Source: Pseudonocardia parietis
GTDB taxonomy: Bacteria; Actinomycetota; Actinomycetes; Mycobacteriales; Pseudonocardiaceae
Assembly (NCBI RefSeq): GCF_017876315.1
Contig: NZ_JAGINU010000001.1
Location: 2,232,001 to 2,296,000 of the forward strand
Reading direction: 5' to 3'
DNA: 64,000 nt
Part shown: piece by piece, positions 1 through 64,000 of the stretch
How positions within the stretch are numbered: the first letter of the stretch is position 1
Layout of the letters: each line of letters opens with the position of its first letter
Notes under the pieces: generated by a model
The model's database searches: none
What the model saw: only the letters and a program-made list of their open reading frames with translations
Told to the model about the DNA's origin: nothing
Translations under genes and position numbers: made by a program

Positions 1-2
1 CG

Positions 3-1364
3 TCGGGCAGCTGGGCCATCGCCCGCGACTTCCCGAACCTGCCGACCTGGATCGTCAAGGCCGTCGGCGGCACCACGACCCACTGGGCCGGGGCCTGCCC
101 GCGCTTCAAGCCGCACGAGCTCGCCGCGCGCACCGCCTACGGCGACATCGACGGCGCGAGCCTGCTCGACTGGCCGATCACCCTGTCCGAGCTCGAGCCG
201 TACTACGACCAGGCCGAGATCAAGATGGGCGTCACGCACCGGCACGGCCGCCCGCCGCTGCCGGCGAACAACAACTACAAGGTCTTCGCGAACGGTGCGG
301 AGAAGCTGGGCTACCGCGACTACGCCACCGGCCCGTACGCGACCAACGCCGAGCCCTACGACGGCCGTCCCGCCAGCATCCAGGACGGCTTCAACTTCCA
401 GGGCGACAAGCACGGCTCGAAGTGGTCCACGCTGGTCGCCGAGCTGCCCAAGGCCGAGGCCACCGGCAACCTGGACCTGCGCGCGGACAGCCACGTCGCG
501 CAGATCCTGCACGACACCACCGGCCGGGCCACCGGCGTGCTCTACACCGACCGCAACGGCACCCTGCGCCGCCAGCGCGCCGCGGTCGTCTGCGTGGCGG
601 GCAACTCGATCGAGACCGCGCGCCTGCTGCTGCTCTCGGCGTCCACCCAGTTCCCCGACGGGCTGGCCAACTCGTCCGGCCAGGTCGGGCGCAACTACAT
701 GCGCCACACCACCGGCACCGTGTGGGGCCAGTTCGACAAGCCGGTGCGGATGTACCGCGGCGAGACGATGGCCGGGGTGATCGGCGACGAGTCCCGCCTC
801 GACACCGACCGGGGCTTCGCCGGTGGCTACTACATGCAGACGATCGCGCTCGGCCCGGCGTTCTTCGCCAAGTTCGTGGCCCCGGGGGGCTGGGGGTCTG
901 CGCTGACCGACGTCGTCGACAGGTATCTCAACACCGCCGGCATGTGGATCGTCGGCGAGGACATGCCGCAGGAGTCCAACCGGGTCACCCTGTCCGGCGA
1001 GACCGACGCCCACGGGCTCCCGGTCGCCAACGTCCACTTCGACGACCACCCCAACGACGTGGCGATGCGCCGGCACGGGCACCAGCAGGGCGCGGCCGTC
1101 TACAACGCGGTCGGGGCCACCAACACCATCGAGACGCCGCCGTACCCCTCGACGCACAACCTGGGTACCTGCCGGATGAGCCAGCGTCCGGGTGACGGCG
1201 TCGTCGACCGGTTCGGTCGTGCGCACGACGTCCCGAACCTGTTCATCTCCGACGGCAGCGTGTTCACCACCGGCGCCGCCGCCAACCCGACCCTGACGAT
1301 CGTGGCCCTCGCGATCCGGCAGGCGGACCACATCGCGAGCGAGTTCCGCGCGGCCCAGAGCTGA
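3..1364 (+). CDS. GMC-family FAD oxidoreductase, C-terminal 453 codons (5' partial)
   Basis: The reading frame is open from the window edge, so the N terminus with the FAD-binding GxGxxG is missing. What remains has the GMC hallmarks: a [10 protein letters not shown] segment right at the start (FAD-contacting loop), a central substrate domain, and the C-terminal block HNLGTCRM followed by [15 protein letters not shown], which carries the active-site His and Asn of glucose-methanol-choline oxidoreductases. The form resembles the large subunit of gluconate/sugar dehydrogenases or related alcohol dehydrogenases; the substrate cannot be read from sequence. The next gene starts 29 bp downstream on the same strand and may be co-transcribed. 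Confidence 0.9.
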
Positions 1365-1393
1365 GCCCCCACCCGACGATCCCTGGAGCACAC

Positions 1394-1936
1394 ATGGTCA
1401 CCAGCACCGCGCCACCCGACCCGTACCTCTTCCTGCCCGAGGTGGCGACCTTCACCCTGACCAGCACCGACATCGCCGACGGCGTCCCGCTGCCCACCCC
1501 GCAGGTCAGCGGGATCATGGGTGCCGGAGGCCAGGACCGGTCACCGCAGCTGAGCTGGCGCGACTTCCCGTCCGCGACCCGCAGCTTCGCCGTCACCTGC
1601 TACGACCCCGACGCCCCCACCGGCAGCGGGTTCTGGCACTGGGCCGTCGCCGACATCCCGGCGACCGTGACCGAGCTGCCCACCGGGGCCGGTGACCCGG
1701 GGGCGACCGCGCTGCCCGAAGGCGCACTCGCGCTGCCCAACGACGCGGGCATCCACCAGTTCCTCGGCGCGGCGCCACCGGAGGGGCACGGCGTCCACCG
1801 CTACTTCTTCGTGGTGCACGCCGTGGACGTGGCGACGCTGGGCGTGCCCAAGGGGGCCTCGCCCGCCTTCCTCGGGTTCAACCTGTTCTCCCACACCCTG
1901 GCCAGGGCCACGATCACCGCCACCTACGAGCGCTGA
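1394..1936 (+). CDS. YbhB/YbcL family (PEBP, Raf-kinase-inhibitor-like) protein
   Basis: 180 aa, the usual size for bacterial phosphatidylethanolamine-binding-protein relatives. The family pattern is clear: [10 protein letters not shown] near residues 52-61, CYDPDAP near 71-77, [10 protein letters not shown] near 82-91 and a GVHRYFF block near 134-140, which line the conserved anion-binding pocket. No signal peptide, so probably cytosolic. The biochemical role of bacterial members is largely unknown. It follows the GMC oxidoreductase after 29 bp. Confidence 0.9.
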
Positions 1937-1971
1937 GCTCAGGGTTCCGGAGCACGGTGCCGGGGCCGGAC

Positions 1972-2003
1972 GACCGGAGGCGGCTGTGAGGTCGCCTCCG
2001 GTC
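1972..2003. terminator. Bidirectional stem-loop between convergent genes
   Basis: A perfect 11-bp stem (1972-1982 pairing with 1993-2003) with a 10-nt loop sits between the PEBP stop at 1936 and the convergent phosphotransferase gene, overlapping the latter's stop codon. Its position and GC-rich symmetry fit a shared terminator; there is no T-tract, as is common in actinomycetes. Confidence 0.65.
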
Positions 2004-2952
2004 AGCCGGCCACGCCGCCGGCGAACGGCATCGTCCGCCACTGCTCGATCGACGGTGTCAGGTATCCGAGAAGCGCGGGCAGCTGCGGTGCGAGTGCGAG
2101 GGTGGCGATGACCCGCAGCATGCCCACGGCGTTCACGAACCCCAGGACGTCCCGGTCCAACGATCGCGCCCCGACGCGCCGGGCGCCGCGGTCGTAGGCG
2201 GCCTCGAGATCGGGCCCGAGTCCGGCCAGGTCCCATTCGACGGGTCCCGACGTGACCAGCTCGAAGTCGGAGAACAGGTCCCCGTCCGTCCCGTAGAAGA
2301 CGTTGGCGGGCGGGCAGTCGCCGTGGATCGGCCGGAGCTCGATCCCCGGGAACGTCTTCTCGAAGACCGCGCGGGAGGACACGAGGGGCTCCAGGACCTG
2401 CCACTCGCGACGGGCGCGGTCCAGGTCCGCCGGGTCGAGGAGATCGGGCCGCCTTTCGAGCAGCGCGAGGCTCTGCGTGACGAACTGCGGTTCGGCCGCG
2501 GACAGGAATGACAGCCGGCCGGGGTAGTCGCGCATCGCGACGTGCAGTTCGGCGACGGACTCGGCGTTCGCGACGTAGTCGGGCTCCCGGTCGTGGTCCT
2601 GGTCGACGAACTGCCAGAACGTCATCGAGAACCCGCCGCGCTGCACGGGCTCCGCGGGCACGAGCGGGCTGGGCGGGATGACGGGTGTGCCCCGCTCGGT
2701 GAGCCACCGGGCCACGTCCAGCTCCGCCCGCTGGCGGTGCGCCAGGTGCTCGAGGCTCGCGTAGTGCGGCAGGACGGTGGGGATGCGGGCGACCACCGGC
2801 GCGGGTGCGAGGTGGACGACGACCGAGAACAGGTCGTACAGCACCCGCGCGTCCGACACAGTGAGCCCGAGATCGCGCCCCGCACCGGCCGCCGCGTCGA
2901 CCGCGGCACGGGTACGGCGGACGAGGTCTTCCGGGGTCGCGAAGTCGGACAT
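2002..2952 (-). CDS. Aminoglycoside-phosphotransferase-like (APH family) kinase
   Basis: 316 aa with the APH/choline-kinase fold signature: Brenner motif HGDCPPANVF (catalytic Asp and metal-binding Asn) followed by a DFE segment (LFSDFELV) that coordinates magnesium, then a WDLAGL block. Members phosphorylate small hydroxylated molecules; this one has no sign of a specific resistance subtype and the substrate is unknown. Convergent with the PEBP gene. The ATG at 2952 is the natural start; the annotation as kinase-fold is secure, the role is not. Confidence 0.85.
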   Translation of the reverse strand: MSDFATPEDLVRRTRAAVDAAAGAGRDLGLTVSDARVLYDLFSVVVHLAPAPVVARIPTVLPHYASLEHLAHRQRAELDVARWLTERGTPVIPPSPLVPAEPVQRGGFSMTFWQFVDQDHDREPDYVANAESVAELHVAMRDYPGRLSFLSAAEPQFVTQSLALLERRPDLLDPADLDRARREWQVLEPLVSSRAVFEKTFPGIELRPIHGDCPPANVFYGTDGDLFSDFELVTSGPVEWDLAGLGPDLEAAYDRGARRVGARSLDRDVLGFVNAVGMLRVIATLALAPQLPALLGYLTPSIEQWRTMPFAGGVAG

Positions 2953-3108
2953 CCGAGCGAGTCTTCCATCTCCCGGGAGGGGCGGTGCCCCTCATGATCA
3001 CCGGATGTGGAGTGTGACGTCCGTTTCGCGTACGCAGCGCTCCACAGCCGGTGATCACCGGGTCTCCGTCCCGAGTTAATAGAGTGGCTGCTCTGCTAAT
3101 GTTGCCGG

Positions 3109-4206
3109 GTGCCGTCCTCCCGGGTCCGTCTCGCCTCGCTGCTCGGCATCGCGCTCGGTGCGCCGCTGACCGCGGAGTACCTGCAGGCCTACCTGTCGTC
3201 GACCGGGGACCTGCCCGCGATGCTGGCCGGGATCCTGGTGTTCGCGCCGCTCTACGGTGGGGCCGCCCTGCTGATCCGGGAGATCGCGGTCCGCACCGGC
3301 CGCGGCTGGACCGGGATCCTGCTGCTGGGCGCGGCGTTCGGTGTGGCGATGCCCGGGGTGATCGACCTGGCGATGTTCGGCGCCGAGCGCCCGGACATCG
3401 CGTACTGGGCGGAACTGCGGGAACCCACCCTGATCGCGCCGCTGGGGCTCAGCGCGTTCGCGACGCTGGGCTGGGTGGTCGGCCACGTCGTGATGAGCAT
3501 CGGTGCGCCGCTCGCGGTGCAGCAGGTGCTGGCGTCGTCCGCGCGGGGCCGGCCGCTGCTCGGCCGGTGGGGGATCGCCGCGGTGCTCCTGCTGTGGGCG
3601 CTCGCCGCGGCACTCGTCCACGGTGACGGTCGTCAGGTCTACGGCTATGTCCCGTCCGCCGGGCAGGTGGGCGGTGTGCTGCTGACGGTGGCGGTCCTGG
3701 TGGTCGTCGCGATGTCCCGCGCAGGTGTGCCCGTCCGGGAGCGCCCGGACGGTCGCCCGGTCCCGGCCGCCGCGATCCTCGCCGGTGGCATCGCGGCCAA
3801 GGTGGCCTTCGATCTCCTCCCACCGACCTGGACGGGGTTTGCGTTCGGCATGGGTCTCCTGCTCCTCGTCGCGACTGCGCTCCGCCGGCTCGCCACGCGG
3901 CGGCAGTGGGCCTCGCGCGAGATCGGGCTTGTCGGAGTCGCCGTCATCCTCGGTGGAGTGCTGATCGGCTTCGCGAGTCCGGTGCCGGACGGTGTGGCGG
4001 TCGCGGCCAAGCTCGGGCAGAACGTCGTCCTGCTCCTGCCGGCGGTTCTGCTCGCCGTGGTCGTGGTCCGCCGTGCTCGGGAGTCTACGTCGTGGTCTCG
4101 CACGCCGACGAACCGGGAACACCGTCGGGGTGATCGATTCGCGCGCTGGGTCAGGGCCGGCCGTGGTGGGTCCGGAACACGTCGCCCGGGTCGACTGCGC
4201 GCTTGA
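3109..4206 (+). CDS. Multi-pass integral membrane protein of unknown function
   Basis: 365 aa starting at GTG. About nine hydrophobic stretches are spread along the protein (for example MLAGILVFAPLYGGAALLI, WGIAAVLLLWALAAALV, VGVAVILGGVLIGFA and NVVLLLPAVLLAVVVV), then a basic 45-residue tail rich in Arg and Ser that looks cytoplasmic. No family motif was recognised. The last 56 bp overlap the 3' end of the convergent FAD oxidase gene, so the tail may be partly an artefact of a lost earlier stop. Confidence 0.7.
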   Translation: MPSSRVRLASLLGIALGAPLTAEYLQAYLSSTGDLPAMLAGILVFAPLYGGAALLIREIAVRTGRGWTGILLLGAAFGVAMPGVIDLAMFGAERPDIAYWAELREPTLIAPLGLSAFATLGWVVGHVVMSIGAPLAVQQVLASSARGRPLLGRWGIAAVLLLWALAAALVHGDGRQVYGYVPSAGQVGGVLLTVAVLVVVAMSRAGVPVRERPDGRPVPAAAILAGGIAAKVAFDLLPPTWTGFAFGMGLLLLVATALRRLATRRQWASREIGLVGVAVILGGVLIGFASPVPDGVAVAAKLGQNVVLLLPAVLLAVVVVRRARESTSWSRTPTNREHRRGDRFARWVRAGRGGSGTRRPGRLRA

Positions 4207-5476
4207 TCGCGGCCAGCCGCTCGACGTCGCCGGGCCGGTAGCCGTTCGCGAGCGCTGCGGCGGTCACGTCAGGGCCGGACAGGAAGTTCACGCACACCCC
4301 GCAGGTGCCCCAGGGTTCCATCGCGGTGACGAGCCGTTCGAGCGCCGACCGCAGCCGCGGTACACGCTCGCCCTCGGCGACGCCGCCGGCGTAGAGCACG
4401 AACTCGCCGTCCCGGCGGGCGAGTGCGCTCGGCAGGGCTCCCGGCCGGGCCAGCGCTCCTCCGGTGTGGCGCAGTTCCACCAGGTACGGCGCGTCGGCGG
4501 TGGGGCCGGCGTGCCGCAGAAGCTCCGTCACGGCCCCGGCGTCCAGCGAATCGAGCACGAGGTTGCGGGCGTGGAACGGCACCGGGGCGGTGGGCTCGGC
4601 GTGGATCGTGCCGACGGCGACGTACGGCATCTCGGTGACGGTGTCGGTCACCGGCCCCAGGTCCCGGAACGGGCGGACCAGCCGTTCCCCGTCGGTGGCC
4701 GGGCCGGTGAAGGCGAACCGGACGTGCGCGACGTAGCGGCCACGCAGCGCGTCGGGCAGCACCGGGAGGTCCGGCATTCTGATCAGCAGTACCGACGAGC
4801 TCATCGACTCCGGCACGGTGCGTGTCCACCGGGCCCAGGTCGCGACGGTGCGCTCGGCCGTGTCGGCGGCGAAGTGCATGCCGCCGCCGTAGAGCCGGGC
4901 GATCGGGTGCAGGTCGATCTCGAGCGCGACGACGACGCCGAGCGTGCCCTTGCCGCCCCCGCGCAACGCCCAGAACAGGTCGGGCTCGTGGGTTGCGGTG
5001 GCCCGGCGCAGCGTGCCGTCCGCAGTGACGATCTCGATGGCGCGGACGTGGTCGACGGCCCAGCCGAGGCTGCGCCCGAGTATCCCGAGTCCACCGCCGA
5101 GGTGGTAGGACACGGCTCCGACCTCGGGCGACGAGCCGTTCGCCGGTGCGAGAGCGTGTTCGGCCGCGGCCGCCACCAGCGCGCCGCTGCGCACGCCCGC
5201 CTCGAACCGCGCGGTGCGGGCCACCGGGTCGACGGTGATGCCGTCCATCCGTGAGGTGGTGATCAGTACCTGGCCGTCGGCGGGCCGGGACGGTCCGTGC
5301 CCGGTGGCCTGGACCGCCACGCCGAGACCGTGCGTGGCGGCGTACCTGACCGCGGCGATCACGTCGTCGGTGGTCGCTGCCGGAACGACGACGGCCGGCT
5401 TGTGCTCGACCGAGAGGTTGTAGCCGGTCCGCTCGGTGTCGTAGCCGGGATCGGTGGCGGTGAGGTAATCCGTCAT
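4151..5476 (-). CDS. FAD-linked oxidoreductase, berberine-bridge-enzyme (BBE) family
   Basis: 441 aa from ATG 5476. An N-terminal FAD_binding_4 domain carries ATGHGPSRPADG, whose His is where flavin is linked through the 8-alpha position in this family, and the C terminus has the BBE motif (FLSGPDV near residue 405, then NGY and a PGDVFRTHHG ending). The second linkage site (a Cys in the VG-x-C region of bicovalent enzymes) is replaced by VSYHLGGGLG, so attachment is probably only through His. Such enzymes oxidise alcohols, sugars or secondary metabolites with O2. Divergent from the LysR gene at 5547, its likely regulator. An upstream in-frame start at 5698 was rejected because it runs through that LysR gene. 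Confidence 0.85.
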   Translation of the reverse strand: MTDYLTATDPGYDTERTGYNLSVEHKPAVVVPAATTDDVIAAVRYAATHGLGVAVQATGHGPSRPADGQVLITTSRMDGITVDPVARTARFEAGVRSGALVAAAAEHALAPANGSSPEVGAVSYHLGGGLGILGRSLGWAVDHVRAIEIVTADGTLRRATATHEPDLFWALRGGGKGTLGVVVALEIDLHPIARLYGGGMHFAADTAERTVATWARWTRTVPESMSSSVLLIRMPDLPVLPDALRGRYVAHVRFAFTGPATDGERLVRPFRDLGPVTDTVTEMPYVAVGTIHAEPTAPVPFHARNLVLDSLDAGAVTELLRHAGPTADAPYLVELRHTGGALARPGALPSALARRDGEFVLYAGGVAEGERVPRLRSALERLVTAMEPWGTCGVCVNFLSGPDVTAAALANGYRPGDVERLAAIKRAVDPGDVFRTHHGRP

Positions 5477-5531
5477 GCATCGAGAATGAGCCCGTTGCGC
5501 AGGCGGAACAACGACGACTCTCGGCACGTCC

Positions 5532-5549
5532 GATAACCTGTATGTTATG
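5532..5549. promoter_or_regulatory. Palindrome ATAAC-N6-GTTAT over the LysR start codon
   Basis: Left half at 5533-5537 and right half at 5544-5548, with the LysR ATG at 5547-5549 inside the right half. GATAAC at 5532 is also placed like a -10 box for a transcript that starts at the ATG, and no ribosome-binding site is visible upstream. The 70-bp divergent gap is where a LysR regulator would be expected to bind; autoregulation is inferred. Confidence 0.4.
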
Positions 5550-6392
5550 GAAAGGCGCGAGATCGAGATCTTCCTGACGCTCGCCGAGGAGCTCCACTTC
5601 GGACGCACCGCCGAGCGGCTGCTCGTCTCCCAGGCCAGGGTCAGCCAGACGATCAAGACGCTGGAACGCCGGTTCGGCGTGGCGCTGTTCGACCGCACCA
5701 GCCGCCGGGTCGGCCTGACCCCCGTCGGCGCCGCGCTCTACGCCGACGTCCGCGCGGGCCACGACCGGATCGAGCGCGGAGTGGCCGCCGCGGTCGCCGC
5801 CGGGCGCGGGATCGTGGGAACGCTCGGCGTGGGGCTGGAGGCGCCCGCCGTCGCGGAACTCGCGGCGCCGGTGTTCGCGCGGTTCCGCGCGCGCAACCCC
5901 GGAATCGAGATCGTCTTCCGCGAGACCGGATTCGCCGACCCGCTCGACCTGCTCCGGGCCGGCGAGGTCGACGTCGCGGTCACCAACGCGCCCGTCGACG
6001 AGGACGGGATCGAGGAGGGGCCCGGGGTCTACACGGAGCCGGTCGTGCTCGCGGTGTCGCGCGGGCACCGGCTGGCCGGCCGAGCCGAGGTCACGCTCGA
6101 CGACCTGGACGGCGAGACGGTGTTCCGCGCCGGACGCCGCGCCGCGCCGTACCGCCGCACGCCCGACCGCACCGCCGCGACGCTGCTGGACCTGCTGGCG
6201 CGGATCGCCGCGGGGGAGGGCGTGTGTCCGCTTGCCGCGCATGCCGCCGACTACTTCGCGCGGCCCACGCTGGCGATGGTGTCGTTCGCGGCGGGCTCGC
6301 CCCCGGTGCGCTGGGCACTGTGCTGGCGGCGGGGTGGGCGCACCGCCCGGGTCGCGGCGCTGGCGGCCGCCGCCGACGCCGTGGCGGGGTGA
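5547..6392 (+). CDS. LysR-family transcriptional regulator
   Basis: 281 aa. The N terminus is a standard LysR winged helix-turn-helix (EIEIFLTLAEELHFGRTAER, then LLVSQARVSQTIKTLERR and LFDRTSRRVGLTPVG, residues 5-65), followed by a substrate-binding domain from about residue 90. It reads away from the BBE oxidase and probably controls it. The start codon lies in a palindrome and has no upstream Shine-Dalgarno sequence, suggesting leaderless translation. Confidence 0.92.
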   Translation: MERREIEIFLTLAEELHFGRTAERLLVSQARVSQTIKTLERRFGVALFDRTSRRVGLTPVGAALYADVRAGHDRIERGVAAAVAAGRGIVGTLGVGLEAPAVAELAAPVFARFRARNPGIEIVFRETGFADPLDLLRAGEVDVAVTNAPVDEDGIEEGPGVYTEPVVLAVSRGHRLAGRAEVTLDDLDGETVFRAGRRAAPYRRTPDRTAATLLDLLARIAAGEGVCPLAAHAADYFARPTLAMVSFAAGSPPVRWALCWRRGGRTARVAALAAAADAVAG

Positions 6393-6958
6393 GCAGGGGC
6401 GCTATCGGGACAACCCCGACAGGGTCTCGACGATCCTGCTTGTCCGTGGTGGCGTCGACGGCTCGCCGACCTCTATCAGGGGCGGCCGCTCACCGAGCGT
6501 GAACGAGATCGTGCCTACCGACAGGCAGGACTGTCACCGCCATCTTCGTGATACGCGAGGCGCCCAACACTTCGCCGGAGCCTCCGCGCGAAGCTCCTGG
6601 ATCGCCTGGCGCGCCGTCATCGGGGGTGGCGTCGCTGCGGCTTGCCGTCGCGGAAGAGGTAGTCGTGCGATCCCGTAGCGAATAGCTCGATCCCGGACCG
6701 GCGTCAACGGCTGGCTACATATTGATCTTCGCCAGGTATCGCGGAGCTGCTCCGTGGGTCAAGCGTGGTCGGGTCGCCACGCCCCTGGGCTGCTCCCTCC
6801 ACAGCCCGCGGCGCAGCCCTCCGAGCACGACGGTGTCGCTGGTCAGGGATACCCGTCCCCAATTCTGTTGAGCCCGAACGGCCGTCGTTAACAACACCGG
6901 TGCGGAGCCGACACAACTCGTGAGCACCCTCCTACCAGGACAAAGGACCCGAGCCGCG
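6393..6958. other. 566-bp intergenic region, no convincing gene
   Basis: Short overlapping frames exist but none has family features, a ribosome-binding site or consistent codon use. Around 6455-6530 a short plus-frame peptide (LYQGRPLTERERDR) looks protein-like and may be a gene remnant, but it cannot be assigned. The 3' part must hold the promoter of the next gene. Confidence 0.5.
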
Positions 6959-7696
6959 ATGACCACACCAGCAGGCCCCTACCCGCCCCACTCCCAGCCG
7001 CAGTGGGGGCCGGGACCGCAGCAGCCGCAGTACCGGAACGGGCTCGGCACCACGGGTTTCGTCCTCGGACTGCTTGCTGCGCTCTTCGCGTGGATCCCGT
7101 TCATCGGGGTGATCGCGTGGCCGCTGGCCATCCTCGGCGTGATCTTCTCCGTGCTCGGGCTATACAGAGCGATCAAGGGGCGGGCGAACAACAAGGGGTT
7201 GTCGATCGCCGGGCTCGTCCTGTCGGTCATCGCCCTGGTCTTCTGCGTCGTCTACGCGTCGGCGTTCGCGAGTGCTGCCAGCGACGTCGCCGCCACCGGG
7301 TCTGTGTCCGGTTCGTCGCAGCCCGCGGCATCCGGTGACGCGATCGCGCCGGCAGGGACGATGATCGACGTCGGCGGACTGCAGCTGATCGCCGGTCAGC
7401 TGACGGACAAGACGCAGTACGGGAACCCGTCGCTGTGCACGACGGTCTCCTACAACAACACCGGGGCCGGCTCGGAGAGCTACAACTCCTACGATTGGCA
7501 GCTGCTCGACCCGAACGGCGCCACGACCGCCCCGAACATCGCGTGGGACAACGCCCTGAACTCGGGGAGCCTTGTCGCGGGCGGCACCACCTCTGGTGAT
7601 GTCTGCTTCGCCACGAAGGCAACTGCAGGGGAGTACCGGGTTCTGTACTCGCCGTTCGGCGGGACGAAGGCGTCGTGGACAAGCGCCGTGAACTAG
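6959..7696 (+). CDS. DUF4190/DUF4352-like membrane-anchored protein
   Basis: 245 aa from ATG 6959, with AAAGGA 12 bp upstream; an in-frame GTG at 6920 is less likely. A Pro/Gln-rich N terminus (residues 1-28) precedes two transmembrane segments separated by a short charged linker (FVLGLLAALFAWIPFIGVIA and GLSIAGLVLSVIALVFCVVY, linker AIKGRANNKG), the DUF4190 pattern. The remainder, after a Ser/Ala-rich linker, is an exported beta-type domain resembling DUF4352/telokin-like proteins, with two Cys (in NPSLCTT and DVCFAT) that could pair. Function unknown, probably cell-surface. Confidence 0.8.
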   Translation: MTTPAGPYPPHSQPQWGPGPQQPQYRNGLGTTGFVLGLLAALFAWIPFIGVIAWPLAILGVIFSVLGLYRAIKGRANNKGLSIAGLVLSVIALVFCVVYASAFASAASDVAATGSVSGSSQPAASGDAIAPAGTMIDVGGLQLIAGQLTDKTQYGNPSLCTTVSYNNTGAGSESYNSYDWQLLDPNGATTAPNIAWDNALNSGSLVAGGTTSGDVCFATKATAGEYRVLYSPFGGTKASWTSAVN

Positions 7697-7754
7697 GCTG
7701 CGCGGTGATTGCTTCGGTGTTAATGCGGCCTGGCTTGCGTTCCTGCTGCTGGCG

Positions 7755-8795
7755 ATGCCTACACAGCGTGCCGACCTGCGCTATGTCGGCTTGCCCCGGT
7801 TGCGCCACGACAAGGGCATCCCGGCCGGGCCGACCAATCTCACCGCGGAGCAATTCCTGACCGAGTGGCTGGACCACATCAAGCTCCACGTACGGCCGCA
7901 GACCTGGGCGGGCGGGCTACGAGAGCACCGTCCGCCTCGTGCCGAGGCTCGGGAGGAAGAAGGTCACCGCGCCCTCGGTGCGAGACGTCCGGCGCATGGT
8001 CGACGACCTGAAGGCCGGCGGGACCAGCGCGCCCATAGTCCAGTGGATCCGCTCCACGCTCCGGGACGCGTTGCAACACGCCGTGGCCGAGGAGCTGGTG
8101 ACTTGCAACGTCGTCCGCAGCGTCCAGGCCGCCCAGCCGTCACGGGACACCCTGAGTGAGCCCCTGACAGCGGAGGAGGCGACGGCGTTCCTGCGCGCGG
8201 CCAAGACCCACCGGCTGCACGAGCTCTGGGTGAGTGTCCTGGTGCTCGGCCTCCGGCGATCGGAGATGTGCGGCCTGCACTGGGACGACGTGGACCTCGA
8301 CCGCGGCACCATCGAGATCCAACGTGGACTGCAGCGCCCCGGGGGCGGCTGCAGGAACTGCCCACCAGGACCCGCTGGTCCCGCCGGACGGTCTTGCTTC
8401 CCGAGATGGTCGTCGACGCCCTGCGCGAGCACGAGAAGCGTCAGCGTGCCGAACGGACCGCTGCTGCGCGCGAGACCTGGACGGACACCCCGTACGTGTT
8501 CACCTCGTCGGTCGGGACGCCACTGGAACCGCGGATACTGACCCGCACGTTCCACGCTCTGCTCGAACGGCACGGGTTCCGCAAGGTCCGGCTGCACGAC
8601 CTCCGGCACACCTGCGTGAGCCTGCTGCTCTCGCTCGGCGTGCACCCGCGGATCGTGATGGAGATCGTCGGACACAGCGCGATCGAGATGACGATGTACG
8701 TCTAGGGTCACGTCACGCTCGACAGCCAGCGCGACGCCCTCGACCTGCCGAACACTCAGCTCGGTAGTGCCGCCGAGAACAGCAACGAGCACTGA
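7755..8795 (+). pseudogene. Tyrosine integrase, inactivated by frameshifts and a nonsense codon
   Basis: Three frames together spell a phage/AICE-type integrase. The N-terminal arm domain (LTAEQFLTEWLDHIKLHVRP) runs in one frame until about 7910, where an apparent 4-nt GGGC duplication shifts it. The core-binding domain and first catalytic Arg (LGLRRSEMCGLHWDDVDL) follow to about 8345, where a second shift occurs in a C/G run. The C-terminal catalytic part carries HDLRHTCVS but then reads MTMYV-stop-GHVTLDSQR: the TAG at 8703-8705 stands where the nucleophilic Tyr is expected. The gene ends 61 bp from the 3' end of tRNA-Pro, the classic location for such an integrase. Confidence 0.85.
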
Positions 8796-8856
8796 GGTTG
8801 CTGTCAGATACCGCTGTCAACCGCGTCCGGCACGCCGCTCACGGCGACGTTTCCGC

Positions 8857-8933
8857 TGGTCGGGGTGGCGGGATTTGAACCCACGGCCCCTCGCTCCCAA
8901 AGCGAGTGCGCTACCAAGCTGCGCCACACCCCG
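8857..8933 (-). tRNA. tRNA-Pro (anticodon TGG)
   Basis: Complete cloverleaf on the minus strand: 7-bp acceptor stem CGGGGTG/CACCCCG, D-arm GCGCAGCTTGGTAGCGC, anticodon stem-loop with TGG, and T-arm GTGGGTTCAAATCCCGC. CCA is encoded (8857-8859), giving 77 nt. A dead integrase abuts its 3' end, so this tRNA has served as an attachment site. Confidence 0.95.
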
Positions 8934-9091
8934 TCGGACGGAGTCTAGCCCCGACCCGCTCTCGTCGGACGAGGACCTGCCCCGCGGTGTCCGGTGCTGC
9001 CCGGCCTCGGTGCTCGGGCAGCACGTGGACGCTGCGGTGTGACGACAACCGCGGTGTGTAGGACGAACGGACCCAGCCGTCCGTCGCGTGA

Positions 9092-9229
9092 TCAGGACGT
9101 CAGCAGGAGGAACGCCATCGGGATGGCGCCGCTGAGGCTCGCCAGCGATCCGATGGCGAGGGCCGCGAGACCGCTCAGGCGGATGCGCGGGGTCGAGGCC
9201 GGGGCGGACGTGGGCGACAGGGCAGTCAT
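9092..9229 (-). CDS. Small (45 aa) hydrophobic protein
   Basis: An ORF of 45 codons with a strong Shine-Dalgarno (AGAAGGAAG) 4 bp before ATG 9229. The N-terminal third is Ser/Thr/Pro-rich, then one hydrophobic stretch (LSGLAALAIGSLASLSGAIP and onwards, about residues 19-43) reaches the C terminus, suggesting a single-pass membrane peptide. No family recognised. It is divergent from the CHRD gene at 9446. Support is the ribosome-binding site and codon use only. Confidence 0.45.
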   Translation of the reverse strand: MTALSPTSAPASTPRIRLSGLAALAIGSLASLSGAIPMAFLLLTS

Positions 9230-9445
9230 CGCTTCCTTCTCTTCAATCGTGTCTGGATTGTTGCCTTCACCTATTGCATCGCTTCGATCTCGAGTTCCGT
9301 TCCCGTCCCCCGACGTGTCCTGCCCCACCCTGTCGGGGATCGACCTGAGCGTCGGGGCGACGGATCGGGTGAACCGGTGAACGCGGTCACCGCAGCCGTC
9401 GTAGAGAAGGGCATCAAGGACAAGAATCCCCGAAAGGACTCCGCG

Positions 9446-10144
9446 ATGCGCCGTTCCCTGCCTCGCCTCGCCGCCGTCACCGCGGCAGGTGCCCTCGCGT
9501 TCGCTGCCACCGCCGGTACGGCGTTCGCCCAGGACGGTTCGGTTTCTGAGCCGGACTCGTTCACCAGCATGTACACCGTGTCGGCGACACCCGACATGAT
9601 CATCAACAACGACGGTCAGTCGGTTCCCGGCCAGGACGGCGCGACCGGCGAGTTCAACTACCGGCTCAACAGCGACGAGGAGATCGTCTGCTACGACCTC
9701 ACGCTGCGCGGGGTCACCGGCGAGTACAAGAGCCCGGCGAAGACCGCGACGCACATCCACGAGGCCGCCGCGGGCCAGGCCGGGCCGCCGCGCCTGGCGT
9801 TCCCGGACCCCCAGGGTGACGGCGACGTCCGCACCTCGTCCGGCTGCATCCAGGGCCCGTTCACCACCGGGCTCGAGGGCGACAACGGTCAGGACACCGC
9901 GACCGGCTTCTCGCTCAAGCAGATCGAGGCCAACCCGTCGGCGTTCTTCGGTGACACCCACACCGCCGACTTCAGCGCCGGTGCCGTCCGTGGCCAGCTG
10001 ATGGAGGTTCCGATGGGTGGCGTCGAGACCGGCGCCGGCGGCTCGTCGAACGACGCCGCGGCCTACGCGATCGGTGCCGCCGGGCTGGCGGGCGTGGCCG
10101 GAGCAGGCGTGGTCATGTTCCGACGGGGCCGTGCCCAGAGCTGA
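9446..10144 (+). CDS. Secreted CHRD-domain protein with C-terminal membrane anchor
   Basis: 232 aa from ATG 9446 (GAAAGGA 8 bp upstream). A Sec signal peptide (RR at residues 2-3, hydrophobic core, cleavage after AFA near residue 28) is followed by a CHRD domain with ATHIHEAAAGQAGPPR near residues 102-117. The C terminus has a short GGVETGAGGSS linker, a hydrophobic helix and a positively charged RRGRAQS tail, the layout of a sortase substrate but without LPXTG. The next gene is a sortase, 31 bp downstream, which makes wall attachment likely. Confidence 0.85.
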   Translation: MRRSLPRLAAVTAAGALAFAATAGTAFAQDGSVSEPDSFTSMYTVSATPDMIINNDGQSVPGQDGATGEFNYRLNSDEEIVCYDLTLRGVTGEYKSPAKTATHIHEAAAGQAGPPRLAFPDPQGDGDVRTSSGCIQGPFTTGLEGDNGQDTATGFSLKQIEANPSAFFGDTHTADFSAGAVRGQLMEVPMGGVETGAGGSSNDAAAYAIGAAGLAGVAGAGVVMFRRGRAQS

Positions 10145-10175
10145 GCGCGCGCGTGACCGGCGCCCGGGAGCCCTG

Positions 10176-10730
10176 ATGCTCCCGGGCGTCGTCGCGTTGC
10201 TGCTCCTGTTGGTCACCGCGTGCGGTACCGGGCCCGCGGATGCGCCGGAACGGCCCGCGGGCCCGCTCACCCAGGCACCGGTCGTGGCAGCCCCGGACGA
10301 GATCGGGCCGACGTCGGTGCGGATCCCCGCCATCGACGTCGACGAGCCCGAGCTGCTGCGTCTGGGCATCGCCGACGACGGTGCCGCGGAGGTCCCGCAG
10401 GACTACGACCGCGTCGGCTGGTTCGACCACGACGGTCCCGGCCCGACCGTGCTGCTCGGGCACGTCGACTCCCGTTCCGGCCCGGCGGTGTTCTACCGGC
10501 TGCGGGACCTGGTGCCCGGGGACGTGATCGAGGTCGGACGCGCCGACGGGACCGTCGGCCGCTACACGGTGGAACGCACGCAGCAGGTCGCGAAGGACGA
10601 GTTCCCGACCTTCGAGGTGTTCGGCGCGGCATCGGGCGACGTGCTCCGGCTGGTCACCTGCGCGGGGGAGTTCGACCGCGGCGAGCGCAGCTACCACGAC
10701 AACCTGGTCGTGCACGCCCGCGCGGCGTGA
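10176..10730 (+). CDS. Class F sortase
   Basis: 184 aa starting at ATG 10176 behind GGGAG. The N terminus is hydrophobic and ends in a lipobox-like LVTACG, so it may be a lipoprotein. The sortase fold is marked by the catalytic triad in order: His in LLGHVDS (near residue 93), Cys in LRLVTCAGEF (near 158), and Arg in ERSYHDN (near 168). Class F enzymes are typical of Actinobacteria. Its gene follows the CHRD surface protein directly, so that protein is the predicted substrate. It ends 20 bp from the convergent anti-sigma gene. Confidence 0.88.
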   Translation: MLPGVVALLLLLVTACGTGPADAPERPAGPLTQAPVVAAPDEIGPTSVRIPAIDVDEPELLRLGIADDGAAEVPQDYDRVGWFDHDGPGPTVLLGHVDSRSGPAVFYRLRDLVPGDVIEVGRADGTVGRYTVERTQQVAKDEFPTFEVFGAASGDVLRLVTCAGEFDRGERSYHDNLVVHARAA

Positions 10731-10749
10731 ACGACCAGGTTGCCCTGGG

Positions 10750-11409
10750 TCAGAGTTCGCCGCGCAGCACCACGGAACCGCGGTCGTCGAGCACCTGGAA
10801 TCCGGCTGCTTCGGCCCGCAACACCGACGAGTTCAGGTTGCAGGTCATCGGGTTCGCCCCGGTGCCGATGAACTCGCCCGCGTTGACCGCTCGCCCGTCG
10901 TCGGACTCGACGACGACGCGGTAGGTGGAACCGTCGACGAAGCCGTCTGCGGCCAGCACGATCTCGACGCCCCAGGTGTGCGGGATCGCCTCGGCACTGG
11001 CCTGCACCGCGGGATCCATCGCCTGCACCGCGACGGGTTCGCGGGGGATGCCGTCGTAGTCGCCTGCCAGGTACCCGGCAGCCCCGCCGACCAGGATCGC
11101 GACCGCCGCCGCGGCAGCGACCGGAAGCCAACGCGAGCGCCGGCGGGCCGGGGCGTCGCGCCCCTCGGCACGGGCAGCCGCGACGATCCGGTCGCCCAGA
11201 TCCGGCGGTGGTACCGGCGTGCGATCGAGCCGGTCGGGATCGACGCGGCGCAGCGCCGGCAGCACCGAGGAGATCTCCTCGAGCTCGGCCCGGCACTCCG
11301 GGCAGCCGTCCAGGTGGGCCTGCAGGGTGGCCGCCTCGTGGGCCCCCAACCTGCTCAGAGCGTGGTCGCCGAGCGACTCACGCAGGGTCCGGTGCTCCTC
11401 CGGCGTCAC
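10750..11409 (-). CDS. Membrane-bound anti-sigma factor with HxxxCxxC zinc motif
   Basis: 219 aa from GTG 11409, which overlaps the sigma gene's stop by 4 bp (GTGA). The cytoplasmic N-terminal anti-sigma domain has HEAATLQAHLDGCPECR, the His-x3-Cys-x2-Cys ZAS signature. One transmembrane helix (LPVAAAAAVAILVGGAAGYL) follows near residue 100, and the C-terminal roughly 100 residues are extracellular with a RskA-like character. It is expected to hold the ECF sigma factor encoded just upstream until an envelope signal arrives. Confidence 0.85.
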   Translation of the reverse strand: MTPEEHRTLRESLGDHALSRLGAHEAATLQAHLDGCPECRAELEEISSVLPALRRVDPDRLDRTPVPPPDLGDRIVAAARAEGRDAPARRRSRWLPVAAAAAVAILVGGAAGYLAGDYDGIPREPVAVQAMDPAVQASAEAIPHTWGVEIVLAADGFVDGSTYRVVVESDDGRAVNAGEFIGTGANPMTCNLNSSVLRAEAAGFQVLDDRGSVVLRGEL

Positions 11410-11975
11410 GGTTCCACCCCCATCTCGTCCATCGCCAGTCTCAGTGCCTTGAGCCCGTAGAACACCCGGCTCCGGATCGTCCCGAGCGGCACCCCCGCCT
11501 CGGCGGCGATCTCCGCGTGCGGACGTCCGCGCAGGTAGGCCTCGACGATCGCCTGCCGGTGCTCGGGCCTGAGCCGTCTCAGCGCCTCTTCCACCAGCCA
11601 AGTGTCGACCAGGGCGTCGTCGGCCGGGCCGACGGTGTCCCGGCCGGACTCGGGCTCGTCGGTGAGCTCGCGGCGCCATGGGCGCACGTTCAGCCGGCGG
11701 ATCTCGTCGACGATGACGTTGCGGGCGATCGCGAACAGCCACACCCGCAGGCTCGCGATCGACGGGTCGTAGGCGTCGGCGCGGCGCCACGCCCGCAGGA
11801 AGACCTCCTGCACCACCTCTTGGGCCCCGCCGTCGTCGCCGAGCTGGCGCAGCGCGTAGCGGTAGAGCTCCGCCCCGTGCGCGGCGTAGGCCGCCCGCAG
11901 GCCGCCCTCACTGTTCAGCCCGGGTTCGGCGGCATCGGGAAGCACCGCACGCAAGGCTCGTCTGCGCACCGCCAT
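11406..11975 (-). CDS. ECF (group IV) RNA polymerase sigma factor
   Basis: 189 aa. Region 2 contains EVVQEVFLRAWRRADAYDP and LRVWLFAIARNVIVDEIRR; region 4 contains RLRPEHRQAIVEAYL and the HTH AEIAAEAGVPLGTIRSRVFY. Size and order match ECF sigma factors. It is translationally coupled to the anti-sigma gene. A purine-rich GGAGGT lies 12 nt before the ATG. Regulon unknown; the neighbouring sortase/CHRD pair suggests an envelope role, which is inference. Confidence 0.92.
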   Translation of the reverse strand: MAVRRRALRAVLPDAAEPGLNSEGGLRAAYAAHGAELYRYALRQLGDDGGAQEVVQEVFLRAWRRADAYDPSIASLRVWLFAIARNVIVDEIRRLNVRPWRRELTDEPESGRDTVGPADDALVDTWLVEEALRRLRPEHRQAIVEAYLRGRPHAEIAAEAGVPLGTIRSRVFYGLKALRLAMDEMGVEP

Positions 11976-12091
11976 CGGTGTCCGTCACCTCCCGGTTCGT
12001 CTGGAAGGTGTGTTCGTACGGCGGGGCGCAGGTGTTCACCGCTGTGGGATCGGCTACGCTGGGGGAGTCCGACCGGGCTTCGGTGGGGCAT

Positions 12092-12162
12092 GCGGGCGTA
12101 GCTCAATGGTAGAGCCCCAGTCTTCCAAACTGGCTACGCGGGTTCGATTCCCGTCGCCCGCT
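12092..12162 (+). tRNA. tRNA-Gly (anticodon TCC), integration site of the AICE
   Basis: 71 nt: acceptor GCGGGCG/CGCCCGC, D-arm AGCTCAATGGTAGAGC, anticodon TCC in CTTCCAA, and T-arm CGGGTTCGATTCCCG; no encoded CCA. Its 3' half from 12131 is repeated perfectly at 30172-30204, marking insertion of an element here with the tRNA kept intact on the integrase side. Confidence 0.95.
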
Positions 12163-12163
12163 C
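12131..12163. repeat. attL: 33-bp core within tRNA-Gly
   Basis: Runs from the 3' side of the anticodon stem to one base past the tRNA discriminator. Identical over all 33 bases to 30172-30204; the flanks differ on both sides. Confidence 0.92.
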
Positions 12164-12185
12164 AGGTGGTTCTACCAGCGGAAAC

Positions 12186-12216
12186 GGCGCCCACTCCCGA
12201 TCTTGGGAGGGGCGCC
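12186..12216. terminator. Stem-loop between tRNA-Gly and the convergent integrase gene
   Basis: GGCGCCC and CTCCC (one-base bulge) pair with GGGAG and GGGCGCC around a 6-nt loop, followed by a T-rich stretch (GTCTTCGTTGT). Lies just inside the element and could terminate the tRNA transcript, the integrase transcript, or both. A decayed relative occurs at 31486-31509. Confidence 0.7.
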
Positions 12217-12228
12217 GTCTTCGTTGTC

Positions 12229-12247
12229 GTGCAACTAGCGTGCAATT
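12229..12247. repeat. Paired integrase arm-site-like repeats, left end
   Basis: GTGCAACT at 12229-12236 and GTGCAATT at 12240-12247, 11 bp apart (one helical turn), ending in the integrase stop codon. The same two octamers with the same spacing but in the opposite order occur at 30059-30077, near the other end. Arm-type binding sites of tyrosine integrases are arranged like this; assignment is inferred. Confidence 0.55.
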
Positions 12248-13379
12248 AGCCGTCGTCGTGCTCGTCGCGCTGGACCAGGTCGTTGAGGCGGCGCGCGATG
12301 GCTCGGTCCCGTTCGCTGGTGGCGTGCTGGTAGATCAGGGCGGCCCGCATCGAGCCGTGGCCCATGCGGTGCATCAGCTCGCGGGTGCTGGCCCCGGCCG
12401 TGGCGGCGAGGTGGTTGCCGGTGTGGCGCAGGTCGTGGAAGTGGAAGCCGCTCGGGAGGCCTGCGGCGACGACGGTGCGGGTCCAGGCGGTGGCGCGGTG
12501 GAAGTTGCCTCGGCGTAGTGGGCCGTCGCGGTCGCCGGTGAAGACCAGGCCCTCCGTGCCTTCCTCAGCGTATTCGGCGATGTGCTCGCGCAGCTCGGTC
12601 ACCAGCACGTCGGGTAGGGCGACGGTGCGGGCCCCGGCCACGGACTTGGTGGGCCCCGCTTCGATCTCTCCGTTCTTGTGCTCGGCCAGGCGCCGGTAGA
12701 CGTGGATCGCTGCGCCGCCGAGATCGATGTCGCAGCGCCGCAGGGCCACCAGCTCACCCCAGCGCAGTCCGGTGAACGCGGCCGCGAGAACGAGCACCCG
12801 GAAGCGCGGAGGCACCAGCCCGGCGAGCCGGTTGACCTGTGCGACCGTCGCCGTCGGTCGCTCCGGGGTCCGGTGCTGGCCCGCGCCCTTGATCCGGCAC
12901 GGGTTGCGCTTGATCAGTCCGTCGTCGACGGCGGTGTTGAGGATGGCGCGCAGGAGCCGGTAGGCCTTGGCGGTCCGGTCCTCCGAACGTCCGTTGTTCA
13001 GGAGAGTGGACCGCCAGGATCGGACGCGATCGGTGCTGATCTGGCCGAGCGGGTAGTCGCCGAGGTACGGAGCGAGGTGCAGCGCCCAGAGACTCGCGTA
13101 CTCCTCGCGGGTCCTACGGCTGATCTTGTGCTCGGCGATCCACTGCTCAGCGAACTCGCGCAACGGGATCTTGCCCAGAGCCGGGTCGGTCCAGTCGTCA
13201 CGCAGCAGCTCCGTTTCGACCGTTGAGAGCCACTGCTCGGCCTCGCGCTTGCGGGCGAACGTGTCGGGTGCGGTTCGTCGTCGACCATCGGGACCGAGGT
13301 AGGAGGCCTGGTAGCGCCCGGACGGCAGCTTCCTGATCAGGCCGAATCGGCGGTGCCCGGGGCGGTTGCCGCGTGCCAT
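12246..13379 (-). CDS. int: AICE tyrosine integrase (site-specific recombinase)
   Basis: 377 aa from ATG 13379, overlapping the excisionase stop (TGATG). N-terminal arm-binding domain (LIRKLPSGRYQASYLGPDGR), SAM-like core-binding domain (LREFAEQWIAEHK...), and a complete catalytic set: Arg in FTGLRWGELVAL, His-x-x-Arg in FHDLRHTGNH, and the nucleophile Tyr in AALIYQHAT. Its 3' end faces tRNA-Gly at 84 bp, as in pSAM2-like elements. A longer in-frame reading from 13805 runs through xis and rep and was rejected. Confidence 0.93.
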   Translation of the reverse strand: MARGNRPGHRRFGLIRKLPSGRYQASYLGPDGRRRTAPDTFARKREAEQWLSTVETELLRDDWTDPALGKIPLREFAEQWIAEHKISRRTREEYASLWALHLAPYLGDYPLGQISTDRVRSWRSTLLNNGRSEDRTAKAYRLLRAILNTAVDDGLIKRNPCRIKGAGQHRTPERPTATVAQVNRLAGLVPPRFRVLVLAAAFTGLRWGELVALRRCDIDLGGAAIHVYRRLAEHKNGEIEAGPTKSVAGARTVALPDVLVTELREHIAEYAEEGTEGLVFTGDRDGPLRRGNFHRATAWTRTVVAAGLPSGFHFHDLRHTGNHLAATAGASTRELMHRMGHGSMRAALIYQHATSERDRAIARRLNDLVQRDEHDDG

Positions 13380-13597
13380 CAGCTCACCTTCCGAAGCTGT
13401 CGACGCACGGCGGAGACGTCCACCGGCTCGACCCGTCCGGCCTGGACGAAGGCCTCCAGGTCGGTCACGCGGAGCCGGACGTGCCTGCCCATGTGGTGGA
13501 AGGCGATCCGACGCTCGGCGATCAGCCGTCGGACGAAGCGCACCGAGGTGTTCAGGTAGGCCGCTGCCTCGGGGACGGTCAGGTAGTGCGCGGTCAT
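13379..13597 (-). CDS. xis: Excisionase, helix-turn-helix DNA-binding protein
   Basis: 72 aa. MerR/excisionase-type HTH (LTVPEAAAYLNTSVRFVRRL, residues 6-25), then a basic wing (FHHMGRHVRLRVTDLEAFV). Overlaps both the rep gene upstream and int downstream, so the three are co-translated. Expected to bend DNA at the att ends and steer the integrase to excision. Confidence 0.88.
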   Translation of the reverse strand: MTAHYLTVPEAAAYLNTSVRFVRRLIAERRIAFHHMGRHVRLRVTDLEAFVQAGRVEPVDVSAVRRQLRKVS

Positions 13598-14952
13598 GAC
13601 GTCTCCTTCCGGGCTCGCGTGGTGCGCTGTTCGCGTCGTCGTTCGGCGATGCCGAGTGCGATTTCTCGTTCGGCGTCGTTGCGGTGGCCGATGTGGACGA
13701 CGGCCCAGTCGTTGACCACCAGCACTGATCCGGGCTCAGCCGGGGTGTCGAGAGCGGCCAGGGTCTCCCCGAGCCGGTAGGTGCGCCGGTCCCCGCGGAT
13801 CGCACCGAAGGTGGTCGAGTAGGCGCGGGACTTGGTGAGGAAGTGGCCGCGGAATCCGAGCATGTGCGCCCACCGGCGCAGGTTCAGCCCGTCGTACTCC
13901 TCGCGGCCGCCGAGCTCCCATGCGGTTTCGATGAGCCTGCGGTGGTGTGGGGTGATGTCGAGGTGGTCGAGGTGGGCGATGTCGCGGATCGGGCGGTCGG
14001 TCGCTTCGGACTTGCCGGTGCCCTTGGTGGCGTACTTGGCCACGTAGGCCGCCAGCGCTGAGTCCGTGATCTCACCGTCGTCGTTCTCCAGCGCCGCCGC
14101 GGTCGTGCTGGCGATGGGCCGGATGTCGACCTGCGTCCCCCAGGCGAGCACCTGAGGAGAGCCGTCCGGCCGGTCCACGGTGAGCGACACGTCGTGCGCG
14201 GCGTCCCGGATCGCGGCGTGGAGCGCGTCGGTGGTGATCCCGGGCGGTGGGGCGGTCCAGGGTCCCTCGGGGCCGTCGAGGCGGACGACGGCGTGGAAGT
14301 GGACCAGTCCGCGGCGCTGGTACTCGGCGACCTTGGCGTAGGACAGGCGGGCGTGGTCGCGGAAGTCGCGGACCCGGACGCCGAGGGACTGGGCGAGCAG
14401 GCGTCGGAGGCGGATGGCGAAGCGGTTCCAGAGGACCCCGGAGTGGGCCTGCCAGAGCACCGCGCCGACGTAGTCGTGCGACTCAGGATCGAGTGCGCAG
14501 CCGATGCGGGGGTCGTCGCGGTGGTGTTTGTCGCCGCAGCGGCAGGGGATGACGAGGCCGCGGGCGGTGACCCGGCGGGTGTGGACCGGTCCGAACGAGG
14601 GCGCGGTGAGCGTGACGAACCGCCGCGGGTGGGTGGCGGCGCTGTCGGGGACGCCCTTGCCGCCGGCCATTCCGGAGCGCAGGAGGTGGTAGGCGTCGGA
14701 GGCGTAGCGGTCCGAGCACGCGGGGCACACGCTCGCGCGGCGGTTGCCGCACGGGGCGAGGATCTCGCCTTCCCGCTCAGCGAGGACGGTGCCGGTGGCA
14801 CGGTCGTAGATCCGCGACGAGCCGGTGAGGTGGATGGGGGCGGCGCAGCCGCCGATGGCGGTGACTTCTCGGCGCCAGGTCTGGAAGCCGTCGGAGCGCA
14901 GCAGGTGGGACAGGTCGTGGTCGTGCTGTGTGGTCGTGGCAGCCGTCATCAC
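13594..14952 (-). CDS. RepSA-type replication initiator (HUH, rolling circle)
   Basis: 452 aa. Matches pSAM2-type RepSA initiators in length and pattern: Cys-rich N-terminal part (APCGNRRASVCPACSDRYA, and CRCGDKHH), the HUH metal motif in GLVHFHAVVRLDG (near residue 222), and a later AAYVAKYATKGTG segment with Tyr/Lys residues suited to be the nicking site. It nicks the double-strand origin of the excised circle. The gene is followed within 4 bp overlap by xis and int. The origin itself is not identified; it may lie in or near this gene. Confidence 0.85.
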   Translation of the reverse strand: MMTAATTTQHDHDLSHLLRSDGFQTWRREVTAIGGCAAPIHLTGSSRIYDRATGTVLAEREGEILAPCGNRRASVCPACSDRYASDAYHLLRSGMAGGKGVPDSAATHPRRFVTLTAPSFGPVHTRRVTARGLVIPCRCGDKHHRDDPRIGCALDPESHDYVGAVLWQAHSGVLWNRFAIRLRRLLAQSLGVRVRDFRDHARLSYAKVAEYQRRGLVHFHAVVRLDGPEGPWTAPPPGITTDALHAAIRDAAHDVSLTVDRPDGSPQVLAWGTQVDIRPIASTTAAALENDDGEITDSALAAYVAKYATKGTGKSEATDRPIRDIAHLDHLDITPHHRRLIETAWELGGREEYDGLNLRRWAHMLGFRGHFLTKSRAYSTTFGAIRGDRRTYRLGETLAALDTPAEPGSVLVVNDWAVVHIGHRNDAEREIALGIAERRREQRTTRARKETS

Positions 14953-15044
14953 GGCATCCCTCCGAGGGACGAGGTGAGTGAGTGGGGGTGGCTCCGGCCC
15001 CGCCGGGAGCTGGACTCACAACGGCGGAGCCGGGCCAGGCCGCC

Positions 15045-15701
15045 TCAGCGGCGGTAGAGGCGGTGCTCGTGCTCGATCTCGACCGGCCCCGGTGTGAAGC
15101 CGTGGTAGCGGGCCAGGAGCCGGGCAGCGGCCCGGTAGCTCGACGCGTAGCCGACGAGTGCGCCGTGATCGTTCTCGACCCGGTAGCGGCCTCCGTCGCG
15201 CAGCACGGTCCCGCCCTGACCGGTCGTGCCGAGGCAGACCAGGGCCTTGCCCGGTTCCACGACGTCGACGCCGATCAGCCCGGTGGAGCGCTGCGGTGTC
15301 TTCGTGGTTTCCGGCGCTGGGGCCGGTTCCGGGATGGGCCGGAGGTGGTCCCAGCGGGACACCATGTCCCGGGTCGCCTTGGGCACGAGCACCGACCGGG
15401 CCGGGCCCTCAGCACCCGCGTGGTGGATGTGGTGGGTGCCGCCGAGCCGGAGGTGTCCGGTGTCGAGGAGCTGGGCGACGGTGTCCCCGTCGTGGCGGGC
15501 TACTGGCTCGGCGCAGCCAGGCCGGGCCGGGTCGGCGCGCAGGACCAGGCCGGTGCGTTCGATGAGGAACAGTCCCGGGTCCTGGGCCAGGGCGACGATG
15601 CGGACGACTTCGCGCGGGTCCTGCGTCGCGGCGGGGCCGTGGTCGGTGGTCTCGACGGTCACGGGGTCCCCGAACAGTGCGCCCTGGATGGTGCCGGTCA
15701 T
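15045..15701 (-). CDS. AICE backbone protein of unknown function
   Basis: 218 aa from ATG 15701, which overlaps the preceding membrane-protein stop (ATGA); a start at 15740 would lie inside that gene. No recognised domain. It has a mixed alpha/beta look, with a Pro-rich linker near the middle (PEPAPAPETTKTP) and repeated blocks about responding to or presenting small beta strands (VVRIVALAQDPGLFLIERTG; GLIGVDVVEPGKALVCLG). Position between the TraB operon and rep suggests a spread or replication accessory role, unproven. Confidence 0.7.
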   Translation of the reverse strand: MTGTIQGALFGDPVTVETTDHGPAATQDPREVVRIVALAQDPGLFLIERTGLVLRADPARPGCAEPVARHDGDTVAQLLDTGHLRLGGTHHIHHAGAEGPARSVLVPKATRDMVSRWDHLRPIPEPAPAPETTKTPQRSTGLIGVDVVEPGKALVCLGTTGQGGTVLRDGGRYRVENDHGALVGYASSYRAAARLLARYHGFTPGPVEIEHEHRLYRR

Positions 15702-15913
15702 GCCGACCACCACCAGGTCGCGCGAGCTTCCCACGACCACTCACGGGCGAGCTGGCGGACCACGTACCACTCGGCCACGACGGCCCCGCCCGTGGCTATC
15801 CAGAACCAACCCGAGGTGGTACCGAGGTAGAGCCAGGTCCCGCCGACGATCAGTGCGAAGAGCAGGGTGAATCTGGCCCAGGTGCGGAGCACCCATGCGG
15901 TGGTGGTGCCCAT
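15698..15913 (-). CDS. Small membrane protein of the transfer operon (SpdA/SpdB-like position)
   Basis: 71 aa with two hydrophobic segments (FTLLFALIVGGTWLYLG and FWIATGGAVVAEWYVV) and Trp-rich C terminus. Its ATG overlaps the TraB stop (TGATG) and its stop overlaps the next ATG, so three genes are coupled. Small hydrophobic Spd proteins next to traB help plasmid spread through mycelium; this is the positional inference. Confidence 0.7.
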   Translation of the reverse strand: MGTTTAWVLRTWARFTLLFALIVGGTWLYLGTTSGWFWIATGGAVVAEWYVVRQLAREWSWEARATWWWSA

Positions 15914-17343
15914 CAGGCGGCCCCCCGCTCGGTGTCGAGGTCGATCACGTCCGCGTCCGGCGGGGGCGTGCAGCGCTGGACCAGTTCGGTGATGTCGTCG
16001 TCGGAGACGAACGCGGCCCGGAAGCGGACCGGGAGGCGTGACCCCTTGTCGATGACGAACCCGATCCCGGCGTGGCGGGCGTCGCCGGGGATCTCATCAG
16101 CGAGAGCACCCCGCTCCCGAGCCCCTTCGCCGAGGACCATGTCGACGTGGGAGGCCGCGGTGACGCCCAGGCAGATCCGCTGGGTGAACAGCTCCCGCAC
16201 GTCCACGACGTCCTTGGAGGGCTCCTGCAGGTAACCGTGGACCGCGAACAGCGACGCCCGACCTTGGGTCATGACCTCCGCCAGCAGCCGCAGCGCATCC
16301 CGGACCGATGTGCGGTCGCCGTAGGCGGTGAGCATGGCCATCTCGTCGATGACCAGCAGCTCCACCGGCGTCGCTGGGCTGGGGGTGCAGGCGCGCACGT
16401 TCTGGTCGCGCATGTCGTCCTGCCGGTCCCGCATCGCGTCCCGGAACTCGGTCAGTAGCTCCAGCGCGGCGGGCATGGTGGTGGCGTAGCGGTGGAACAG
16501 CGGTGCGCCCTGCTCGGTCTCGACACCACCCTTGAGGTCCACCATCCACACCCGGACGATGCCGTCGCGGATGCACGGGCCCACGCCGCGCAGGGTCGAC
16601 CACAGCACGGAGCCCTTCCCGGAGCCGGAGGCGCCGGCCACGAGGCGGTGTCCGCCGATGACGGGTGCGGTGAACGGCTCGCCGCGCTCGTTGTCCCCGA
16701 TCTCCACCGCCCCCAGGTCCACATCCTCGGTGGTCTCAGGGATGTCCGGGGCGGGGATGGTGCGGGTGAACGGCAACTCCCACTCGATCACGATTGCGAC
16801 GACGCCTGGTCGGTGGCGGGTGATGGCGACCCGGTGCGCGATCAGGGCTTCCCAGAGCACGGAGGAGCGTTCCTGCCAGTAGGCGACGTCCTGGCCGCGG
16901 ACCATGCGGACGTAGACGGTGTCGATCGACGCCGACGACGACCGCACCCGCAGCACCCGCGGGACGAGCAGATCGCCGGTGTGGCGGTGCTCCTTCGTCA
17001 GCCCGCAGTCCGACATCAACTGCGCCCAGCGACGGCCGCGGTAGACCGTCCAGCGCCGCCACGTGGCCCGCAGAGCGGGGGCAGCGAACCGGTCGAAGCT
17101 GGCCGGGTGCGAACGCCCCCAGACCGCCACGGAGGCGACCAGGACGCCGAGCCCAATCCCGGTGACGAGCGGCCCGAGCATCAGCACGAGGCCCAGGACG
17201 ACCAGGGGAACGGCGACGAACCCCGGGTGCCGCGCGGTCCACGCCAGCGCCTGGAACTCCCGACCCGGAGGCCGAGACGCACGACCCACATGAGTGCGCG
17301 CCGGGCCGTTCATACGTGTTGCAGAGCTACTACGCTTGTTCAC
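15913..17343 (-). CDS. FtsK/SpoIIIE-type conjugative DNA translocase (TraB/TraSA)
   Basis: 476 aa from GTG 17343. A membrane region near residues 41-76 (two helices, FVAVPLVVLGLVLMLGPLV and IGLGVLVASVAVW) anchors a cytoplasmic RecA-like motor: Walker A GASGSGKG at 237-244 and Walker B ELLVIDEMAML. This is the single protein with which AICEs move double-stranded DNA between hyphae. No separate relaxase is present, as expected for this type. Confidence 0.9.
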   Translation of the reverse strand: MNKRSSSATRMNGPARTHVGRASRPPGREFQALAWTARHPGFVAVPLVVLGLVLMLGPLVTGIGLGVLVASVAVWGRSHPASFDRFAAPALRATWRRWTVYRGRRWAQLMSDCGLTKEHRHTGDLLVPRVLRVRSSSASIDTVYVRMVRGQDVAYWQERSSVLWEALIAHRVAITRHRPGVVAIVIEWELPFTRTIPAPDIPETTEDVDLGAVEIGDNERGEPFTAPVIGGHRLVAGASGSGKGSVLWSTLRGVGPCIRDGIVRVWMVDLKGGVETEQGAPLFHRYATTMPAALELLTEFRDAMRDRQDDMRDQNVRACTPSPATPVELLVIDEMAMLTAYGDRTSVRDALRLLAEVMTQGRASLFAVHGYLQEPSKDVVDVRELFTQRICLGVTAASHVDMVLGEGARERGALADEIPGDARHAGIGFVIDKGSRLPVRFRAAFVSDDDITELVQRCTPPPDADVIDLDTERGAA

Positions 17344-17381
17344 TGCTACCAGTCCTCACGAGAGTTTGTGTCGGGTAGCAG
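17343..17381. promoter_or_regulatory. Inverted repeat CTGCTACC...GGTAGCAG over the traB start
   Basis: Perfect 8-bp arms at 17343-17350 and 17374-17381; the left arm touches the traB GTG. A second short palindrome (ACCACC-cga-GGTGGT) lies near 17428-17442. Could be an operator or mRNA hairpin limiting traB expression, which must be kept low because overproduced TraB is toxic in plasmids without its repressor. Confidence 0.4.
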
Positions 17382-17444
17382 GGGCGCCCGCTGTGTGTTT
17401 CCGCCAAGAATCAGTGCAGCGGGCGACCCCACCACCCGAGGTGG

Positions 17445-17633
17445 TCATTTCTGATCGCGCAGCGCGCCCCTTGCTGAGTCCAGGTGGACGGTGAGGTGGG
17501 CGACGTCGCGGGCGAGGTTGTCGTGGGTGTTCTTGAACCCACCGGTCCGATACGGAATCCCATGCAGCGAACGCTTGAGTTCGCGCATCGCGGCATCCAG
17601 CTCTTCGACGGTCCGATCGACAGCCTTCGACAT
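17445..17633 (-). CDS. 62-aa AICE protein, predicted coiled coil
   Basis: Begins at ATG 17633 overlapping the upstream stop (TGATG). Largely helical with heptad-like spacing (VEELDAAMRELKRSL, then ARDVAHLTVHLDSARGAL). No known domain. One of a set of overlapping small genes between the regulatory region and traB. Confidence 0.65.
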   Translation of the reverse strand: MSKAVDRTVEELDAAMRELKRSLHGIPYRTGGFKNTHDNLARDVAHLTVHLDSARGALRDQK

Positions 17634-17971
17634 CACTTCCTCCATTCGCGGGAGACCAACTCGGCCTCCCACTTCTTCGCCGCCGACGCCATGACCCGCA
17701 GCGAGGCGTGCGCGGTCTTCGCCGAGGCCCGGATCTCCTCCGGCGACGCAGTCGACCAGTGCTCCCCCTGGACGCCGGCCTTGGCCGAGACGCCCTTTCC
17801 GGAGCGCTTGGGCTTGGAGTCGGTGGCCTTGGCTGCGACCTTGTCGGCCTCGGCGAGGGCGTCTCCGACCAGCTGCAATGCCCGCCAGAACTCCCCGTAC
17901 TTGCGCAGCGCCCGCCGGTTGACCTTCGGCAGGGTCTTGATCCGATCCCGCGGGCCCAGGTTGATCGCCAC
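17633..17971 (-). CDS. 112-aa basic AICE protein
   Basis: Ala/Lys-rich helical protein; the centre (AAKATDSKPKRSGKGVSAKA) is strongly basic and unstructured-looking, which suggests nucleic-acid contact. Ends in an ATG overlap with the next gene. No recognised family. Confidence 0.65.
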   Translation of the reverse strand: MAINLGPRDRIKTLPKVNRRALRKYGEFWRALQLVGDALAEADKVAAKATDSKPKRSGKGVSAKAGVQGEHWSTASPEEIRASAKTAHASLRVMASAAKKWEAELVSREWRK

Positions 17972-17974
17972 GCC

Positions 17975-18163
17975 TCAGACCCCCTTGCGGATGGCGAGCT
18001 GGGCCAGGCGCAGACCCTCCGCGACACCGGCCCGCCACGCCTGCTCCGTCGCGACGACGGGGTGCTCAGTGCGGGCCCAGCGGCGCCGCTCAACCTCCAG
18101 CCGCCGCACCAGGCGACCCACACCGGAGGTCACCCGCGGGCGGGTGCTTGTCGTTTTGCTCAT
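17975..18163 (-). CDS. 62-aa AICE protein
   Basis: Starts at ATG 18163, which overlaps the stop of the cysteine-rich mini-gene (ATGA). Arg-rich N terminus (RPRVTSGVGRLVRRLEVERR) and a helical C terminus (AWRAGVAEGLRLAQLAIRKG). No known domain. Longer in-frame extension to 18307 would run through the mini-gene and was rejected. Confidence 0.65.
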   Translation of the reverse strand: MSKTTSTRPRVTSGVGRLVRRLEVERRRWARTEHPVVATEQAWRAGVAEGLRLAQLAIRKGV

Positions 18164-18339
18164 CGCGTCATCTCCATCTCCGCCAGCGCCGCCGTGGGGC
18201 TGCTGGTCTCGCCGTCTCCGAAGCAGCCCGGGCAGACCCCGGAACCACCACACGCCCCACACTCGACACCGCAGGTCGAGTCGCCGTAGCCGTCGCACAC
18301 ATCGCACGCCCGGCTACCGCCGCATTCACCACACACCAC
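18160..18339 (-). CDS. 59-aa cysteine-rich (zinc-ribbon) mini-protein
   Basis: Overlooked-size gene from GTG 18339 with AAGGGG 9 bp upstream. It carries four CxxC pairs at residues 3/6, 12/15, 27/30 and 36/39 plus a Cys at 23, with Gly-rich spacers (CGECGGS, CDVCDGYG, CGACGGSG, CPGCFGDG), as in DnaJ-type zinc fingers. The stop overlaps the next ATG (ATGA), which strongly supports real translation. It probably binds two zinc ions; similar tiny zinc proteins are common next to traB in actinomycete elements. Function unknown. Confidence 0.75.
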   Translation of the reverse strand: MVCGECGGSRACDVCDGYGDSTCGVECGACGGSGVCPGCFGDGETSSPTAALAEMEMTR

Positions 18340-18489
18340 CGCAGATCACCCCTTGGCAGAGGACACAGGTGTCCCCGACTCGGAATTACTGGGAATTGCC
18401 GGAACACCATTCCGGCGACAAATGGGCCGCTACATCAGGCGGCCGGCCCGCACATCACCGCGGTCAGAACGACACGCAGATGGTGTCGG

Positions 18490-18891
18490 TCAGGAGTGGT
18501 TCTCGTCGTCCTTGCCACGGCGCATCGGCGCCGGAGCGGGGTGGGCGTGCTTGAGGCCCATCGCCTTGAACGCGATCCCCGACACCGTCCGACCATCCGC
18601 GGACTCGATCGAGTACGGGTTGATCTTCGGATCGATCAACTGCACCCGGGCGTCCTCCCCGAACCCCTCACCCGGATCCGTCGTCAGGGTCACCTTGATC
18701 TCCTCACCCTTCGGCGCCCGCTGACCCGCCTGCACCTGGAGCTTGGCGAACAGCGACACCACGAACTGCGTCACCCCATCCCGATCCGTCACCGGCACCT
18801 CCGCACCATTCGCGTCCTGACGGGTCTTGGGCGCGGGCGGCTCCACCACCGTGAGCTTGAAGCCGTCGAGCACCACCGGAAGATCCCTCAT
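18490..18891 (-). CDS. SCO3933-like AICE regulatory/hypothetical protein
   Basis: 133 aa, first gene of the leftward backbone operon. N terminus (MRDLPVVLDGFKLTVV, then VTDRDGVTQFVVSLFA) resembles the SCO3933 family found in actinomycete integrative elements; assignment is from remembered pattern only. Mostly beta, with an acidic tail. Its promoter region carries the TGGCTAGCC boxes, so it should be controlled by the divergent GntR regulator. Confidence 0.6.
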   Translation of the reverse strand: MRDLPVVLDGFKLTVVEPPAPKTRQDANGAEVPVTDRDGVTQFVVSLFAKLQVQAGQRAPKGEEIKVTLTTDPGEGFGEDARVQLIDPKINPYSIESADGRTVSGIAFKAMGLKHAHPAPAPMRRGKDDENHS

Positions 18892-18920
18892 CGCTCTCTC
18901 CTTCGTTCACCTGACCAGCT

Positions 18921-18999
18921 TGGCTAGCCATATCAGAATGACCGGCTTGGCTAGCCATGTCAAGCACGAACGAGGAAGATGGCTAGCCGGGCTAGTCAG
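18921..18999. promoter_or_regulatory. Cluster of TGGCTAGCC boxes: operator of the AICE GntR regulator
   Basis: TGGCTAGCCA is perfect and palindromic at 18921-18930 and 18948-18957; a near copy TGGCTAGCCG at 18980-18989 is followed by a degenerate GGCTAGTCAG at 18990-18999. Spacings between the first three are 27 and 32 bp. They fill the 128-bp gap between the divergent backbone operon and the GntR gene, the setting of KorSA-type control in pSAM2. Confidence 0.7.
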
Positions 19000-19019
19000 C
19001 CGACCGATACCGTGGGGTC

Positions 19020-19889
19020 ATGAGCACGCCAGCTGAGTTCCTCGCGCACCTGGACCCGGAGGATCCGCGCACCCCGTCGCAGCAGATCTCCAACCAGATC
19101 CGCGCCGCGATCAAGCTCGGCAAGCTCAAGGCGGGGGAGAAGCTGCCATCGCAACCTGACCTGGCCGAGCGCTACGGCGTCGCCCGCGAGACGGTCAAGG
19201 CCGCGCTACGCCCCCTCTACGCCGAGCGACTGCTCATCAGCCGCCAGGGAAGCGGGGTGTTCGTCCGCGCCCAGACCGAGCTACCGGTGGGGCTGCGCCC
19301 GCACATCGAAGCCGCGTTCGAGCGCCCGCACGTGCGCATCGACTTCGCCGGGTTCTCCGGCGAGACCCTGGCCAACACCCTGTCCGAGGTCCTGGACAAG
19401 GTCCGCGCCGGACGCCTGAGCCCGGAGTCCATCGCCGTGCGGATCATGCTGTCCGACCCCGGCGTCCCCCTCGCGCTCCCGTGCCGAGCCGACACCGCCG
19501 CCGACGACCCCGCCGTCCGCAAGCGCGCCGATCGCATCACCCGCCGCGCGGTGGACAGCATCACCGACGGCGTCCAGGAGCTTGCCGACCTGGGGCTGGT
19601 CAAGACCGCGACCGCAGAGGTCCGGGCGCACAGCGCCTCGCCGCTGTTCAAGCTCTACCTGATCAACGACGAGGAAGCGTTCTTCGGCTTCTACCCCGTC
19701 CTGGAACACACCGTCACGATCGACAAGGCCCCGGTGCCGATCTTCGACCCGATGGGCAAGGACGCCACCCTGTTCCACTTCTCCAGCGGCGACGACGCCG
19801 ACACCAGCAACGGCCCCCAGTACGTCACCCAGGCCCGCACCTGGTTCGACTCCGTGTGGACCACCATCACCCGGGAGTACCCGCAGTGA
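19020..19889 (+). CDS. GntR-family regulator (KorSA-like) of the AICE
   Basis: 289 aa. Winged HTH at residues 18-82 (QISNQIRAAIKLGKLKAGEK, LPSQPDLAERYGVARETVKA). The C-terminal roughly 200 residues are not a clear UTRA or FCD domain; they have a mixed fold with RIDFAGFSGETLANTLSEVL. It faces the leftward backbone operon across the TGGCTAGCC boxes and overlaps the HAD gene by 4 bp. Likely represses transfer/replication genes until excision. Confidence 0.85.
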   Translation: MSTPAEFLAHLDPEDPRTPSQQISNQIRAAIKLGKLKAGEKLPSQPDLAERYGVARETVKAALRPLYAERLLISRQGSGVFVRAQTELPVGLRPHIEAAFERPHVRIDFAGFSGETLANTLSEVLDKVRAGRLSPESIAVRIMLSDPGVPLALPCRADTAADDPAVRKRADRITRRAVDSITDGVQELADLGLVKTATAEVRAHSASPLFKLYLINDEEAFFGFYPVLEHTVTIDKAPVPIFDPMGKDATLFHFSSGDDADTSNGPQYVTQARTWFDSVWTTITREYPQ

Positions 19890-20578
19890 CCCTCCCGACC
19901 GGCACCCGCACCCAGCTCGCCGACCTGCTCCGCGGCGCCCGGGTCCTGCTCCTGGACTTCGACGGGCCTGTCGCGCATCTGTTCGCCGGCCACCCTGCAC
20001 CCGAGGTCGCCGCAGCCCTAAGGCAGTTCGCCACCGTGCACGGCATCGACCTCAGCGGGGTTCGCACCGACGATCCGCTAGTCCTGCTCCGAGCCGCGTA
20101 CCGGCATTCGCCCGAGTCCGGTCGTGACGTCGAGGCCCACGTCATCGAGCACGAGACCCGCGCCGCGACCGTAGCCGAACCGACCCCCGGTGCCCACGAG
20201 CTCATCCGCACCGCCGTCGCCACCAGCCACGCCGTCCTGGTCGTCAGCAACAACTCCGAGCGAGCCATCCGCACCTACCTGGCCCGCCACAACCTCACCG
20301 AGCACGTCGCGCAGATCATCGGCCGGCCTTTCGGGCACCCCGAGCAGATGAAGCCCGACCCCCACCTACTGCGCGCAGCACTGGACATCACCCGAGCGGC
20401 ACCGAGCGACGCGGTGTTCGTCGGAGACTCGATCACCGACGTCCTCGCCGGGGCAGCAGCAGCAGTGCCGTGCATCGGCTATGCCAAGCAGGCCGAGCGA
20501 GCCGAGGGCCTGGCCGACGCGGACGCCCTGGTCGTCGTCGACGACATGCACACCCTCGCTGGGGCACTCCGCTCGTGA
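19886..20578 (+). CDS. HAD-superfamily hydrolase (phosphatase-like)
   Basis: 230 aa from GTG 19886 (GTGA overlap). HAD motifs in order: motif I LLLDFDGPVA (nucleophile Asp), motif II VVSNNS, motif III Lys in EQMKPDPHLL, motif IV FVGDSITDVLAG. Subfamily IA-like. It is co-translated with the GntR regulator and the kinase-like gene, a module seen in AICE regulatory regions; substrate unknown. Confidence 0.85.
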   Translation: MTLPTGTRTQLADLLRGARVLLLDFDGPVAHLFAGHPAPEVAAALRQFATVHGIDLSGVRTDDPLVLLRAAYRHSPESGRDVEAHVIEHETRAATVAEPTPGAHELIRTAVATSHAVLVVSNNSERAIRTYLARHNLTEHVAQIIGRPFGHPEQMKPDPHLLRAALDITRAAPSDAVFVGDSITDVLAGAAAAVPCIGYAKQAERAEGLADADALVVVDDMHTLAGALRS

Positions 20579-21396
20579 CTTCTCTCAGCCCCGCTGTTGC
20601 CGACGCTGTGCGCTGTCGATGGCCTGACCGTGCGCCTGTGTGGATCGAGAGCCTTTCCAACGAACTGGCCGCGGTCTGCGCCGCGCTCGCCGTGACACCT
20701 ACCGGCCGAACGTTCTCCGCACGATCAGCCCACGTCATCGAAGCAACGAGTCGCTCCGGGACACGTTTGATCCTGCGATCGAGTCCGGATCCTGCCGCCG
20801 CCCACCAGGCTGCGGTATCGGAGCGATTGGCAGCGCTCGACTTGGCGCCTGCCCTGCATCTCGTCAGCAACACTCCCACCAGCACCTGGACCGCGATGGA
20901 CGCCATCAGCCCCGGGACCTCACTTGCCGAGCAGGAGCCGACTCCGTCCCAGCTTGCGAGGGTGAGCGAAATGATGGGTGTCCTGCGTAGCGGGAGCGGT
21001 CCTGCATCAGCTCCCGGCATCGTGCCGTGGTTGCGCGCTCGCCTCACCGAACCGCCGGCCGATGACCAGCCGCCCCATCGCGGGCCTGCTGCTGAGGAAC
21101 AGCGTCGCGCCGGACTCGACATGCTCGACCAGCTTGCCGACGACCTGCGCCCGGGCCTCTGCCACGGCGATCTCTCGCCTCCGAACGTCCTGCACGGGGG
21201 CCGACGATTGTGGTTCATCGACCCCCGCGGGATGAACGGTGAAGCCGCGTACGACATCGCCGTGCTTGCACTCAAGCTGAGCTATGACGACCTCGACACG
21301 GCCCGCGCACTGGCCCGAAGTATCGCCCTGGGCAGCGGGGACGATCCCGACCGTGCCGCAGGATGGACCGTCGTCGCCGACGCCGCGACCGTCTAA
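20575..21396 (+). CDS. APH-like phosphotransferase
   Basis: 273 aa from GTG 20575, overlapping the HAD stop by 4 bp. Motifs CHGDLSPPNVLHGG (catalytic Asp, metal Asn) and FIDPRGMNGEAAYD (DPR in place of DFG/DxD). C terminus is short compared with streptomycin kinases. Its pairing with a HAD phosphatase suggests opposing action on the same small molecule, which is only inference. Ends 4 bp into the convergent methyltransferase gene. Confidence 0.8.
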   Translation: MTSLSPAVADAVRCRWPDRAPVWIESLSNELAAVCAALAVTPTGRTFSARSAHVIEATSRSGTRLILRSSPDPAAAHQAAVSERLAALDLAPALHLVSNTPTSTWTAMDAISPGTSLAEQEPTPSQLARVSEMMGVLRSGSGPASAPGIVPWLRARLTEPPADDQPPHRGPAAEEQRRAGLDMLDQLADDLRPGLCHGDLSPPNVLHGGRRLWFIDPRGMNGEAAYDIAVLALKLSYDDLDTARALARSIALGSGDDPDRAAGWTVVADAATV

Positions 21397-22053
21397 CCGC
21401 CGCTCGTATCGCGACGGAGAACAACAACATCCACAGCAGCGGTCAGTCCCAGGGTGTTCGGCAGCTCTTGCAGGACGCGGTCGCGGTGGTCTGAGTCGAT
21501 GTGATGGGCGCTGGGCCCCATGTCGACGAGTGCTCGCACCTGGTCGCGGCTTAGGGCGAGCCGCCATCTCACCGGTTGTCGAGCGACCTCGACGAAGCCC
21601 TCAAAGGCGTGCTGCAGCCGGTCCGCCTTGCGGGAGTCGATGCCGATCGTTCCGAGGCGGCCGCGCAACTCACGCAGATGCTCCGTGCCCGCCGTGGCCA
21701 TGAGCAGGACCCCGTCATCGATCAAGACGCGGTTGATCTCGGCGGGTGTCCGTGGGCCGAAGACGTTCAGCACGATATCGACTGACCGTGACGCGAGGGG
21801 CAGTGGTTGCCACATGTCCGCTCCGATGGCGGCGGCCCTCGGATGGGCGCGGCTCGCGCGCCGTAGGGCTGCAGTCGACAGGTCGAGGGTCGCGCCCCAC
21901 GCGTGCGTAAGAGCATCGAGAGTGGCGGCGAGGTAGTAGCCGGTGCCTCCGGCGAGGTCGGCGACGAGCCTGCTCTGCTGTGGGGCGTGCTCGGCGGCGA
22001 ACGCTGTGATGGTCGAGCGCAGGGCGTCGTAGTGGCCCTGGCCCAGGAACGAG

Positions 22054-22058
22054 TCGCG
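22054..22058. repeat. 5-bp target-site duplication (TCGCG) of the IS21-family element
   Basis: TCGCG at 22054-22058 matches TCGCG at 24670-24674 directly outside the two inverted ends. Removing one copy plus the IS rejoins the methyltransferase frame. Confidence 0.85.
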
Positions 22059-22208
22059 TGTCCGTGGCCATGAAAAAGTCCCCGCTGGTGGCCAGGTTCA
22101 GGTCCCCGCGGGTGGCCTTGTGAGGTCCCCGCTGGTGGCCAGATAGAAGTCCCCGGTCCCTCGTCGTGTCGTACGCCGGGTTGAGGCCCTGGGCGGTGAC
22201 GGTGGTGG

Positions 22209-23828
22209 TTGTCGAAGCCAGCCGCCGCACCACCCAGGGGTCTCCCATTGAAGTCTGCGAGGGAACGGATGGACATCATTTCGGCCTATCGGGATGTCGG
22301 CAGTTATCGCGGCGCGGCCGCGATCTGCGCCACGACACCGAAGACCGTGCGTCGGGTCATCGAGCGTCATGACGCGGGGGGTGTTGTCCCGCAACGCAAA
22401 CCACGCTCCCGGAACTATGAGTCGGTCGCCGAGCTGGTCGCCGGGCGAGTGGAGAAGACCAAGGGCAGGATCTCGGCGAAGCGGCTGCTGCCCGATGCTC
22501 GCGCCGCGGGCTACGAGGGCTCGGCGCGCAACTTCCGCCGCCTCGTCGCGCAAGCGAAGGCCGACTGGCGCCGCGATCATCACCGCGGGCGGCGTCCGGC
22601 GGTGTGGTCCCCGGGCGAGCACCTGGTCATCGACTGGGGCGTGATCGCCGGGCTGCACGTGTTCTGCGCCGTGCTGGCCTGGTCGAGGGTGCGGTTCGTC
22701 CGCTTCGCCGTCGACGAACGCGCCGAGACCACCCTGAACATGCTGGCCGAGTGCTTCGAGACCATCGGCGGGGTCCCGAAGGTCGTGCTCGCCGACCGGA
22801 TGGGGTGTCTGAAGGCCGCCGTGGTCGCCGACCTCGTGGTCCCGACACCGGACTACGTGCGCTTCGCCAGCCACTACCGGTTCCGCCCGGACTTCTGCCA
22901 CGGCAACGATCCGGAGTCCAAGGGCATCGTGGAGAACCTCGTCGGCTACGCCAAAGCCGACCTGATCATCGGCTGCGACCTGGTCGACCTCGACACCGGG
23001 GACACCGGGGGGCCGGGACGCCCCGACCTGGCCGCGGCCAACGCCGCAGCGCAGCAGTGGTGCGCGGAGGTCAACGCGGTGACGCACTCGGAGATCGCGG
23101 CGATCCCCGCTGAGCGGCTGGCCGAACACGAGCTCGACGTCTTGGGCGGGCTCCCGTCGCTGCGCCCTCGGATCACCGGCCCGGCGGTGATCCGCAAAGT
23201 CGACCGGTTGTCCTGCGTGAGGTTCGGGTCGGCCCGCTACTCGGTCCCCACCACCGCGATCGGCACCCGGGTCGAGGTCCGCACCCACGCCGACCGCCTC
23301 ACCATCCTGTCCACCGCCACACCCGGCGGCAGGGTCGGCGCAGTTGCCGGGGCCGGGGTGGTGTTGGCCGAGCACCGCCTGGTCGGGCCGGGCGAGGCGT
23401 CGGTGATCGACGCCCACTACGGCGGGCCGCGCCCCACGACTCCGGTTCGGGCGGCCCGCCCGAAGACCGCTGACGAGAAGACGTTCTGCGCACTCGGGCC
23501 CGCCGCGCAGGCGTTCCTGACCGGTGCTGTCGCAGCCGGATCGGCCCGCCTGGGCACCGAGCTCGGCGAGCTCCTCGCACTCGGCCAGGCTCACGGCGAA
23601 CAGGCTCTGCTCGACGCGCTGGCCCGAGCGACGGCGTTCCGTCGTTGGCGGGCCGAGGACGTCCGGTCCATCCTCGCCGCCGGCGCTGCCGCACCGAGAC
23701 CCCAACCGGCCGGGCAGGCGTTGGTGGTCGAGCTGCCCGCGGTCCCGACCCGCTCGCTGACCGACTACGCCGTCTTCACCGACACCGCCACACCCGCCGG
23801 CGGTGTCGTCGAGGGTGATGCGTCATGA
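22209..23828 (+). CDS. istA: IS21-family transposase IstA (DDE)
   Basis: 539 aa from TTG 22209; ATG 22269 is an alternative. N-terminal HTH (MDIISAYRDVGSYRGAAAIC), then the integrase core with Asp in HLVIDWGVIAG, Asp in VVLADRMG and Glu in SKGIVENLVGYAK, followed by the typical C-terminal region with YSVPTTAIG. Overlaps istB by 4 bp (ATGA). Confidence 0.92.
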   Translation: MSKPAAAPPRGLPLKSARERMDIISAYRDVGSYRGAAAICATTPKTVRRVIERHDAGGVVPQRKPRSRNYESVAELVAGRVEKTKGRISAKRLLPDARAAGYEGSARNFRRLVAQAKADWRRDHHRGRRPAVWSPGEHLVIDWGVIAGLHVFCAVLAWSRVRFVRFAVDERAETTLNMLAECFETIGGVPKVVLADRMGCLKAAVVADLVVPTPDYVRFASHYRFRPDFCHGNDPESKGIVENLVGYAKADLIIGCDLVDLDTGDTGGPGRPDLAAANAAAQQWCAEVNAVTHSEIAAIPAERLAEHELDVLGGLPSLRPRITGPAVIRKVDRLSCVRFGSARYSVPTTAIGTRVEVRTHADRLTILSTATPGGRVGAVAGAGVVLAEHRLVGPGEASVIDAHYGGPRPTTPVRAARPKTADEKTFCALGPAAQAFLTGAVAAGSARLGTELGELLALGQAHGEQALLDALARATAFRRWRAEDVRSILAAGAAAPRPQPAGQALVVELPAVPTRSLTDYAVFTDTATPAGGVVEGDAS

Positions 23829-24607
23829 CTGCGAGCAAGCCCCCGGCGCTCGACGCGGACCTCGAGGCCGGGCTCAAACGACTCAAGCTCGCCGCGATGC
23901 GCCGCCTCGCGCCGGAGCTGCTGCTCACCGCCCGCACCCAGCGCTGGCGTCCTGAGGAGCTGCTGCGGGTCCTGGTCGAGGCCGAGGTCGCCGCCCGGGA
24001 CGCCTCCAACATCGCCAACCGGCGCAAGGCGGCCGGGTTCCCGGTCGCCAAGACCCTCGACGAGTTCGACCTGTCCGCCTCCTCGATCCCCCAGGCCACG
24101 TTCGACTACCTCGCCTCGCTGGAATGGATCCGCGCCCCGGAGAACCTCGCCCTGGTCGGCCCGGCCGGCACCGGGAAGTCGCATCTGCTCGTCGCGCTTG
24201 GCACGGCGGCGGTCGAGGCCGGGCACCGGGTCCGCTACTTCACCGCCGCCGACCTGGTCGAAGCGCTCTACCGCGGCCTGGCCGACAACTCCGTCGGCCG
24301 ACTCATCGACCACACACTGCGCCATGACCTGATCATCATCGACGAGATCGGGTTCGCCCCACTCGACGACACCGCCGCCCAACTGCTGTTCCGGCTCGTC
24401 GCCGCCGCCTACGAACGCCGCAGCCTCGCCATCAGCTCCCACTGGCCCTTCGACCGATGGGGGCGGTTCATGCCCGAACACACCACCGCGGTCAGCCTGC
24501 TCGACCGGCTCCTGCACCACGCCCAGGTCGTCGTCACCAGCGGCGACTCCTACCGCATGCGCGAAGCCCGAAACGCGAAGAAGGGAGCCGCCATCAACAC
24601 CAGCTGA
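23825..24607 (+). CDS. istB: IS21-family ATPase IstB
   Basis: 260 aa, DnaC-like AAA+ helper. Walker A GPAGTGKSH, Walker B LIIIDEIGFAPLD, sensor region SLAISSHWPFDRWGRF. Assists IstA in target selection. Confidence 0.92.
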   Translation: MTASKPPALDADLEAGLKRLKLAAMRRLAPELLLTARTQRWRPEELLRVLVEAEVAARDASNIANRRKAAGFPVAKTLDEFDLSASSIPQATFDYLASLEWIRAPENLALVGPAGTGKSHLLVALGTAAVEAGHRVRYFTAADLVEALYRGLADNSVGRLIDHTLRHDLIIIDEIGFAPLDDTAAQLLFRLVAAAYERRSLAISSHWPFDRWGRFMPEHTTAVSLLDRLLHHAQVVVTSGDSYRMREARNAKKGAAINTS

Positions 24608-24914
24608 ACAACCCCGGACCGGGGACTTTCACCCGGCCACCAGCGGGGACCACAAACTGGCCATTGACATCGCGGGCCGTCACCATCTCCGCGGTGTCTC
24701 CACGGTGGCGGCGTCGGCCGGACAGCAGTGTGAGGTAGCCCTGGCGGGCGATGTCGAAGGAATGGCCTCTCTGGCAGTGGACGGTCCTGCCGTCTCGGCG
24801 CAGTACGGCGGCGTGGCATTGCGGGCACCGGAGCCGTTCGAGAACGGCGTCCAGCGAGGTCGGGTATCGGGAAGAGCCGTCAGCGTGGCAGCCGACGGCA
24901 GGGGAGGTCTCCAC

Positions 24915-25474
24915 AGTCGCGCAGTCCCTGGGTGCGGAAGCGGGAGTGCGGCGGTGTCACGTCTACACGACAAGCCCATGTCGGCACGGGTGAGAGGCCG
25001 TCGGACCTAGCAGGGTCGGACGGCGGGGTGCACCGCCTCAGGCGGTACGGGGGCGCTTCGCGAGCGGGAGCCACATGCCCCTGACCGTACCTGCTCGATC
25101 CGCGCCCGAACGTCAAGCATCAGGTGAGACCGGAACGTCAAGCATCAGCCGGGACACGACAACGACGTCAGCGCTCGCCGTGTCTAGACCTTCCATTCGG
25201 TATCAAGGCGCCGCCTCCGGCGCCGCCGCGGAGAGGCTGCCCGGGGCGTGCGGCCTCCGGCCGGTCCCCGCCCAGCCTCTCCGCGCAGTCTGATCGGTGC
25301 GACGGCGTGACCGTCATAAGTCGAGACGCGTAGGCCCTGATGAGCCTGGTGCATCGTCCATCGGCGTGCGTGCTACTGACAAAATCGTTAAAACTGATGA
25401 TCGTGATGAGTCGCTGTCACGCTGGTAGTCGAGCGAGCGATGGAACGAAGAGCGGTGACTGCGATCGGAGCGCA
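24915..25474. other. 560-bp gap between methyltransferase remnant and cargo module
   Basis: No convincing gene. It contains a tandem of GAACGTCAAGCATCAG (25108-25123 and 25135-25150) and a perfect 13-bp inverted repeat (25227-25239 with 25273-25285, 33-nt loop) that may be a terminator. G+C drops sharply from about 25340 onwards, marking the left edge of the foreign cargo. The promoter of the DUF6414-like gene should be in the last 150 bp. Confidence 0.6.
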
Positions 25475-26245
25475 ATGGCTAATGCAAACAAGAGTGCGAC
25501 TGTGTCAATCATCAAAGTTGTGTACTTTGATGAAGAGTCGGCATCTGATTACCTTGACATTTCGGCAGGCGGAAAGGCTGTCGCTTCGAGCGAGGATGTT
25601 CGAGATCGCACCAGCAAGCTGCACGGCAAAATGCAAGCTGAGGTGGCAGCCAAGTTCAGTTGGCTTCCATTTCTAGGTGGCTCAGCGGGAATTGCAGGTG
25701 GTGCGGAAATCGCCCAAAGCGGACAGAGTCTTCTTCGTAAGACACTGTCGAACACGATCCTGACGGACTACCTCAGTAGTGCAGCTAAGGATGAGCGGGT
25801 TCAGAAGTTGACTAAACTTCGCGTCACTGCGCCGGAGGGGTCTATGGCATTCGCAAAAATGTTCACGCCATACATGGTTATGCTTAGAATGGAAGATGCG
25901 CCGATCGATCTAGCTCGAATGGACGAGACGCTCGCAGGAGCCAAGGGCTACTACGAGCTTCTTGGTGAAGATTCGGGCGGGACGATTCACGTCCTTCGCT
26001 TCAATATTAAGGCGTTTAGAAACAATTACGGATTGGCCGATCTCGGTCGGATGAATTTAACATTTCATGGAGTACTTGTTGGGCGAACTGCAAACAAAGC
26101 GCTCGACATGAAGGCAGAGATGGCCGTTGGTGCGGACGAGACGTTGCCATCCGCGGCCGACATTGTTGATGCGAAGCCCACTCGGGATGACCTCCTCTTG
26201 AACGTCTACGACGTGTTGTTTGCTGGGGTCGAGCATGTCGGCTGA
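25475..26245 (+). CDS. DUF6414-like protein, first gene of a two-gene low-GC module
   Basis: 256 aa from ATG 25475 with GGAG 4 bp upstream; a frame start at 25340 lacks a ribosome-binding site and its extra residues look non-coding. N terminus (IIKVVYFDEESASDYLDIS, residues 12-30) followed by a Gly-rich hydrophobic stretch (FSWLPFLGGSAGIAGGAEIA, 61-80) that could insert in or touch a membrane, then a mixed alpha/beta C-terminal domain. This pattern matches what I recall of DUF6414, a family without known function. Codon use is distinctly AT-richer than the backbone. The stop overlaps the ATPase gene by 11 bp, so the two are translationally coupled. Confidence 0.65.
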   Translation: MANANKSATVSIIKVVYFDEESASDYLDISAGGKAVASSEDVRDRTSKLHGKMQAEVAAKFSWLPFLGGSAGIAGGAEIAQSGQSLLRKTLSNTILTDYLSSAAKDERVQKLTKLRVTAPEGSMAFAKMFTPYMVMLRMEDAPIDLARMDETLAGAKGYYELLGEDSGGTIHVLRFNIKAFRNNYGLADLGRMNLTFHGVLVGRTANKALDMKAEMAVGADETLPSAADIVDAKPTRDDLLLNVYDVLFAGVEHVG

Positions 26246-27377
26246 TGTCGAGGTTAAGATCTTCTACGGCCCTCCGTCGTGGTTCAAGGAGCAACTTGGG
26301 CAAGATAAGGGGGAGAGTCTCCTTGATCTTGTCGATGAGCTTGACGAGGCTAAACGTCGCCATACATTAGCTGTTGAAGGTCAGGACTCGCCGCCGCCTG
26401 ACGAGTCCGATCCGCAGCCTGAGCTGGTGGTCGCTGAGTCGGGCGATTACGCTACATTGAACGAGCACGCGATCACGAACTTTGTAAGCCTCATCCGAAA
26501 GATCAGCCCCGAGTGCCTGTACTTGCATAACCCTCCTGCGCGCGTTCATTCGCAGCTCGAGAGAGTATTCGCAACCGAGGTGCAGCGGTTCGTTTATCCC
26601 GTGGTAACCAAGGACGTTCTCGTTGCCTTCCGTGATGGATTTGCTGATCACCTGGTCGGACAAGGGGCCGTAAGGGAGTCGCTTCTAGCTGCGTTGTACC
26701 CGCTGACTACAATACGCCGAAGTACGCCGGTCGTTCTGATGTTCTACGGACCTTCGGGTGTTGGGAAGACGGAGACCGCACACTTCATCAACGGACTACT
26801 CGGCGGCGCGCTGCTGCGCAAGCAGTTCTCAATGTTTCACAGCGAGAAATTTGCATCGTACGTCTTCGGGGGGGCCCACTCCGAAGTCTCTTTCGCTCAC
26901 GATCTGCTCGACCGTGAGTCCGGCGTCATCTTGGTTGATGAGTTCGACAAGGCGAATCCGATCTTTCACAGCGCCTTCTATCAGCTCTTCGACGATGGAG
27001 TGTTTGAAGACAAGAACTATCGTGTAGAGCTCGGCGCATCCTTAGTGATCTGCACATCAAACTATAGAACGGAGGATGATATACGTGCCGCTCTTGGGGA
27101 TGCGCTGTATTCTCGATTCGATGCTTTAGTGGAATTTGCCTCTCTGGATGCAGAGGGGGTGAAGCGAGTTATCGACCGGATCGTCGATGGAAGGTTCTCT
27201 ACGTTGACAGCGGTAGAGCAGGAGTGGCTGGATCTCCCTAAGATTAAGACGATGCTGCAAGCGCGACTACAAAATCTAGGAAACGTTCGAAAGTTGGGAA
27301 AGTTGATCGACGAGGTCATCTCGCTGATGCTGGTGCGCGCAATGCTGGAAGAGGAAGGCAAGGCTCTTCCGAGCTGA
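26235..27377 (+). CDS. ClpB/ClpA-like single-module AAA+ ATPase
   Basis: 380 aa from ATG 26235. The first 130 residues form an unassigned domain with an acidic Pro-rich linker (SPPPDESDPQPE). From about 131 there is one Clp-type AAA+ module: a VGQGAVRESLLAAL lead-in, Walker A GPSGVGKT (172-179), Walker B VILVDEFD (231-238), FEDKNYRVEL, sensor 1 in ICTSNY (272-277) and an Arg finger in YSRFDAL (292-298). It matches the second Clp ATPase ring, but the GYVG pore loop is replaced by GGAHSEVSF. Low GC like its partner; not a normal chromosomal chaperone. Role unknown; defence is a guess from context. Confidence 0.85.
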   Translation: MSADVEVKIFYGPPSWFKEQLGQDKGESLLDLVDELDEAKRRHTLAVEGQDSPPPDESDPQPELVVAESGDYATLNEHAITNFVSLIRKISPECLYLHNPPARVHSQLERVFATEVQRFVYPVVTKDVLVAFRDGFADHLVGQGAVRESLLAALYPLTTIRRSTPVVLMFYGPSGVGKTETAHFINGLLGGALLRKQFSMFHSEKFASYVFGGAHSEVSFAHDLLDRESGVILVDEFDKANPIFHSAFYQLFDDGVFEDKNYRVELGASLVICTSNYRTEDDIRAALGDALYSRFDALVEFASLDAEGVKRVIDRIVDGRFSTLTAVEQEWLDLPKIKTMLQARLQNLGNVRKLGKLIDEVISLMLVRAMLEEEGKALPS

Positions 27378-28109
27378 CGCGTCGCGCTTGGGGACACAGT
27401 TTGAGTTCTCGGACATATCAGCACTTGTGACAACTGGGCTCCGCTCCTCGCGTGTCGACAGGAGTCCGCCCGGCGGGTCGCAAGAAGGGGTCAACGGAGC
27501 GCCCTCGCCGGGCGGGCAGGTCTCCGGGATGGTGACACCGTGCCATCCCGCCGACCTCCCGGAGGGCGTACCGCACGGCCACCCGTGGGCGGAGCGTGGC
27601 ATGGTCGGGTGCGGTTGCGTCGAGGGCCGCCCACGGGCGCCCACACGGTCGGTCTGGCGACAGGTCGACGGGATGGCACTCAGAAGGCGCGGGGGAGCGG
27701 GCTCGCCCCGGGTTACCCCCGGAATTGAACGGCAGAAGCCGACGACGGACCGTTGCCGGGGGAAGACGGGGCACCGCGTCCGTGCAGCGCACGAGGGATG
27801 ACGGCGAACATCGGGCACCGCCGAAAGTAGTGGATCTCGTCTCCGCGGATTCAGGGTGCACGTGATGGCGGAGCTGCTTGACCAACCGCCTGACAACGGC
27901 CCCTGCCTAAGGAAGCGTCCAGCGGACGTCTACGGACTCGACGATGCCGCCCACCTGGGCATCATCGCCTGTCGTGCCCGAGTCACTGTTGCTTCGGGAC
28001 GAATGAGTCCCCTGCCGCCCGTCCTGCCTGTGTGTCACTCGCTCGCAGTCAGGTTGATCGGACAGATAGCCTGCTGCGCGTGGTTGACGCTCTGCAGCCT
28101 GTCAGCGAG
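27378..28109. other. 732-bp gap holding a fold-back repeat unit
   Basis: G+C returns to about 70% directly after the ATPase stop. The region contains the dispersed repeat described separately (27507-27790) and no supported gene; an open frame at 27856-28347 overlaps the Mrr gene in another frame and has no family features. Confidence 0.6.
27507..27790. repeat. Dispersed repeat, copy A, with a 140-bp fold-back core
   Basis: Outer arms 27540-27557 and 27662-27679 pair at 17 of 18 positions; inner arms 27582-27592 and 27627-27637 pair perfectly. Related copies occur at 47325-47480 (lacking the fold-back centre) and, as a short piece, near 33141-33170. No coding content recognised. Confidence 0.7.
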
Positions 28110-29021
28110 ATGCCGACGTGGGACGGCTTCTTGCTGCCCGTCCTTCAGGTCCTCAGTGACGGGGAGACGGTCCAGGCTCGCGAGGTTCAAGATCGCGTCG
28201 CTGACCATGTCAAGCTCACCGATGCCCAACGAGACGAGGTCCTCGATTCCGGGCAGCAGCGGTTCCGGAACCGCGTCGGTTGGGCAGTCTCCTCGCTGGC
28301 CCGAGCCGGAGCGCTCGACCGTCCGCGACGTGGGTCGTACACCGTGACCGATGTGGGGCGGCGCCTGCTCGCCGAGCACCCGCACCGGCTGGACGAGGTC
28401 GACCTGAGACAGATTCCGGCGTACCGCGACCACGTCCCGGCCCGGCGTGTGCAGGTCCCATCGAACAACGCAACACCGGTCCAGGAGAACCAGTACAACT
28501 CTGAGCTTGATCCGATCGAGCAGATCGAGGCTGGCACCGCCCGGCTTCGAGCGGAGGTCAGCACGCAGCTGCTCGAACGGTTGCGCTCCGCCAGTCCTGA
28601 CTTCCTCGAGCAATCGGTCCTCGACGTGTTGGTCGCGATGGGCTACGGAGGGGTCGAGCAGCGCGCCCGTCGCATCGGCGGTAGCGGGGATGGCGGGGTC
28701 GACGGCGTCATCGACCAAGACCCCCTCGGTCTGGCTCGCATCTATGTCCAGGCGAAGCGGTACGCACCGGACACGGTTGTCGGTCGACCGCAGGTACAGG
28801 GGTTCGTCGGCGCCCTTCATGGTCAACAAGCCACTCAAGGTGTCTTCATTACTACGAGCACCTTCTCCCGGGAGGCCGTGGAATACGCGCGCTCTGTCAA
28901 CGCGAGCGTGATCCTCATCAATGGGGAACGGTTCGCGAACCTCATGATCGATCGCGGGGTCGGCGTACAGGAAGTGCAGACGTACACGATCGTCAAGCTT
29001 GACGAGGACTACTTCGAGTAG
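28110..29021 (+). CDS. mrr: Mrr-type type IV restriction endonuclease
   Basis: 303 aa from ATG 28110, close to the 304 aa of E. coli Mrr; an in-frame GTG at 28032 would add 26 residues. N-terminal Mrr_N winged-helix domain (MPTWDGFLLPVLQVLSDGET, residues 1-90: note LDSGQQRFRNRVGWAVSSL), then the PD-(D/E)xK nuclease domain with GGSGDGGVDGVI and YVQAKRY supplying the catalytic Asp, Gln and Lys, and FITTSTFSREAVEYA. Cleaves methylated foreign DNA. Located next to the AAA+ module in the AICE cargo. Confidence 0.9.
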   Translation: MPTWDGFLLPVLQVLSDGETVQAREVQDRVADHVKLTDAQRDEVLDSGQQRFRNRVGWAVSSLARAGALDRPRRGSYTVTDVGRRLLAEHPHRLDEVDLRQIPAYRDHVPARRVQVPSNNATPVQENQYNSELDPIEQIEAGTARLRAEVSTQLLERLRSASPDFLEQSVLDVLVAMGYGGVEQRARRIGGSGDGGVDGVIDQDPLGLARIYVQAKRYAPDTVVGRPQVQGFVGALHGQQATQGVFITTSTFSREAVEYARSVNASVILINGERFANLMIDRGVGVQEVQTYTIVKLDEDYFE

Positions 29022-29282
29022 TCAGTGGACCGGGTGACCTCAGGGAGCCTCTGATGCTGCGCCACGACGACCGGACTCAGCCGGAGCAATCCCGGAGCGG
29101 ACTGCCAACGATCGCCCAGCATACAGAACGACGTTCCGGCACGAACGCCCAGCTCAGTCGGTACGACACGGCACCGGCCACTACAGGGCGGCACCACGTC
29201 GCCGCTTTTACGTCGAGGTGGTCACCGCGCCTCTCCGGCTCCGGCTTAAGGCACGGCCACTGTCTTCGGCATGATGAGGCAG

Positions 29283-30026
29283 ATGACCGATGTACCAGCG
29301 GGCGCCGAGGCTCAGGGGCGGCCACAAGTAAACGACTACGACGCCTTTGCTGCAGCCTACTCGGCGGAGAATGACGACAGCCTCGCCAACGCGTACTACG
29401 AGCGCCCCGCCATGGTGGCGCTGGCTGGAGACGTAGCGGGCCGCCGCGTCCTCGACGCTGGGTGCGGCTCGGGAACGCTGTCCGCTGCGCTGCGCGACCA
29501 AGGGGCCGCTGTCACGTGCATGGACGCGAGCGCTGGGATGCTCGACCTGGCGAAGAAGCGCCTCGGCGACGACGCTGAGCTGCGATTGGCCGACCTCAAC
29601 GACCCTCTACCGTTCGAAGACGGCGCGTTCGACGACGTGATCGCCTCGCTGGTGCTGCATTACATCGAGGACTGGGCTCCGGTACTGATCGAGATGCGGC
29701 GGGTTCTGGAGCCCGGCGGCAGGCTGTTCGCCTCCGTCGACCACCCGATCGTTGCGTACACCATTCACGAGCCCCGGCCGGACTACTTTGAAAACACCAG
29801 CTACGAGTTCGAGTGGGAATTCGGAGGGCAGCGGGTACCCATGCGGTTTTGGCGCAAGTCACTGCAGTCGATGCTAGACGCTTTCATGACCGCTGGATTC
29901 CGTGTAACGCGCATCACTGAGCCGCAGCCCATTCCGGAGGCGCGCGACTTACACCCTAGGGCCTTCGCTCACTTTTCGACTGCACCCGGGTTCCTCTTCT
30001 TCGCACTTGAAGCAGGTCGGGAGTAG
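29283..30026 (+). CDS. Class I SAM-dependent methyltransferase
   Basis: 247 aa from ATG 29283 (GAGG 6 bp upstream); ATG 29271 is possible. Motif I VLDAGCGSGTLS near residue 60, motif II/III ADLNDPLPFEDGAFDDVIAS, and post-motif EMRRVLEPGGRLFASVDHP, the UbiE/small-molecule type. Last gene before attR. Substrate unknown; no sign of a DNA methylase target domain, so probably not the partner of Mrr. Confidence 0.85.
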   Translation: MTDVPAGAEAQGRPQVNDYDAFAAAYSAENDDSLANAYYERPAMVALAGDVAGRRVLDAGCGSGTLSAALRDQGAAVTCMDASAGMLDLAKKRLGDDAELRLADLNDPLPFEDGAFDDVIASLVLHYIEDWAPVLIEMRRVLEPGGRLFASVDHPIVAYTIHEPRPDYFENTSYEFEWEFGGQRVPMRFWRKSLQSMLDAFMTAGFRVTRITEPQPIPEARDLHPRAFAHFSTAPGFLFFALEAGRE

Positions 30027-30058
30027 CCCTTTCACCTGCCGGGACCCGAGCTCAGCTC

Positions 30059-30077
30059 GTGCAATTGGCGTGCAACT
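30059..30077. repeat. Paired integrase arm-site-like repeats, right end
   Basis: GTGCAATT at 30059-30066 and GTGCAACT at 30070-30077, 11 bp apart, the same octamers as at 12229-12247 in the opposite order. About 95 bp inside attR. Confidence 0.55.
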
Positions 30078-30171
30078 ACCGGCGGTCAACCACGGTCAGT
30101 CGCGGGGCTGTCCGTCCCCTATCCCCGCAGGTCAACGTCGCAGAGTGCCAGTCTTGCGAGGCCTTCCAAAG

Positions 30172-30204
30172 TGGCTACGCGGGTTCGATTCCCGTCGCCC
30201 GCTC
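30172..30204. repeat. attR: 33-bp copy of the tRNA-Gly 3' end
   Basis: Perfect copy of 12131-12163. The sequence just upstream (to about 30150) still resembles a scrambled tRNA anticodon arm but cannot fold as a tRNA. Confidence 0.92.
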
Positions 30205-30273
30205 CACCCTCTGACCAGGGGTCTTGCAAGCCGACTGAGCTGGGGTTCTCGATCCTCGCGGTGGGCCGCCTCT

Positions 30274-31230
30274 TCAGAGGCGTTCGACGCGGTCGGCCTG
30301 CGGGCCCCGGTCGCTCTGACGCACCGCGTACCGGACCCGGTCACCCTTCTGCAGCGGCTCCGACCCCATGACCACGGACACGTGGGCGAAGAGATCGTCG
30401 CCGCCTGCGTCCGGGGTGATGAACCCGAAGCCGCGGTCGCCGTCGTAGCGCGCGACGACGCCCTCGCCGCCTCGTGCGGGCACGTCCCGCGTCGCCGGCC
30501 CTGCGGCCGCGGCAGGTGCCGACCGCTGCGGCGCCGTCTGGGGCTCGGCCCCCCGGACCAGGTGCACGTCGCGGGCCTGCGGGCCCTTGTCTCCACTAAC
30601 CACCTCGTAGGCGACGCGGTCGCCCTCCGTGAGCCACGTCAGCCCCTCGGCCAAGGCCCGGGCGTGAACGAAGACGTCCCCGTCGCCGGAGTCGGGGTTT
30701 ATGAAGCCGAAGCCCTTGTCCTCGTCGTACCAGGCCACCGTGCCGTCGGCACCGTCCGCGCCGTCCGCGGTGCCGGCCGCAGCGGGTAGGCCGGCCCCCG
30801 CTCCCAGCGGGATCACGTGCCCGGCCTGCGGGCCGCGCTCGCCCTCGACGACCAGGAAGGCCACCCGCTGCCCCTCGGTGACCACGCCGCCGGTCACGAT
30901 GGCGGAGCTGTGCACGAAGATGTCGGCGCCGCCGCCGTCCGGCGACGCGAAGCCGTACCCCTTGCCCGGCTCGTACCAGTTGACGGTGCCGAGCAGGCCC
31001 ACGGCGCTGCCGGTGGCCGCGTCGGCGGTGACGCGAACGTGCAGCGCCTGGGGCCCGCGGTCGTTCTCGCCGACCTCGAACACGACGGCCTGGCCCTCGC
31101 GGAGCACTTTCGCTCCGCCGTCCCCGACGATCTCGGAAGCGTGCACGAACACGTCCGGCGAGCCGTCCTCGGGCGCGAGGAAGCCGAAACCTCGTTCGGC
31201 GTCGAACCAACGGACGGTTCCCTGTGGCAT
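30274..31230 (-). CDS. Protein with four tandem cold-shock domains
   Basis: 318 aa made of four CSDs at roughly residues 1-68, 78-145, 158-225 and 250-318. Each keeps both RNA-binding motifs: [39 protein letters not shown] and FGFITP/DLFAHVS, with a G-T/V-V-x-W/R-Y/F strand in front. Ordinary bacterial Csp proteins have one domain of about 67 aa. Linkers between domains 2-3 and 3-4 are Ala/Gly rich. Presumably an RNA or single-strand DNA chaperone. It lies immediately outside attR and is chromosomal. Confidence 0.92.
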
Positions 31231-31573
31231 CGAAGGCTCCAGGTCGGGAGGGCGGGCACTGACCCCAGTCTCCCCGACGGACCTCGCGGTCCGTCGGGCC
31301 GGGGGCCCACAGGCGGGAGGTGCGGGGCCAGAGCCGGTCCTCGACCAGCCGCTGCTGCTCCATCGTGCTTACGAGCGCAGACGATCACCCCAGCGGGCGC
31401 CGAGCTCCTTCGACCTCGTACCGCGCACACCGGCCGCACCGAGGAGCGCGACCGGTCGGCGGTGGACGGGCCCAACCCGAAAGCCGCGCCCACTCTTGGG
31501 AGGGGCGCCGCTCCTGTTTTGTGCAGCTGATGTGTGATTGACCGTGGTCTCCGTCGGTCAGGTCGTACCGGCG
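31231..31573. other. 343-bp gap with remnant of an element end
   Basis: No gene. 31486-31509 is a degenerate version of the stem-loop at 12186-12216 and 31521-31541 a degenerate version of the arm-site pair 12229-12249 (13 of 21 bases identical, all eight differences transitions). Also holds the upstream region of the cold-shock gene. Confidence 0.55.
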
Positions 31574-32458
31574 TCAGCGGTTCCGCAGCGCGGTGACCGC
31601 GCCGAAGATCAGTACGACCCCGGCGACGCCGTGCGCCGGCAGCGATTCCCCGAGCAGTAGTACGGCGAGTACCGCGGCCGTCGCCGGTTCCAGAAGTGTT
31701 GCGACGGCGGCGGTGCCCGCTGATGCGGTGCGCAGCCCGGTGTAGAGCAACAGGTAGCCGCCGGCCATCGTGACGACACCGAGGTAGCCGAGTGCGCGCA
31801 GCGAAGCCGGCGCGCTGGTCCCGACCGGTCCGGTGAGCATGGCGAGTGGCAGCAGACCGAGTGCGCCTACGGTCGTCGTCATCGTGGTCAGGACCATCGG
31901 TGTGATCCGCGGGGCGGCGTGCCGTCCCACCACGGTGACCGCGGCGTAGATGAGTCCGGACGCGATGGCGAGTAGTACGCCGGCCGTCGGCGCCGTACCG
32001 GTCCCGGCGTCGACGGTGGACACCAACACGAGCCCGGTGACGGCGACGGCGATCGTCCCGAGCCGGCTGGGCGCCGGCGTCCGGCGGGTGCACAGCGCCT
32101 CCCATGCCGTGACGCCGATCGGCGCGAGACCGAGCGCGACGACGGTGGACACTGCGGCGCCGACCAGCGGGATCGAGGCGAACCACAGCGCTTGGTAGGC
32201 CGCGACCCCGAGCCCGATGACAACGACCGGCACGGGGCTTGTCTGCACGGCGGCAAGCACCGCGGCCATGGCGCCGGTCGCGACGGCGAGCAGGCCGAGG
32301 ACGGCCGCAGCCACGGTGAGCCGCCATGCGCTGACGGCGAGCGGTGACAGGTCGCCGACTGCGGCGAACGCGACGGGTGCAGTGCCCCACACGACACCGG
32401 CAGAACAGACTTGGAGGACCGCGGCCCGTGAGCGGGCAGGGGTGGACGACGAGGACAA
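31574..32458 (-). CDS. EamA/DMT-superfamily transporter
   Basis: 294 aa from TTG 32458, which has AGGAG 7 bp upstream; a TTG at 32506 is the alternative. Ten hydrophobic helices in two EamA repeats (CSAGVVWGTAPVAFAAVG opens the first; GVLLAIASGLIYAAVTVVG the second), ending with LLLGESLPAHGVAGVVLIFG. A drug/metabolite exporter of unknown substrate. It stands between two pieces of a decayed integrative element. Confidence 0.85.
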   Translation of the reverse strand: MSSSSTPARSRAAVLQVCSAGVVWGTAPVAFAAVGDLSPLAVSAWRLTVAAAVLGLLAVATGAMAAVLAAVQTSPVPVVVIGLGVAAYQALWFASIPLVGAAVSTVVALGLAPIGVTAWEALCTRRTPAPSRLGTIAVAVTGLVLVSTVDAGTGTAPTAGVLLAIASGLIYAAVTVVGRHAAPRITPMVLTTMTTTVGALGLLPLAMLTGPVGTSAPASLRALGYLGVVTMAGGYLLLYTGLRTASAGTAAVATLLEPATAAVLAVLLLGESLPAHGVAGVVLIFGAVTALRNR

Positions 32459-32506
32459 CGAGGAGCTCCTGCGCGGAAGAGGTGATGGGCGGGCGCACCG
32501 GAGCAA

Positions 32507-33547
32507 TGGCGGATCGGCCGGCCGCGCCTCACGCGCGGTCGGCGGCGCCGGCCCCGGTCAGGAGCGCGGCGGGGGAAGAACGAGGAGCCCGATCACGTCG
32601 ACGACAGTAGCGTGCGCGAACCGGCCGGTGCCCGTGTTTCGGGACCGCGTAGGTCGGAGGGCTCAGTTGGTCGCGAGACAGGCTGCGGCGGACTTCGTCC
32701 GACTGGGGGCGTGCCAGAACGGGCGCGTTGCCGCGGTGACTCACGGGGGTCGCGGTCTCATCGTGCCGAGATCGCCGGGGCGGCCGGGGAGCCCAGGCCG
32801 GAGTTGGAAATGGTGCCCGCCCCGGTCGCCGGTGAACACCAGGCCCTCCGAGCCGTCCTCGGCGAACTCGGCGCTGTGCCGGCGTAGCTACTGACGAGCA
32901 CACCGGGCCGCGCGACGGTACGGGCTCCGGCGACCGACTTGGTGGGCCCGGCTTCGATCCCGCCGTTCTTGTGCTCAGCCAGGCGCCGGTAGGCGTGGAC
33001 GGCGCTGTGTCCGATGCAGCCGCAAGCGCTCGCGTGGGGCCTCCGGCCGGTCCGCGCGGCGCACGGCCGTAGTGGGGGCGCCTCGGAAGGCGGGAGGCGA
33101 TAGCCGAGGCTGAGCCGAAGTCACGACATGACGGTGGGTCCTCGCCGGGCGGGCAGGTCTCGGAGATGGTCGGCGACGCGCACCCGTGCGGTGTTGGGTG
33201 GCTGAGGACGACGCTTCGGCCCTGCAGTGGGGCGCGGGGCATTCCCCAGCGAGCCCTGCAGCCGTGCGGTGCTTGGCGCTGCGCTCGCGCCGCATTATCA
33301 GGTTCTACGCCACGAACCTGGGACGGCGGGCGGGTTCGGATCCGTGATGTTGAGCGATCTTGTCGGAGGCGGCCGTGGTTGAGCAATGCGCGGGGCCGGT
33401 AGTCCGCGAAGTTGCGAAAGCCTCGCGCTTCCGCTTCGTGTTTGTGCTCTTCAGGTTGAGGCTCTCGGTCGGCCTGTTCGGGGCCTGGGAGCATGGCTCG
33501 GCTGCAAACTGTCCAACTGGACAGGTCGGTCGGTCCTTGCTAGCTTC
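32507..33547. other. About 1-kb degenerate region with integrase remnant and repeat piece
   Basis: 32797-33012 retains clear similarity to the AICE integrase gene (see separate entry). 33141-33170 shares about 30 bp with the dispersed repeat at 27507. The rest is without supported genes; several short frames appear but none with domain features. Confidence 0.6.
32797..33012 (-). pseudogene. Fragment of an AICE-type integrase gene
   Basis: Parallels 12508-12722 of the intact integrase: both strands show the blocks for GDRDGPLRR, EGLVFTGD, GARTV-PDV and AEHKNGEIEAGPTKSVAGA in the same order. It is broken by stops and small deletions and lacks both catalytic ends. Same orientation as the intact gene. 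Confidence 0.7.
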
Positions 33548-33563
33548 CTGTCCATGTGGACAG
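33509..33563. promoter_or_regulatory. Two perfect CTGTCCA-NN-TGGACAG operators
   Basis: 16-bp palindromes at 33509-33524 and 33548-33563, centres 39 bp apart. The second contains the probable ATG (33554-33556) of the acyltransferase. The TetR-family gene downstream of the acyltransferase is the likely cognate repressor. Confidence 0.7.
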
Positions 33564-34792
33564 GACCTGTGGCGGGAGCCGGCCTGCCGGGCGGTACGGG
33601 CGCGGCAACGGTCCGACCGGCGCGGCTCCACTATGTGGACTCGATACGGATCGCCCTGTCGGCCCTGGTGATCCTTCACCACGCCGCACAGGCGTACGGG
33701 CCACGGGACTGGTGGTACGTCGAGGGGCAGCCGACGGCGCAGTGGATCGAGGATTTTGCCGTTCTCAACGCCCCGTTCAAGATGAGTCTCTTCTTCCTGG
33801 TCGCGGCGCTCTTTCTGCCGGCCGCCGTGGACCGCCGCAGGGAGCGTCCCTATCTCGGACCGCGGTTGAGAAAGCTGGGCGGACCGATCCTCGTCGGATT
33901 CTTCCTGCTGATCCCGGTCTTGATGTACGCCTACTATCTGAACTTCCGAGAGCACGGACCGATCGGATTCGGGGACTACTACTGGACCGTCTATCTCGGC
34001 GAGGGTGCTGAACCGGAGGAGTGGAGCGGTCCGATCTGGCCGGATCGTCAGTTCGGGCATCTCTGGTTCATCCAACACCTGCTGGTCTACTCGCTGGTCT
34101 ATCTGGTGTGGCGTGCGGTAGCCGACCGGATCCGCATCCGTCGCGGCCTACCCGCTACGCCAGGCGTCCGTCGCACGCCGGAGAGGATCGGCGGGCTCGC
34201 GGTGCTCGGCTTCGCCGTGATCGTGGCGGTCGGCACCGCCGCCCTACGGATCTGGTACCCGGTCGACGAGTGGGTGCCGGTCGCAGAGATCATCCAGACC
34301 GAGCCGGCCGACCTGGCTCAGCACCTCCCGTTCGTGATCGTCGGCGTCCTGGCCTACCGCAGGGGCTGGCTGGAGACGATCCGGCCTCGCGTCGCCTACG
34401 CCTGGCTCACGGCCGCTGCCGCATTGAGCGCCGGCTACGTCATCTTCCGTGAGCCACTGACCGGATTCTTCGCCTGGAGCGGCGCCAACACCGGCCAGTT
34501 CGCGTGGGCCGGCTACGAGACCGTGCTGTGCGTGGGATTCGCGCTCGGAATGCTGGTGTTCTTCCGCGACCACGTGCGCGGTACCGGCAGACTGCAGCGT
34601 GCCGCCGCGAACGCCACGTTCGCGATCTACCTGATCCATCTTCCCATCGTGGTCGGTCTTCACTACCTGGCGCGCGACGTCGAGCTCGACGCCACCGGCC
34701 GCTTCCTGCTCGTCGCAGGGCTCGGTTTCCTGCTCAGCGTCGCGGCCGCTCTGGTCCTTCGCCGAACGCCGGTGATCCGCGCGATCCTGTGA
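33554..34792 (+). CDS. Acyltransferase 3 family membrane protein
   Basis: 412 aa from ATG 33554. Begins with the family block LHYVDSIRIALSALVILHHA, whose His/Arg are typical of acyltransferase-3 (OafA/YrhL/Nrg) proteins, followed by about ten transmembrane helices, FGHLWFIQHLLVYSLVYLVW, and a terminal FAIYLIHLPIVVGLHYLARD. Transfers acyl groups to extracellular or membrane carbohydrates or antibiotics. A start at 33386 would place both operators inside the coding region. Followed after 16 bp by a TetR gene. Confidence 0.85.
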   Translation: MWTGPVAGAGLPGGTGAATVRPARLHYVDSIRIALSALVILHHAAQAYGPRDWWYVEGQPTAQWIEDFAVLNAPFKMSLFFLVAALFLPAAVDRRRERPYLGPRLRKLGGPILVGFFLLIPVLMYAYYLNFREHGPIGFGDYYWTVYLGEGAEPEEWSGPIWPDRQFGHLWFIQHLLVYSLVYLVWRAVADRIRIRRGLPATPGVRRTPERIGGLAVLGFAVIVAVGTAALRIWYPVDEWVPVAEIIQTEPADLAQHLPFVIVGVLAYRRGWLETIRPRVAYAWLTAAAALSAGYVIFREPLTGFFAWSGANTGQFAWAGYETVLCVGFALGMLVFFRDHVRGTGRLQRAAANATFAIYLIHLPIVVGLHYLARDVELDATGRFLLVAGLGFLLSVAAALVLRRTPVIRAIL

Positions 34793-34808
34793 TGATTAGG
34801 CTCCCAGC

Positions 34809-35414
34809 GTGGCACCCCCCGCCAGACCGAACCGCGGCGACGCCCGCGCCGCGCTCGTCGCCGCAGGACGCAATCTCTTCGCGCTACAGGGATACGACGC
34901 CACCACGACCCGCCAGATCGCCGCCGAGGCAGCGGTGTCCCATGCACTGCTCCGCTACCACTTCTCCACCAAGGCCGGCCTACGCGACGCGGTCGACGAG
35001 GACGTGCTCGGCTCCTTCGCCGACGCAGTGGCGTCAGCCCGCGAGGAAGGCATCGAACACGGCTCCCTGGCCGAGGTCGGCCGCGCGACAGCACTCCTGT
35101 TCGGCGCGGACCGTGAGCGGCGACGCTACGTACGACGAGTCCTGATCGACGGCGACGATCGCGCCGCCGCGCTGCTGACCCGCCTTGTTGCAGGCGCCGA
35201 ACGGGAAGTCGAACGACTGCTGCCCCAGCCCAGTACGTTGCCGCCGCAGGAGCGCAGTTGGGCGACCTACCAGATACTCTTCCTGATCCTCGGGCCGCTC
35301 CTGCTCGAACCGGCCCTGCACACCGTCCTGGGCGACGACCCGTTCGCACCGGAGACCCTCGCGGAACGAAGCAAGGCCAACCAGCGACTGCTGCGACACG
35401 GCTTGCTCGCGTGA
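34809..35414 (+). CDS. TetR-family transcriptional regulator
   Basis: 201 aa from GTG 34809. N-terminal HTH (ALVAAGRNLFALQGYDATTT, RQIAAEAAVSHALLRYHFST, residues 14-54), then a helical ligand-binding domain. Probably co-transcribed with the acyltransferase and autoregulated through the paired palindromes at 33509-33563. Confidence 0.9.
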   Translation: MAPPARPNRGDARAALVAAGRNLFALQGYDATTTRQIAAEAAVSHALLRYHFSTKAGLRDAVDEDVLGSFADAVASAREEGIEHGSLAEVGRATALLFGADRERRRYVRRVLIDGDDRAAALLTRLVAGAEREVERLLPQPSTLPPQERSWATYQILFLILGPLLLEPALHTVLGDDPFAPETLAERSKANQRLLRHGLLA

Positions 35415-35615
35415 GAAAGTGACAGCGGAGCCGACGCACGGCGCCCTACACCCGGCGCAGATCGAAGCGGTAGGTCGAACCGCTCCAGCGCTTGAATGCA
35501 CTCGTCGCCACCGTTTTCACTGCCCACCCAGAATGAAGCTGTGGCGGCTACGGCACTCATGATCGCCGCTCGAACCCGCGACGATGACCAGGACCAGCCC
35601 TCACGTCGACCGAGC

Positions 35616-35824
35616 TCAGTCGGACGGGTGGACCGCCCAGCCGGGCATCGGGGGGAACGGCGCGAGGCGGTAGGCCGGAGGTTCGGTGCCGCGCAAGTGA
35701 CGAGCGAGGTAGTTCCAGGTGCGCCGTGTGACGTAGTGGAAGCGGCCGTGGAAGTTGTGCTCGACGCCGGGAATGACGAGCATGTCGATGTCGGCTTCGA
35801 TGAGCAGGAGCTTGCCGGGCAGTC
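35616..35824 (-). pseudogene. C-terminal remnant of an S9 prolyl oligopeptidase
   Basis: One frame reads LPGKLLLIEADID then MLVIPGVEHNFHGRFHYVTR, ending RGTEPPAYRL and a Trp-containing tail. This is the end of an S9 family alpha/beta-hydrolase peptidase with an internal deletion: the strand that should carry the catalytic Asp runs straight into the block with the catalytic His. No start, no N-terminal part. Confidence 0.6.
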
Positions 35825-35827
35825 CCC

Positions 35828-36994
35828 TCAGCCGGCCAGGTCGGCCATGAGCGAGTACAGATCAGCCTTACCTTCGAACCCGATGCCGGGCAGGTCCGGC
35901 ATCGTGATGTATCCGTCCTCGACCACGACGCCATCGGGGAACCCGCCGAAGGGCTGGAAGAGGTCCGGATAGGACTCGTTGCCGCCCAGGCCGAGGCCTG
36001 CGGCGATGTTGAGGGACATCTGGTGCCCACCGTGTGGGATGCACCGGGTCGGCGACCAGTCGTGCTCGCGGAGCATGTCGAGGATGCGCACGTACTCGAC
36101 GAGCCCGTAGCTCAGCGCGCAGTCGAACTGCAGCCAGTCCTTGTCCCGGCGCAGCCCGCCGTAGCGGATGAGGTTGCGGGCGTCCTGCATGGAGAACAGG
36201 TCCTCTCCCGTCGCGAGCGGCGGGTCGTAGACGGCCGCGACCTCGGCCTGGAGTGCGAAGTCGAGCGGGTCGCCCGGCTCCTCGTACCAGAACAGGTCGT
36301 ACGGGGCGAGCACCTCGGCGTAGCGCAGGGCCGTGGCCCGGTCGAACCGGCCGTTGGCGTCGACGGCGAGGCGTTGACCGGGCCCGAGGACGTCGAGGAC
36401 GGCCTCGATCCGCCGCCGGTCGGTGTCGAGGTCGGCGCCACCGATCTTCTGCTTCACGACCGTGTACCCGCGGTCGGTGTAGCTGCGCATCTCGTCCTGC
36501 AGCGCCGCGAGGTCCTGGCCAGGGTGGTAGTACCCGCCGGCCGCGTAGACGAAGATCCGCCGGTCGGGCTCTCCGCTCCCGTACCGCTCGGCGAGCAGCT
36601 GGAACAGGGGCTTGCCCTCGATCTTCGCGACGGCGTCCCAGACCGCCATGTCGATCGTGCCGATCGCGACGGAGCGCTCGCCGTGCCCGCCGGGCTTCTC
36701 GTTCCTCATCATCGCCGCCCACACGGCGGCGGGGTCGAGGTTGTCCCCGGTGCCGTCGAGCAAGGTCGACGGGTCGGTCTCGAGCACCCGCGGGATGAAG
36801 CGCTCGCGCATCATCGACCCCTGGCCGTAGCGGCCGTTGGAGTTGAACCCGTACCCGACGACCGGCCTGCCGTCGCGGACGACGTCGGTGACCACGGCGA
36901 CGAGGCTGAGCGTCATCCGGCTGAAGTCGATGTAGGCGTTGCGAATCGGAGAGCTGATCGGGAACGTCCGCTCGCGGATGTCGACGATCTTCAT
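35828..36994 (-). CDS. tarD: D(-)-tartrate dehydratase (enolase superfamily)
   Basis: 388 aa from ATG 36994, overlapping the upstream dehydrogenase stop by 4 bp. Its sequence closely follows the characterised Bradyrhizobium japonicum TarD as I remember it (PISSPIRNAYIDF, NEKPGGHGERSVA, CIPHGGHQMSLN). Active-site residues fall one position before the TarD numbering: Lys183 of the KxK motif, metal ligands Asp212, Glu238 and Glu264, and His321. Converts D-tartrate to oxaloacetate by dehydration. Last gene of the tartrate operon. Confidence 0.88.
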   Translation of the reverse strand: MKIVDIRERTFPISSPIRNAYIDFSRMTLSLVAVVTDVVRDGRPVVGYGFNSNGRYGQGSMMRERFIPRVLETDPSTLLDGTGDNLDPAAVWAAMMRNEKPGGHGERSVAIGTIDMAVWDAVAKIEGKPLFQLLAERYGSGEPDRRIFVYAAGGYYHPGQDLAALQDEMRSYTDRGYTVVKQKIGGADLDTDRRRIEAVLDVLGPGQRLAVDANGRFDRATALRYAEVLAPYDLFWYEEPGDPLDFALQAEVAAVYDPPLATGEDLFSMQDARNLIRYGGLRRDKDWLQFDCALSYGLVEYVRILDMLREHDWSPTRCIPHGGHQMSLNIAAGLGLGGNESYPDLFQPFGGFPDGVVVEDGYITMPDLPGIGFEGKADLYSLMADLAG

Positions 36995-38070
36995 CGGGCC
37001 GCCACCTCCCGCTCGAGTGCCGTGAGGAGTTCGGCGGTGACCTCCTGCGTCGACGCGGTCCCGCCCAGGTCGGGGGTGCGCACCCCGGTCTCGGCGAGGA
37101 CGTGGGAGACCGCGCCCATGACCGCAGCGGCAGCATCGGCGTGGCCGAGGTGCTCGAGCATCATCGCCCCGGCCCAGACCTGACCGATCGGGTTGGCCCG
37201 CCCGGTGCCGGCGATGTCGGGGGCGGAGCCGTGGACGGGCTCGAACATCGACGGGAACTCGCGCTCGGGGTTGAGGTTGGCCGACGGCGCGAAGCCGATG
37301 CTGCCGATGATCGCCGCCCCGATGTCGGTGAGGATGTCGCCGAAGAGGTTCGAGGCGACGACGACGTCGAACCGGGTCGGGTCGAGCACGAACAGGGCCG
37401 CGAGGGCGTCGATGTGGTACTCGCTCGTCTCGACCCCGGGATGCTCGGCGCCGAGCTCGCGGAAGATCTGATCCCAGAACGGCATCGAGTGGATGATCCC
37501 GTTGGACTTCGTCGCCGAGGCGAGCCGGCCCTTCCGGCTCCGGGCGAGGTCGAACGCGTAGCGCATGACCCGTTCGACGCCGCGGCGGGTGAAGACGGCC
37601 TCCTGGATCGCCACCTCGTCCGGGGTGCCGCGGTAGAGGCGCCCGCCGACCTCGGAGTACTCGCCCTCGTTGTTCTCCCGGACGACGACGAAGTCGAGGC
37701 CGCCCTCGGGGACCTCCCGCAGCGGGCTGTCGATGCCGGGCAGGAGGGTGACGGGCCGGAGGTTGACGTACTGGCGGAAGGCCCGGCGGATCGGGATGAG
37801 CAGTCCCCACAGGGAGACGTGGTCGGGCACCCCCGGGTAGCCGACGGCGCCGAGGAAGATCTGGTCGTGCTCGCGCAGGATGTCGAGCCCGTCCTCGGGC
37901 ATCATCCGCCCGGTGCGGGCGTAGTACTCGCACGACCACTCGAGTTCTGTCCATTCGAGCCGGATCCCGAAGTGGCTCCCGGCGCGCTCGAGTACGTCCA
38001 GGGCGGCGGGTACGACCTCGGTGCCGATGCCGTCGCCGGCGATGGTGGCGATCCGGTATCTCGTGTCCAT
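36991..38070 (-). CDS. Tartrate/D-malate dehydrogenase (IMDH-like family), copy 1
   Basis: 359 aa. IYR/ttuC-type beta-decarboxylating dehydrogenase: N-terminal IATIAGDGIGTEVVPAAL, substrate loop SLWGLLIPIRR, VVRENNEGEYSEVGG, the catalytic Lys-Asp region SNLFGDILTDIGAA and the NAD-binding C-terminal FEPVHGSAPDIAGTGRANPI. Acts on tartrate, D-malate or meso-tartrate with NAD. Located between the dehydratase and tctB, 4-bp overlap with tarD; a second paralogue lies at 41304. Confidence 0.88.
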   Translation of the reverse strand: MDTRYRIATIAGDGIGTEVVPAALDVLERAGSHFGIRLEWTELEWSCEYYARTGRMMPEDGLDILREHDQIFLGAVGYPGVPDHVSLWGLLIPIRRAFRQYVNLRPVTLLPGIDSPLREVPEGGLDFVVVRENNEGEYSEVGGRLYRGTPDEVAIQEAVFTRRGVERVMRYAFDLARSRKGRLASATKSNGIIHSMPFWDQIFRELGAEHPGVETSEYHIDALAALFVLDPTRFDVVVASNLFGDILTDIGAAIIGSIGFAPSANLNPEREFPSMFEPVHGSAPDIAGTGRANPIGQVWAGAMMLEHLGHADAAAAVMGAVSHVLAETGVRTPDLGGTASTQEVTAELLTALEREVAAR

Positions 38071-38170
38071 GGGTGTGTCTCCTCGGGGGCCGGTGGGCGC
38101 GACGACGGCGCCGCGCGGGGGCAGCCGGAGCGGCCCCGCGTCGGTGGTGTGCCGCAGGGGGTCGGTCTGC

Positions 38171-38638
38171 TCAGAACTCCAGGTCGGGGAGGCGGACGTA
38201 GAGCACCTCGGTGAAGATCAGGTAGAAGGTGGTGACGACGACGACCGCGACGATGACGTCGAGGAGGATGCCGCGCAGGGTCGGCCGCTCGGTGCGCATG
38301 AGCACCGCCATGAGGACGAAGAAGACGACCCCGCCGACGAGGTAGCCCAGGTACGGCAGGGCCGCGACCCATGCGGTGAGGAGCGCGACGGCGAGCACGA
38401 GCCCGCGCACCGGCAGCCGCTCCTCCAGCTCGGTGTCGCCGCCGACCGGCCGGCGCAGCAGCCCGAGGACGAGGAGAACGAGCCCGAAGACCCCCAGGGC
38501 GATGATGACCGGGTCGGCGAACGTCCCCCCGTACTGGGTCGTGTAGCTGCGCTGGAGCCAGAAGACGGCGGCGACGGCGACGGTCAGGACGGCGACGGCG
38601 ATGTTGATCTTGTCGTTGAGCGTGGCGGGTCTGGCCAT
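38171..38638 (-). CDS. tctB: Tripartite tricarboxylate transporter, small membrane subunit TctB
   Basis: 155 aa with four hydrophobic helices, the TctB size and layout; starts 1 bp after the tctA stop. With TctA it forms the membrane channel. Confidence 0.85.
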   Translation of the reverse strand: MARPATLNDKINIAVAVLTVAVAAVFWLQRSYTTQYGGTFADPVIIALGVFGLVLLVLGLLRRPVGGDTELEERLPVRGLVLAVALLTAWVAALPYLGYLVGGVVFFVLMAVLMRTERPTLRGILLDVIVAVVVVTTFYLIFTEVLYVRLPDLEF

Positions 38639-38639
38639 G

Positions 38640-40193
38640 TCAGTCCTTCCTCAGCGTCTCGTCGGGGGCCGCGTCGGCCGGCTCGTCGGCTCGACGGGAC
38701 CGCCGCTGGCGCCGCGCTCGCACGAGCGGCCAGACGAGCGAGACGACCGTGAGGGCGATGAGGGCGAGGCTGAGAGGGCGGTTGAAGAACGTCAGCCACG
38801 GCTGCGGCTCGCCCTGCGCGGTGAGCAGGCCCTGGACGAGCCCGGTCTCGGCGATCGAGCCGAGGATGAGCCCGAGGACGATCGGCGCGGCGCTGATGCC
38901 CGCAAGAGACAGGAAGTAGGCGAGGACGCCGAGGACGAGCATGATGACGACGTCGACGACGGAGGTGCGCACCGCGTACGCGCCGACGATCGTCAGCACC
39001 GTGATGCCAGGCGCGAGGTACCGGGCGGGCATCGCGACGACGCCGCGCTGGAGGGCGCGCCCGCCGATGAGGCCGACCGGGACCATCATGACCGCGGAGA
39101 TGGCCAGGGCGATGATGAAGGTGTAGACGAGGTCGCCGGAGGCGGTGAACAGCTCGGCGCCGGGGCGTAGCCCGTGCAGGAGCAGGACACCGATGATGAT
39201 GGCGTCCGGCGGGGTGCCGGGCACGCCGAGCGTCAGGGTCGGGATCATCCCGGCACCGACCGTGGCGTTGTTCGCGGACTCGGCGGCGACGACGCCGTCG
39301 ACCTCACCCTTGCCGTAGGTCTCGGGGTGTTTGGAGGACCGCTTCGCCTCGTTGTAGGCGACGAGGTTGGCGATGCTGCCGCCTGCGCCGGGCAGGATGC
39401 CCGTGATCGTGCCGATGATGCTCGAGCGGATGAGGTTGAACGGCGTGGAGAAGATCCGCCGGATCATCGGCCAGAGCTTCTCGCGGTGCTCGCGCTCGTC
39501 GATCATCTGCGCCTCGCGGCCCTTGCGGGCGACGAGCCGGATGACCTCGGGGATCGTGAAGAGCCCGACCATGGCGGGTACGAGCGGGATGCCGCCCTGG
39601 AGCATCGGCTCGCCGAAGGTGAACCGGACCTCGCCGCCGACCGGGGCGACGCCGATGGTGGCGAGCAGGAGGCCGAAGACGCCGCCGATGAGGCCCTTGA
39701 CGAGCGAGCCGGAGGCCATCGAGATGATGATCGTCAGGCCGAAGATCGCGATCCAGAAGTACTCCTGGGGACCGAACTGCAGCGAGAAGTCGGCGAGCGG
39801 CGGCGCGAGGAAGATGAGGGCGACGACGCCGATGAGGCCGCCGACGAGCGAGCCCATCGTCGCGCCGACGACAGCCAGCTCGCTCTTGCCCTTCTTCGTC
39901 ATCTGGTAGCCCTCGAGGGCTGTCGCGACCGACGACGGTGTTCCTGGCGCGTTCACGAGGATGGCGGTGAACGACCCGCCGTAGATGGCGCCCATGTAGA
40001 AGGCGCCGAGGAGTACGAGGGCCCGGGTGGGCTCCATGACGAACGTGAACGGGACGAGCAGCGCCAGGCCCATCGTCGCGCTGAGGCCGGGCATGGCGCC
40101 GATTGCCATTCCCGCGGCGGTGCCGACGAGAACGAGCAGCAGCATCGACGGCGCCAGGTTGGCGAGGACTCCGCTGCCGAGGAGGTCGAGCAT
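38640..40193 (-). CDS. tctA: Tripartite tricarboxylate transporter, large membrane subunit TctA
   Basis: 517 aa, about 12 helices, with the conserved family segments MAIGAMPGLSATMGLALLVP and GILPGAGGSIANLVAYNEAK. Works with TctB and the periplasmic-type binding protein TctC. Context (tartrate enzymes) indicates a C4-dicarboxylic hydroxyacid substrate such as tartrate. Confidence 0.93.
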   Translation of the reverse strand: MLDLLGSGVLANLAPSMLLLVLVGTAAGMAIGAMPGLSATMGLALLVPFTFVMEPTRALVLLGAFYMGAIYGGSFTAILVNAPGTPSSVATALEGYQMTKKGKSELAVVGATMGSLVGGLIGVVALIFLAPPLADFSLQFGPQEYFWIAIFGLTIIISMASGSLVKGLIGGVFGLLLATIGVAPVGGEVRFTFGEPMLQGGIPLVPAMVGLFTIPEVIRLVARKGREAQMIDEREHREKLWPMIRRIFSTPFNLIRSSIIGTITGILPGAGGSIANLVAYNEAKRSSKHPETYGKGEVDGVVAAESANNATVGAGMIPTLTLGVPGTPPDAIIIGVLLLHGLRPGAELFTASGDLVYTFIIALAISAVMMVPVGLIGGRALQRGVVAMPARYLAPGITVLTIVGAYAVRTSVVDVVIMLVLGVLAYFLSLAGISAAPIVLGLILGSIAETGLVQGLLTAQGEPQPWLTFFNRPLSLALIALTVVSLVWPLVRARRQRRSRRADEPADAAPDETLRKD

Positions 40194-40222
40194 GGGACTT
40201 CCTTCCGCGCGGCCGGAGACCG

Positions 40223-41197
40223 TCAGAGCATGCCGAGGCGCTCGAAGAGGCCCTGGTAGACCGCCTTGCGCTCCTGCGTGAACGTGGTGGCCTCCGCGGG
40301 TCCCATGTTCTCCAGGACGAACAGCTGCTCCTTGAACTGCGCGATGAGTTCGGGGTCCTTGTTGATCTCCGCGAACGTGGCGGCGAGCTTGTCGACGATC
40401 GCGTCGGGGGTCTCCGGCGGGACGGCGACGCCGCGGTAGGCGCCTTCGACGAGGTCGATGCCCTGCTGGGTGAAGGTCGGGTGGTTCTCCAGGCCCTCCA
40501 TCGGCGCCTCGGTGGCGATGCCGAGGACGCGGATCTGGTCACCGAGCTGACCGATCATCGGGGTGTACGTCATGAGCGCGTCGACGTGCCCACCGAGCAA
40601 CGCCGGCACCGCGGCGCCGGTCCCGGAGAACGGCGTGTAGGTCGTCTCGATGCCCGCCTCGTCGTTGAGCAGGAGGGTGCCGATGTGGTTGGCGCTGAAG
40701 TCGCCGGAGCCGCCGACCGAGATCGCGCCGGGGTTCGCCTTCGCCGCGGCGATGAAGTCGTCGAGCGTCTGGTACTCGCTGTCGGCGGGGACGGCGAGGA
40801 TGTTCGGCGTCGACTGGAAGATGTAGACCTGCTTGAGCTCCTCGGTCTCGTATCCGGCGTCCTCGCGCATCATCGGCTGGAGGATGATGTGGGGCAGGTT
40901 GTGGCCCATGATCGTGTAGCCGTCGGGCTCCGTGCGGGTCAGCTCCGACCATGCGAGCGCGCCACCGGCGCCCGGCTGGTAGGAGATCGACACCTCGGTG
41001 CCGAGAGCCTCCTGGAGCGGCGCTTGCTGCAGGCGCGCGGTGATGTCGGACTCGCCGCCGGCATCGAAGGCGAGGACGTAGTCGATCGGACGTTCGGGAT
41101 AGGCAGCGGGGTCGTCACCACCGCCGATGCCGCCGCAGGCGGTGATCATGGCGCTGACGAGGAGGACGGGTAGGGCGGTCTTGGCGAAGCGCTTCAT
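40223..41197 (-). CDS. tctC: Tripartite tricarboxylate transporter substrate-binding lipoprotein TctC
   Basis: 324 aa. Lipoprotein signal (MKRFAKTALPVLLVSAM then ITAC with Cys about residue 21) and the TctC/Bug fold: YPERPIDYVLAFDAGGESD, GSGDFSANHIGTLLL and a C-terminal VAVPPETPDAIVDKLAATF. Captures the substrate outside the membrane for TctAB. First transport gene of the operon. Confidence 0.92.
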   Translation of the reverse strand: MKRFAKTALPVLLVSAMITACGGIGGGDDPAAYPERPIDYVLAFDAGGESDITARLQQAPLQEALGTEVSISYQPGAGGALAWSELTRTEPDGYTIMGHNLPHIILQPMMREDAGYETEELKQVYIFQSTPNILAVPADSEYQTLDDFIAAAKANPGAISVGGSGDFSANHIGTLLLNDEAGIETTYTPFSGTGAAVPALLGGHVDALMTYTPMIGQLGDQIRVLGIATEAPMEGLENHPTFTQQGIDLVEGAYRGVAVPPETPDAIVDKLAATFAEINKDPELIAQFKEQLFVLENMGPAEATTFTQERKAVYQGLFERLGML

Positions 41198-41303
41198 CGG
41201 ATCCTCCGTTGGATCGTGCGTCGCGTGGTTCGTCGGTGCGGTTCGTCGGTGCTGTCGATCGCGTCATCGACCACCTCGCCGGCGCGGCAGCCCTGTCGGC
41301 GGG

Positions 41304-42425
41304 TTATCGGGCGGCGGCGGCCTCCGAGCGACTGGTGCCGGCGGGCTCGCGTAGGGCTGCGACGAGCGCCGACGTGACGTCGTCGGTCGTGGCCGACCCG
41401 CCGAGGTCCTTTGTCAAGGTGCCCGCGGCGGTGGTGGCGTCGATCGCGGCGCGCACGGCGTCGGCGACCTCGGGATGGCCGAGGTGGTCGAGCATGAGCG
41501 CGCCGCTGGCGACAGCACCGATCGGATTGGCGACGCCGCGCCCGGTGATGTCGGGAGCCGAGCCGTGGACGGGCTCGAACATCGAGGGGTAGCGCCGCTC
41601 GGGATTGAGATTGGCGCTGGCGGCGATCCCGAGGCTGCCGGCGAGGGCGCTGCCGAGGTCGGAGAGGATGTCGGCGTTGAGGTTCGAGGCGACGACCACG
41701 GAAAGGCTCTCCGGGTTGAGGACGAACCGGGCGGCCATCGCGTCGACGAGGACGGACTCCGTCTCGACGTCCGGGTAGTCGGCGGCGACGCGGCGGAAGA
41801 CGTCGTCCCACAGGACCATGCCGTACTGCTGGGCGTTGGACTTCGTCACGCTCGCGACCTTCTTGCGGTCGCGGGTGCGGGCCAGGTCGAAGGAGAACCG
41901 CATGATTCGCTCGCAGCCCGTCTCCGTGAACAGCGAGCTCTGGATGGCGACCTCGCCACCCTCGCGGGCGGAGAAGTTGCGCCCCCCGAGCCCGGCGTAC
42001 TCGCCCTCGCTGTTCTCGCGGACGACCACCCAGTCGAGGTCGGCCGAGTCGGCCTTGCGCATCGGAGAGGTCACACCGGGGTGGAAGACGACCGGGCGGA
42101 CGTTCGCCCACTGGTCGAAGCCCTGGCAGATCGCCAAGCGCAGGCCCCACAAGCTCACGTGGTCGGGCACCCCGGGCCAGCCGACGGCGCCGAAGTAGAT
42201 CCCGTCGAAGTCCTTGAGGGTCTCCAGGCCGTCATCGGGCATCATCCGGCCGGTCCGGCCGTAGTGGTCCGAGCCCCAGGGGAACTCGGTCCACTCGAAC
42301 GTGAAGTCCTCGCCGACGACGCGGGCGGCCGCGTCGAGGACGGCGCAGCCGGCGTGGACGACCTCGCACCCGACGCCGTCGCCCGGGATCGTCGCGATCC
42401 GGTAGGTGTGTGCAGTGCTGGGCAT
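41304..42425 (-). CDS. Tartrate/D-malate dehydrogenase (IMDH-like family), copy 2
   Basis: 373 aa from ATG 42425. Same family as the protein at 36991 with IATIPGDGVGCEVVHAG, VSLWGLRLAICQG, VVRENSEGEYAGLGG, SNLNADILSDLGSA and FEPVHGSAPDITGRGVANPI. The two copies differ throughout, so they are old paralogues, perhaps for different tartrate stereoisomers. First gene of the leftward operon and divergent from the LysR gene. Confidence 0.88.
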   Translation of the reverse strand: MPSTAHTYRIATIPGDGVGCEVVHAGCAVLDAAARVVGEDFTFEWTEFPWGSDHYGRTGRMMPDDGLETLKDFDGIYFGAVGWPGVPDHVSLWGLRLAICQGFDQWANVRPVVFHPGVTSPMRKADSADLDWVVVRENSEGEYAGLGGRNFSAREGGEVAIQSSLFTETGCERIMRFSFDLARTRDRKKVASVTKSNAQQYGMVLWDDVFRRVAADYPDVETESVLVDAMAARFVLNPESLSVVVASNLNADILSDLGSALAGSLGIAASANLNPERRYPSMFEPVHGSAPDITGRGVANPIGAVASGALMLDHLGHPEVADAVRAAIDATTAAGTLTKDLGGSATTDDVTSALVAALREPAGTSRSEAAAAR

Positions 42426-42505
42426 CGTGTCTCCGGTTCGGCTGGGGCGGTCCGGAAACAGAGTGAAGCGGTGCGGCGCGGCCGTGTCCAAGACCAACAT
42501 TCGAT

Positions 42506-42535
42506 ACCATCGATAGGCTGCGACTATCCGATGGT
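42506..42535. promoter_or_regulatory. Inverted repeat in the tartrate/LysR divergent promoter region
   Basis: ACCATCGATAG (42506-42516) pairs with CTATCCGATGGT (42524-42535) with one bulged base. It sits in the 196-bp gap between the copy-2 dehydrogenase and the LysR gene, about 85 bp from each start, the expected binding place for the LysR regulator. Confidence 0.5.
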
Positions 42536-42621
42536 GCCGACAGGGCGGCCGGCGTCCTGACGAGCCCCGGTCCGGCGTCGAATCACATAGGTTGCACCGC
42601 ATCAACCGGTAGCGTGCCGGC

Positions 42622-43521
42622 GTGGACCTCCGGCAGCTCCAGTACTTCCTCGCCGTCGTCGACGAAGGCGGTGTCCACGCCGCAGCGGAGAAGCTCTTCG
42701 TCGCCCAGCCGTCGGTCTCGCAGTCGCTGCACTCGCTCCAGCGCGACCTCGGCGCCGAGCTGTTCACCCGGACCGGTCGCCGGCTACAGCTGACCGCAGC
42801 AGGTGAGGCGCTCATCGCCCCGGCCCGCCAGGTCCTGCACTGGATGGAACTCTCCCGCGCCCACGTCGAGGCGGTCAACGGGCTGCGGACCGGGCGGCTC
42901 GTCATCGCGACGATGCCGTCGCAGGCGGTCGACCCGCTGCCGTCGGTCATCGACCGGTTCGTGCGGAGGTACCCGATGGTGCAGATCTCGATCCGCGCGG
43001 CCGGGACCCCGCAGATCGTGATGGCGCTCGTGCGTTCCGGCGGCGTCGAACTCGGGATCATGGCCGTGACATCCACGCCGGACGCCGAGGACCTCGTCGT
43101 GCACCCGCTGACTCGGCAGGGCTTCATCGTCATCTCCTGCCGGGAGGCGAACCTGCCCGCCCGCGGCCCGCTGACGTACGACCAGCTCGAGGGCCAGCGG
43201 CTCATCATCGGCCAGCCTGGCACCGGGATGCGCCGGGTAGCGGACCAGGTCGTCGCGACGAACCGGTCGACGATCGCCGTCGTCGAGACCGAGCACCGGG
43301 AGGCGATCTTGCCGATGGTGCTCAACGGCACCGGGATAGCGATCATGGCAGAGGCGTGGCGGGCCCTGGCCCGGGAGGCCGGGCTCGTCGTCCACGACCT
43401 CGTCACCGACGAGCGGCTCGAGGCCTCGGTCGTTCACCGCGACGTCGACCTCTCTCCCGCCGCCCGAGCGTTCCTCCTCTTTGCCGCGCCCGCCGCCGCG
43501 ACGCAGCAGGCCAGCGGCTGA
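42622..43521 (+). CDS. LysR-family regulator of the tartrate locus
   Basis: 299 aa from GTG 42622. HTH at residues 1-60 (MDLRQLQYFLAVVDEGGVHA, KLFVAQPSVSQSLHSLQRDL), then a co-inducer-binding domain. Divergent from the tartrate operon; likely activates it in response to tartrate. Confidence 0.9.
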   Translation: MDLRQLQYFLAVVDEGGVHAAAEKLFVAQPSVSQSLHSLQRDLGAELFTRTGRRLQLTAAGEALIAPARQVLHWMELSRAHVEAVNGLRTGRLVIATMPSQAVDPLPSVIDRFVRRYPMVQISIRAAGTPQIVMALVRSGGVELGIMAVTSTPDAEDLVVHPLTRQGFIVISCREANLPARGPLTYDQLEGQRLIIGQPGTGMRRVADQVVATNRSTIAVVETEHREAILPMVLNGTGIAIMAEAWRALAREAGLVVHDLVTDERLEASVVHRDVDLSPAARAFLLFAAPAAATQQASG

Positions 43522-43554
43522 CAGCAGTTGGGCTCGCTCTCGGGCGCCGAACTC

Positions 43555-43745
43555 TCGGCCGCCACCAGAACCTGGCTAGCCCGGCTGGGTTCATCGACAC
43601 GGTCACCGAGAACCGGGTGCCGTGGCGGCGGGCCGCGGAGATCACGGTGCCGGTGGAGAACGCCGAGTCGCCGCGCAGCGGCAACCGCGCGCTGCGGTCG
43701 ACGTCGGCGCCGAGGGCGCGGGCGGTGCCCAGCGCCTCGGCCACC
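43555..43745 (-). pseudogene. IS1380-family transposase fragment
   Basis: A frame without start or stop reads VSLVAEALGTARALGADVDR, then LPLRGDSAFSTGTVISAARR and HGTRFSVTVSMNPA, which matches the middle of IS1380-type DDE transposases (the xxRADSAYY region and ARFSVTARMNP). The rest of the transposase and the IS ends are gone. Confidence 0.65.
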
Positions 43746-43772
43746 AACGACACGGGTGCGATTCCCGTCCGA

Positions 43773-43804
43773 GGCTCCGGACCTCCTGTCAGGAATCCGG
43801 AGCC
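43773..43804 (-). terminator. Stem-loop at the end of the aldo/keto reductase gene
   Basis: GGCTCCGGA (43773-43781) pairs with TCCGGAGCC (43796-43804), with additional inner pairs; it spans the stop codon at 43789-43791. Confidence 0.5.
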
Positions 43805-44670
43805 CACGCATCCGTCAGGCGCGTCAACTCCGCGGAGCTCAGGCCGATCTTCCCGGCCGCGACGTTCGCACGGACGTGGCTCGCGCGCGTCGTCCCGGGC
43901 AGCGGCACCACGTCGAGACCGTGCACGGATGCGCGGCTGTGTACCCAGGCGATCGCGATCTGCCCGACCGATGCCTCATGTGCCGTGGCGATCTCCCGCA
44001 GGACAGTGTGCTTCTCCTCGGACGGCGCGTCGCTGATCGCGGCGGCGTGCAGTACGCCGTGCGAGGTCGGGGAGTGTGCGACGACGGCGATCCCCAGGGC
44101 GACGGCAGCCGGTACGAGGTCGCGTTCGATGGTGCGCTCGGCCAGTGACCAGTGCTCCTGGAGGGCGGCCACCGGATGGACGGCGGCCGCGCGCCGGAGG
44201 TCCTCGGCGGTGACGTTGGAGAGGCCGATCGCGCCGATCTTGCCGTGCTGCACGAGCTCCGCCAGCGCGTCGACCGTCTCCTCGATGGGGACGGTCTCGC
44301 TGCGATGGTGCAGGTAGTACAGGTCGATGTGGTCGGTCCGAAGTCGACGGAGGCTGGCTTCGCAGGCCTGGCGGACGTACGCGGCGTCCGCTCGGATCTC
44401 GTAGCCGTCCGGGAGGGTGTCATCCCAGACGACTCCGAACTTGCCGGCCAGTAGCACCTCGTCCCGGCGTCGGGCGATCGCGCGGCCGACGAGTTCCTCG
44501 TTCCCGTACATGTCTGCCGTGTCGACCATCGAGACGCTTGCGTCGAGTGCAGCGTCGATCACGCGCAACGGGTCCCGGTCGGGTTCTCCGGACTCGTCCT
44601 CGCGCAGTCTCATCGCGCCGAACCCCTGCCGGCCGAGGTGAGAGGGACCGGGGGTCGCGATGTGGCTCAT
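43789..44670 (-). CDS. Aldo/keto reductase
   Basis: 293 aa TIM-barrel AKR. Catalytic tetrad visible: Asp/Tyr in VDTADMYGNEEL, Lys in VLLAGKFGVV and His in DLYYLHHRS; NADP-binding end VVPLPGTTRASHVRANV. Close to the AKR13/YajO-like group. Substrate unknown. Confidence 0.9.
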   Translation of the reverse strand: MSHIATPGPSHLGRQGFGAMRLREDESGEPDRDPLRVIDAALDASVSMVDTADMYGNEELVGRAIARRRDEVLLAGKFGVVWDDTLPDGYEIRADAAYVRQACEASLRRLRTDHIDLYYLHHRSETVPIEETVDALAELVQHGKIGAIGLSNVTAEDLRRAAAVHPVAALQEHWSLAERTIERDLVPAAVALGIAVVAHSPTSHGVLHAAAISDAPSEEKHTVLREIATAHEASVGQIAIAWVHSRASVHGLDVVPLPGTTRASHVRANVAAGKIGLSSAELTRLTDAWAPDS

Positions 44671-44732
44671 CCCGGAACCATAGAAGCTCTATCGGACTCG
44701 AGGTCCAGCCTTTTCGCACGCCGAGATCGTCA

Positions 44733-44990
44733 CCTCAGGACGTCGGCGACGACGGCGGCGAACGCCTCGGCCTCGCGGGCGGTGATCCGGGACGTGGTCG
44801 CGCGGATCCGGCAGCAGACGAGTACCTGCAGCAGCGCGCGCTGCCCGATCGGCTGACAGCCCTCGGCAAGCCGCTGCTGGTGATCTTCGGCGAGGAAGAC
44901 CAGAGATGGCGATCCTCATCCGCCGCCGAGTACTGCAGCGTTCCGGGCGCGACGGTCGAGTTGCTGACCGGAATCGGACATTCACGGGTC
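44733..44990. pseudogene. Chimeric remnant: end of a MocR-type gene joined to end of an alpha/beta hydrolase
   Basis: 44733-44812 (minus strand) copies the last 80 bp of the MocR gene at 47513-47592 with a few changes. From about 44815 the plus strand reads LTALGKPLLVIFGEEDQRWR, EYCSVPGATVELLTGIGHS, the strand-8 Asp and His blocks of an alpha/beta hydrolase. Neither has a start or full domain. Confidence 0.6.
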
Positions 44991-45356
44991 GGCTGCGACG
45001 TGGACCGTGCGAGGGTCGTCGGCTGTGGAGTCGATGGTGGCGCCCGGCGTGTAGAACATCTCTACGACGTCGTCCACCTCGATGTGCCGGTGCCAGTGGC
45101 CCTTGGGCACGATCGCGAACTGACCTGCGGCGAGTGGCAAGTGATAGCGGTCGGTGGTGCCGGTGAGGATCTCAACGGTGACGCTGCCGGACAGGACCAT
45201 CAGTAGCTCGTCGGTATCGGGGTGCAGTTCCCAGTCGGACTGGTCGAGCTGATCGCCGTAGTACATGCAGAACGCGGCGCCGTTGAACGGGGCGAGTTCC
45301 TGGAAGTCGAATGGTGAGAGGTCTCTGGCGATGGCGACGGGGTCGTGGATTCGCAT
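44982..45356 (-). CDS. Cupin-domain protein
   Basis: 124 aa from ATG 45356; an upstream start at 45464 adds an unlikely Cys-rich leader. Single cupin: GDQLDQSDWELHPDTDELL (metal-binding His and Glu) and FAIVPKGHWHRHIEVDD. Unknown substrate. Its upstream region is cut at 45479 by an IS. Confidence 0.8.
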   Translation of the reverse strand: MRIHDPVAIARDLSPFDFQELAPFNGAAFCMYYGDQLDQSDWELHPDTDELLMVLSGSVTVEILTGTTDRYHLPLAAGQFAIVPKGHWHRHIEVDDVVEMFYTPGATIDSTADDPRTVHVAADP

Positions 45357-45478
45357 GGCCCCATGGTCAGGTGTCGTACACCCGCAGGTCTTGTACGAAT
45401 GTTCCGCGACGCCGATCTGCGCGCCCCCCTGTCCGCGGTCTTCAGATACTTTCGGAGTATGCACGAAGCCTGCTCTGA

Positions 45479-46401
45479 GAGCGTGTTTGAGAAGATCAAC
45501 TTGTTTGGGTGAAGGTGCGTCGCTGCTGTCGGGTGGCAGGTCCGCCGCGGGCGAGGCGGCGGGTCATGGTGTTGATCGCGGCCCAACGGATCATCGCCTC
45601 GGAGGTCGCCCGGTGACGTTCGTAGTCGCGAGCCAAGCGACGGTGGGCGGTCAACCAGGCCAGGCTGCGTTCGACCGCCCAGCGTCGTGGGATGACGACG
45701 AAACCGCGCTGACCGGCGGGTTTGCGCACGATCTCGATCGTGGTGCCCACGATGGTCTGCGCCCAGTCGACCAGGCGTCCGGCGAACCCGGCGTCGGCGA
45801 ACACGAATCGCACCGTGGTGGCCAAGTAGGCGCCGAGCAGGGCGGTCTTGGCGCCGTCGCGGTCCTGACGCCCGGCAGAGCAGACCATCACCGTGAGCAG
45901 CAGCCCGAGGGTGTCGGTGACGATGAATCGTTTGCGACCGTTGACCTTCTTCCCGGCGTCGTAGCCGCGGGAGTCGCGGCCGACGGTATCGGCGCCACGC
46001 ACGCTCTGGGAGTCGATGATCCCCGCGCTCGGCTCAGGGTCACGCCCCTCGGCTGCTCGGAGCTGTCTACGCACGATCGGGAGGATCTTCTCGGTGACCC
46101 GCTGCTGCTCCCACCGGTTGAAGTACCAGTACACGGTCTGCCACGGCGGGAAATCAGCTGGTAGGGCGCGCCAGGAGCAGCCAGCGCGTACCACGTAGAG
46201 GATCGCGTCGACCACGTCCCGGCGCGGGTGCTTCTCCGGCCGCCCGCCCGACCCAGGCGCGGGCAGCAGGGTCTCGATCAGCGCCCACTGCTCATCGCTG
46301 GTGTCCGAGGGATACCGCTTCCTCCGTCGAGCCACCCATCCACCGTGGACTCAATCCACCCTCGCGTCCCGCAGACACGCCGACGCTTCTCAAACACGCT
46401 C
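45479..46401 (-). mobile_element. IS5-family insertion sequence, 923 bp
   Basis: Terminal inverted repeats GAGCGTGTTTGAGAAG at 45479-45494 and its complement at 46386-46401, flanked by a TGA direct duplication (45476-45478 and 46402-46404), as for the 3-bp TNA targets of the IS1031-type subgroup. One transposase gene; looks intact. Confidence 0.85.
45496..46335 (-). CDS. IS5-family transposase
   Basis: 279 aa. DUF4096-type N-terminal (YPSDTSDEQWALIETLLPAP) and DDE domain: Asp in AGIIDSQSVRG, Asp in FVFADAGFAG, Glu in RRWAVERSLAWL. Single frame. Confidence 0.92.
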   Translation of the reverse strand: MARRRKRYPSDTSDEQWALIETLLPAPGSGGRPEKHPRRDVVDAILYVVRAGCSWRALPADFPPWQTVYWYFNRWEQQRVTEKILPIVRRQLRAAEGRDPEPSAGIIDSQSVRGADTVGRDSRGYDAGKKVNGRKRFIVTDTLGLLLTVMVCSAGRQDRDGAKTALLGAYLATTVRFVFADAGFAGRLVDWAQTIVGTTIEIVRKPAGQRGFVVIPRRWAVERSLAWLTAHRRLARDYERHRATSEAMIRWAAINTMTRRLARGGPATRQQRRTFTQTS

Positions 46402-46499
46402 TGAAGGATCACCCTTCGAGCTCTTCGGCACTCCGATCCACCTCTGCCCGGCCGGCCGATCCCGACCCCGGACCGGCACCGGCGACATCGAGCCCTGCC

Positions 46500-47402
46500 A
46501 TGGTTCTTCGCGCTGACCAGGTCGGCGGTTGGCAGGTCCTCCGCTCAGCCGACCGGCCCGAGTACGAGGGCGTGGAGCTGGTGGGCTACCGCGACCTTGC
46601 CGGGCACGGCCTGGACATGCGGGTGCTGCCCGAGCCGGGGCTGACGATCGTGCTGGTGATCGACGGCGAGCTGCGGATCGACCGGACACGCTCGGTGGCG
46701 GCCGGCATCGCGAGCGGGGTGGGAGTCAACTCGGTGCCGGTACGCGGTCGGGATCTGGTCTGTGTGGACATCCACCTCTCACCACTCGCGGCGCACTCCG
46801 TCCTCGACGGCGCAGTCGCGGAGCTCGCCGGGACGGTCGTCAGCATCGAGGACCTGTGGGGTGCCACGGCCCACCGGATCCGTGCAGCATTGGCGGGCAC
46901 CGACCGATGGGAGGAACGGTTCAGTGAGCTCCGCGCGACGCTCGCCGACAAACTCCACACGAACCGCTCCGTCGACCCGGAGGTGGCCTTCGTCTGGCGC
47001 GAGCTCGTCGCGAACGCCGGCCATCGCCGGATCGGTGACCTTGCGGCGGAGACGGGGTGGAGCCGCAAGCGCCTGTGGTCGCGGTTCACCGCCCAGATCG
47101 GGGTTACTCCCAAGCGGGCAGCGATGCTCATGCGCCTGACGCCTGCTATCGAGGCCATCGTGGCGGGGACGGCGGTCGCCGACGTCGCGGCGCGCTGCGG
47201 GTATGCCGATCAGTCGCACCTCGCCCGCGACCTGAAGGGACTGGCGGGATACACCCCCGCGTCACTGTTCCGCGACCGGTATGAGCCCGGGCTCGAGAGG
47301 GAGACATCCGCTCAAGAGCCCGACGACCTTCCGGAGGGCATACCGCACGGTCGGTCCGGCGACGGGTCGACGGGATGGCGCTCGGCAGGCGCAGGGAAGT
47401 GA
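46500..47402 (+). CDS. AraC-family regulator with altered C-terminal tail
   Basis: 300 aa. N-terminal cupin-like sensor region, then two HTH blocks (IGDLAAETGWSRKRLWSRFT and AVADVAARCGYADQSHLARD) and GYTPASLFRDRY, where AraC proteins normally end. The final 25 or so residues (PDDLPEGIPHG...) and the stop come from the dispersed repeat, not from the ancestral gene. Confidence 0.85.
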   Translation: MVLRADQVGGWQVLRSADRPEYEGVELVGYRDLAGHGLDMRVLPEPGLTIVLVIDGELRIDRTRSVAAGIASGVGVNSVPVRGRDLVCVDIHLSPLAAHSVLDGAVAELAGTVVSIEDLWGATAHRIRAALAGTDRWEERFSELRATLADKLHTNRSVDPEVAFVWRELVANAGHRRIGDLAAETGWSRKRLWSRFTAQIGVTPKRAAMLMRLTPAIEAIVAGTAVADVAARCGYADQSHLARDLKGLAGYTPASLFRDRYEPGLERETSAQEPDDLPEGIPHGRSGDGSTGWRSAGAGK

Positions 47403-47480
47403 CAGCATCCCCGGAGATCAACGGCAGACCCCGACAGCCAACCGGCGCTTGTGCCAGGCGTGCCTGCGAGTCCGTGCAGC
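47325..47480. repeat. Dispersed repeat, copy B (centre deleted)
   Basis: Follows copy A (27550-27790) with about 75-80% identity, but the segment between positions equivalent to 27577 and 27645 is missing, joining the two fold-back arms at about 47350. Overlaps the 3' end of the AraC gene. Confidence 0.65.
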
Positions 47481-47510
47481 GCCGGCCGAGGTGAGTGGGA
47501 CCGGAGACCG

Positions 47511-48842
47511 TCAGCGCAGGACGTCGGCGACGGCGTCGGCGAAGGCCTCGGCTTCGCGGGGGGTGATTCGGGACGTGGTCGCGCGGATCCCGTGGCGCCC
47601 GTCGTCGGTGCGGGTGCGGAACGACGAGCCGTCCCGGACCGACCAGCCCGCGTCGCGCAGGGCTGCGACGACCGGTACCGGGTCGCGTGGGACGGGGATC
47701 CACATGTTGAGTCCGTCGGTGGGGAACGGGGTGTCGATCCCGGCCGCGGCGAGCGCGTCGCGCAGCAGGTCGGTGCGGCCCGAGTAGGCGTTCCGGGCCC
47801 GTCGGAGCAGCTCGGGTGTGTCCGGGGCGGTCAGCAGTTCGGCCGCGACCTGCTGCAACAGGTGGCTGACCCACGTCGCGCCGGGTCGTAGCCGGGTTCC
47901 GAGCAGCTCGGCGGTGACGGGGTCGGAGCCGACGGCGGCCACCCGGATGTCGGGGCCCAGGAACTTCGCGACCGAACGGACCAGCGCCCAGTGCCGCGTC
48001 GTCGACGGGGTGATGCGGTGGAAGGGGCGGCGGGAGACAGCCGAGAAGTGGTCGTCCTCGATGACCAGCACGTGCGGATAGCCGGCGAGCAGGTCACGCA
48101 GCTCGGCGGCCCGTTCGGCGGTGAGGCTGACCCCGGTCGGATTGTGCGCGCGGGGGGTGACGATGACGGCGCGGGCACCGGCGTCGAGTGCGGTGCGCAG
48201 GGAGTCGGTGCGCATTCCGGCGGTGTCGAGGTCGACCGGGGCGGCACGGAACCCGTTCACCCGCACCGTGCCCTCGCTGGCGTAGAAGCACGGGTCCTCG
48301 AGCGCGACGAGATCGCCGCGGGTGAGGTGGGCGCCGAGCAGCCGGTCGACGGCGTCGACGGCGCCGTGGGTGACCGAGATCGACGGCGGCCGGTCCGGGA
48401 ACGCGGGCATCGTGTCGAGTGCCCACTCGGCGAGGCGCGGGTTCACGGTCGGGCTGCCGTAGAGCGCGGTGCGGTAGTCCAGGCGAGCCACGACCGCGGC
48501 GATGTCGGGGAGCAGCGCCGGATCGGGGTTCCCGCCGGCCAGGTCGACGAGGTCGGGGCCGGGAGAGTGCTCGTCGGCCGGCTGGTGCGGCGACGGGTCC
48601 GCGTCGAAGCGGGGCAGGACGCGGATGTGGGTGCCACCGCGCCCGCGGGTCTCGGCCAGGCCGGCGCCGGCGAGCGTGCGGTAGGCCATGGCGACCGTGT
48701 TGCGATGCACACCGAGCTGCTGGGCCAGGTCCCGGATCGGCGGCACCGGGTCACCGGGCCGCAGGTCACCCGCACCGACGAGGTCGCGGATGCTGTCCGC
48801 GATCTCGGCGGCGGTGCCCCCGCTGATACGCACTCCGGCCAT
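47511..48842 (-). CDS. MocR-type regulator (GntR HTH fused to aminotransferase domain)
   Basis: 443 aa. GntR winged HTH at residues 1-75 (IRDLVGAGDLRPGDPVPPIR, LAQQLGVHRNTVAMAYRTL) followed by an aminotransferase class I/II fold with NPTGVSL, VIEDDHFSAV and a Schiff-base Lys candidate in SVAKFLGPD. PLP-sensing regulator. Divergent from the DHDPS-family gene, with two GTCAyGTGAC palindromes between them. Confidence 0.92.
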   Translation of the reverse strand: MAGVRISGGTAAEIADSIRDLVGAGDLRPGDPVPPIRDLAQQLGVHRNTVAMAYRTLAGAGLAETRGRGGTHIRVLPRFDADPSPHQPADEHSPGPDLVDLAGGNPDPALLPDIAAVVARLDYRTALYGSPTVNPRLAEWALDTMPAFPDRPPSISVTHGAVDAVDRLLGAHLTRGDLVALEDPCFYASEGTVRVNGFRAAPVDLDTAGMRTDSLRTALDAGARAVIVTPRAHNPTGVSLTAERAAELRDLLAGYPHVLVIEDDHFSAVSRRPFHRITPSTTRHWALVRSVAKFLGPDIRVAAVGSDPVTAELLGTRLRPGATWVSHLLQQVAAELLTAPDTPELLRRARNAYSGRTDLLRDALAAAGIDTPFPTDGLNMWIPVPRDPVPVVAALRDAGWSVRDGSSFRTRTDDGRHGIRATTSRITPREAEAFADAVADVLR

Positions 48843-48856
48843 GCTTCCCAGCTTAT

Positions 48857-48904
48857 GTCATGTGACAAAAGCCGGTCGACGTCCTAGCGTCTACGTCACG
48901 TGAC
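48857..48904. promoter_or_regulatory. Two GTCA(T/C)GTGAC palindromes between MocR and lyase genes
   Basis: GTCATGTGAC at 48857-48866 and GTCACGTGAC at 48895-48904, 38 bp apart, with extended similarity (TATGTCATGTGACAAA / TACGTCACGTGACATA). Two direct copies at this spacing are typical of MocR operators. Confidence 0.7.
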
Positions 48905-48936
48905 ATACGGCGTCGTGCAGGAAGGAGCCCGCAGAG

Positions 48937-49839
48937 GTGTTCACAGGGTTGAGCGCGTTTCCGTTGACCCCGGTCAGCGAGACTGACGTCGACGAGTCGG
49001 CGTTCTCCGAGATCGTGGCGCGGTTGGACCGGGCCGGGGTCGACTCGATCGGGGCGCTGGGATCGACCGGCAGCTACGCCTACCTGACGCGCGAGCAGCG
49101 GCGCCGGGTGGCCGAAGTGGCGGTCCGGGCCGCGGGCCGGACCCCGGTCATGGTCGGGATCGGCGCACTGCGCACCGTGGACGTCCTGCGCCACGCCGAG
49201 GACGCCCAGGCGGCCGGGGCGAGTGCGGTGCTCCTGGCACCGATGTCGTACCAGCCGCTGACCGGCGAGGAGGTCTTCGACCTCTACGCCGACGTGACGG
49301 CGACGCTGTCGGTCCCGCTCGTCGTCTACGACAACCCGGGCACCACGCACTTCACCTTCAGCGACGAGCTGCACGGCCGCATCGCCGCACTGCCCCGAGT
49401 CGCGTCGATCAAGATCCCGGCCACGCCCGCGGACCCGCAGCGAGCCCGCGAGCGTGTCGAGCACCTGCGTTCCCACATCCCCTCCGACGTGACGATCGGG
49501 GTCAGCGGTGACCCCGCAGCGGCCGGCGGGCTGCTCGCCGGCTGCGACGCCTGGTACAGCGTCCTGGGTGGACTGTGGCCGGACGTGTGCCTCGCGCTGA
49601 CCCGCGCCGCCCAGCGCGACGACCCGGCCACGGCGTCGTCCATCTCGGACGAACTTGCTCCACTGTGGAAACTGTTCGGCGAGTTCGGGAGCCTGCGGGT
49701 GGTCTCGGCGATCGCCGAGCAGATGGGTCTCGTGGGTGCGGCGAACCTGCCCAAGCCGCTCCAGGGGCTTCCGGACGGGGCCCGGCGTCGCGTCGAGCAG
49801 GTCGTGGAGCGGCTCGCGCCGGTCCTGGCGCGCCACTGA
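48937..49839 (+). CDS. Dihydrodipicolinate synthase (DapA/NanA) family lyase
   Basis: 300 aa from GTG 48937. TIM-barrel class I aldolase: GALGSTGSYAYLT (the GTTGE-like loop), catalytic Tyr in VVYDNPGT and Schiff-base Lys in ASIKIPAT. The changed phosphate/substrate loop and the MocR plus exporter context suggest a catabolic aldolase, not lysine synthesis. Confidence 0.88.
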   Translation: MFTGLSAFPLTPVSETDVDESAFSEIVARLDRAGVDSIGALGSTGSYAYLTREQRRRVAEVAVRAAGRTPVMVGIGALRTVDVLRHAEDAQAAGASAVLLAPMSYQPLTGEEVFDLYADVTATLSVPLVVYDNPGTTHFTFSDELHGRIAALPRVASIKIPATPADPQRARERVEHLRSHIPSDVTIGVSGDPAAAGGLLAGCDAWYSVLGGLWPDVCLALTRAAQRDDPATASSISDELAPLWKLFGEFGSLRVVSAIAEQMGLVGAANLPKPLQGLPDGARRRVEQVVERLAPVLARH

Positions 49840-49845
49840 CCGGCC

Positions 49846-51120
49846 GTGTCCTGCTCCGAACCGTCCACTGCCGAGAGTGAGGCCGCGGCCGGCGGGCTGG
49901 CGCGCTACGTCGTCGCCGCGGCGCTGGCCCGATGCGGTGACGCGGGCGCGGTGGTCGGCATCGTCCTGCTCGTCACCGCCGACGGCGGATCCGGCCTGCT
50001 GGCCGGCGCGCTCGCCGCCTGCATCACCGCACCGCACCTGCTCGGCCCGTTCGTGGGCCGCCGCGTCGACACCGCCGCCGACGGACGCCGGGTCATCGCC
50101 ACCGCGTGCGTGCTCTACGCCGTGACTCTCGCCGCGGCCGTACTGACCTGGCAGACGGTGCCGGCTGTGGTGACCGGGGTGCTGGTCGCCGCGGCCGGTC
50201 TCTGCGGTCCGCTGCTGACCGGCGGGATCAGCAGCCGGCTGCCGGCCATCGTCGGCCCGGATCAGCGCACCCAGCGCCGGGCGCAGGGCTGGGACGTCGC
50301 CACCTACGGCATCGGCGGGACGGTCGGCCCGTCGGTCGTCGCGGCACTGTCCGGGTGGCTGTCCCCGGCCGCCGCGCTGCTGGCGCTCGCGGCGGCGGTG
50401 CTGGTCGCGTCGGTGTGTGTGCTGCGGCTGCCGTTCAGTCCGCCCGCCCACGGAGGAGACACCGGCGCCGTTCCCCGTCCATGGCCGACGCTGGCGTTGA
50501 TGGCGCGCCACGGCCGACTGCGCCGGACCGGCTACCTGACCATGATCGTCGCGCTGGGCATGGCCGCGCTACCGGTCACCGCCGTCCAGCTGACCACGGT
50601 GTTCGGCGTCGGTGCCGCCGCGGCCGGCGTGCTGACCGCCACCTATGGCGCCGGGAACCTCGCCGGGTCGGTCGTGGTGATGGTGCGCCCGCTGCGCGGC
50701 GACCCCGACCGGCTGATGCGGGTCCTCGCCGCCACCGTCGTGCTCGGGCTGGTCGCGGTCGTCCTCAGCCCGGGGTTCGGTGTCGCGATCGCCGCCTACG
50801 GGATCGCCGGCGCGCTCAACGCCGCGTTCTTCGCCGCCACGCTGGCCGCGCGAACCGAGTTCGCACCGCAGCACGCCCGCGGCCAGGTGTTCATCTGGGT
50901 CGCCGCACTGAAGATCACGTCAGCATCCGCGGGCACCGCGCTCGCCGGCGCGCTGACCGGGTTCGACGCCCGGGTCCCGGTCGTGGTGGGTGCGCTGCTC
51001 ATCCTCGCCGCTGTCCTGGCGTCGCTGACCGAGCACCGTATTGCTGGAAGCAGAGCACGGGCACGCGCATCGAGCGGCGTGCCGTACGCGGCTACTTCTT
51101 GCGGAAGATCAGATAGGTGA
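49846..51120 (+). CDS. MFS transporter
   Basis: 424 aa from GTG 49846, seven bp after the lyase stop. About twelve hydrophobic helices, with GPDQRTQRRAQGWDVATYG and GYLTMIVALGMAALPVTAV. The last 20 or so residues derive from sequence after the duplication boundary at about 51087, so the natural C terminus is altered. Likely exports or imports the lyase's substrate or product. Confidence 0.85.
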   Translation: MSCSEPSTAESEAAAGGLARYVVAAALARCGDAGAVVGIVLLVTADGGSGLLAGALAACITAPHLLGPFVGRRVDTAADGRRVIATACVLYAVTLAAAVLTWQTVPAVVTGVLVAAAGLCGPLLTGGISSRLPAIVGPDQRTQRRAQGWDVATYGIGGTVGPSVVAALSGWLSPAAALLALAAAVLVASVCVLRLPFSPPAHGGDTGAVPRPWPTLALMARHGRLRRTGYLTMIVALGMAALPVTAVQLTTVFGVGAAAAGVLTATYGAGNLAGSVVVMVRPLRGDPDRLMRVLAATVVLGLVAVVLSPGFGVAIAAYGIAGALNAAFFAATLAARTEFAPQHARGQVFIWVAALKITSASAGTALAGALTGFDARVPVVVGALLILAAVLASLTEHRIAGSRARARASSGVPYAATSCGRSDR

Positions 51121-51283
51121 TCCCGAGGATGAAGTCGACCGTGATCCACACACCGAGGATCAGCGCGATACCGACGCCGGTACCGATGCCTTGGGCCGCC
51201 TCGCAGGCTTCAGCCGAGAGGTCGGGGCCACCAACTGACCCTTTCCCCTGGTCTGTGCGCCGACAACCGGGGTAGTCACGCAC
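51092..51283 (-). CDS. Small single-pass membrane protein (63 aa)
   Basis: C-terminal half is one helix (GIGTGVGIALILGVWITVDF, ILGITYLIFRKK); the N-terminal start at 51283 is uncertain. Similar short proteins ending in a TYLIFRKK-like tail are widespread in actinomycetes without known role. Overlaps the MFS 3' end. Confidence 0.6.
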   Translation of the reverse strand: MRDYPGCRRTDQGKGSVGGPDLSAEACEAAQGIGTGVGIALILGVWITVDFILGITYLIFRKK

Positions 51284-51464
51284 GTCGCAGTCGGCGCACG
51301 AAACGAGGCCCCCGCCACGACCCCGGTCAAGGCGGGGGCCTCACTACTGTCGGCGCCCTGCCTGGCTGAGAGCCACCGAGGAATGTTCAGGTAGTCGACG
51401 GGTGGTCGGCCTTGTGCGCCGGCGGTAGAGCGTCCGTGCTTGGTCGACTCGCGTTCGAGGACGA

Positions 51465-51884
51465 TCAAGCCGACGAGGCGTGCACCGTGCGGGTGGGCTC
51501 GAATCCGTTCTCGCCGATGGGCAGTCCGGCCATGTTCCAGCTCCAGGAGATGGTCGGGACGATCCGCATGTAGGACCCGGGTCCGACCATGCCAACACGG
51601 TCGACGGGTCCGTCGGCGCGGCCGTAGACGCGGATACCCCGTGCGATGAAGGGCTCGAACGACGGCATGTCGTCGATGACCAGCGCAACCTTGACGTTGC
51701 CCGCTTCGAGGTTGCGGAACTTGCGGGTGGCGGTGACGGTGGCGCCACCGCCGACCCAGAACGCCGAACCGTCGAACTCGACGGCGACCGGCACGACGTC
51801 AGGCTGGCCGTGGCTGTCGACGGTCGCGAGCCGTCCCATTCCGTTCGCGCTCAGATACGCGATCTCATCAGCGGAGAAGGACAT
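51465..51884 (-). CDS. PPOX-class F420-dependent oxidoreductase/pyridoxamine-oxidase-like protein
   Basis: 139 aa split-barrel flavin-binding protein: YLSANGMGRLATVDSHGQPD, TRKFRNLEAGNVKVALVIDD and GIRVYGRADG. PPOX-class proteins of this type usually bind F420 or FMN; the exact cofactor is not certain. Confidence 0.85.
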   Translation of the reverse strand: MSFSADEIAYLSANGMGRLATVDSHGQPDVVPVAVEFDGSAFWVGGGATVTATRKFRNLEAGNVKVALVIDDMPSFEPFIARGIRVYGRADGPVDRVGMVGPGSYMRIVPTISWSWNMAGLPIGENGFEPTRTVHASSA

Positions 51885-51981
51885 CGAACGGCTCCTCGGC
51901 GGAACACGGGCATGGTCGCGACACAGTATCGAGCATCGACGACGCTGAACTCCTCGAACCAGCGGGCCGCTTCTGACTGAC

Positions 51982-52276
51982 GCGAGTCCTCGCCGCCACC
52001 GTCGTGCTCGGGATGGTCGCGGTCGTGCTCAGCCCGGGGTTCGGTGTCGCGGTCGCGGCCTACGGGATCGGCGGCGCGCTGAACGCCGCGTTCTTCGCCG
52101 CCACGCTGGCCGCACGCATCGAGTTCGCGCCGCGGCCGGCGCGCTGACCGGGTTCGCCGCCCGGGTTCCCGTCGTGGTGGGCGCGCTGCTCATCCTCGCC
52201 GCCGTCCTGGCGTCGCTGACCGAGCACAGTGTTGCCGGGGGCAGGGCACGGTCACGCGCGTCGAGCGGCGTGCCGT
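51982..52276 (+). pseudogene. Duplicated fragment of the MFS transporter 3' end
   Basis: Copies 50717-51086 at about 90% identity with one 75-bp deletion (around 52140) and no start. Together with the original it brackets 51087-51981, which carries the small membrane protein and the PPOX gene. Confidence 0.8.
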
Positions 52277-52420
52277 CCGCGCCGGAGGTGACGACGCATG
52301 ACCGCACCGGCCGACCGACCTGAACCCACCGCGCGAGGACGCGCCGCCCACACGTGTCGCGACCGGCCGGGTCGCCGGTCGGCGATGACTGCAAAATGGT
52401 CTGCGGAGGTGGTCGAGGAC

Positions 52421-53050
52421 ATGACAATGGATCGAGAGTCCTGGGACGAACGCTGGTCCGGGGTCCTGAGCGAACACGGTGACAAGGTCGCGCGGATGCC
52501 ACCGAACCCCCATCTCATCGCCGAGGTGGGCGATCTGCCGGCGGGGCGCGCGCTCGATGCGGGCTGCGGGCACGGGGCGGAAACGCTGTGGCTCGCCGCG
52601 CGCGGCTGGACGGTCACCGCGCTCGACTTCTCCCCGACCGCGCTGGCACACGTCCGGGCGACGGCCGAGGCGACCGGAACCGACGTAGCCGGACGCATCG
52701 ACTACGCGGAGGGTGATCTGGCCACCTGGACACCGCAGCAGGGTCACTTCGACCTCGTCACCTGCATCTACGTCCACTGTGCAGGATCGGTCGAGGAGAT
52801 GGTGCAGCGCATGGCCTCCGGAGTGGCGCCCGGCGGCATCCTGTTCCTGGTCGGCCACCGGTCGATCGACCCCGCCACCGGCGCCGAGACAGCTGCTGCC
52901 GGCCAGGTGCAGGTCTCCGTCGAGCAGGCCCGCGCCGCGCTCGCCTCCGACGAGTGGGACCTCGTCACGGCCGAGGAACGCCGGCGGAAGGCGGCCGGCA
53001 CCGGAGTGGACGCCGTGATCCGCGCGCGCCGCAAGGAGACGCCGCGCTGA
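52421..53050 (+). CDS. Class I SAM-dependent methyltransferase (TehB/thiopurine type)
   Basis: 209 aa from ATG 52421 (GAGGA 2-7 bp and GGAGG 12 bp upstream); a longer frame to 52298 begins within duplicated sequence. Motif I ALDAGCGHGAETLWLAARGW, VTALDFSPTAL, and GHFDLVTCIYVHC. The small-molecule branch of methyltransferases; substrate unknown. Confidence 0.85.
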   Translation: MTMDRESWDERWSGVLSEHGDKVARMPPNPHLIAEVGDLPAGRALDAGCGHGAETLWLAARGWTVTALDFSPTALAHVRATAEATGTDVAGRIDYAEGDLATWTPQQGHFDLVTCIYVHCAGSVEEMVQRMASGVAPGGILFLVGHRSIDPATGAETAAAGQVQVSVEQARAALASDEWDLVTAEERRRKAAGTGVDAVIRARRKETPR

Positions 53051-53224
53051 CGACCGCCGTCGACGGCGTGTAGGCAGCTGATCACGGATTCGGATGGAGG
53101 CCGGCCATCCGTGGCCGGATCCGTTCCGAATCGGTGATCACCTGCTACATCGACACCGGCAGCACTCCCGCGCGCACCACCGAGCAGGCGCTGGACGTGC
53201 TGCAGCCTGATCCGAACCTCCTGG

Positions 53225-53758
53225 TCAGCGGGCCTGCACTGTGACGGTCGGCGAGAACCGGGTGCAGGTCGAGCGCTCACGGATGGGCGGGAGCGGCCAG
53301 CGGGTGACCACCCGACCGCGTTCACACGACTGCACCTGGGCGGATACGAAGCTGCCGGGGGTTACAGGAATGGTCCTCTTCTTCGCCTCTCCCGGCCCGA
53401 CCTCGCTCTGCCTGCCGTTCACCATCACGTTGTAGTGGGTGTTTCCGGTGTATCCGCCGTAATAGACGGTGATCTCCCCACGGCAGCTGTCGTAGCGCGC
53501 CCCGACATACGGCGCATCGGGATAGTCGAACCGGACGGGGTTGCTTCCCACCCGCCGGCCGGACCGGGCCGTTCCGTCTTTCTTGACGCATCCTGCCGCC
53601 GAGACCGTATCGGCGACCTGCGTCGATGCGAGAATCTGAACGGAATGTTCCTGCGAGGGAGTTGCGGCGAATGCGGCTCCGCCGGTGCCTGCGAGGGCGA
53701 GGCTTCCGGCCAGCAGTGACCCAACGGTGAGTCGGGTCGCCATGCGCGCGAGTTTCAC
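53225..53758 (-). CDS. Secreted protein of unknown function
   Basis: 177 aa from GTG 53758 (GGAG 8 bp upstream). Sec signal peptide MATRLTVGSLLAGSLALAG to AFA, cleavage near residue 36. The mature part has three Cys, of which CVKKDG, SCRGEIT and SCERG could form disulfides, and a beta-rich look. No family recognised. Confidence 0.7.
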   Translation of the reverse strand: MKLARMATRLTVGSLLAGSLALAGTGGAAFAATPSQEHSVQILASTQVADTVSAAGCVKKDGTARSGRRVGSNPVRFDYPDAPYVGARYDSCRGEITVYYGGYTGNTHYNVMVNGRQSEVGPGEAKKRTIPVTPGSFVSAQVQSCERGRVVTRWPLPPIRERSTCTRFSPTVTVQAR

Positions 53759-54044
53759 TGGTTTCTCCGATGTGAGGGTGCAGGACGTGCCGGTCCGGAT
53801 GTGTTCTTTCCGGCTCCTGAACAATGGCGTGCCACTCATTGCGGGAACAGGTGGCCGTCCCCCGCAGACGCGGCCTCAACCCCCGGGATCGCGTCGGGTC
53901 AGCCCTCTGGGGTTCCCTCCGGGTCCGCTCGTCATCTGTTTCGATGAAGCGCCGCTCGGACGATTAACGGTGACTCGGTCGCTCCGATTGCCCTGGTGAA
54001 CGGGTCGCATCGGGCGGTCCCGAGGTCAGTCGGGGGTTCGCACG

Positions 54045-54581
54045 ATGGCTGTGCACCGCCGTCTCCAACGAACCGTCCTGCGCGGTGTCGTCCCGGCGAC
54101 GCTGGTCGTCGCGCTCTGCGTGGCCGGGGGCCTGTCGTTCGCGGACCCGGCGATCGCCCCGATCGCAGCAACAGCGCCTGCTGCAGTCGGTGGTCAGGAT
54201 GCGGCCCAGTTGATTCCGGCGCCGCCGCTGCCGGAGCGGGTCATCCCCGAGTTTCCTCTGCCCACCCCCGAGCCCGAGCCGGAGCCGGAGCCCGACTCCT
54301 CCGTCGGTGCCGTGGTCTACACGTGCGAGCCGTGGGCGGACGCGAGGTTGGACGATCCGGCGCACCCGAACCACATCACCAACAAGGACTGCCCGGAGAT
54401 CAACGCGGCGAAGGAACGGGCGCAGCGCGAGTACCTCGAGCAGCTCGACAGCGGGGCCGACGAGGTCAGTGGGGACGGGCTGGAGGGCGAGTGCTCCGAC
54501 CCGAACAGCTCCTACTACGGCACCGTCGCGTGCGGCGCCGATCTCGACGGCGACGGTGTCATGGACGGCACCACCGACTGA
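54045..54581 (+). CDS. Secreted protein with PE-repeat linker and DxDxDG motif
   Basis: 178 aa. Signal peptide (TLVVALCVAGGLSFA), then a Pro-Glu repeat linker (TPEPEPEPEPEP) and a Cys-containing C-terminal domain with four Cys and a terminal DLDGDGVMDG, a dockerin/EF-hand-like calcium loop. No known family. Confidence 0.7.
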   Translation: MAVHRRLQRTVLRGVVPATLVVALCVAGGLSFADPAIAPIAATAPAAVGGQDAAQLIPAPPLPERVIPEFPLPTPEPEPEPEPDSSVGAVVYTCEPWADARLDDPAHPNHITNKDCPEINAAKERAQREYLEQLDSGADEVSGDGLEGECSDPNSSYYGTVACGADLDGDGVMDGTTD

Positions 54582-54666
54582 CGGTCCGCCGGTCGAGCAA
54601 GCGACTTCGAGCGGCACCATCCCGGTTCGGGTGTTCGCCGCCACCTGGAAGAAACCGGTGCTCGGG

Positions 54667-55161
54667 TCAGATCGCGGCCAGGCGGCGGAAGCGGCTGCCG
54701 TGGAAGACCAGGGGAGGGGTGGCCGGGTCGGCTCGTATCCCGTGCACGTTCAGCAGCACGATGTCGTGGTCACCGCTGGGGACCTCGGCGTGGATCGTGC
54801 AGTCGAGCCAGAGCGTCGCCCCGTCGACGAACAGGGCACCGTCATCGGCCACGGTCGTCGCGGTGCCGGCGAACCGGTCGCCGGACTTGCTCGCGAGCCG
54901 ACCGCAGGCGTCGTCCTGACCCTCGGCGAGCACGCTGAGCCCGATCCGGGGCCGTTCCCGCAGCGTCGGCCAGGTCGTCGAGCTGTGCTGCATGCACACC
55001 GACACCAGCGGCGGATCGATCGAGACGGACGTGAACGAGCTCGCGGCCAGACCGACGGGGACGCCGTCGACCTCGGCGCATACGGCCGTCACACCCGACG
55101 GGAAGCAGCCGAACGCTTGGCGGAGCTGGTCGCCGGCCGTCACCGGCTCGATCACGGACAT
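54667..55161 (-). CDS. Flavin reductase (HpaC/FMN-reductase-like domain)
   Basis: 164 aa split-barrel flavin reductase: FGCFPSGVTAVCAEVDG, AASSFTSVSIDPPLVSVCMQ, and the C-terminal PPLVFHGSRFRRL. Supplies reduced flavin to monooxygenases; a second reductase sits next to HpaB at 57487. Confidence 0.85.
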   Translation of the reverse strand: MSVIEPVTAGDQLRQAFGCFPSGVTAVCAEVDGVPVGLAASSFTSVSIDPPLVSVCMQHSSTTWPTLRERPRIGLSVLAEGQDDACGRLASKSGDRFAGTATTVADDGALFVDGATLWLDCTIHAEVPSGDHDIVLLNVHGIRADPATPPLVFHGSRFRRLAAI

Positions 55162-55274
55162 CGTGGGGCTCCCTCCGGCGCAGGCCTCGGTGCCCGCGCT
55201 CGCCGGTTGACGCTAACCCGGCAGCCGACGTCCGGACTGTCGCGATATCGGACGCTCAGGGCAGCGGAAGCCGC

Positions 55275-55725
55275 TCACCGGCCGGCGCGGTCCACCAGGC
55301 TGTCGACGAGCAACGCGGCGCCGATGCCGATGCATCCACACGTCCTTGGCCACCGCGGTGCCTTGCTCGGTGGGGCGGATGCTGCCTTCCTGGCGCATGC
55401 CGGGGGTGCGGGCATAGAGCCCCAGCAGGCCGGCGGAGAACGCGGTCAGCCCGGCGCCGGCGACCACTGCGGGTACCACCGGGATGGCCAGCAGCGCCGC
55501 TCCCAACGCGATCTCCGCGGTCGACACCGAGGCCACGAACCGCTCCGGGCCGATGGCCTTCACCTGCGGGTATGTACCCGCGGCGAACCCGTGCAGCTGA
55601 GCGGCGGTGTCCTTGTCGGCACCGCGCTTGGTCATCCCCGAGTTGAGGATGAACGCACCGGTGACCACCCGCACCGGCACCTGCCAGGCCTTGCTCCGTC
55701 CACGGTTGGTGCGCGTCCCTGCCAT
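55275..55725 (-). pseudogene. DoxX-family membrane protein with C-terminal frameshift
   Basis: From ATG 55725: VPVRVVTGAFILNSGMTKRG and about four helices. After AVAKDVWM an extra C at about 55334 shifts the frame; ignoring it restores IGIGAALLVDSLVDRAGR and a stop at 55275, the normal DoxX ending. As read, the product ends at 55213 with a basic tail instead of the last helix. Confidence 0.7.
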
Positions 55726-55883
55726 GGTCCACCTACCTCGATCCCGGGGATCTCCGGTCCTCCGCCGCGAGGTGCCCGTGCACGGCGCCGACGTGAGGAC
55801 CACAACCTGGTTCCCGGTCGGGCCCCGCTTCAACCGTCGAGACCCGGCCGTCCTGCCGGGACCAGGCATCGGGCCGGCCGGGC

Positions 55884-57458
55884 TCAGCGGCGCGGGATGA
55901 CCGACCCATCGACGGAGTCGAACAGGTCCGGAACCGTCCAGCCGTTGAGGTCGTACTCGGAGAGGCACTGCTCGGCGAGACCCTTCATCGCGGTGGCGGT
56001 CCCGGACTGCTCGGCGGCGAAGAGCAGTTCGGCGCGCACGCCCTCGTGGTTGCCGGAGTAGTTGCGCTCGTAGAGCTCGTGGCGCCCACCGAACTCCGAG
56101 CCGATCGAGTCCCAGATCAGCTTCATCAGCTTGACCCGGTCCACGGCGTCGTAGCCGTTGGATCCCCGCACGTACTTGTCCAGGTACGGGCGCACCTCCG
56201 GGGACAGGAAGTCCGCGGCATGTGAGGGCAGGTAGATCAGCGACGCGCCCAGGTCCTGCATGATGATCTCCCGCACCCGTGGGTAGCCGAGTGTCATGAA
56301 CCAGCGGTAGGCCAGGCCGTAGTCGAGTGTGGGCAGCTTCGCGCCGCCGACCCACTCGTCGGGGTTGGCGCACATCGCGTCCGAGAGTGCCCAGAACATG
56401 TTGCGCCAGGCGATGACCTCACCGACGCGGGTCTGCACGCCGCGGAAGTCCTTGGTGCCGGTGACCTCCAGGCCCTTCATGAGCAGGCCGGCGATGAAGT
56501 CGAGCTTGACCGCGAGGCGGGTGACGCCGTGGAAGGTGAAGCGGTGCAGGAAACCGGAGCTGGGGAAGAACGTCGAGGCCTTCTCCGGGTCCCCGTAGAT
56601 GAACACGTTCTCCCAGGGAATGAGCACCTTGTCCAGGACGAAGATCGTGTCGTTCTCGTCCATCCGGGACGAGAGCGGGTAGTCGAACGGGCTGCCCATG
56701 GCGTTGGCCTGCTGGGCGTACGACGCGCGGCAGATCAGCTTCATCCCGGGCGCGCCCATCGGCACGGTGCAGACCAGCGAGTACTCCCGCTTCTTGATCG
56801 GCAGCCCGTAGTGGGCCAGGAAGTTGAAGTGGGTGATCGCCGAACCGGTGGCCACGACCTTCGCGCCGGAGACGACCACGCCGTTGTCGTTCTCCTCCTC
56901 GACGTGCATGAACACGTCGGACACCTCGTCCGGCGGGCGGTGCCGGTCGACCGGCGGGTTGATGATCGCGTGATTCCAGTAGAGGACCTTCTCCTGCGAC
57001 TCGACGTACCAGCGGCGCGCGTTGTCGGCGTACGGCTCGTAGAAGTCGGAGTTCGCGCCCAGGGTCCCGAGGAAGCTCGCCTTGTAGTCGGGGGAGCGAC
57101 CCATGAAGCCGTAGGTCATCCGTGCCCATTCGGCGATCGCGTCCCGGTCGCGCTTCAGGTCCTCGACGGTGTGCGGGGTCCGGAAGAACGGGTGGGTGAA
57201 CCCCGGACTCCCGGTGTCGGTGGGAACCGTGAGCGTGTCCTGCTTGTCCGGGTCGTGCAGGGAGTCGTAGAGCCGGGCGGTCATCCGGACCGCGTTGCGG
57301 AACGCGGGGTGGGTGGTGACGTCGTCGACCTTCTCGCCGTAGAGGAACACCTCCCGGCCGTCGCGCAGGCTCTCGACGTACTCGTCACCGGTCATGGGCC
57401 GGGTGGTGTGCCCGTCCTTCCCGGTGGGGGTGGGCACGGAATCCTGCTGCAGGGCCAT
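55884..57458 (-). CDS. Flavin-dependent aromatic hydroxylase, oxygenase component (HpaB/PvcC family)
   Basis: 524 aa, the family length. Family blocks include [57 protein letters not shown] and [14 protein letters not shown]. Uses FADH2 from a reductase to ortho-hydroxylate 4-hydroxyphenylacetate, phenols, nitro- or chlorophenols. 28 bp from the reductase gene upstream. Confidence 0.9.
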
Positions 57459-57486
57459 CGTCGACTCCTCCTGTGATCGGTGCGGG

Positions 57487-58056
57487 TCACGCCGGGCGGG
57501 GACGGTGGACGGCGGCGGCCTGGGAGATCCACAGCTGGCCGTCCGGGCTGTCGGCCGAGTCGTCCCAGAGCAGTGGTTCGTGGTCGTCGCCGAGGTGGTG
57601 GAACTTGCCGGTGTGGAACAGCAGCGGCGCGCCCTCGTGGATCAGGAACTCCTGGACCTCACCGAGGTAGAGCACGTGGTCGCCGCCGTCGTAGGCCTGC
57701 CACGGGGTACAGCAGATGTGTGCGAGCACCCCGTCGAGACGCGGTGCCCCGCACGCGCTGTCGGGCAGCCAGGTGACCTCCTGGTCCGGGCGGCCCGCGA
57801 AGTGCAGCGCCAGGTCCTTCTGCCCCGCCTCGAGCACGTTCACGGTGAACGGGCGCTGCTCGGACTCGACCAGCGAGCACAGCCGCGAGCGGCGGTCCAG
57901 GGACACCAGCACCAACGGCGGGTCCAGCGACACGGCGGTGAAGGCGTTCACCGTCGCACCGTGCGGTTCGCCGTCGGCGCCCTGGCAGGTGATCACCGTG
58001 ACGCCGGTGGCGAAGTGCCCCAGGCACCATCGCAGCTCGCGGGGGTCGATCGCCAT
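57487..58056 (-). CDS. Flavin reductase component of the HpaB-type monooxygenase (HpaC-like)
   Basis: 189 aa: [40 protein letters not shown] and a C-terminal [15 protein letters not shown]. Supplies reduced FAD to the oxygenase encoded just downstream. Confidence 0.9.
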
Positions 58057-58107
58057 TGATCTCTCCTGTCTCGCGGCGGTTCTCGCGGCCGGCTCGGAGC
58101 TCGGATC

Positions 58108-58464
58108 TCAGAGTGAGGTGCGCAGGTGCTCCAGCACGGCCTCGTGGATCTCGCTGCTGCGGCCGACCGCACCGGACGCCCAGTAGAGAGCGTGGACGAG
58201 CCCGTCGACCCGGGTGGACGTCACCGGGGTACCGGCCCGGTGCAGCGCCGCGGCGAAGGACTCGCCCTCGTCGCGGAGCGCGTCGTACTCGGTGGTCACG
58301 ACCAGCGTCGGCGGCAGGCCGGCGACGTCGCGGGCGGGCCGCTGCAGCCCGGTGAGCGAGTCGACGGCGGTGCGGGTGGCGTCGACGCCGATCTTCTCGA
58401 AGGAGCGGAAGCCCTGGGCGGCGAGGCCGTCGAGCAGGGCCGTGGCGTCCGGGTCGAGTGCCAT
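58108..58464 (-). pseudogene. Alpha/beta-hydrolase-3 esterase with central part deleted
   Basis: 118 aa instead of about 310. N-terminal [20 protein letters not shown] runs into the C-terminal half [20 protein letters not shown] and [10 protein letters not shown], keeping the catalytic Asp and His but losing HGGG and the GDSAG nucleophile. The frame is still open, so the deletion is in frame. Confidence 0.75.
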
Positions 58465-58476
58465 GGCGGTCTCCTC

Positions 58477-58812
58477 TCAGGCCTGCGCGAGCGCGCGGTC
58501 GCCGTCGGAGATCGCGAAGCCCTCGTAGCCGGCTGCGACGGCCTCCGCGCACCGGGCGCGGTAGGTCGGTGCGCCTCCCAGGTAGACCAGAACGCGCCGA
58601 GGTTTGCCGAGCACATTGTCGCCCAGGTACCAGGATGTCGGCGAGTCGGGAAGCAGCATCGCCCGGGCGAGCTCGTCGGTGTGGGCGACCCATTCCCGCT
58701 CGGCGTCGGGCGTCGGCTCGATGACGGCGCGGCCGTTCTCCCGCAGGTGCCGGATCGCCGCGGCGGAGAGGCCGACGTGGTCCTCGATCGCCAACGGCAT
58801 GTTGTAGAGCAC
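58477..58812 (-). pseudogene. C-terminal remnant of a Baeyer-Villiger (flavin) monooxygenase
   Basis: About 110 aa (NMPLAIEDHVGLSAAAIRHL, LPDSPTSWYLGDNVLGKPRR, YRARCAEAVAAGYEGFAIS) that match the end of cyclohexanone-type monooxygenases; the FAD and NADPH domains are gone. Followed by the deleted esterase, its usual metabolic partner. Confidence 0.75.
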
Positions 58813-58924
58813 CGAGGGACTGGGTCACCGTCTGAGCGACCGGGCGCCGGGCGCGTTTCACGATCGGCACCAGGGGTAGCTCTGCGGGCGGCGCGGCGCC
58901 GGGTGCGCTGCCGGACGTGGGCAG

Positions 58925-59452
58925 GTGACTGGTGCGGTGAGCGGGTCGGAGCTGGAACTCGAGAACGACGAGCAGGACACTCGGGACCCCGCCCGTCAGC
59001 ACCGGGCGGTCGTCGTGCAGCGCGTCGCGTGGGTGGTCCTCGCCCTGATCGTGCTCGGAGCGCTTCTGGGCCTGTTCGGTCCCGGCCCGCTGAGCCGGGT
59101 GACGCAGAGCGACCCCTCGGGACAGATCCAGCTGCAGTACGAGCGGTTCGCGCGGTACTACGGGGACACCAGCGTGGAGCTGCAGGTCCGGCCCGACCCG
59201 CACCGGCCCGGCACCGCGAGCGTGTGGATCTCGTCGAACTACCTCACCCTCGTGCAGGTGCAGCAGGTCCGGCCCGAACCGGTCACCTGGACCGGCGTCG
59301 GCGACCGCGTGCTCCTGACGTTCCCGGTCCGCGGGCCGGACCCGATCACCGTCGTGCTCCGGACCCGCCCCGACCAGGTCGGTGTGCTGAGCGGGGCGGT
59401 CGGCGCGCCGGGCGGGGAACCGATCGAGTTCTGGCAGCTCGTCTACCCGTGA
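58925..59452 (+). CDS. Single-pass membrane protein, partner of a DUF421 protein
   Basis: 175 aa from GTG 58925: acidic N terminus, one helix (VVLALIVLGALLGLFGPGPL), then an extracytoplasmic beta-type domain. The DUF421 gene follows after 14 bp, suggesting they act together; no family known to me. Confidence 0.75.
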   Translation: MTGAVSGSELELENDEQDTRDPARQHRAVVVQRVAWVVLALIVLGALLGLFGPGPLSRVTQSDPSGQIQLQYERFARYYGDTSVELQVRPDPHRPGTASVWISSNYLTLVQVQQVRPEPVTWTGVGDRVLLTFPVRGPDPITVVLRTRPDQVGVLSGAVGAPGGEPIEFWQLVYP

Positions 59453-59466
59453 CGGAGGGAGTGCAG

Positions 59467-59913
59467 ATGGACGCGATCCTGCGGGCGGCGTTGGTGTACG
59501 TGGCCCTGCTGATCATCTTCCGGGCCATCGGCAGACGGACCATGGCGCAGGTGACGACGTTCGACCTGGTCCTGTTGCTGATCGTCTCCGAGGCCACCCA
59601 GCAGGCACTGCTCGGAGAGGACTACTCGGTGACGATGGCGGTCCTCGTGATCGTCACCCTGGTCGGTCTGGACCGGGTCGCCGACTATCTCGGCTGGCGG
59701 TTCCCCCGGGTCGGCCGGACCCTCGACGGCACCCCGGTGGTCCTGATCGAGCGGGGGCGCGTGCTGGAGGAGTCCCTGCGCCGCCACCACATCAGCATGG
59801 AGGAGATCCTGCAGCAGGCCCGGACCAACCAGGGTTTACGGCGTGGCGACGAGATCGACTACGCGATCCTGGAGCGCTCCGGTGCCATCAGCGTCATCCC
59901 GAAGCGGGGATGA
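59467..59913 (+). CDS. DUF421/YetF-like membrane protein
   Basis: 148 aa from ATG 59467 (GGAGG 9 bp upstream); GTG 59449 is possible. Three hydrophobic helices, with FRAIGRRTMAQVTTFDLVLL, and the cytoplasmic YetF domain PVVLIERGRVLEESLRRHHI, DEIDYAILERSGAISVIPKR. Function unproven. Confidence 0.88.
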   Translation: MDAILRAALVYVALLIIFRAIGRRTMAQVTTFDLVLLLIVSEATQQALLGEDYSVTMAVLVIVTLVGLDRVADYLGWRFPRVGRTLDGTPVVLIERGRVLEESLRRHHISMEEILQQARTNQGLRRGDEIDYAILERSGAISVIPKRG

Positions 59914-59920
59914 CGGCCGC

Positions 59921-60562
59921 TCATCGGGCGATCACCCGCAGATCCTCGACGAGGCCGTCGAAGGCGGCCCGTCGCTGCTCGCGGTCGGAGCGCAACACCG
60001 ACGACGGGTGCACGGTGGCCAACGCCGAGCGGGTGGTGTCGCCGCCCAGCTCGTCGGGCAGCGTGAGCAGGCGACCGCGCTCGCGGGTGACCCGGAACTG
60101 CGAGCCGAGCACCGCCTTCGCCGCGGTCGCGCCGAGGAACACCACGACCTCCGGCCCGACCTCCCGGATCTCGGCATCCAGCCACGGCCGGCAGGCCACC
60201 ACCTCGGTGCGGTTCGGTGTGCGGTGCAGCCGCCGGGTGCCCCGCTCGTCGCGGGTGAACTTGAAGTGCTTCACCACGTTCGTCAGGTACACCTCGTCGC
60301 GGGCGATCCCGGCCGCCTCCAGCGCGTCGTCGAGCACCCGGCCGGCCGGACCGACGAAGGGCTCGCCGCGCCGGTCCTCCACGTCCCCGGGCTGCTCGCC
60401 GGCCAGCAGCAGCCGGGCGGCGGCCGGACCGGCGCCGAACACGGCCTGGGTCGCGTCCCGGTACAGCGCGCAGCCCCGGCACCCGTCGACCGCCTCCCGC
60501 AGCGCCGTGAGCCCGCCGCCGTCGGGCAGGTACGCCTGCGCTCCCTCGGCCTGGTTCGCCAC
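59921..60562 (-). CDS. UdgX-type uracil-DNA glycosylase
   Basis: 213 aa from GTG 60562, one base after the DUF3140 stop. Motif A is GEQPGD (55-60), the UdgX form; Fe-S cysteines start with CRGC (28/31); the loop RGTRRLHRTP at about 108-117 has His113 where the UdgX His crosslinks to uracil-DNA; and motif B is TVHPSSVLR. UdgX removes uracil and remains covalently attached. Confidence 0.88.
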   Translation of the reverse strand: MANQAEGAQAYLPDGGGLTALREAVDGCRGCALYRDATQAVFGAGPAAARLLLAGEQPGDVEDRRGEPFVGPAGRVLDDALEAAGIARDEVYLTNVVKHFKFTRDERGTRRLHRTPNRTEVVACRPWLDAEIREVGPEVVVFLGATAAKAVLGSQFRVTRERGRLLTLPDELGGDTTRSALATVHPSSVLRSDREQRRAAFDGLVEDLRVIAR

Positions 60563-60563
60563 G

Positions 60564-60911
60564 TCAGGTCCGGGGGTCCCGGGGCGGTTCGAGCGGGTCG
60601 TGCCCGATCCGCATGAGATGGCGACGCCACGCCGCCTGCCCGGCCACCGGTTCCAGGTCGTCGCGCCGGGCCTCGTGCACGTGGTCGACCACGGCCTGCA
60701 TCGTCTCCGCGTCGTCGCGGGTGAGGTCACCCCGGCGCTTGCGCAGGATGCCCAGCACCCGGCGGCCGTCCGGAGCGGCCTGCTGGTGCGGGTCGGGCTC
60801 ACTGTGCTCGTCCGCGACATCGGTGGCCAGCCACTCGTCCAGCTGGCGGGCGGACATGTTCACCACGCGGTGGAACTCGTCCCACAGCGCGTCGTCGACG
60901 TGTTCGGTCAT
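60564..60911 (-). CDS. DUF3140 protein
   Basis: 115 aa helical protein: LWDEFHRVVNMSARQLDEWL and VLGILRKRRGDLTRDDAETM. Translation is coupled to the UdgX-type gene downstream. Unknown function; the pairing suggests a DNA-repair link. Confidence 0.8.
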   Translation of the reverse strand: MTEHVDDALWDEFHRVVNMSARQLDEWLATDVADEHSEPDPHQQAAPDGRRVLGILRKRRGDLTRDDAETMQAVVDHVHEARRDDLEPVAGQAAWRRHLMRIGHDPLEPPRDPRT

Positions 60912-60920
60912 GGGCTCGGG

Positions 60921-62171
60921 CTACCCGGGCGGGACGGGGTCGATGCCCTCACGACCGGGCCGATCCGGCAGGTTCCGGGTCGCCACCAGGGTGCACGCGG
61001 CGGAGGAGAGCAGTAGCAGGCCACTGGCATGGAAGATCGCCCCGACGCCGCCGGTGAGTCCGGCGAGGCCCCCCGCGGCGAGCGGGACGACGACCTGCCC
61101 GATGCGGTTGCCCGCCAGTCGTACCGACAGCGCGGCGGCGCGGTTGCGCCGGTCGGCGACCAGCGTCACCCAGGACATCGTGAGCGGCTGCCCGAGTCCC
61201 CAGAAGAACCCGACGACGAGCATCGCCGCCGTCAGCAGCGCGATGTCGTCGGTGAGGGGGAGCAGCGCCATGGGGATGCCGGAGGCGAGCGTGGCCGAGA
61301 GGAGGAGCCATCGGCGCCCTGCGACGCGCACCAGCACGGGCATCGCGGCGCGGGCGATCACCGAGGTCACCGTCCGCGCCGTCAGCAGGGCCGTGACCGT
61401 CCCGACGCCGAGACCCATCTCCTGACCGAGCACCGGCAGGTAGGCCATCAGCAGGTCCATCCCGGTGAGGACGGTCAGGCTGGAGTAGATGGCGGGCTTC
61501 ATGCCGCACGTTCCGAGGATCGCACGAGTGGACTGCTGGGCCCCGGCCGCGTCGGCGCGACTCACCCGGGCGCGGCTGGCCGGGACGAAGCCGAACGCCA
61601 GTGGCACCGCAACCGCGGCCATGGCCCCCATCACCAGCAGCGCAGGCGTGGTGGCGATCTGCCCGGCGTCGCTGCCCTGGTTGGTGAGGGTGGCCACCAG
61701 TCCGGCGACCGGGAAGCCGAGGAGCTGCCCGAGGGAGACCCCGAGCGTGAGGTGGCCGAACCGGTTGTCCACCGTGGCCGGTGGGGACCAGAGCGGGATC
61801 AGGCTCTGGCAGGCGACGGTGTGCAGCATGTGGCCCAGGCCGAGGACGGCGCTGGCGACGGTCAGGACGGCCAGGGACGGGCTGACCGCGGCGACGAACA
61901 CCGCGACGACGGTCAGCCCGAGGCCGAGCCGCAGGGCGAGGACGCCACGGCCACGGTCGACCGCGCGCCCGATCTGCAGGGCGACGACCAGGGGCAGCAG
62001 CGCGAACGCCGCGGTGATGAGGCCGACGGCGAGGGCGTCGCCGCCGAGCGCGAGGGCACGGTAGGAGACGAGCGTGCGTACCCCGCTGAGCACGGCGTGC
62101 GAGAGCAGCGTGGCGAGGACGAGGCAGGGGAACCACGCCGGCTGGGGTGGCCGGAAGCGCGAACGGAGCAC
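60921..62171 (-). CDS. MFS transporter
   Basis: 416 aa from GTG 62171, the first start after the GntR stop. About twelve helices with FGHLTLGVSLGQLLGFPVAG and VLTGMDLLMAYLPVLGQEMG. Just 8 bp downstream of the GntR/FCD gene, so likely one operon, and probably controlled by it. Substrate unknown. The longer frame reaching 62597 would run through the GntR gene. Confidence 0.85.
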   Translation of the reverse strand: MLRSRFRPPQPAWFPCLVLATLLSHAVLSGVRTLVSYRALALGGDALAVGLITAAFALLPLVVALQIGRAVDRGRGVLALRLGLGLTVVAVFVAAVSPSLAVLTVASAVLGLGHMLHTVACQSLIPLWSPPATVDNRFGHLTLGVSLGQLLGFPVAGLVATLTNQGSDAGQIATTPALLVMGAMAAVAVPLAFGFVPASRARVSRADAAGAQQSTRAILGTCGMKPAIYSSLTVLTGMDLLMAYLPVLGQEMGLGVGTVTALLTARTVTSVIARAAMPVLVRVAGRRWLLLSATLASGIPMALLPLTDDIALLTAAMLVVGFFWGLGQPLTMSWVTLVADRRNRAAALSVRLAGNRIGQVVVPLAAGGLAGLTGGVGAIFHASGLLLLSSAACTLVATRNLPDRPGREGIDPVPPG

Positions 62172-62179
62172 CCGGGTGA

Positions 62180-62881
62180 TCAGGAGGCTTCGGAGCCGGA
62201 GACGTCCGTGCTCCGCGGGCCCGTGGCGCGCAGCTCCGCACTGGTCTGGCGCAGCTCCCACGCGTGCATGATGTGGTCGTGCATGGCGGCCCGGGCCGCC
62301 GGGCCGTCGCGGCGGGCGAGCGCCTCGAGGATCGCGACGTGGTCGTGGTCGAGGGCCCGGCTGAACTCGGAGACCCCCCACAACGTCACCGAGGGCTTGA
62401 ACCGGGCCCAGAGCAGCGCGATGCCCTCGATCATGACCGAGGACGTGCTCTCGTAGATGGCGAAGTGCAGGTCCTTGTTCAGCACGGACAGGGTCGCCGG
62501 GTCGGCACTGTCGGCGGTGGCGGCCACCAGCCGGTCGTTGGCCGCGACGACGGCCTCGTACCCCTCGTCGGTCATCCGTTCGACCGCCACCTCGCACGCG
62601 AGCCCCTCGAGCTCGGCCCGCATGCGGTAGAGGTCGCGAGCCATCTCCGGGGTGACGTCGCGGACGGTGGCGCCGCGGTGGCTCGTGTACTCGACCGTCC
62701 CGTCGGCGGCCAGGATGCGCAGCGCCTCCCGGACCGGGGTCGGGCTCACGCCGTACCGCTTGGCGATCGCCGTCTGCCGTAGCTGGTCACCGGGGTTGAT
62801 GACGCCCTGCTCGAGGTCGGCCTTGAGCCGGTCGAGCACATAGGTCGTCCTGCTCTTGGGTGGCGCGTCCATCTCGCTCAT
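62180..62881 (-). CDS. GntR-family regulator with FCD domain
   Basis: 233 aa. Winged HTH at residues 10-75 (LKADLEQGVINPGDQLRQTA, KRYGVSPTPVREALRIL), then a FCD ligand-binding domain with metal His/Asp-type residues (LNKDLHFAIYESTSS, HVAILEALARRDG, AMHDHIMHA). Divergent from the MmgE/PrpD gene. Confidence 0.92.
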   Translation of the reverse strand: MSEMDAPPKSRTTYVLDRLKADLEQGVINPGDQLRQTAIAKRYGVSPTPVREALRILAADGTVEYTSHRGATVRDVTPEMARDLYRMRAELEGLACEVAVERMTDEGYEAVVAANDRLVAATADSADPATLSVLNKDLHFAIYESTSSVMIEGIALLWARFKPSVTLWGVSEFSRALDHDHVAILEALARRDGPAARAAMHDHIMHAWELRQTSAELRATGPRSTDVSGSEAS

Positions 62882-62986
62882 CAGCTCCGGCGCTCCTGCT
62901 CTCGGTCACCCGGCTCGGGTTCGGCCGCGTGGACGGTGCGGACGGGTGCGAACTTAGCACGGCGCTACTTTCCATGTTCGGTTTAG

Positions 62987-63004
62987 TAGATTCGATAGAA
63001 TCTA
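62987..63004. promoter_or_regulatory. Palindrome TAGATTC-GATA-GAATCTA
   Basis: Perfect 7-bp arms in the AT-rich part of the 226-bp gap between the divergent GntR/FCD and PrpD-like genes. A likely operator of the GntR regulator. Confidence 0.6.
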
Positions 63005-63107
63005 TTGACCTTGTGCTCCCGGGCGTGTTTGCCTCGTTGCCGCCGAGCGGGTGACAGCAGTCACCGATCAGGCGTCGCAATCGCCGACCAGAGCAGGGGG
63101 TGACCCG

Positions 63108-64000
63108 GTGACCCGGAGTGCAGCGACCAGGAGCCGTGCCGACACGACGTGCACGCCCGGCCGATGGTCCGGACTGGATGAGGGGCACCGTGAACAGCTC
63201 GTGCACCTGCTCGTCGACGCCACCGGCCTCGCCGCGGCCGGCGCCGCGAACGACGACGCGCGGCCGGTGCTGGCGGGCCTCGCAGCGGTGTCGCCCGGGG
63301 AGGTCGCCGTCCCCTGGACGGGCCTGCGCCTCGCCGCGCCGCAGGCCGCCGCCGCGCTCTCCACGCTGATCCACGCCTGGGACTTCGACGACACCCACGA
63401 CGAGGGCGTCGTGCACACCGCCACCGTCGTCGTGCCCGCGGCCCTCGCAGCCCTGGCGACGGCGCCGGCGCCGGGGGAGCGGTTCCTCGACGGCCTGGCC
63501 ACCGGGGTGCAGCTCTTCTCCCGGCTGGCCCGCCTCGTCGGCCCCCGCAACGGTGTCATCCGCACCGCCGGGCTGGGTGCGCTCGCCGCCGCCGCCACGG
63601 CGGCGACCGTGTGGGGGCTCGACGAGGCCGGTACCGAGAACGCGGTGGCGCTCTGCCTCGGCGCCGCGCTCGCCCCGTCGAGCAGGCAGGCCGTGGTCGA
63701 CGGGTCGGTCGCCAAGCGGCTCCAGCCCGGGCTCGCCGCCGCCCACGGACTGACGGCCGCCTCGCTGGCCCGCGCCGGCGTCGTCGGGCCTGCGGGGTGG
63801 CTCGGCGGCGCGTACGGCGTCCTGCCCGGATCCGACCTGCGGCTCACCGACCTGCTCGCCGGGCCGGTCGAGCTCGACGCGGTCGCGCTCAAGCCCTACC
63901 CCGCCTGTCGCTACACGCACGCCGCGCTGGCCGCAGGCGAGCAGCTGCACGCCCGGCACCCCGGCCCCGACGCGCTGCATCGCATGGTCGCGCACCTGCC
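63108..64000 (+). CDS. MmgE/PrpD family protein (3' partial)
   Basis: First 297 codons, running off the window. Start GTG 63108 has AGGGGG 7 bp upstream. Family features: early helical segment LVHLLVDATGLAAAGAANDD, FDDTHDEGVVHTATVVVPAA, GVIRTAGLGALAAAATAATV, VAKRLQPGLAAAHGLTAASL and KPYPACRYTHAAL, the PrpD/IDS-epimerase core. Includes 2-methylcitrate dehydratase and related isomerases/decarboxylases; the actual substrate is unknown, although the GntR/FCD neighbour and MFS transporter suggest catabolism of a carboxylic acid. Confidence 0.88.
   Translation, partial: MTRSAATRSRADTTCTPGRWSGLDEGHREQLVHLLVDATGLAAAGAANDDARPVLAGLAAVSPGEVAVPWTGLRLAAPQAAAALSTLIHAWDFDDTHDEGVVHTATVVVPAALAALATAPAPGERFLDGLATGVQLFSRLARLVGPRNGVIRTAGLGALAAAATAATVWGLDEAGTENAVALCLGAALAPSSRQAVVDGSVAKRLQPGLAAAHGLTAASLARAGVVGPAGWLGGAYGVLPGSDLRLTDLLAGPVELDAVALKPYPACRYTHAALAAGEQLHARHPGPDALHRMVAHL

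What the first reader, a model, noticed from the sequence alone, without database searches (positions are those of the whole stretch)
25475..27377. Low-GC two-gene module: DUF6414-like protein plus ClpB-like AAA+ ATPase, candidate undescribed system
Directly visible: two coupled genes (11-bp overlap) clearly AT-richer than the surrounding AICE, between the RlmA remnant and an Mrr restriction gene. The first protein has the pattern I recall for DUF6414 (no known function) and a Gly-rich hydrophobic stretch; the second has a single Clp-type AAA+ domain with an unknown 130-residue N-terminal domain. Established: AICE cargo often carries restriction and other anti-phage genes. Inference: a sensor or membrane-active effector driven by a dedicated ATPase, perhaps a defence system.
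Basis: partly seen in the sequence, partly recalled or inferred. Interest (0 to 1): 0.82.

Follow-up and report, generated by a model that had tools for sequence, protein, structure and literature searches.

The report
Dodola anti-phage gene pair in AICE
The two AT-rich genes are a Dodola anti-phage defence system, already described in other bacteria, riding here on a mobile element of a high-GC bacterium; how Dodola works is still unknown, and its ATPase appears to lack the loop that related machines use to pull proteins apart.

Summary
In detail: two genes (25475-26245; 26235-27377) with an 11-bp overlap and 53% GC in a 70%-GC window, inside an 18-kb AICE. They are not an undescribed system: both match the PADLOC models DolA (E 8e-72) and DolB (E 3e-131) over nearly the full profiles, so this is Dodola. 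Of 20 loci with a DolA match, 18 have DolB directly downstream; one record ends too early, one is a remnant. DolB separates from the genome's own Clp ATPases. Papers seen list the mechanism as unknown. My additions: (1) DolB is a Clp-NBD2-type ATPase with intact ATPase motifs, but 18 of 18 lack the GYVG pore loop and 17 of 17 measurable ones are shortened where Clp proteases dock ClpP; it is probably an ATP-driven switch, not a threading unfoldase. (2) In 51 non-Dodola DUF6414 loci no DolB was found nearby, but 13 carry a long DUF6414 directly behind a classical AAA ATPase and 3 follow a TIR gene, so DUF6414 may be a shared partner of several defence-like modules. A new member of a known kind, with a side lead.

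The parts
25475..26245 (+). dolA: DUF6414 protein, 256 aa
   Evidence: PADLOC DolA PDLC03837 E 8e-72, residues 11-253 to profile 4-258 of 258; Pfam PF19952 E 8.9e-33
26235..27377 (+). dolB: single-ring Clp-type AAA+ ATPase, 380 aa, 11-bp overlap with dolA
   Evidence: PADLOC DolB PDLC03838 E 3e-131, residues 11-378 of P0002 to profile 3-374 of 375; model residues 122-374 align to ClpA NBD2 at Z 21.6, 2.7 A, 251 aligned
28032..29021 (+). Mrr-type type IV restriction gene next door (separate gene of the same cargo region)
   Evidence: PADLOC mREase_IV E 1.6e-87; Pfam Mrr_cat and Mrr_N
12122..12163 (+). left att repeat, 3' end of tRNA-Gly (TCC)
   Evidence: 42-nt direct repeat; tRNA at 12092-12163
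30163..30204 (+). right att repeat, 98% identical
   Evidence: a 24-nt core with up to 3 mismatches occurs at only these two places in the window, 0 in 100 shuffles
12246..13805 (-). AICE tyrosine integrase
   Evidence: PF00589 E 5.3e-15
13594..14952 (-). AICE replication initiator, RepSA/pSAM2 type
   Evidence: PF20199 E 4.1e-150
15913..17343 (-). FtsK/SpoIIIE-like protein, the likely AICE transfer gene
   Evidence: PF01580 E 4.4e-8
22209..24607 (+). IS21-family insertion upstream of the low-GC module: transposase and a neighbouring ATP-binding ORF
   Evidence: NCBIfam transpos_IS21 E 4.6e-57 for 22209-23828; the second ORF, 23825-24607, was read by eye only
24594..24914 (-). ORF holding a fragment of an RlmA/Erm32/MyrA-type 23S rRNA methyltransferase gene (N-terminal part only)
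   Evidence: PF21302 E 2.7e-11; NCBIfam myrA, profile positions 5-66 of 295

Best explanation
This is a complete Dodola (DolAB) anti-phage system carried as cargo on an AICE. SHOWN by sequence: family membership of both proteins, operon structure, conserved pairing, intact ATPase motifs in DolB, and absence in DolB of the Clp pore loop 1 motif and of the longer region where Clp proteases dock ClpP. INFERRED: DolA (weakly OB-like core) is the recognition/adaptor half. It responds, directly or not, to a phage structural component; a review files Dodola among systems escaped by mutations in phage structural proteins. DolB is an oligomeric (by analogy hexameric) ATP-driven switch that changes the state or assembly of DolA, or of a DolA-bound phage part, without threading it through a pore or feeding ClpP. 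The result is a block of phage production, and whether the cell dies is not known. Step confidence: it is Dodola 0.97; it acts against phage in some actinobacterial host 0.8; DolB is a non-threading switch 0.5; DolA is recogniser rather than executor 0.4.
For: PADLOC DolA/DolB matches over nearly the full profiles. Separate scans with DolA and with DolB found the same three viral contigs. Walker A and Walker B in 18 of 18 DolB; a G-[YFW]-[VILT]-G motif in 0 of 18, against all 4 Clp second domains of the own genome; a six-residue gap at that place in the 11 DolB aligned with them; sensor-1-to-arginine-finger distance 15 residues in 17 of 17 measurable DolB, against 34-51 in those 4 Clps. Clp NBD2 fold, Z 19-22 in the 50 listed entries. 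DolB lies on one side of a branch from the 4 own Clps in 100% of 200 bootstrap trees (branch support 90/98). Restriction, Abi or other defence genes within about 6 kb in 9 of the 14 loci examined. Literature, passages only: activity against SPP1 cited in PMC11514479; protection against all tested streptococcal phages in PMC12322248; structural-protein escape listed in a table of PMC10286901.
Against: No test of function here or in this host. In PMC11514479 the strain-specific systems, Dodola included, showed minimal effect on the phages tested. PMC10924106 reports solitary or incomplete Dodola genes in most MAGs and names non-defensive roles or erosion as possible reasons, and finds restriction systems preferring to lie near Dodola outside defence islands. 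The DolA model is weak (mean pLDDT 63.9; residues 33-87 under 50), its OB-like matches are only Z 5-6 with no Foldseek hit below E 0.35, so the recogniser role is soft. An invariant Tyr (Y214 of P0002) close to the missing pore loop might replace its aromatic residue. The neighbourhood count has no background control. The structural-protein statement is a review's table, not the primary paper, which is not held.
Confidence: 0.6

Rival explanations
1. DolA is the executor: a membrane-damaging or otherwise toxic protein kept inactive or released by the DolB ring.
For: By eye, 15 of the 16 aligned DolA have a short hydrophobic segment in a variable small-residue-rich region before a conserved helix; the sixteenth, L012, is cut short there (no control). 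Chromosomal Dodola slowed growth of S. thermophilus until knocked out (PMC12322248, passage). Only two proteins are available to do everything.
Against: No long hydrophobic helix: best 19-residue mean 0.70-1.32 across 18 DolA. The paper itself reads the growth delay as a metabolic burden. The segment is unresolved in the model.
Confidence: 0.3
2. DolB is an ordinary threading unfoldase/disaggregase that pulls apart phage structural proteins delivered by DolA (direct, non-suicidal defence).
For: Clp NBD2 fold at Z 19-22; catalytic motifs intact; escape mutations listed in phage structural proteins (PMC10286901).
Against: Pore-loop motif absent in 18 of 18 and a six-residue gap at that place in the 11 aligned; single ring without the longer ClpP-docking region.
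Confidence: 0.25
3. The pair is a maintenance or addiction module of the mobile element rather than phage defence.
For: Often on plasmids and integrative elements; PMC10924106 raises non-defensive roles for solitary Dodola genes.
Against: Anti-phage activity of relatives in print; neighbours are often restriction, Abi or Gabija genes.
Confidence: 0.07
4. DolB is a stray housekeeping ClpB paralogue next to an unrelated DUF6414 gene.
For: NCBIfam best names are Clp-type.
Against: Separate from the 4 own Clps in the tree, one ring only, scores far below the NCBIfam Clp cut-offs (best 47 bits against a cut-off of 885), pairing conserved in 18 of 20 loci.
Confidence: 0.01

Closest known systems
Dodola (DolA-DolB), Millman et al. 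2022 (recalled; paper not held) as modelled in PADLOC-DB 2.0.0
   Same: Gene order, both protein families over nearly the full profile length, overlapping operon, mobile and often defence-rich surroundings
   Different: On an AICE of a high-GC bacterium; identity to the other aligned copies is 50-61% (DolA) and 60-67% (DolB) for the five close actinobacterial ones, and 17-37% and 25-37% for the rest
PADLOC candidate PDC-M37
   Same: Its B-protein models hit the DolB ATPase part (best E 1.4e-23); a paper removed one PDC-M37 call as a duplicate of a Dodola call (PMC11811056, passage)
   Different: Much weaker match than DolB itself
ClpA/ClpB/ClpC second AAA domain
   Same: Fold and ATPase motifs
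   Different: One ring, no GYVG loop, shortened ClpP-loop region, different N-terminal domain
Long DUF6414 + classical AAA ATPase module (seen here, 13 loci)
   Same: A DUF6414 protein in an operon with an AAA+ ATPase, in varied surroundings
   Different: ATPase of the classical AAA family with an aromatic pore loop (12 of 12 unsplit) and upstream position; PF00004 shown for the one scanned by Pfam and IetA-like models for the two scanned by PADLOC; DUF6414 ORFs of 424-520 aa; no match to my DolA or DolB profiles

Membership tests
Dodola | First gene matches the DolA family (DUF6414) | tested here: met
   PDLC03837 E 8e-72, profile 4-258 of 258
Dodola | Second gene matches the DolB family (ClpB-like AAA+) | tested here: met
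   PDLC03838 E 3e-131, profile 3-374 of 375
Dodola | The two genes are adjacent on one strand, dolA first | tested here: met
   11-bp overlap, + strand; the same order in 18 of 20 loci
Dodola | ATPase motifs intact | tested here: met
   Walker A GPSGVGKTE, Walker B VILVDEF, sensor-1 TSN, SRF arginine, conserved N-x-R; names of the motifs recalled
Dodola | Protects a host from phage | not testable with these tools
   needs a plaque assay; shown for relatives in papers (passages)
Threading Clp/HSP100 unfoldase | Aromatic-hydrophobic pore loop 1 (GYVG type; role recalled) | tested here: not met
   0 of 18 DolB, 4 of 4 own Clps
Threading Clp/HSP100 unfoldase | Groups with housekeeping Clp ATPases | tested here: not met
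   tree of 17 DolB, 4 Clp second domains of the own genome and one Lon; few forks strongly supported
ClpP-partner protease ATPase | IGF/LGF-type docking loop between sensor 1 and arginine finger (recalled position) | tested here: not met
   15 residues in 17 of 17 measurable DolB against 34-51 in 4 own Clps
OB-fold nucleic-acid binder (DolA core) | OB fold | tested here: inconclusive
   VIA-align Z 5-6, many single-strand-binding proteins, on a weak model; none of 998 chains at Z 8 or more
Membrane protein (DolA) | Transmembrane helix | tested here: not met
   hydropathy only: best 19-residue mean 0.70-1.32 in 18 DolA; a beta-hairpin insertion is not excluded

The most novel reading that the evidence does not exclude
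DUF6414 is a shared recognition (or execution) module of a wider class of two-gene immune systems that plug it into different motors: a pore-loop-less Clp-type AAA+ ring (Dodola), a classical Cdc48/IetA-type AAA ring (a second module for whose DUF6414 half PADLOC 2023 has no match), and a CAP12-type TIR protein. Dodola would be the first named member, and its ATPase a Clp ring turned from a threading machine into a switch.
Probability: 0.4. Interest if true: 0.65.

Novelty: new member of a known kind. Interest (0 to 1): 0.36.

Why it matters
The finding itself adds a Dodola copy on an AICE of a high-GC bacterium. Its value lies in the mechanism: Dodola protected S. thermophilus against all tested streptococcal phages in PMC12322248, yet the same paper lists its mechanism and Abi phenotype as unknown. 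If DolB really lacks a threading pore loop, a simple set of mutants can separate 'unfoldase' from 'ATP switch'. If DUF6414 is a common part of three operon types, learning what it binds in one would explain the others, and the long-DUF6414 + AAA pair becomes a testable candidate defence system.

Tried and rejected
Undescribed system: rejected. Housekeeping ClpB paralogue: rejected.

DolA by sequence against solved structures: three hits with E 0.53-0.81, chance level. DolA fold: Foldseek best E 0.35, no clear relative; the OB-like signal is reported as weak only.

Direct profile comparison of DolA (16 sequences) with 8 of the 13 long DUF6414 and with seven short ones (three of them TIR-linked) aligned only 48 and 30 N-terminal columns (E 0.003 and 0.014, probability 10% and 3%). 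Their kinship therefore rests on the Pfam PF19952 model, whose cut-off the best match of each of the 51 fetched loci passes.

Viral-contig scans with three plasmid DolB proteins gave no loci. Plasmid DNA search with the module: only 5-10% of it covered, 6 Enterococcus records. One phage record matched DolA, but it is an unannotated 5.1-kb contig that ends 162 bases after the match.

Rows left out. Plasmids: 7 of 17 matching records opened. Surroundings: 14 of the 18 paired loci examined; L011 (a 3.1-kb contig) and the three viral contigs were not. In six of the 14, 20 of 53 candidate ORFs were scanned; in seven the record's own annotation was used. Non-Dodola DUF6414: 51 of 59 genomes with a match, own genome aside, were fetched, one locus each; G767, G580, G941, G969, G1033, G1042, G1048 and G1028 were not, and second matches in a genome were not followed. 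Several of the 51 stretches are cut by contig ends. In one of the 13 long loci (L107) the DUF6414 match itself is broken over two frames, and in one (L111) the ATPase is split. Flanking ORFs of the 13 loci: 89 of 91 scanned, the two dropped overlapping the ATPase; 103 PADLOC families matched, 25 listed, each by one member (Gabija, PtuA, PDC-M01, PDC-M03 and others), and the output does not say in which loci, so defence enrichment for that module is not shown.

Literature: 'DUF6414' occurs in no paper of the library; Dodola together with 'phage' in 14. I read passages of PMC11514479, PMC12322248, PMC10924106, PMC12926258, PMC10286901 and PMC11811056 only. PMC11514479 gives the Clp-like hexamer to DolA and the other fold to DolB in its structure sentences, the reverse of its own earlier sentence and of PADLOC; I follow PADLOC.

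That its phylum is Actinomycetota is my inference from the pSAM2-type AICE, the GC content and the named nearest DolB carriers.

Full report
What is there. The window lies in an 8.1-Mb genome of four contigs. Two genes, 25475-26245 and 26235-27377 on the + strand, overlap by 11 bp. Their GC is 52.1% and 54.2% in a 70.0% window; no other stretch of that size is nearly as low. They sit in an AICE: a tyrosine integrase, a pSAM2-type replication initiator and an FtsK-like gene, bounded by a 42-nt direct repeat that ends the tRNA-Gly gene at 12163 and recurs at 30163-30204. That makes an element of about 18.1 kb. An IS21-type transposase gene and a fragment of an RlmA-type methyltransferase gene precede the pair; an Mrr type IV restriction gene follows it.

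What it is. Against PADLOC, the first protein matches DolA (E 8e-72, profile 4-258 of 258) and the second DolB (E 3e-131, profile 3-374 of 375). These are the two proteins of Dodola. Pfam sees DUF6414 and an AAA_2 domain. The original description (Millman et al. 2022) is recalled; it is not held. PMC11514479 states that Dodola acts against B. subtilis phage SPP1, and PMC12322248 reports protection against all tested streptococcal phages, with mechanism and Abi phenotype 'Unknown' in its table (passages).

Is the pair real elsewhere? Twenty loci had a match to the DolA sequence or profile. One phage record ends too early. One congeneric genome has a 75-aa DolA fragment without DolB. In two of the 18 the DolB frame is split (L022, L026), and in one (L012) the DolA ORF is short. 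In the genus, 2 of 62 genomes have a match, the own one included; in a phylum sample, 3 of 396, own included. So the pair is rare, scattered and coupled. Within about 6 kb, 9 of the 14 loci examined hold a restriction, Abi or other defence gene. The clearest is L008, where DolAB lies between a type III restriction-modification pair and Gabija; others have AbiD, AbiEii, an annotated Abi family protein, a type I R subunit or DNA methyltransferases. There is no background control for this count. Against it, PMC10924106 reports solitary or incomplete Dodola genes in most MAGs, with non-defensive roles or erosion as possible reasons.

DolB. The model is good (mean pLDDT 83.9), and residues 122-374 align to the second AAA domain of ClpA (Z 21.6, 2.7 A, 251 aligned), with the ClpB domain at Z 20.5. 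A tree puts 17 DolB on one side of a branch from the four Clp second domains of the same genome in 100% of 200 bootstrap trees; branch support is 90/98 and only 3 of 19 inner branches are strongly supported. All 18 DolB examined have Walker A and Walker B. None of the 18 has the G-aromatic-hydrophobic-G pore loop that all four own Clps have; an alignment with 11 of them shows a six-residue gap at that place. The distance from sensor 1 to the arginine finger, where Clp proteases carry the ClpP-docking loop (recalled), is 15 residues in 17 of 17 measurable DolB, against 34, 45, 51 and 37 in the four Clps. From this I infer a hydrolysing ring that switches or remodels without normal threading and without ClpP. 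An invariant tyrosine just before the gap keeps the other reading alive.

DolA. The model is weak (63.9; residues 33-87 under 50). Its second half gives a run of OB-like matches, many of them single-strand-binding proteins, at Z 5-6, which by the tool's own note may mean only a common arrangement; Foldseek found nothing under E 0.35. No DolA of 18 has a hydrophobic stretch fit for a transmembrane helix. A short hydrophobic segment inside the variable Gly/Ala/Ser-rich part recurs, by eye, in 15 of 16 aligned DolA, the sixteenth being cut short, so membrane insertion in another form is not excluded.

How it most likely works. A review's table places Dodola among systems that phages escape by mutating structural proteins (PMC10286901). 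Together with the anatomy, I favour: DolA recognises, directly or not, a phage structural component, and the DolB ring uses ATP to change DolA's state or the bound target, which stops production of phage. The executor could well be DolA itself. Only the family, the operon, the motifs and the missing loops are shown; the rest is inference.

A side lead. PF19952 is wider than DolA. In 51 non-Dodola DUF6414 loci of the own class and family (51 of the 59 genomes with a match, own genome aside), my DolA profile finds nothing at E 0.01 and no DolB is found at E 1e-8 in the fetched stretch, about 6 kb on each side where the contig allows. In 13 of the 51 the DUF6414 ORF is long (424-520 aa), and in all 13 an ATPase of one BLAST cluster lies directly upstream, in one of them split into two ORFs. 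The one scanned by Pfam matches classical AAA, PF00004, the two scanned by PADLOC match IetA models, and the 12 unsplit ones carry an aromatic residue in the pore-loop position of classical AAA proteins (position recalled). These 13 genomes fall in 12 genera; the proteins are 19-66% (DUF6414) and 25-76% (ATPase) identical; none of 78 locus pairs shares another flanking ORF at E 1e-15. In 3 of the 51, a short DUF6414 follows a TIR gene of one BLAST cluster; the two of these scanned by Pfam match CAP12-PCTIR_TIR. No PADLOC model matched the seven non-Dodola DUF6414 proteins scanned at E 0.01, and the library holds no paper with the word DUF6414. One Dodola plasmid also has a TIR-domain gene 12 bp upstream of dolA. 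So DUF6414 looks like a part that different motors and effectors share. The link between the DUF6414 groups rests on the Pfam model; direct profile comparison saw only the N-terminal motif, and defence enrichment around the 13 loci is not shown.

Verdict. Observation confirmed; 'defence' plausible; 'undescribed' wrong. A new member of a known kind. Interest is modest for the pair itself and higher for the two mechanism clues.

Noticed in passing
L090-L093, L100, L105, L107, L110-L113, L115, L116: A second two-gene module: long DUF6414 directly behind a classical AAA (IetA-like) ATPase, 13 of 13 long forms, 12 genera, no shared flanks.
   Followed up: partly
L118:6021-8332, L121:281-2016, L124:4785-6780: Short DUF6414 gene directly downstream of a TIR gene; the two scanned by Pfam are CAP12/PCTIR-type, the one scanned by PADLOC is PDC-S35-like.
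   Followed up: partly
window 27500-27720: About 220-bp element with 53-nt inverted repeats (74% complementary) between dolB and mrr; 9 matches in the own genome, itself included, three of them full length at 91-100% identity: a MITE-like repeat.
   Followed up: partly
window 20470-21396: Phosphotransferase (APH-like, E 1.2e-11) gene inside the AICE, upstream of the IS21 genes.
   Followed up: no
window 24594-24914: Fragment of an RlmA/MyrA/Erm32-type 23S rRNA methyltransferase gene next to the IS21 genes.
   Followed up: no
window 12523-12706 and 32817-32999: 84-86% identical stretches, one within the AICE integrase gene and one in a minus-strand ORF outside the right att site, perhaps a trace of another integrase; that ORF had no Pfam match.
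   Followed up: no
L017:5524-5988: A TIR-domain gene lies 12 bp upstream of dolA on an Enterococcus plasmid.
   Followed up: no
L016 and L132:8076-8303: A 75-aa DolA fragment without DolB in one congeneric genome: a decayed Dodola copy.
   Followed up: no
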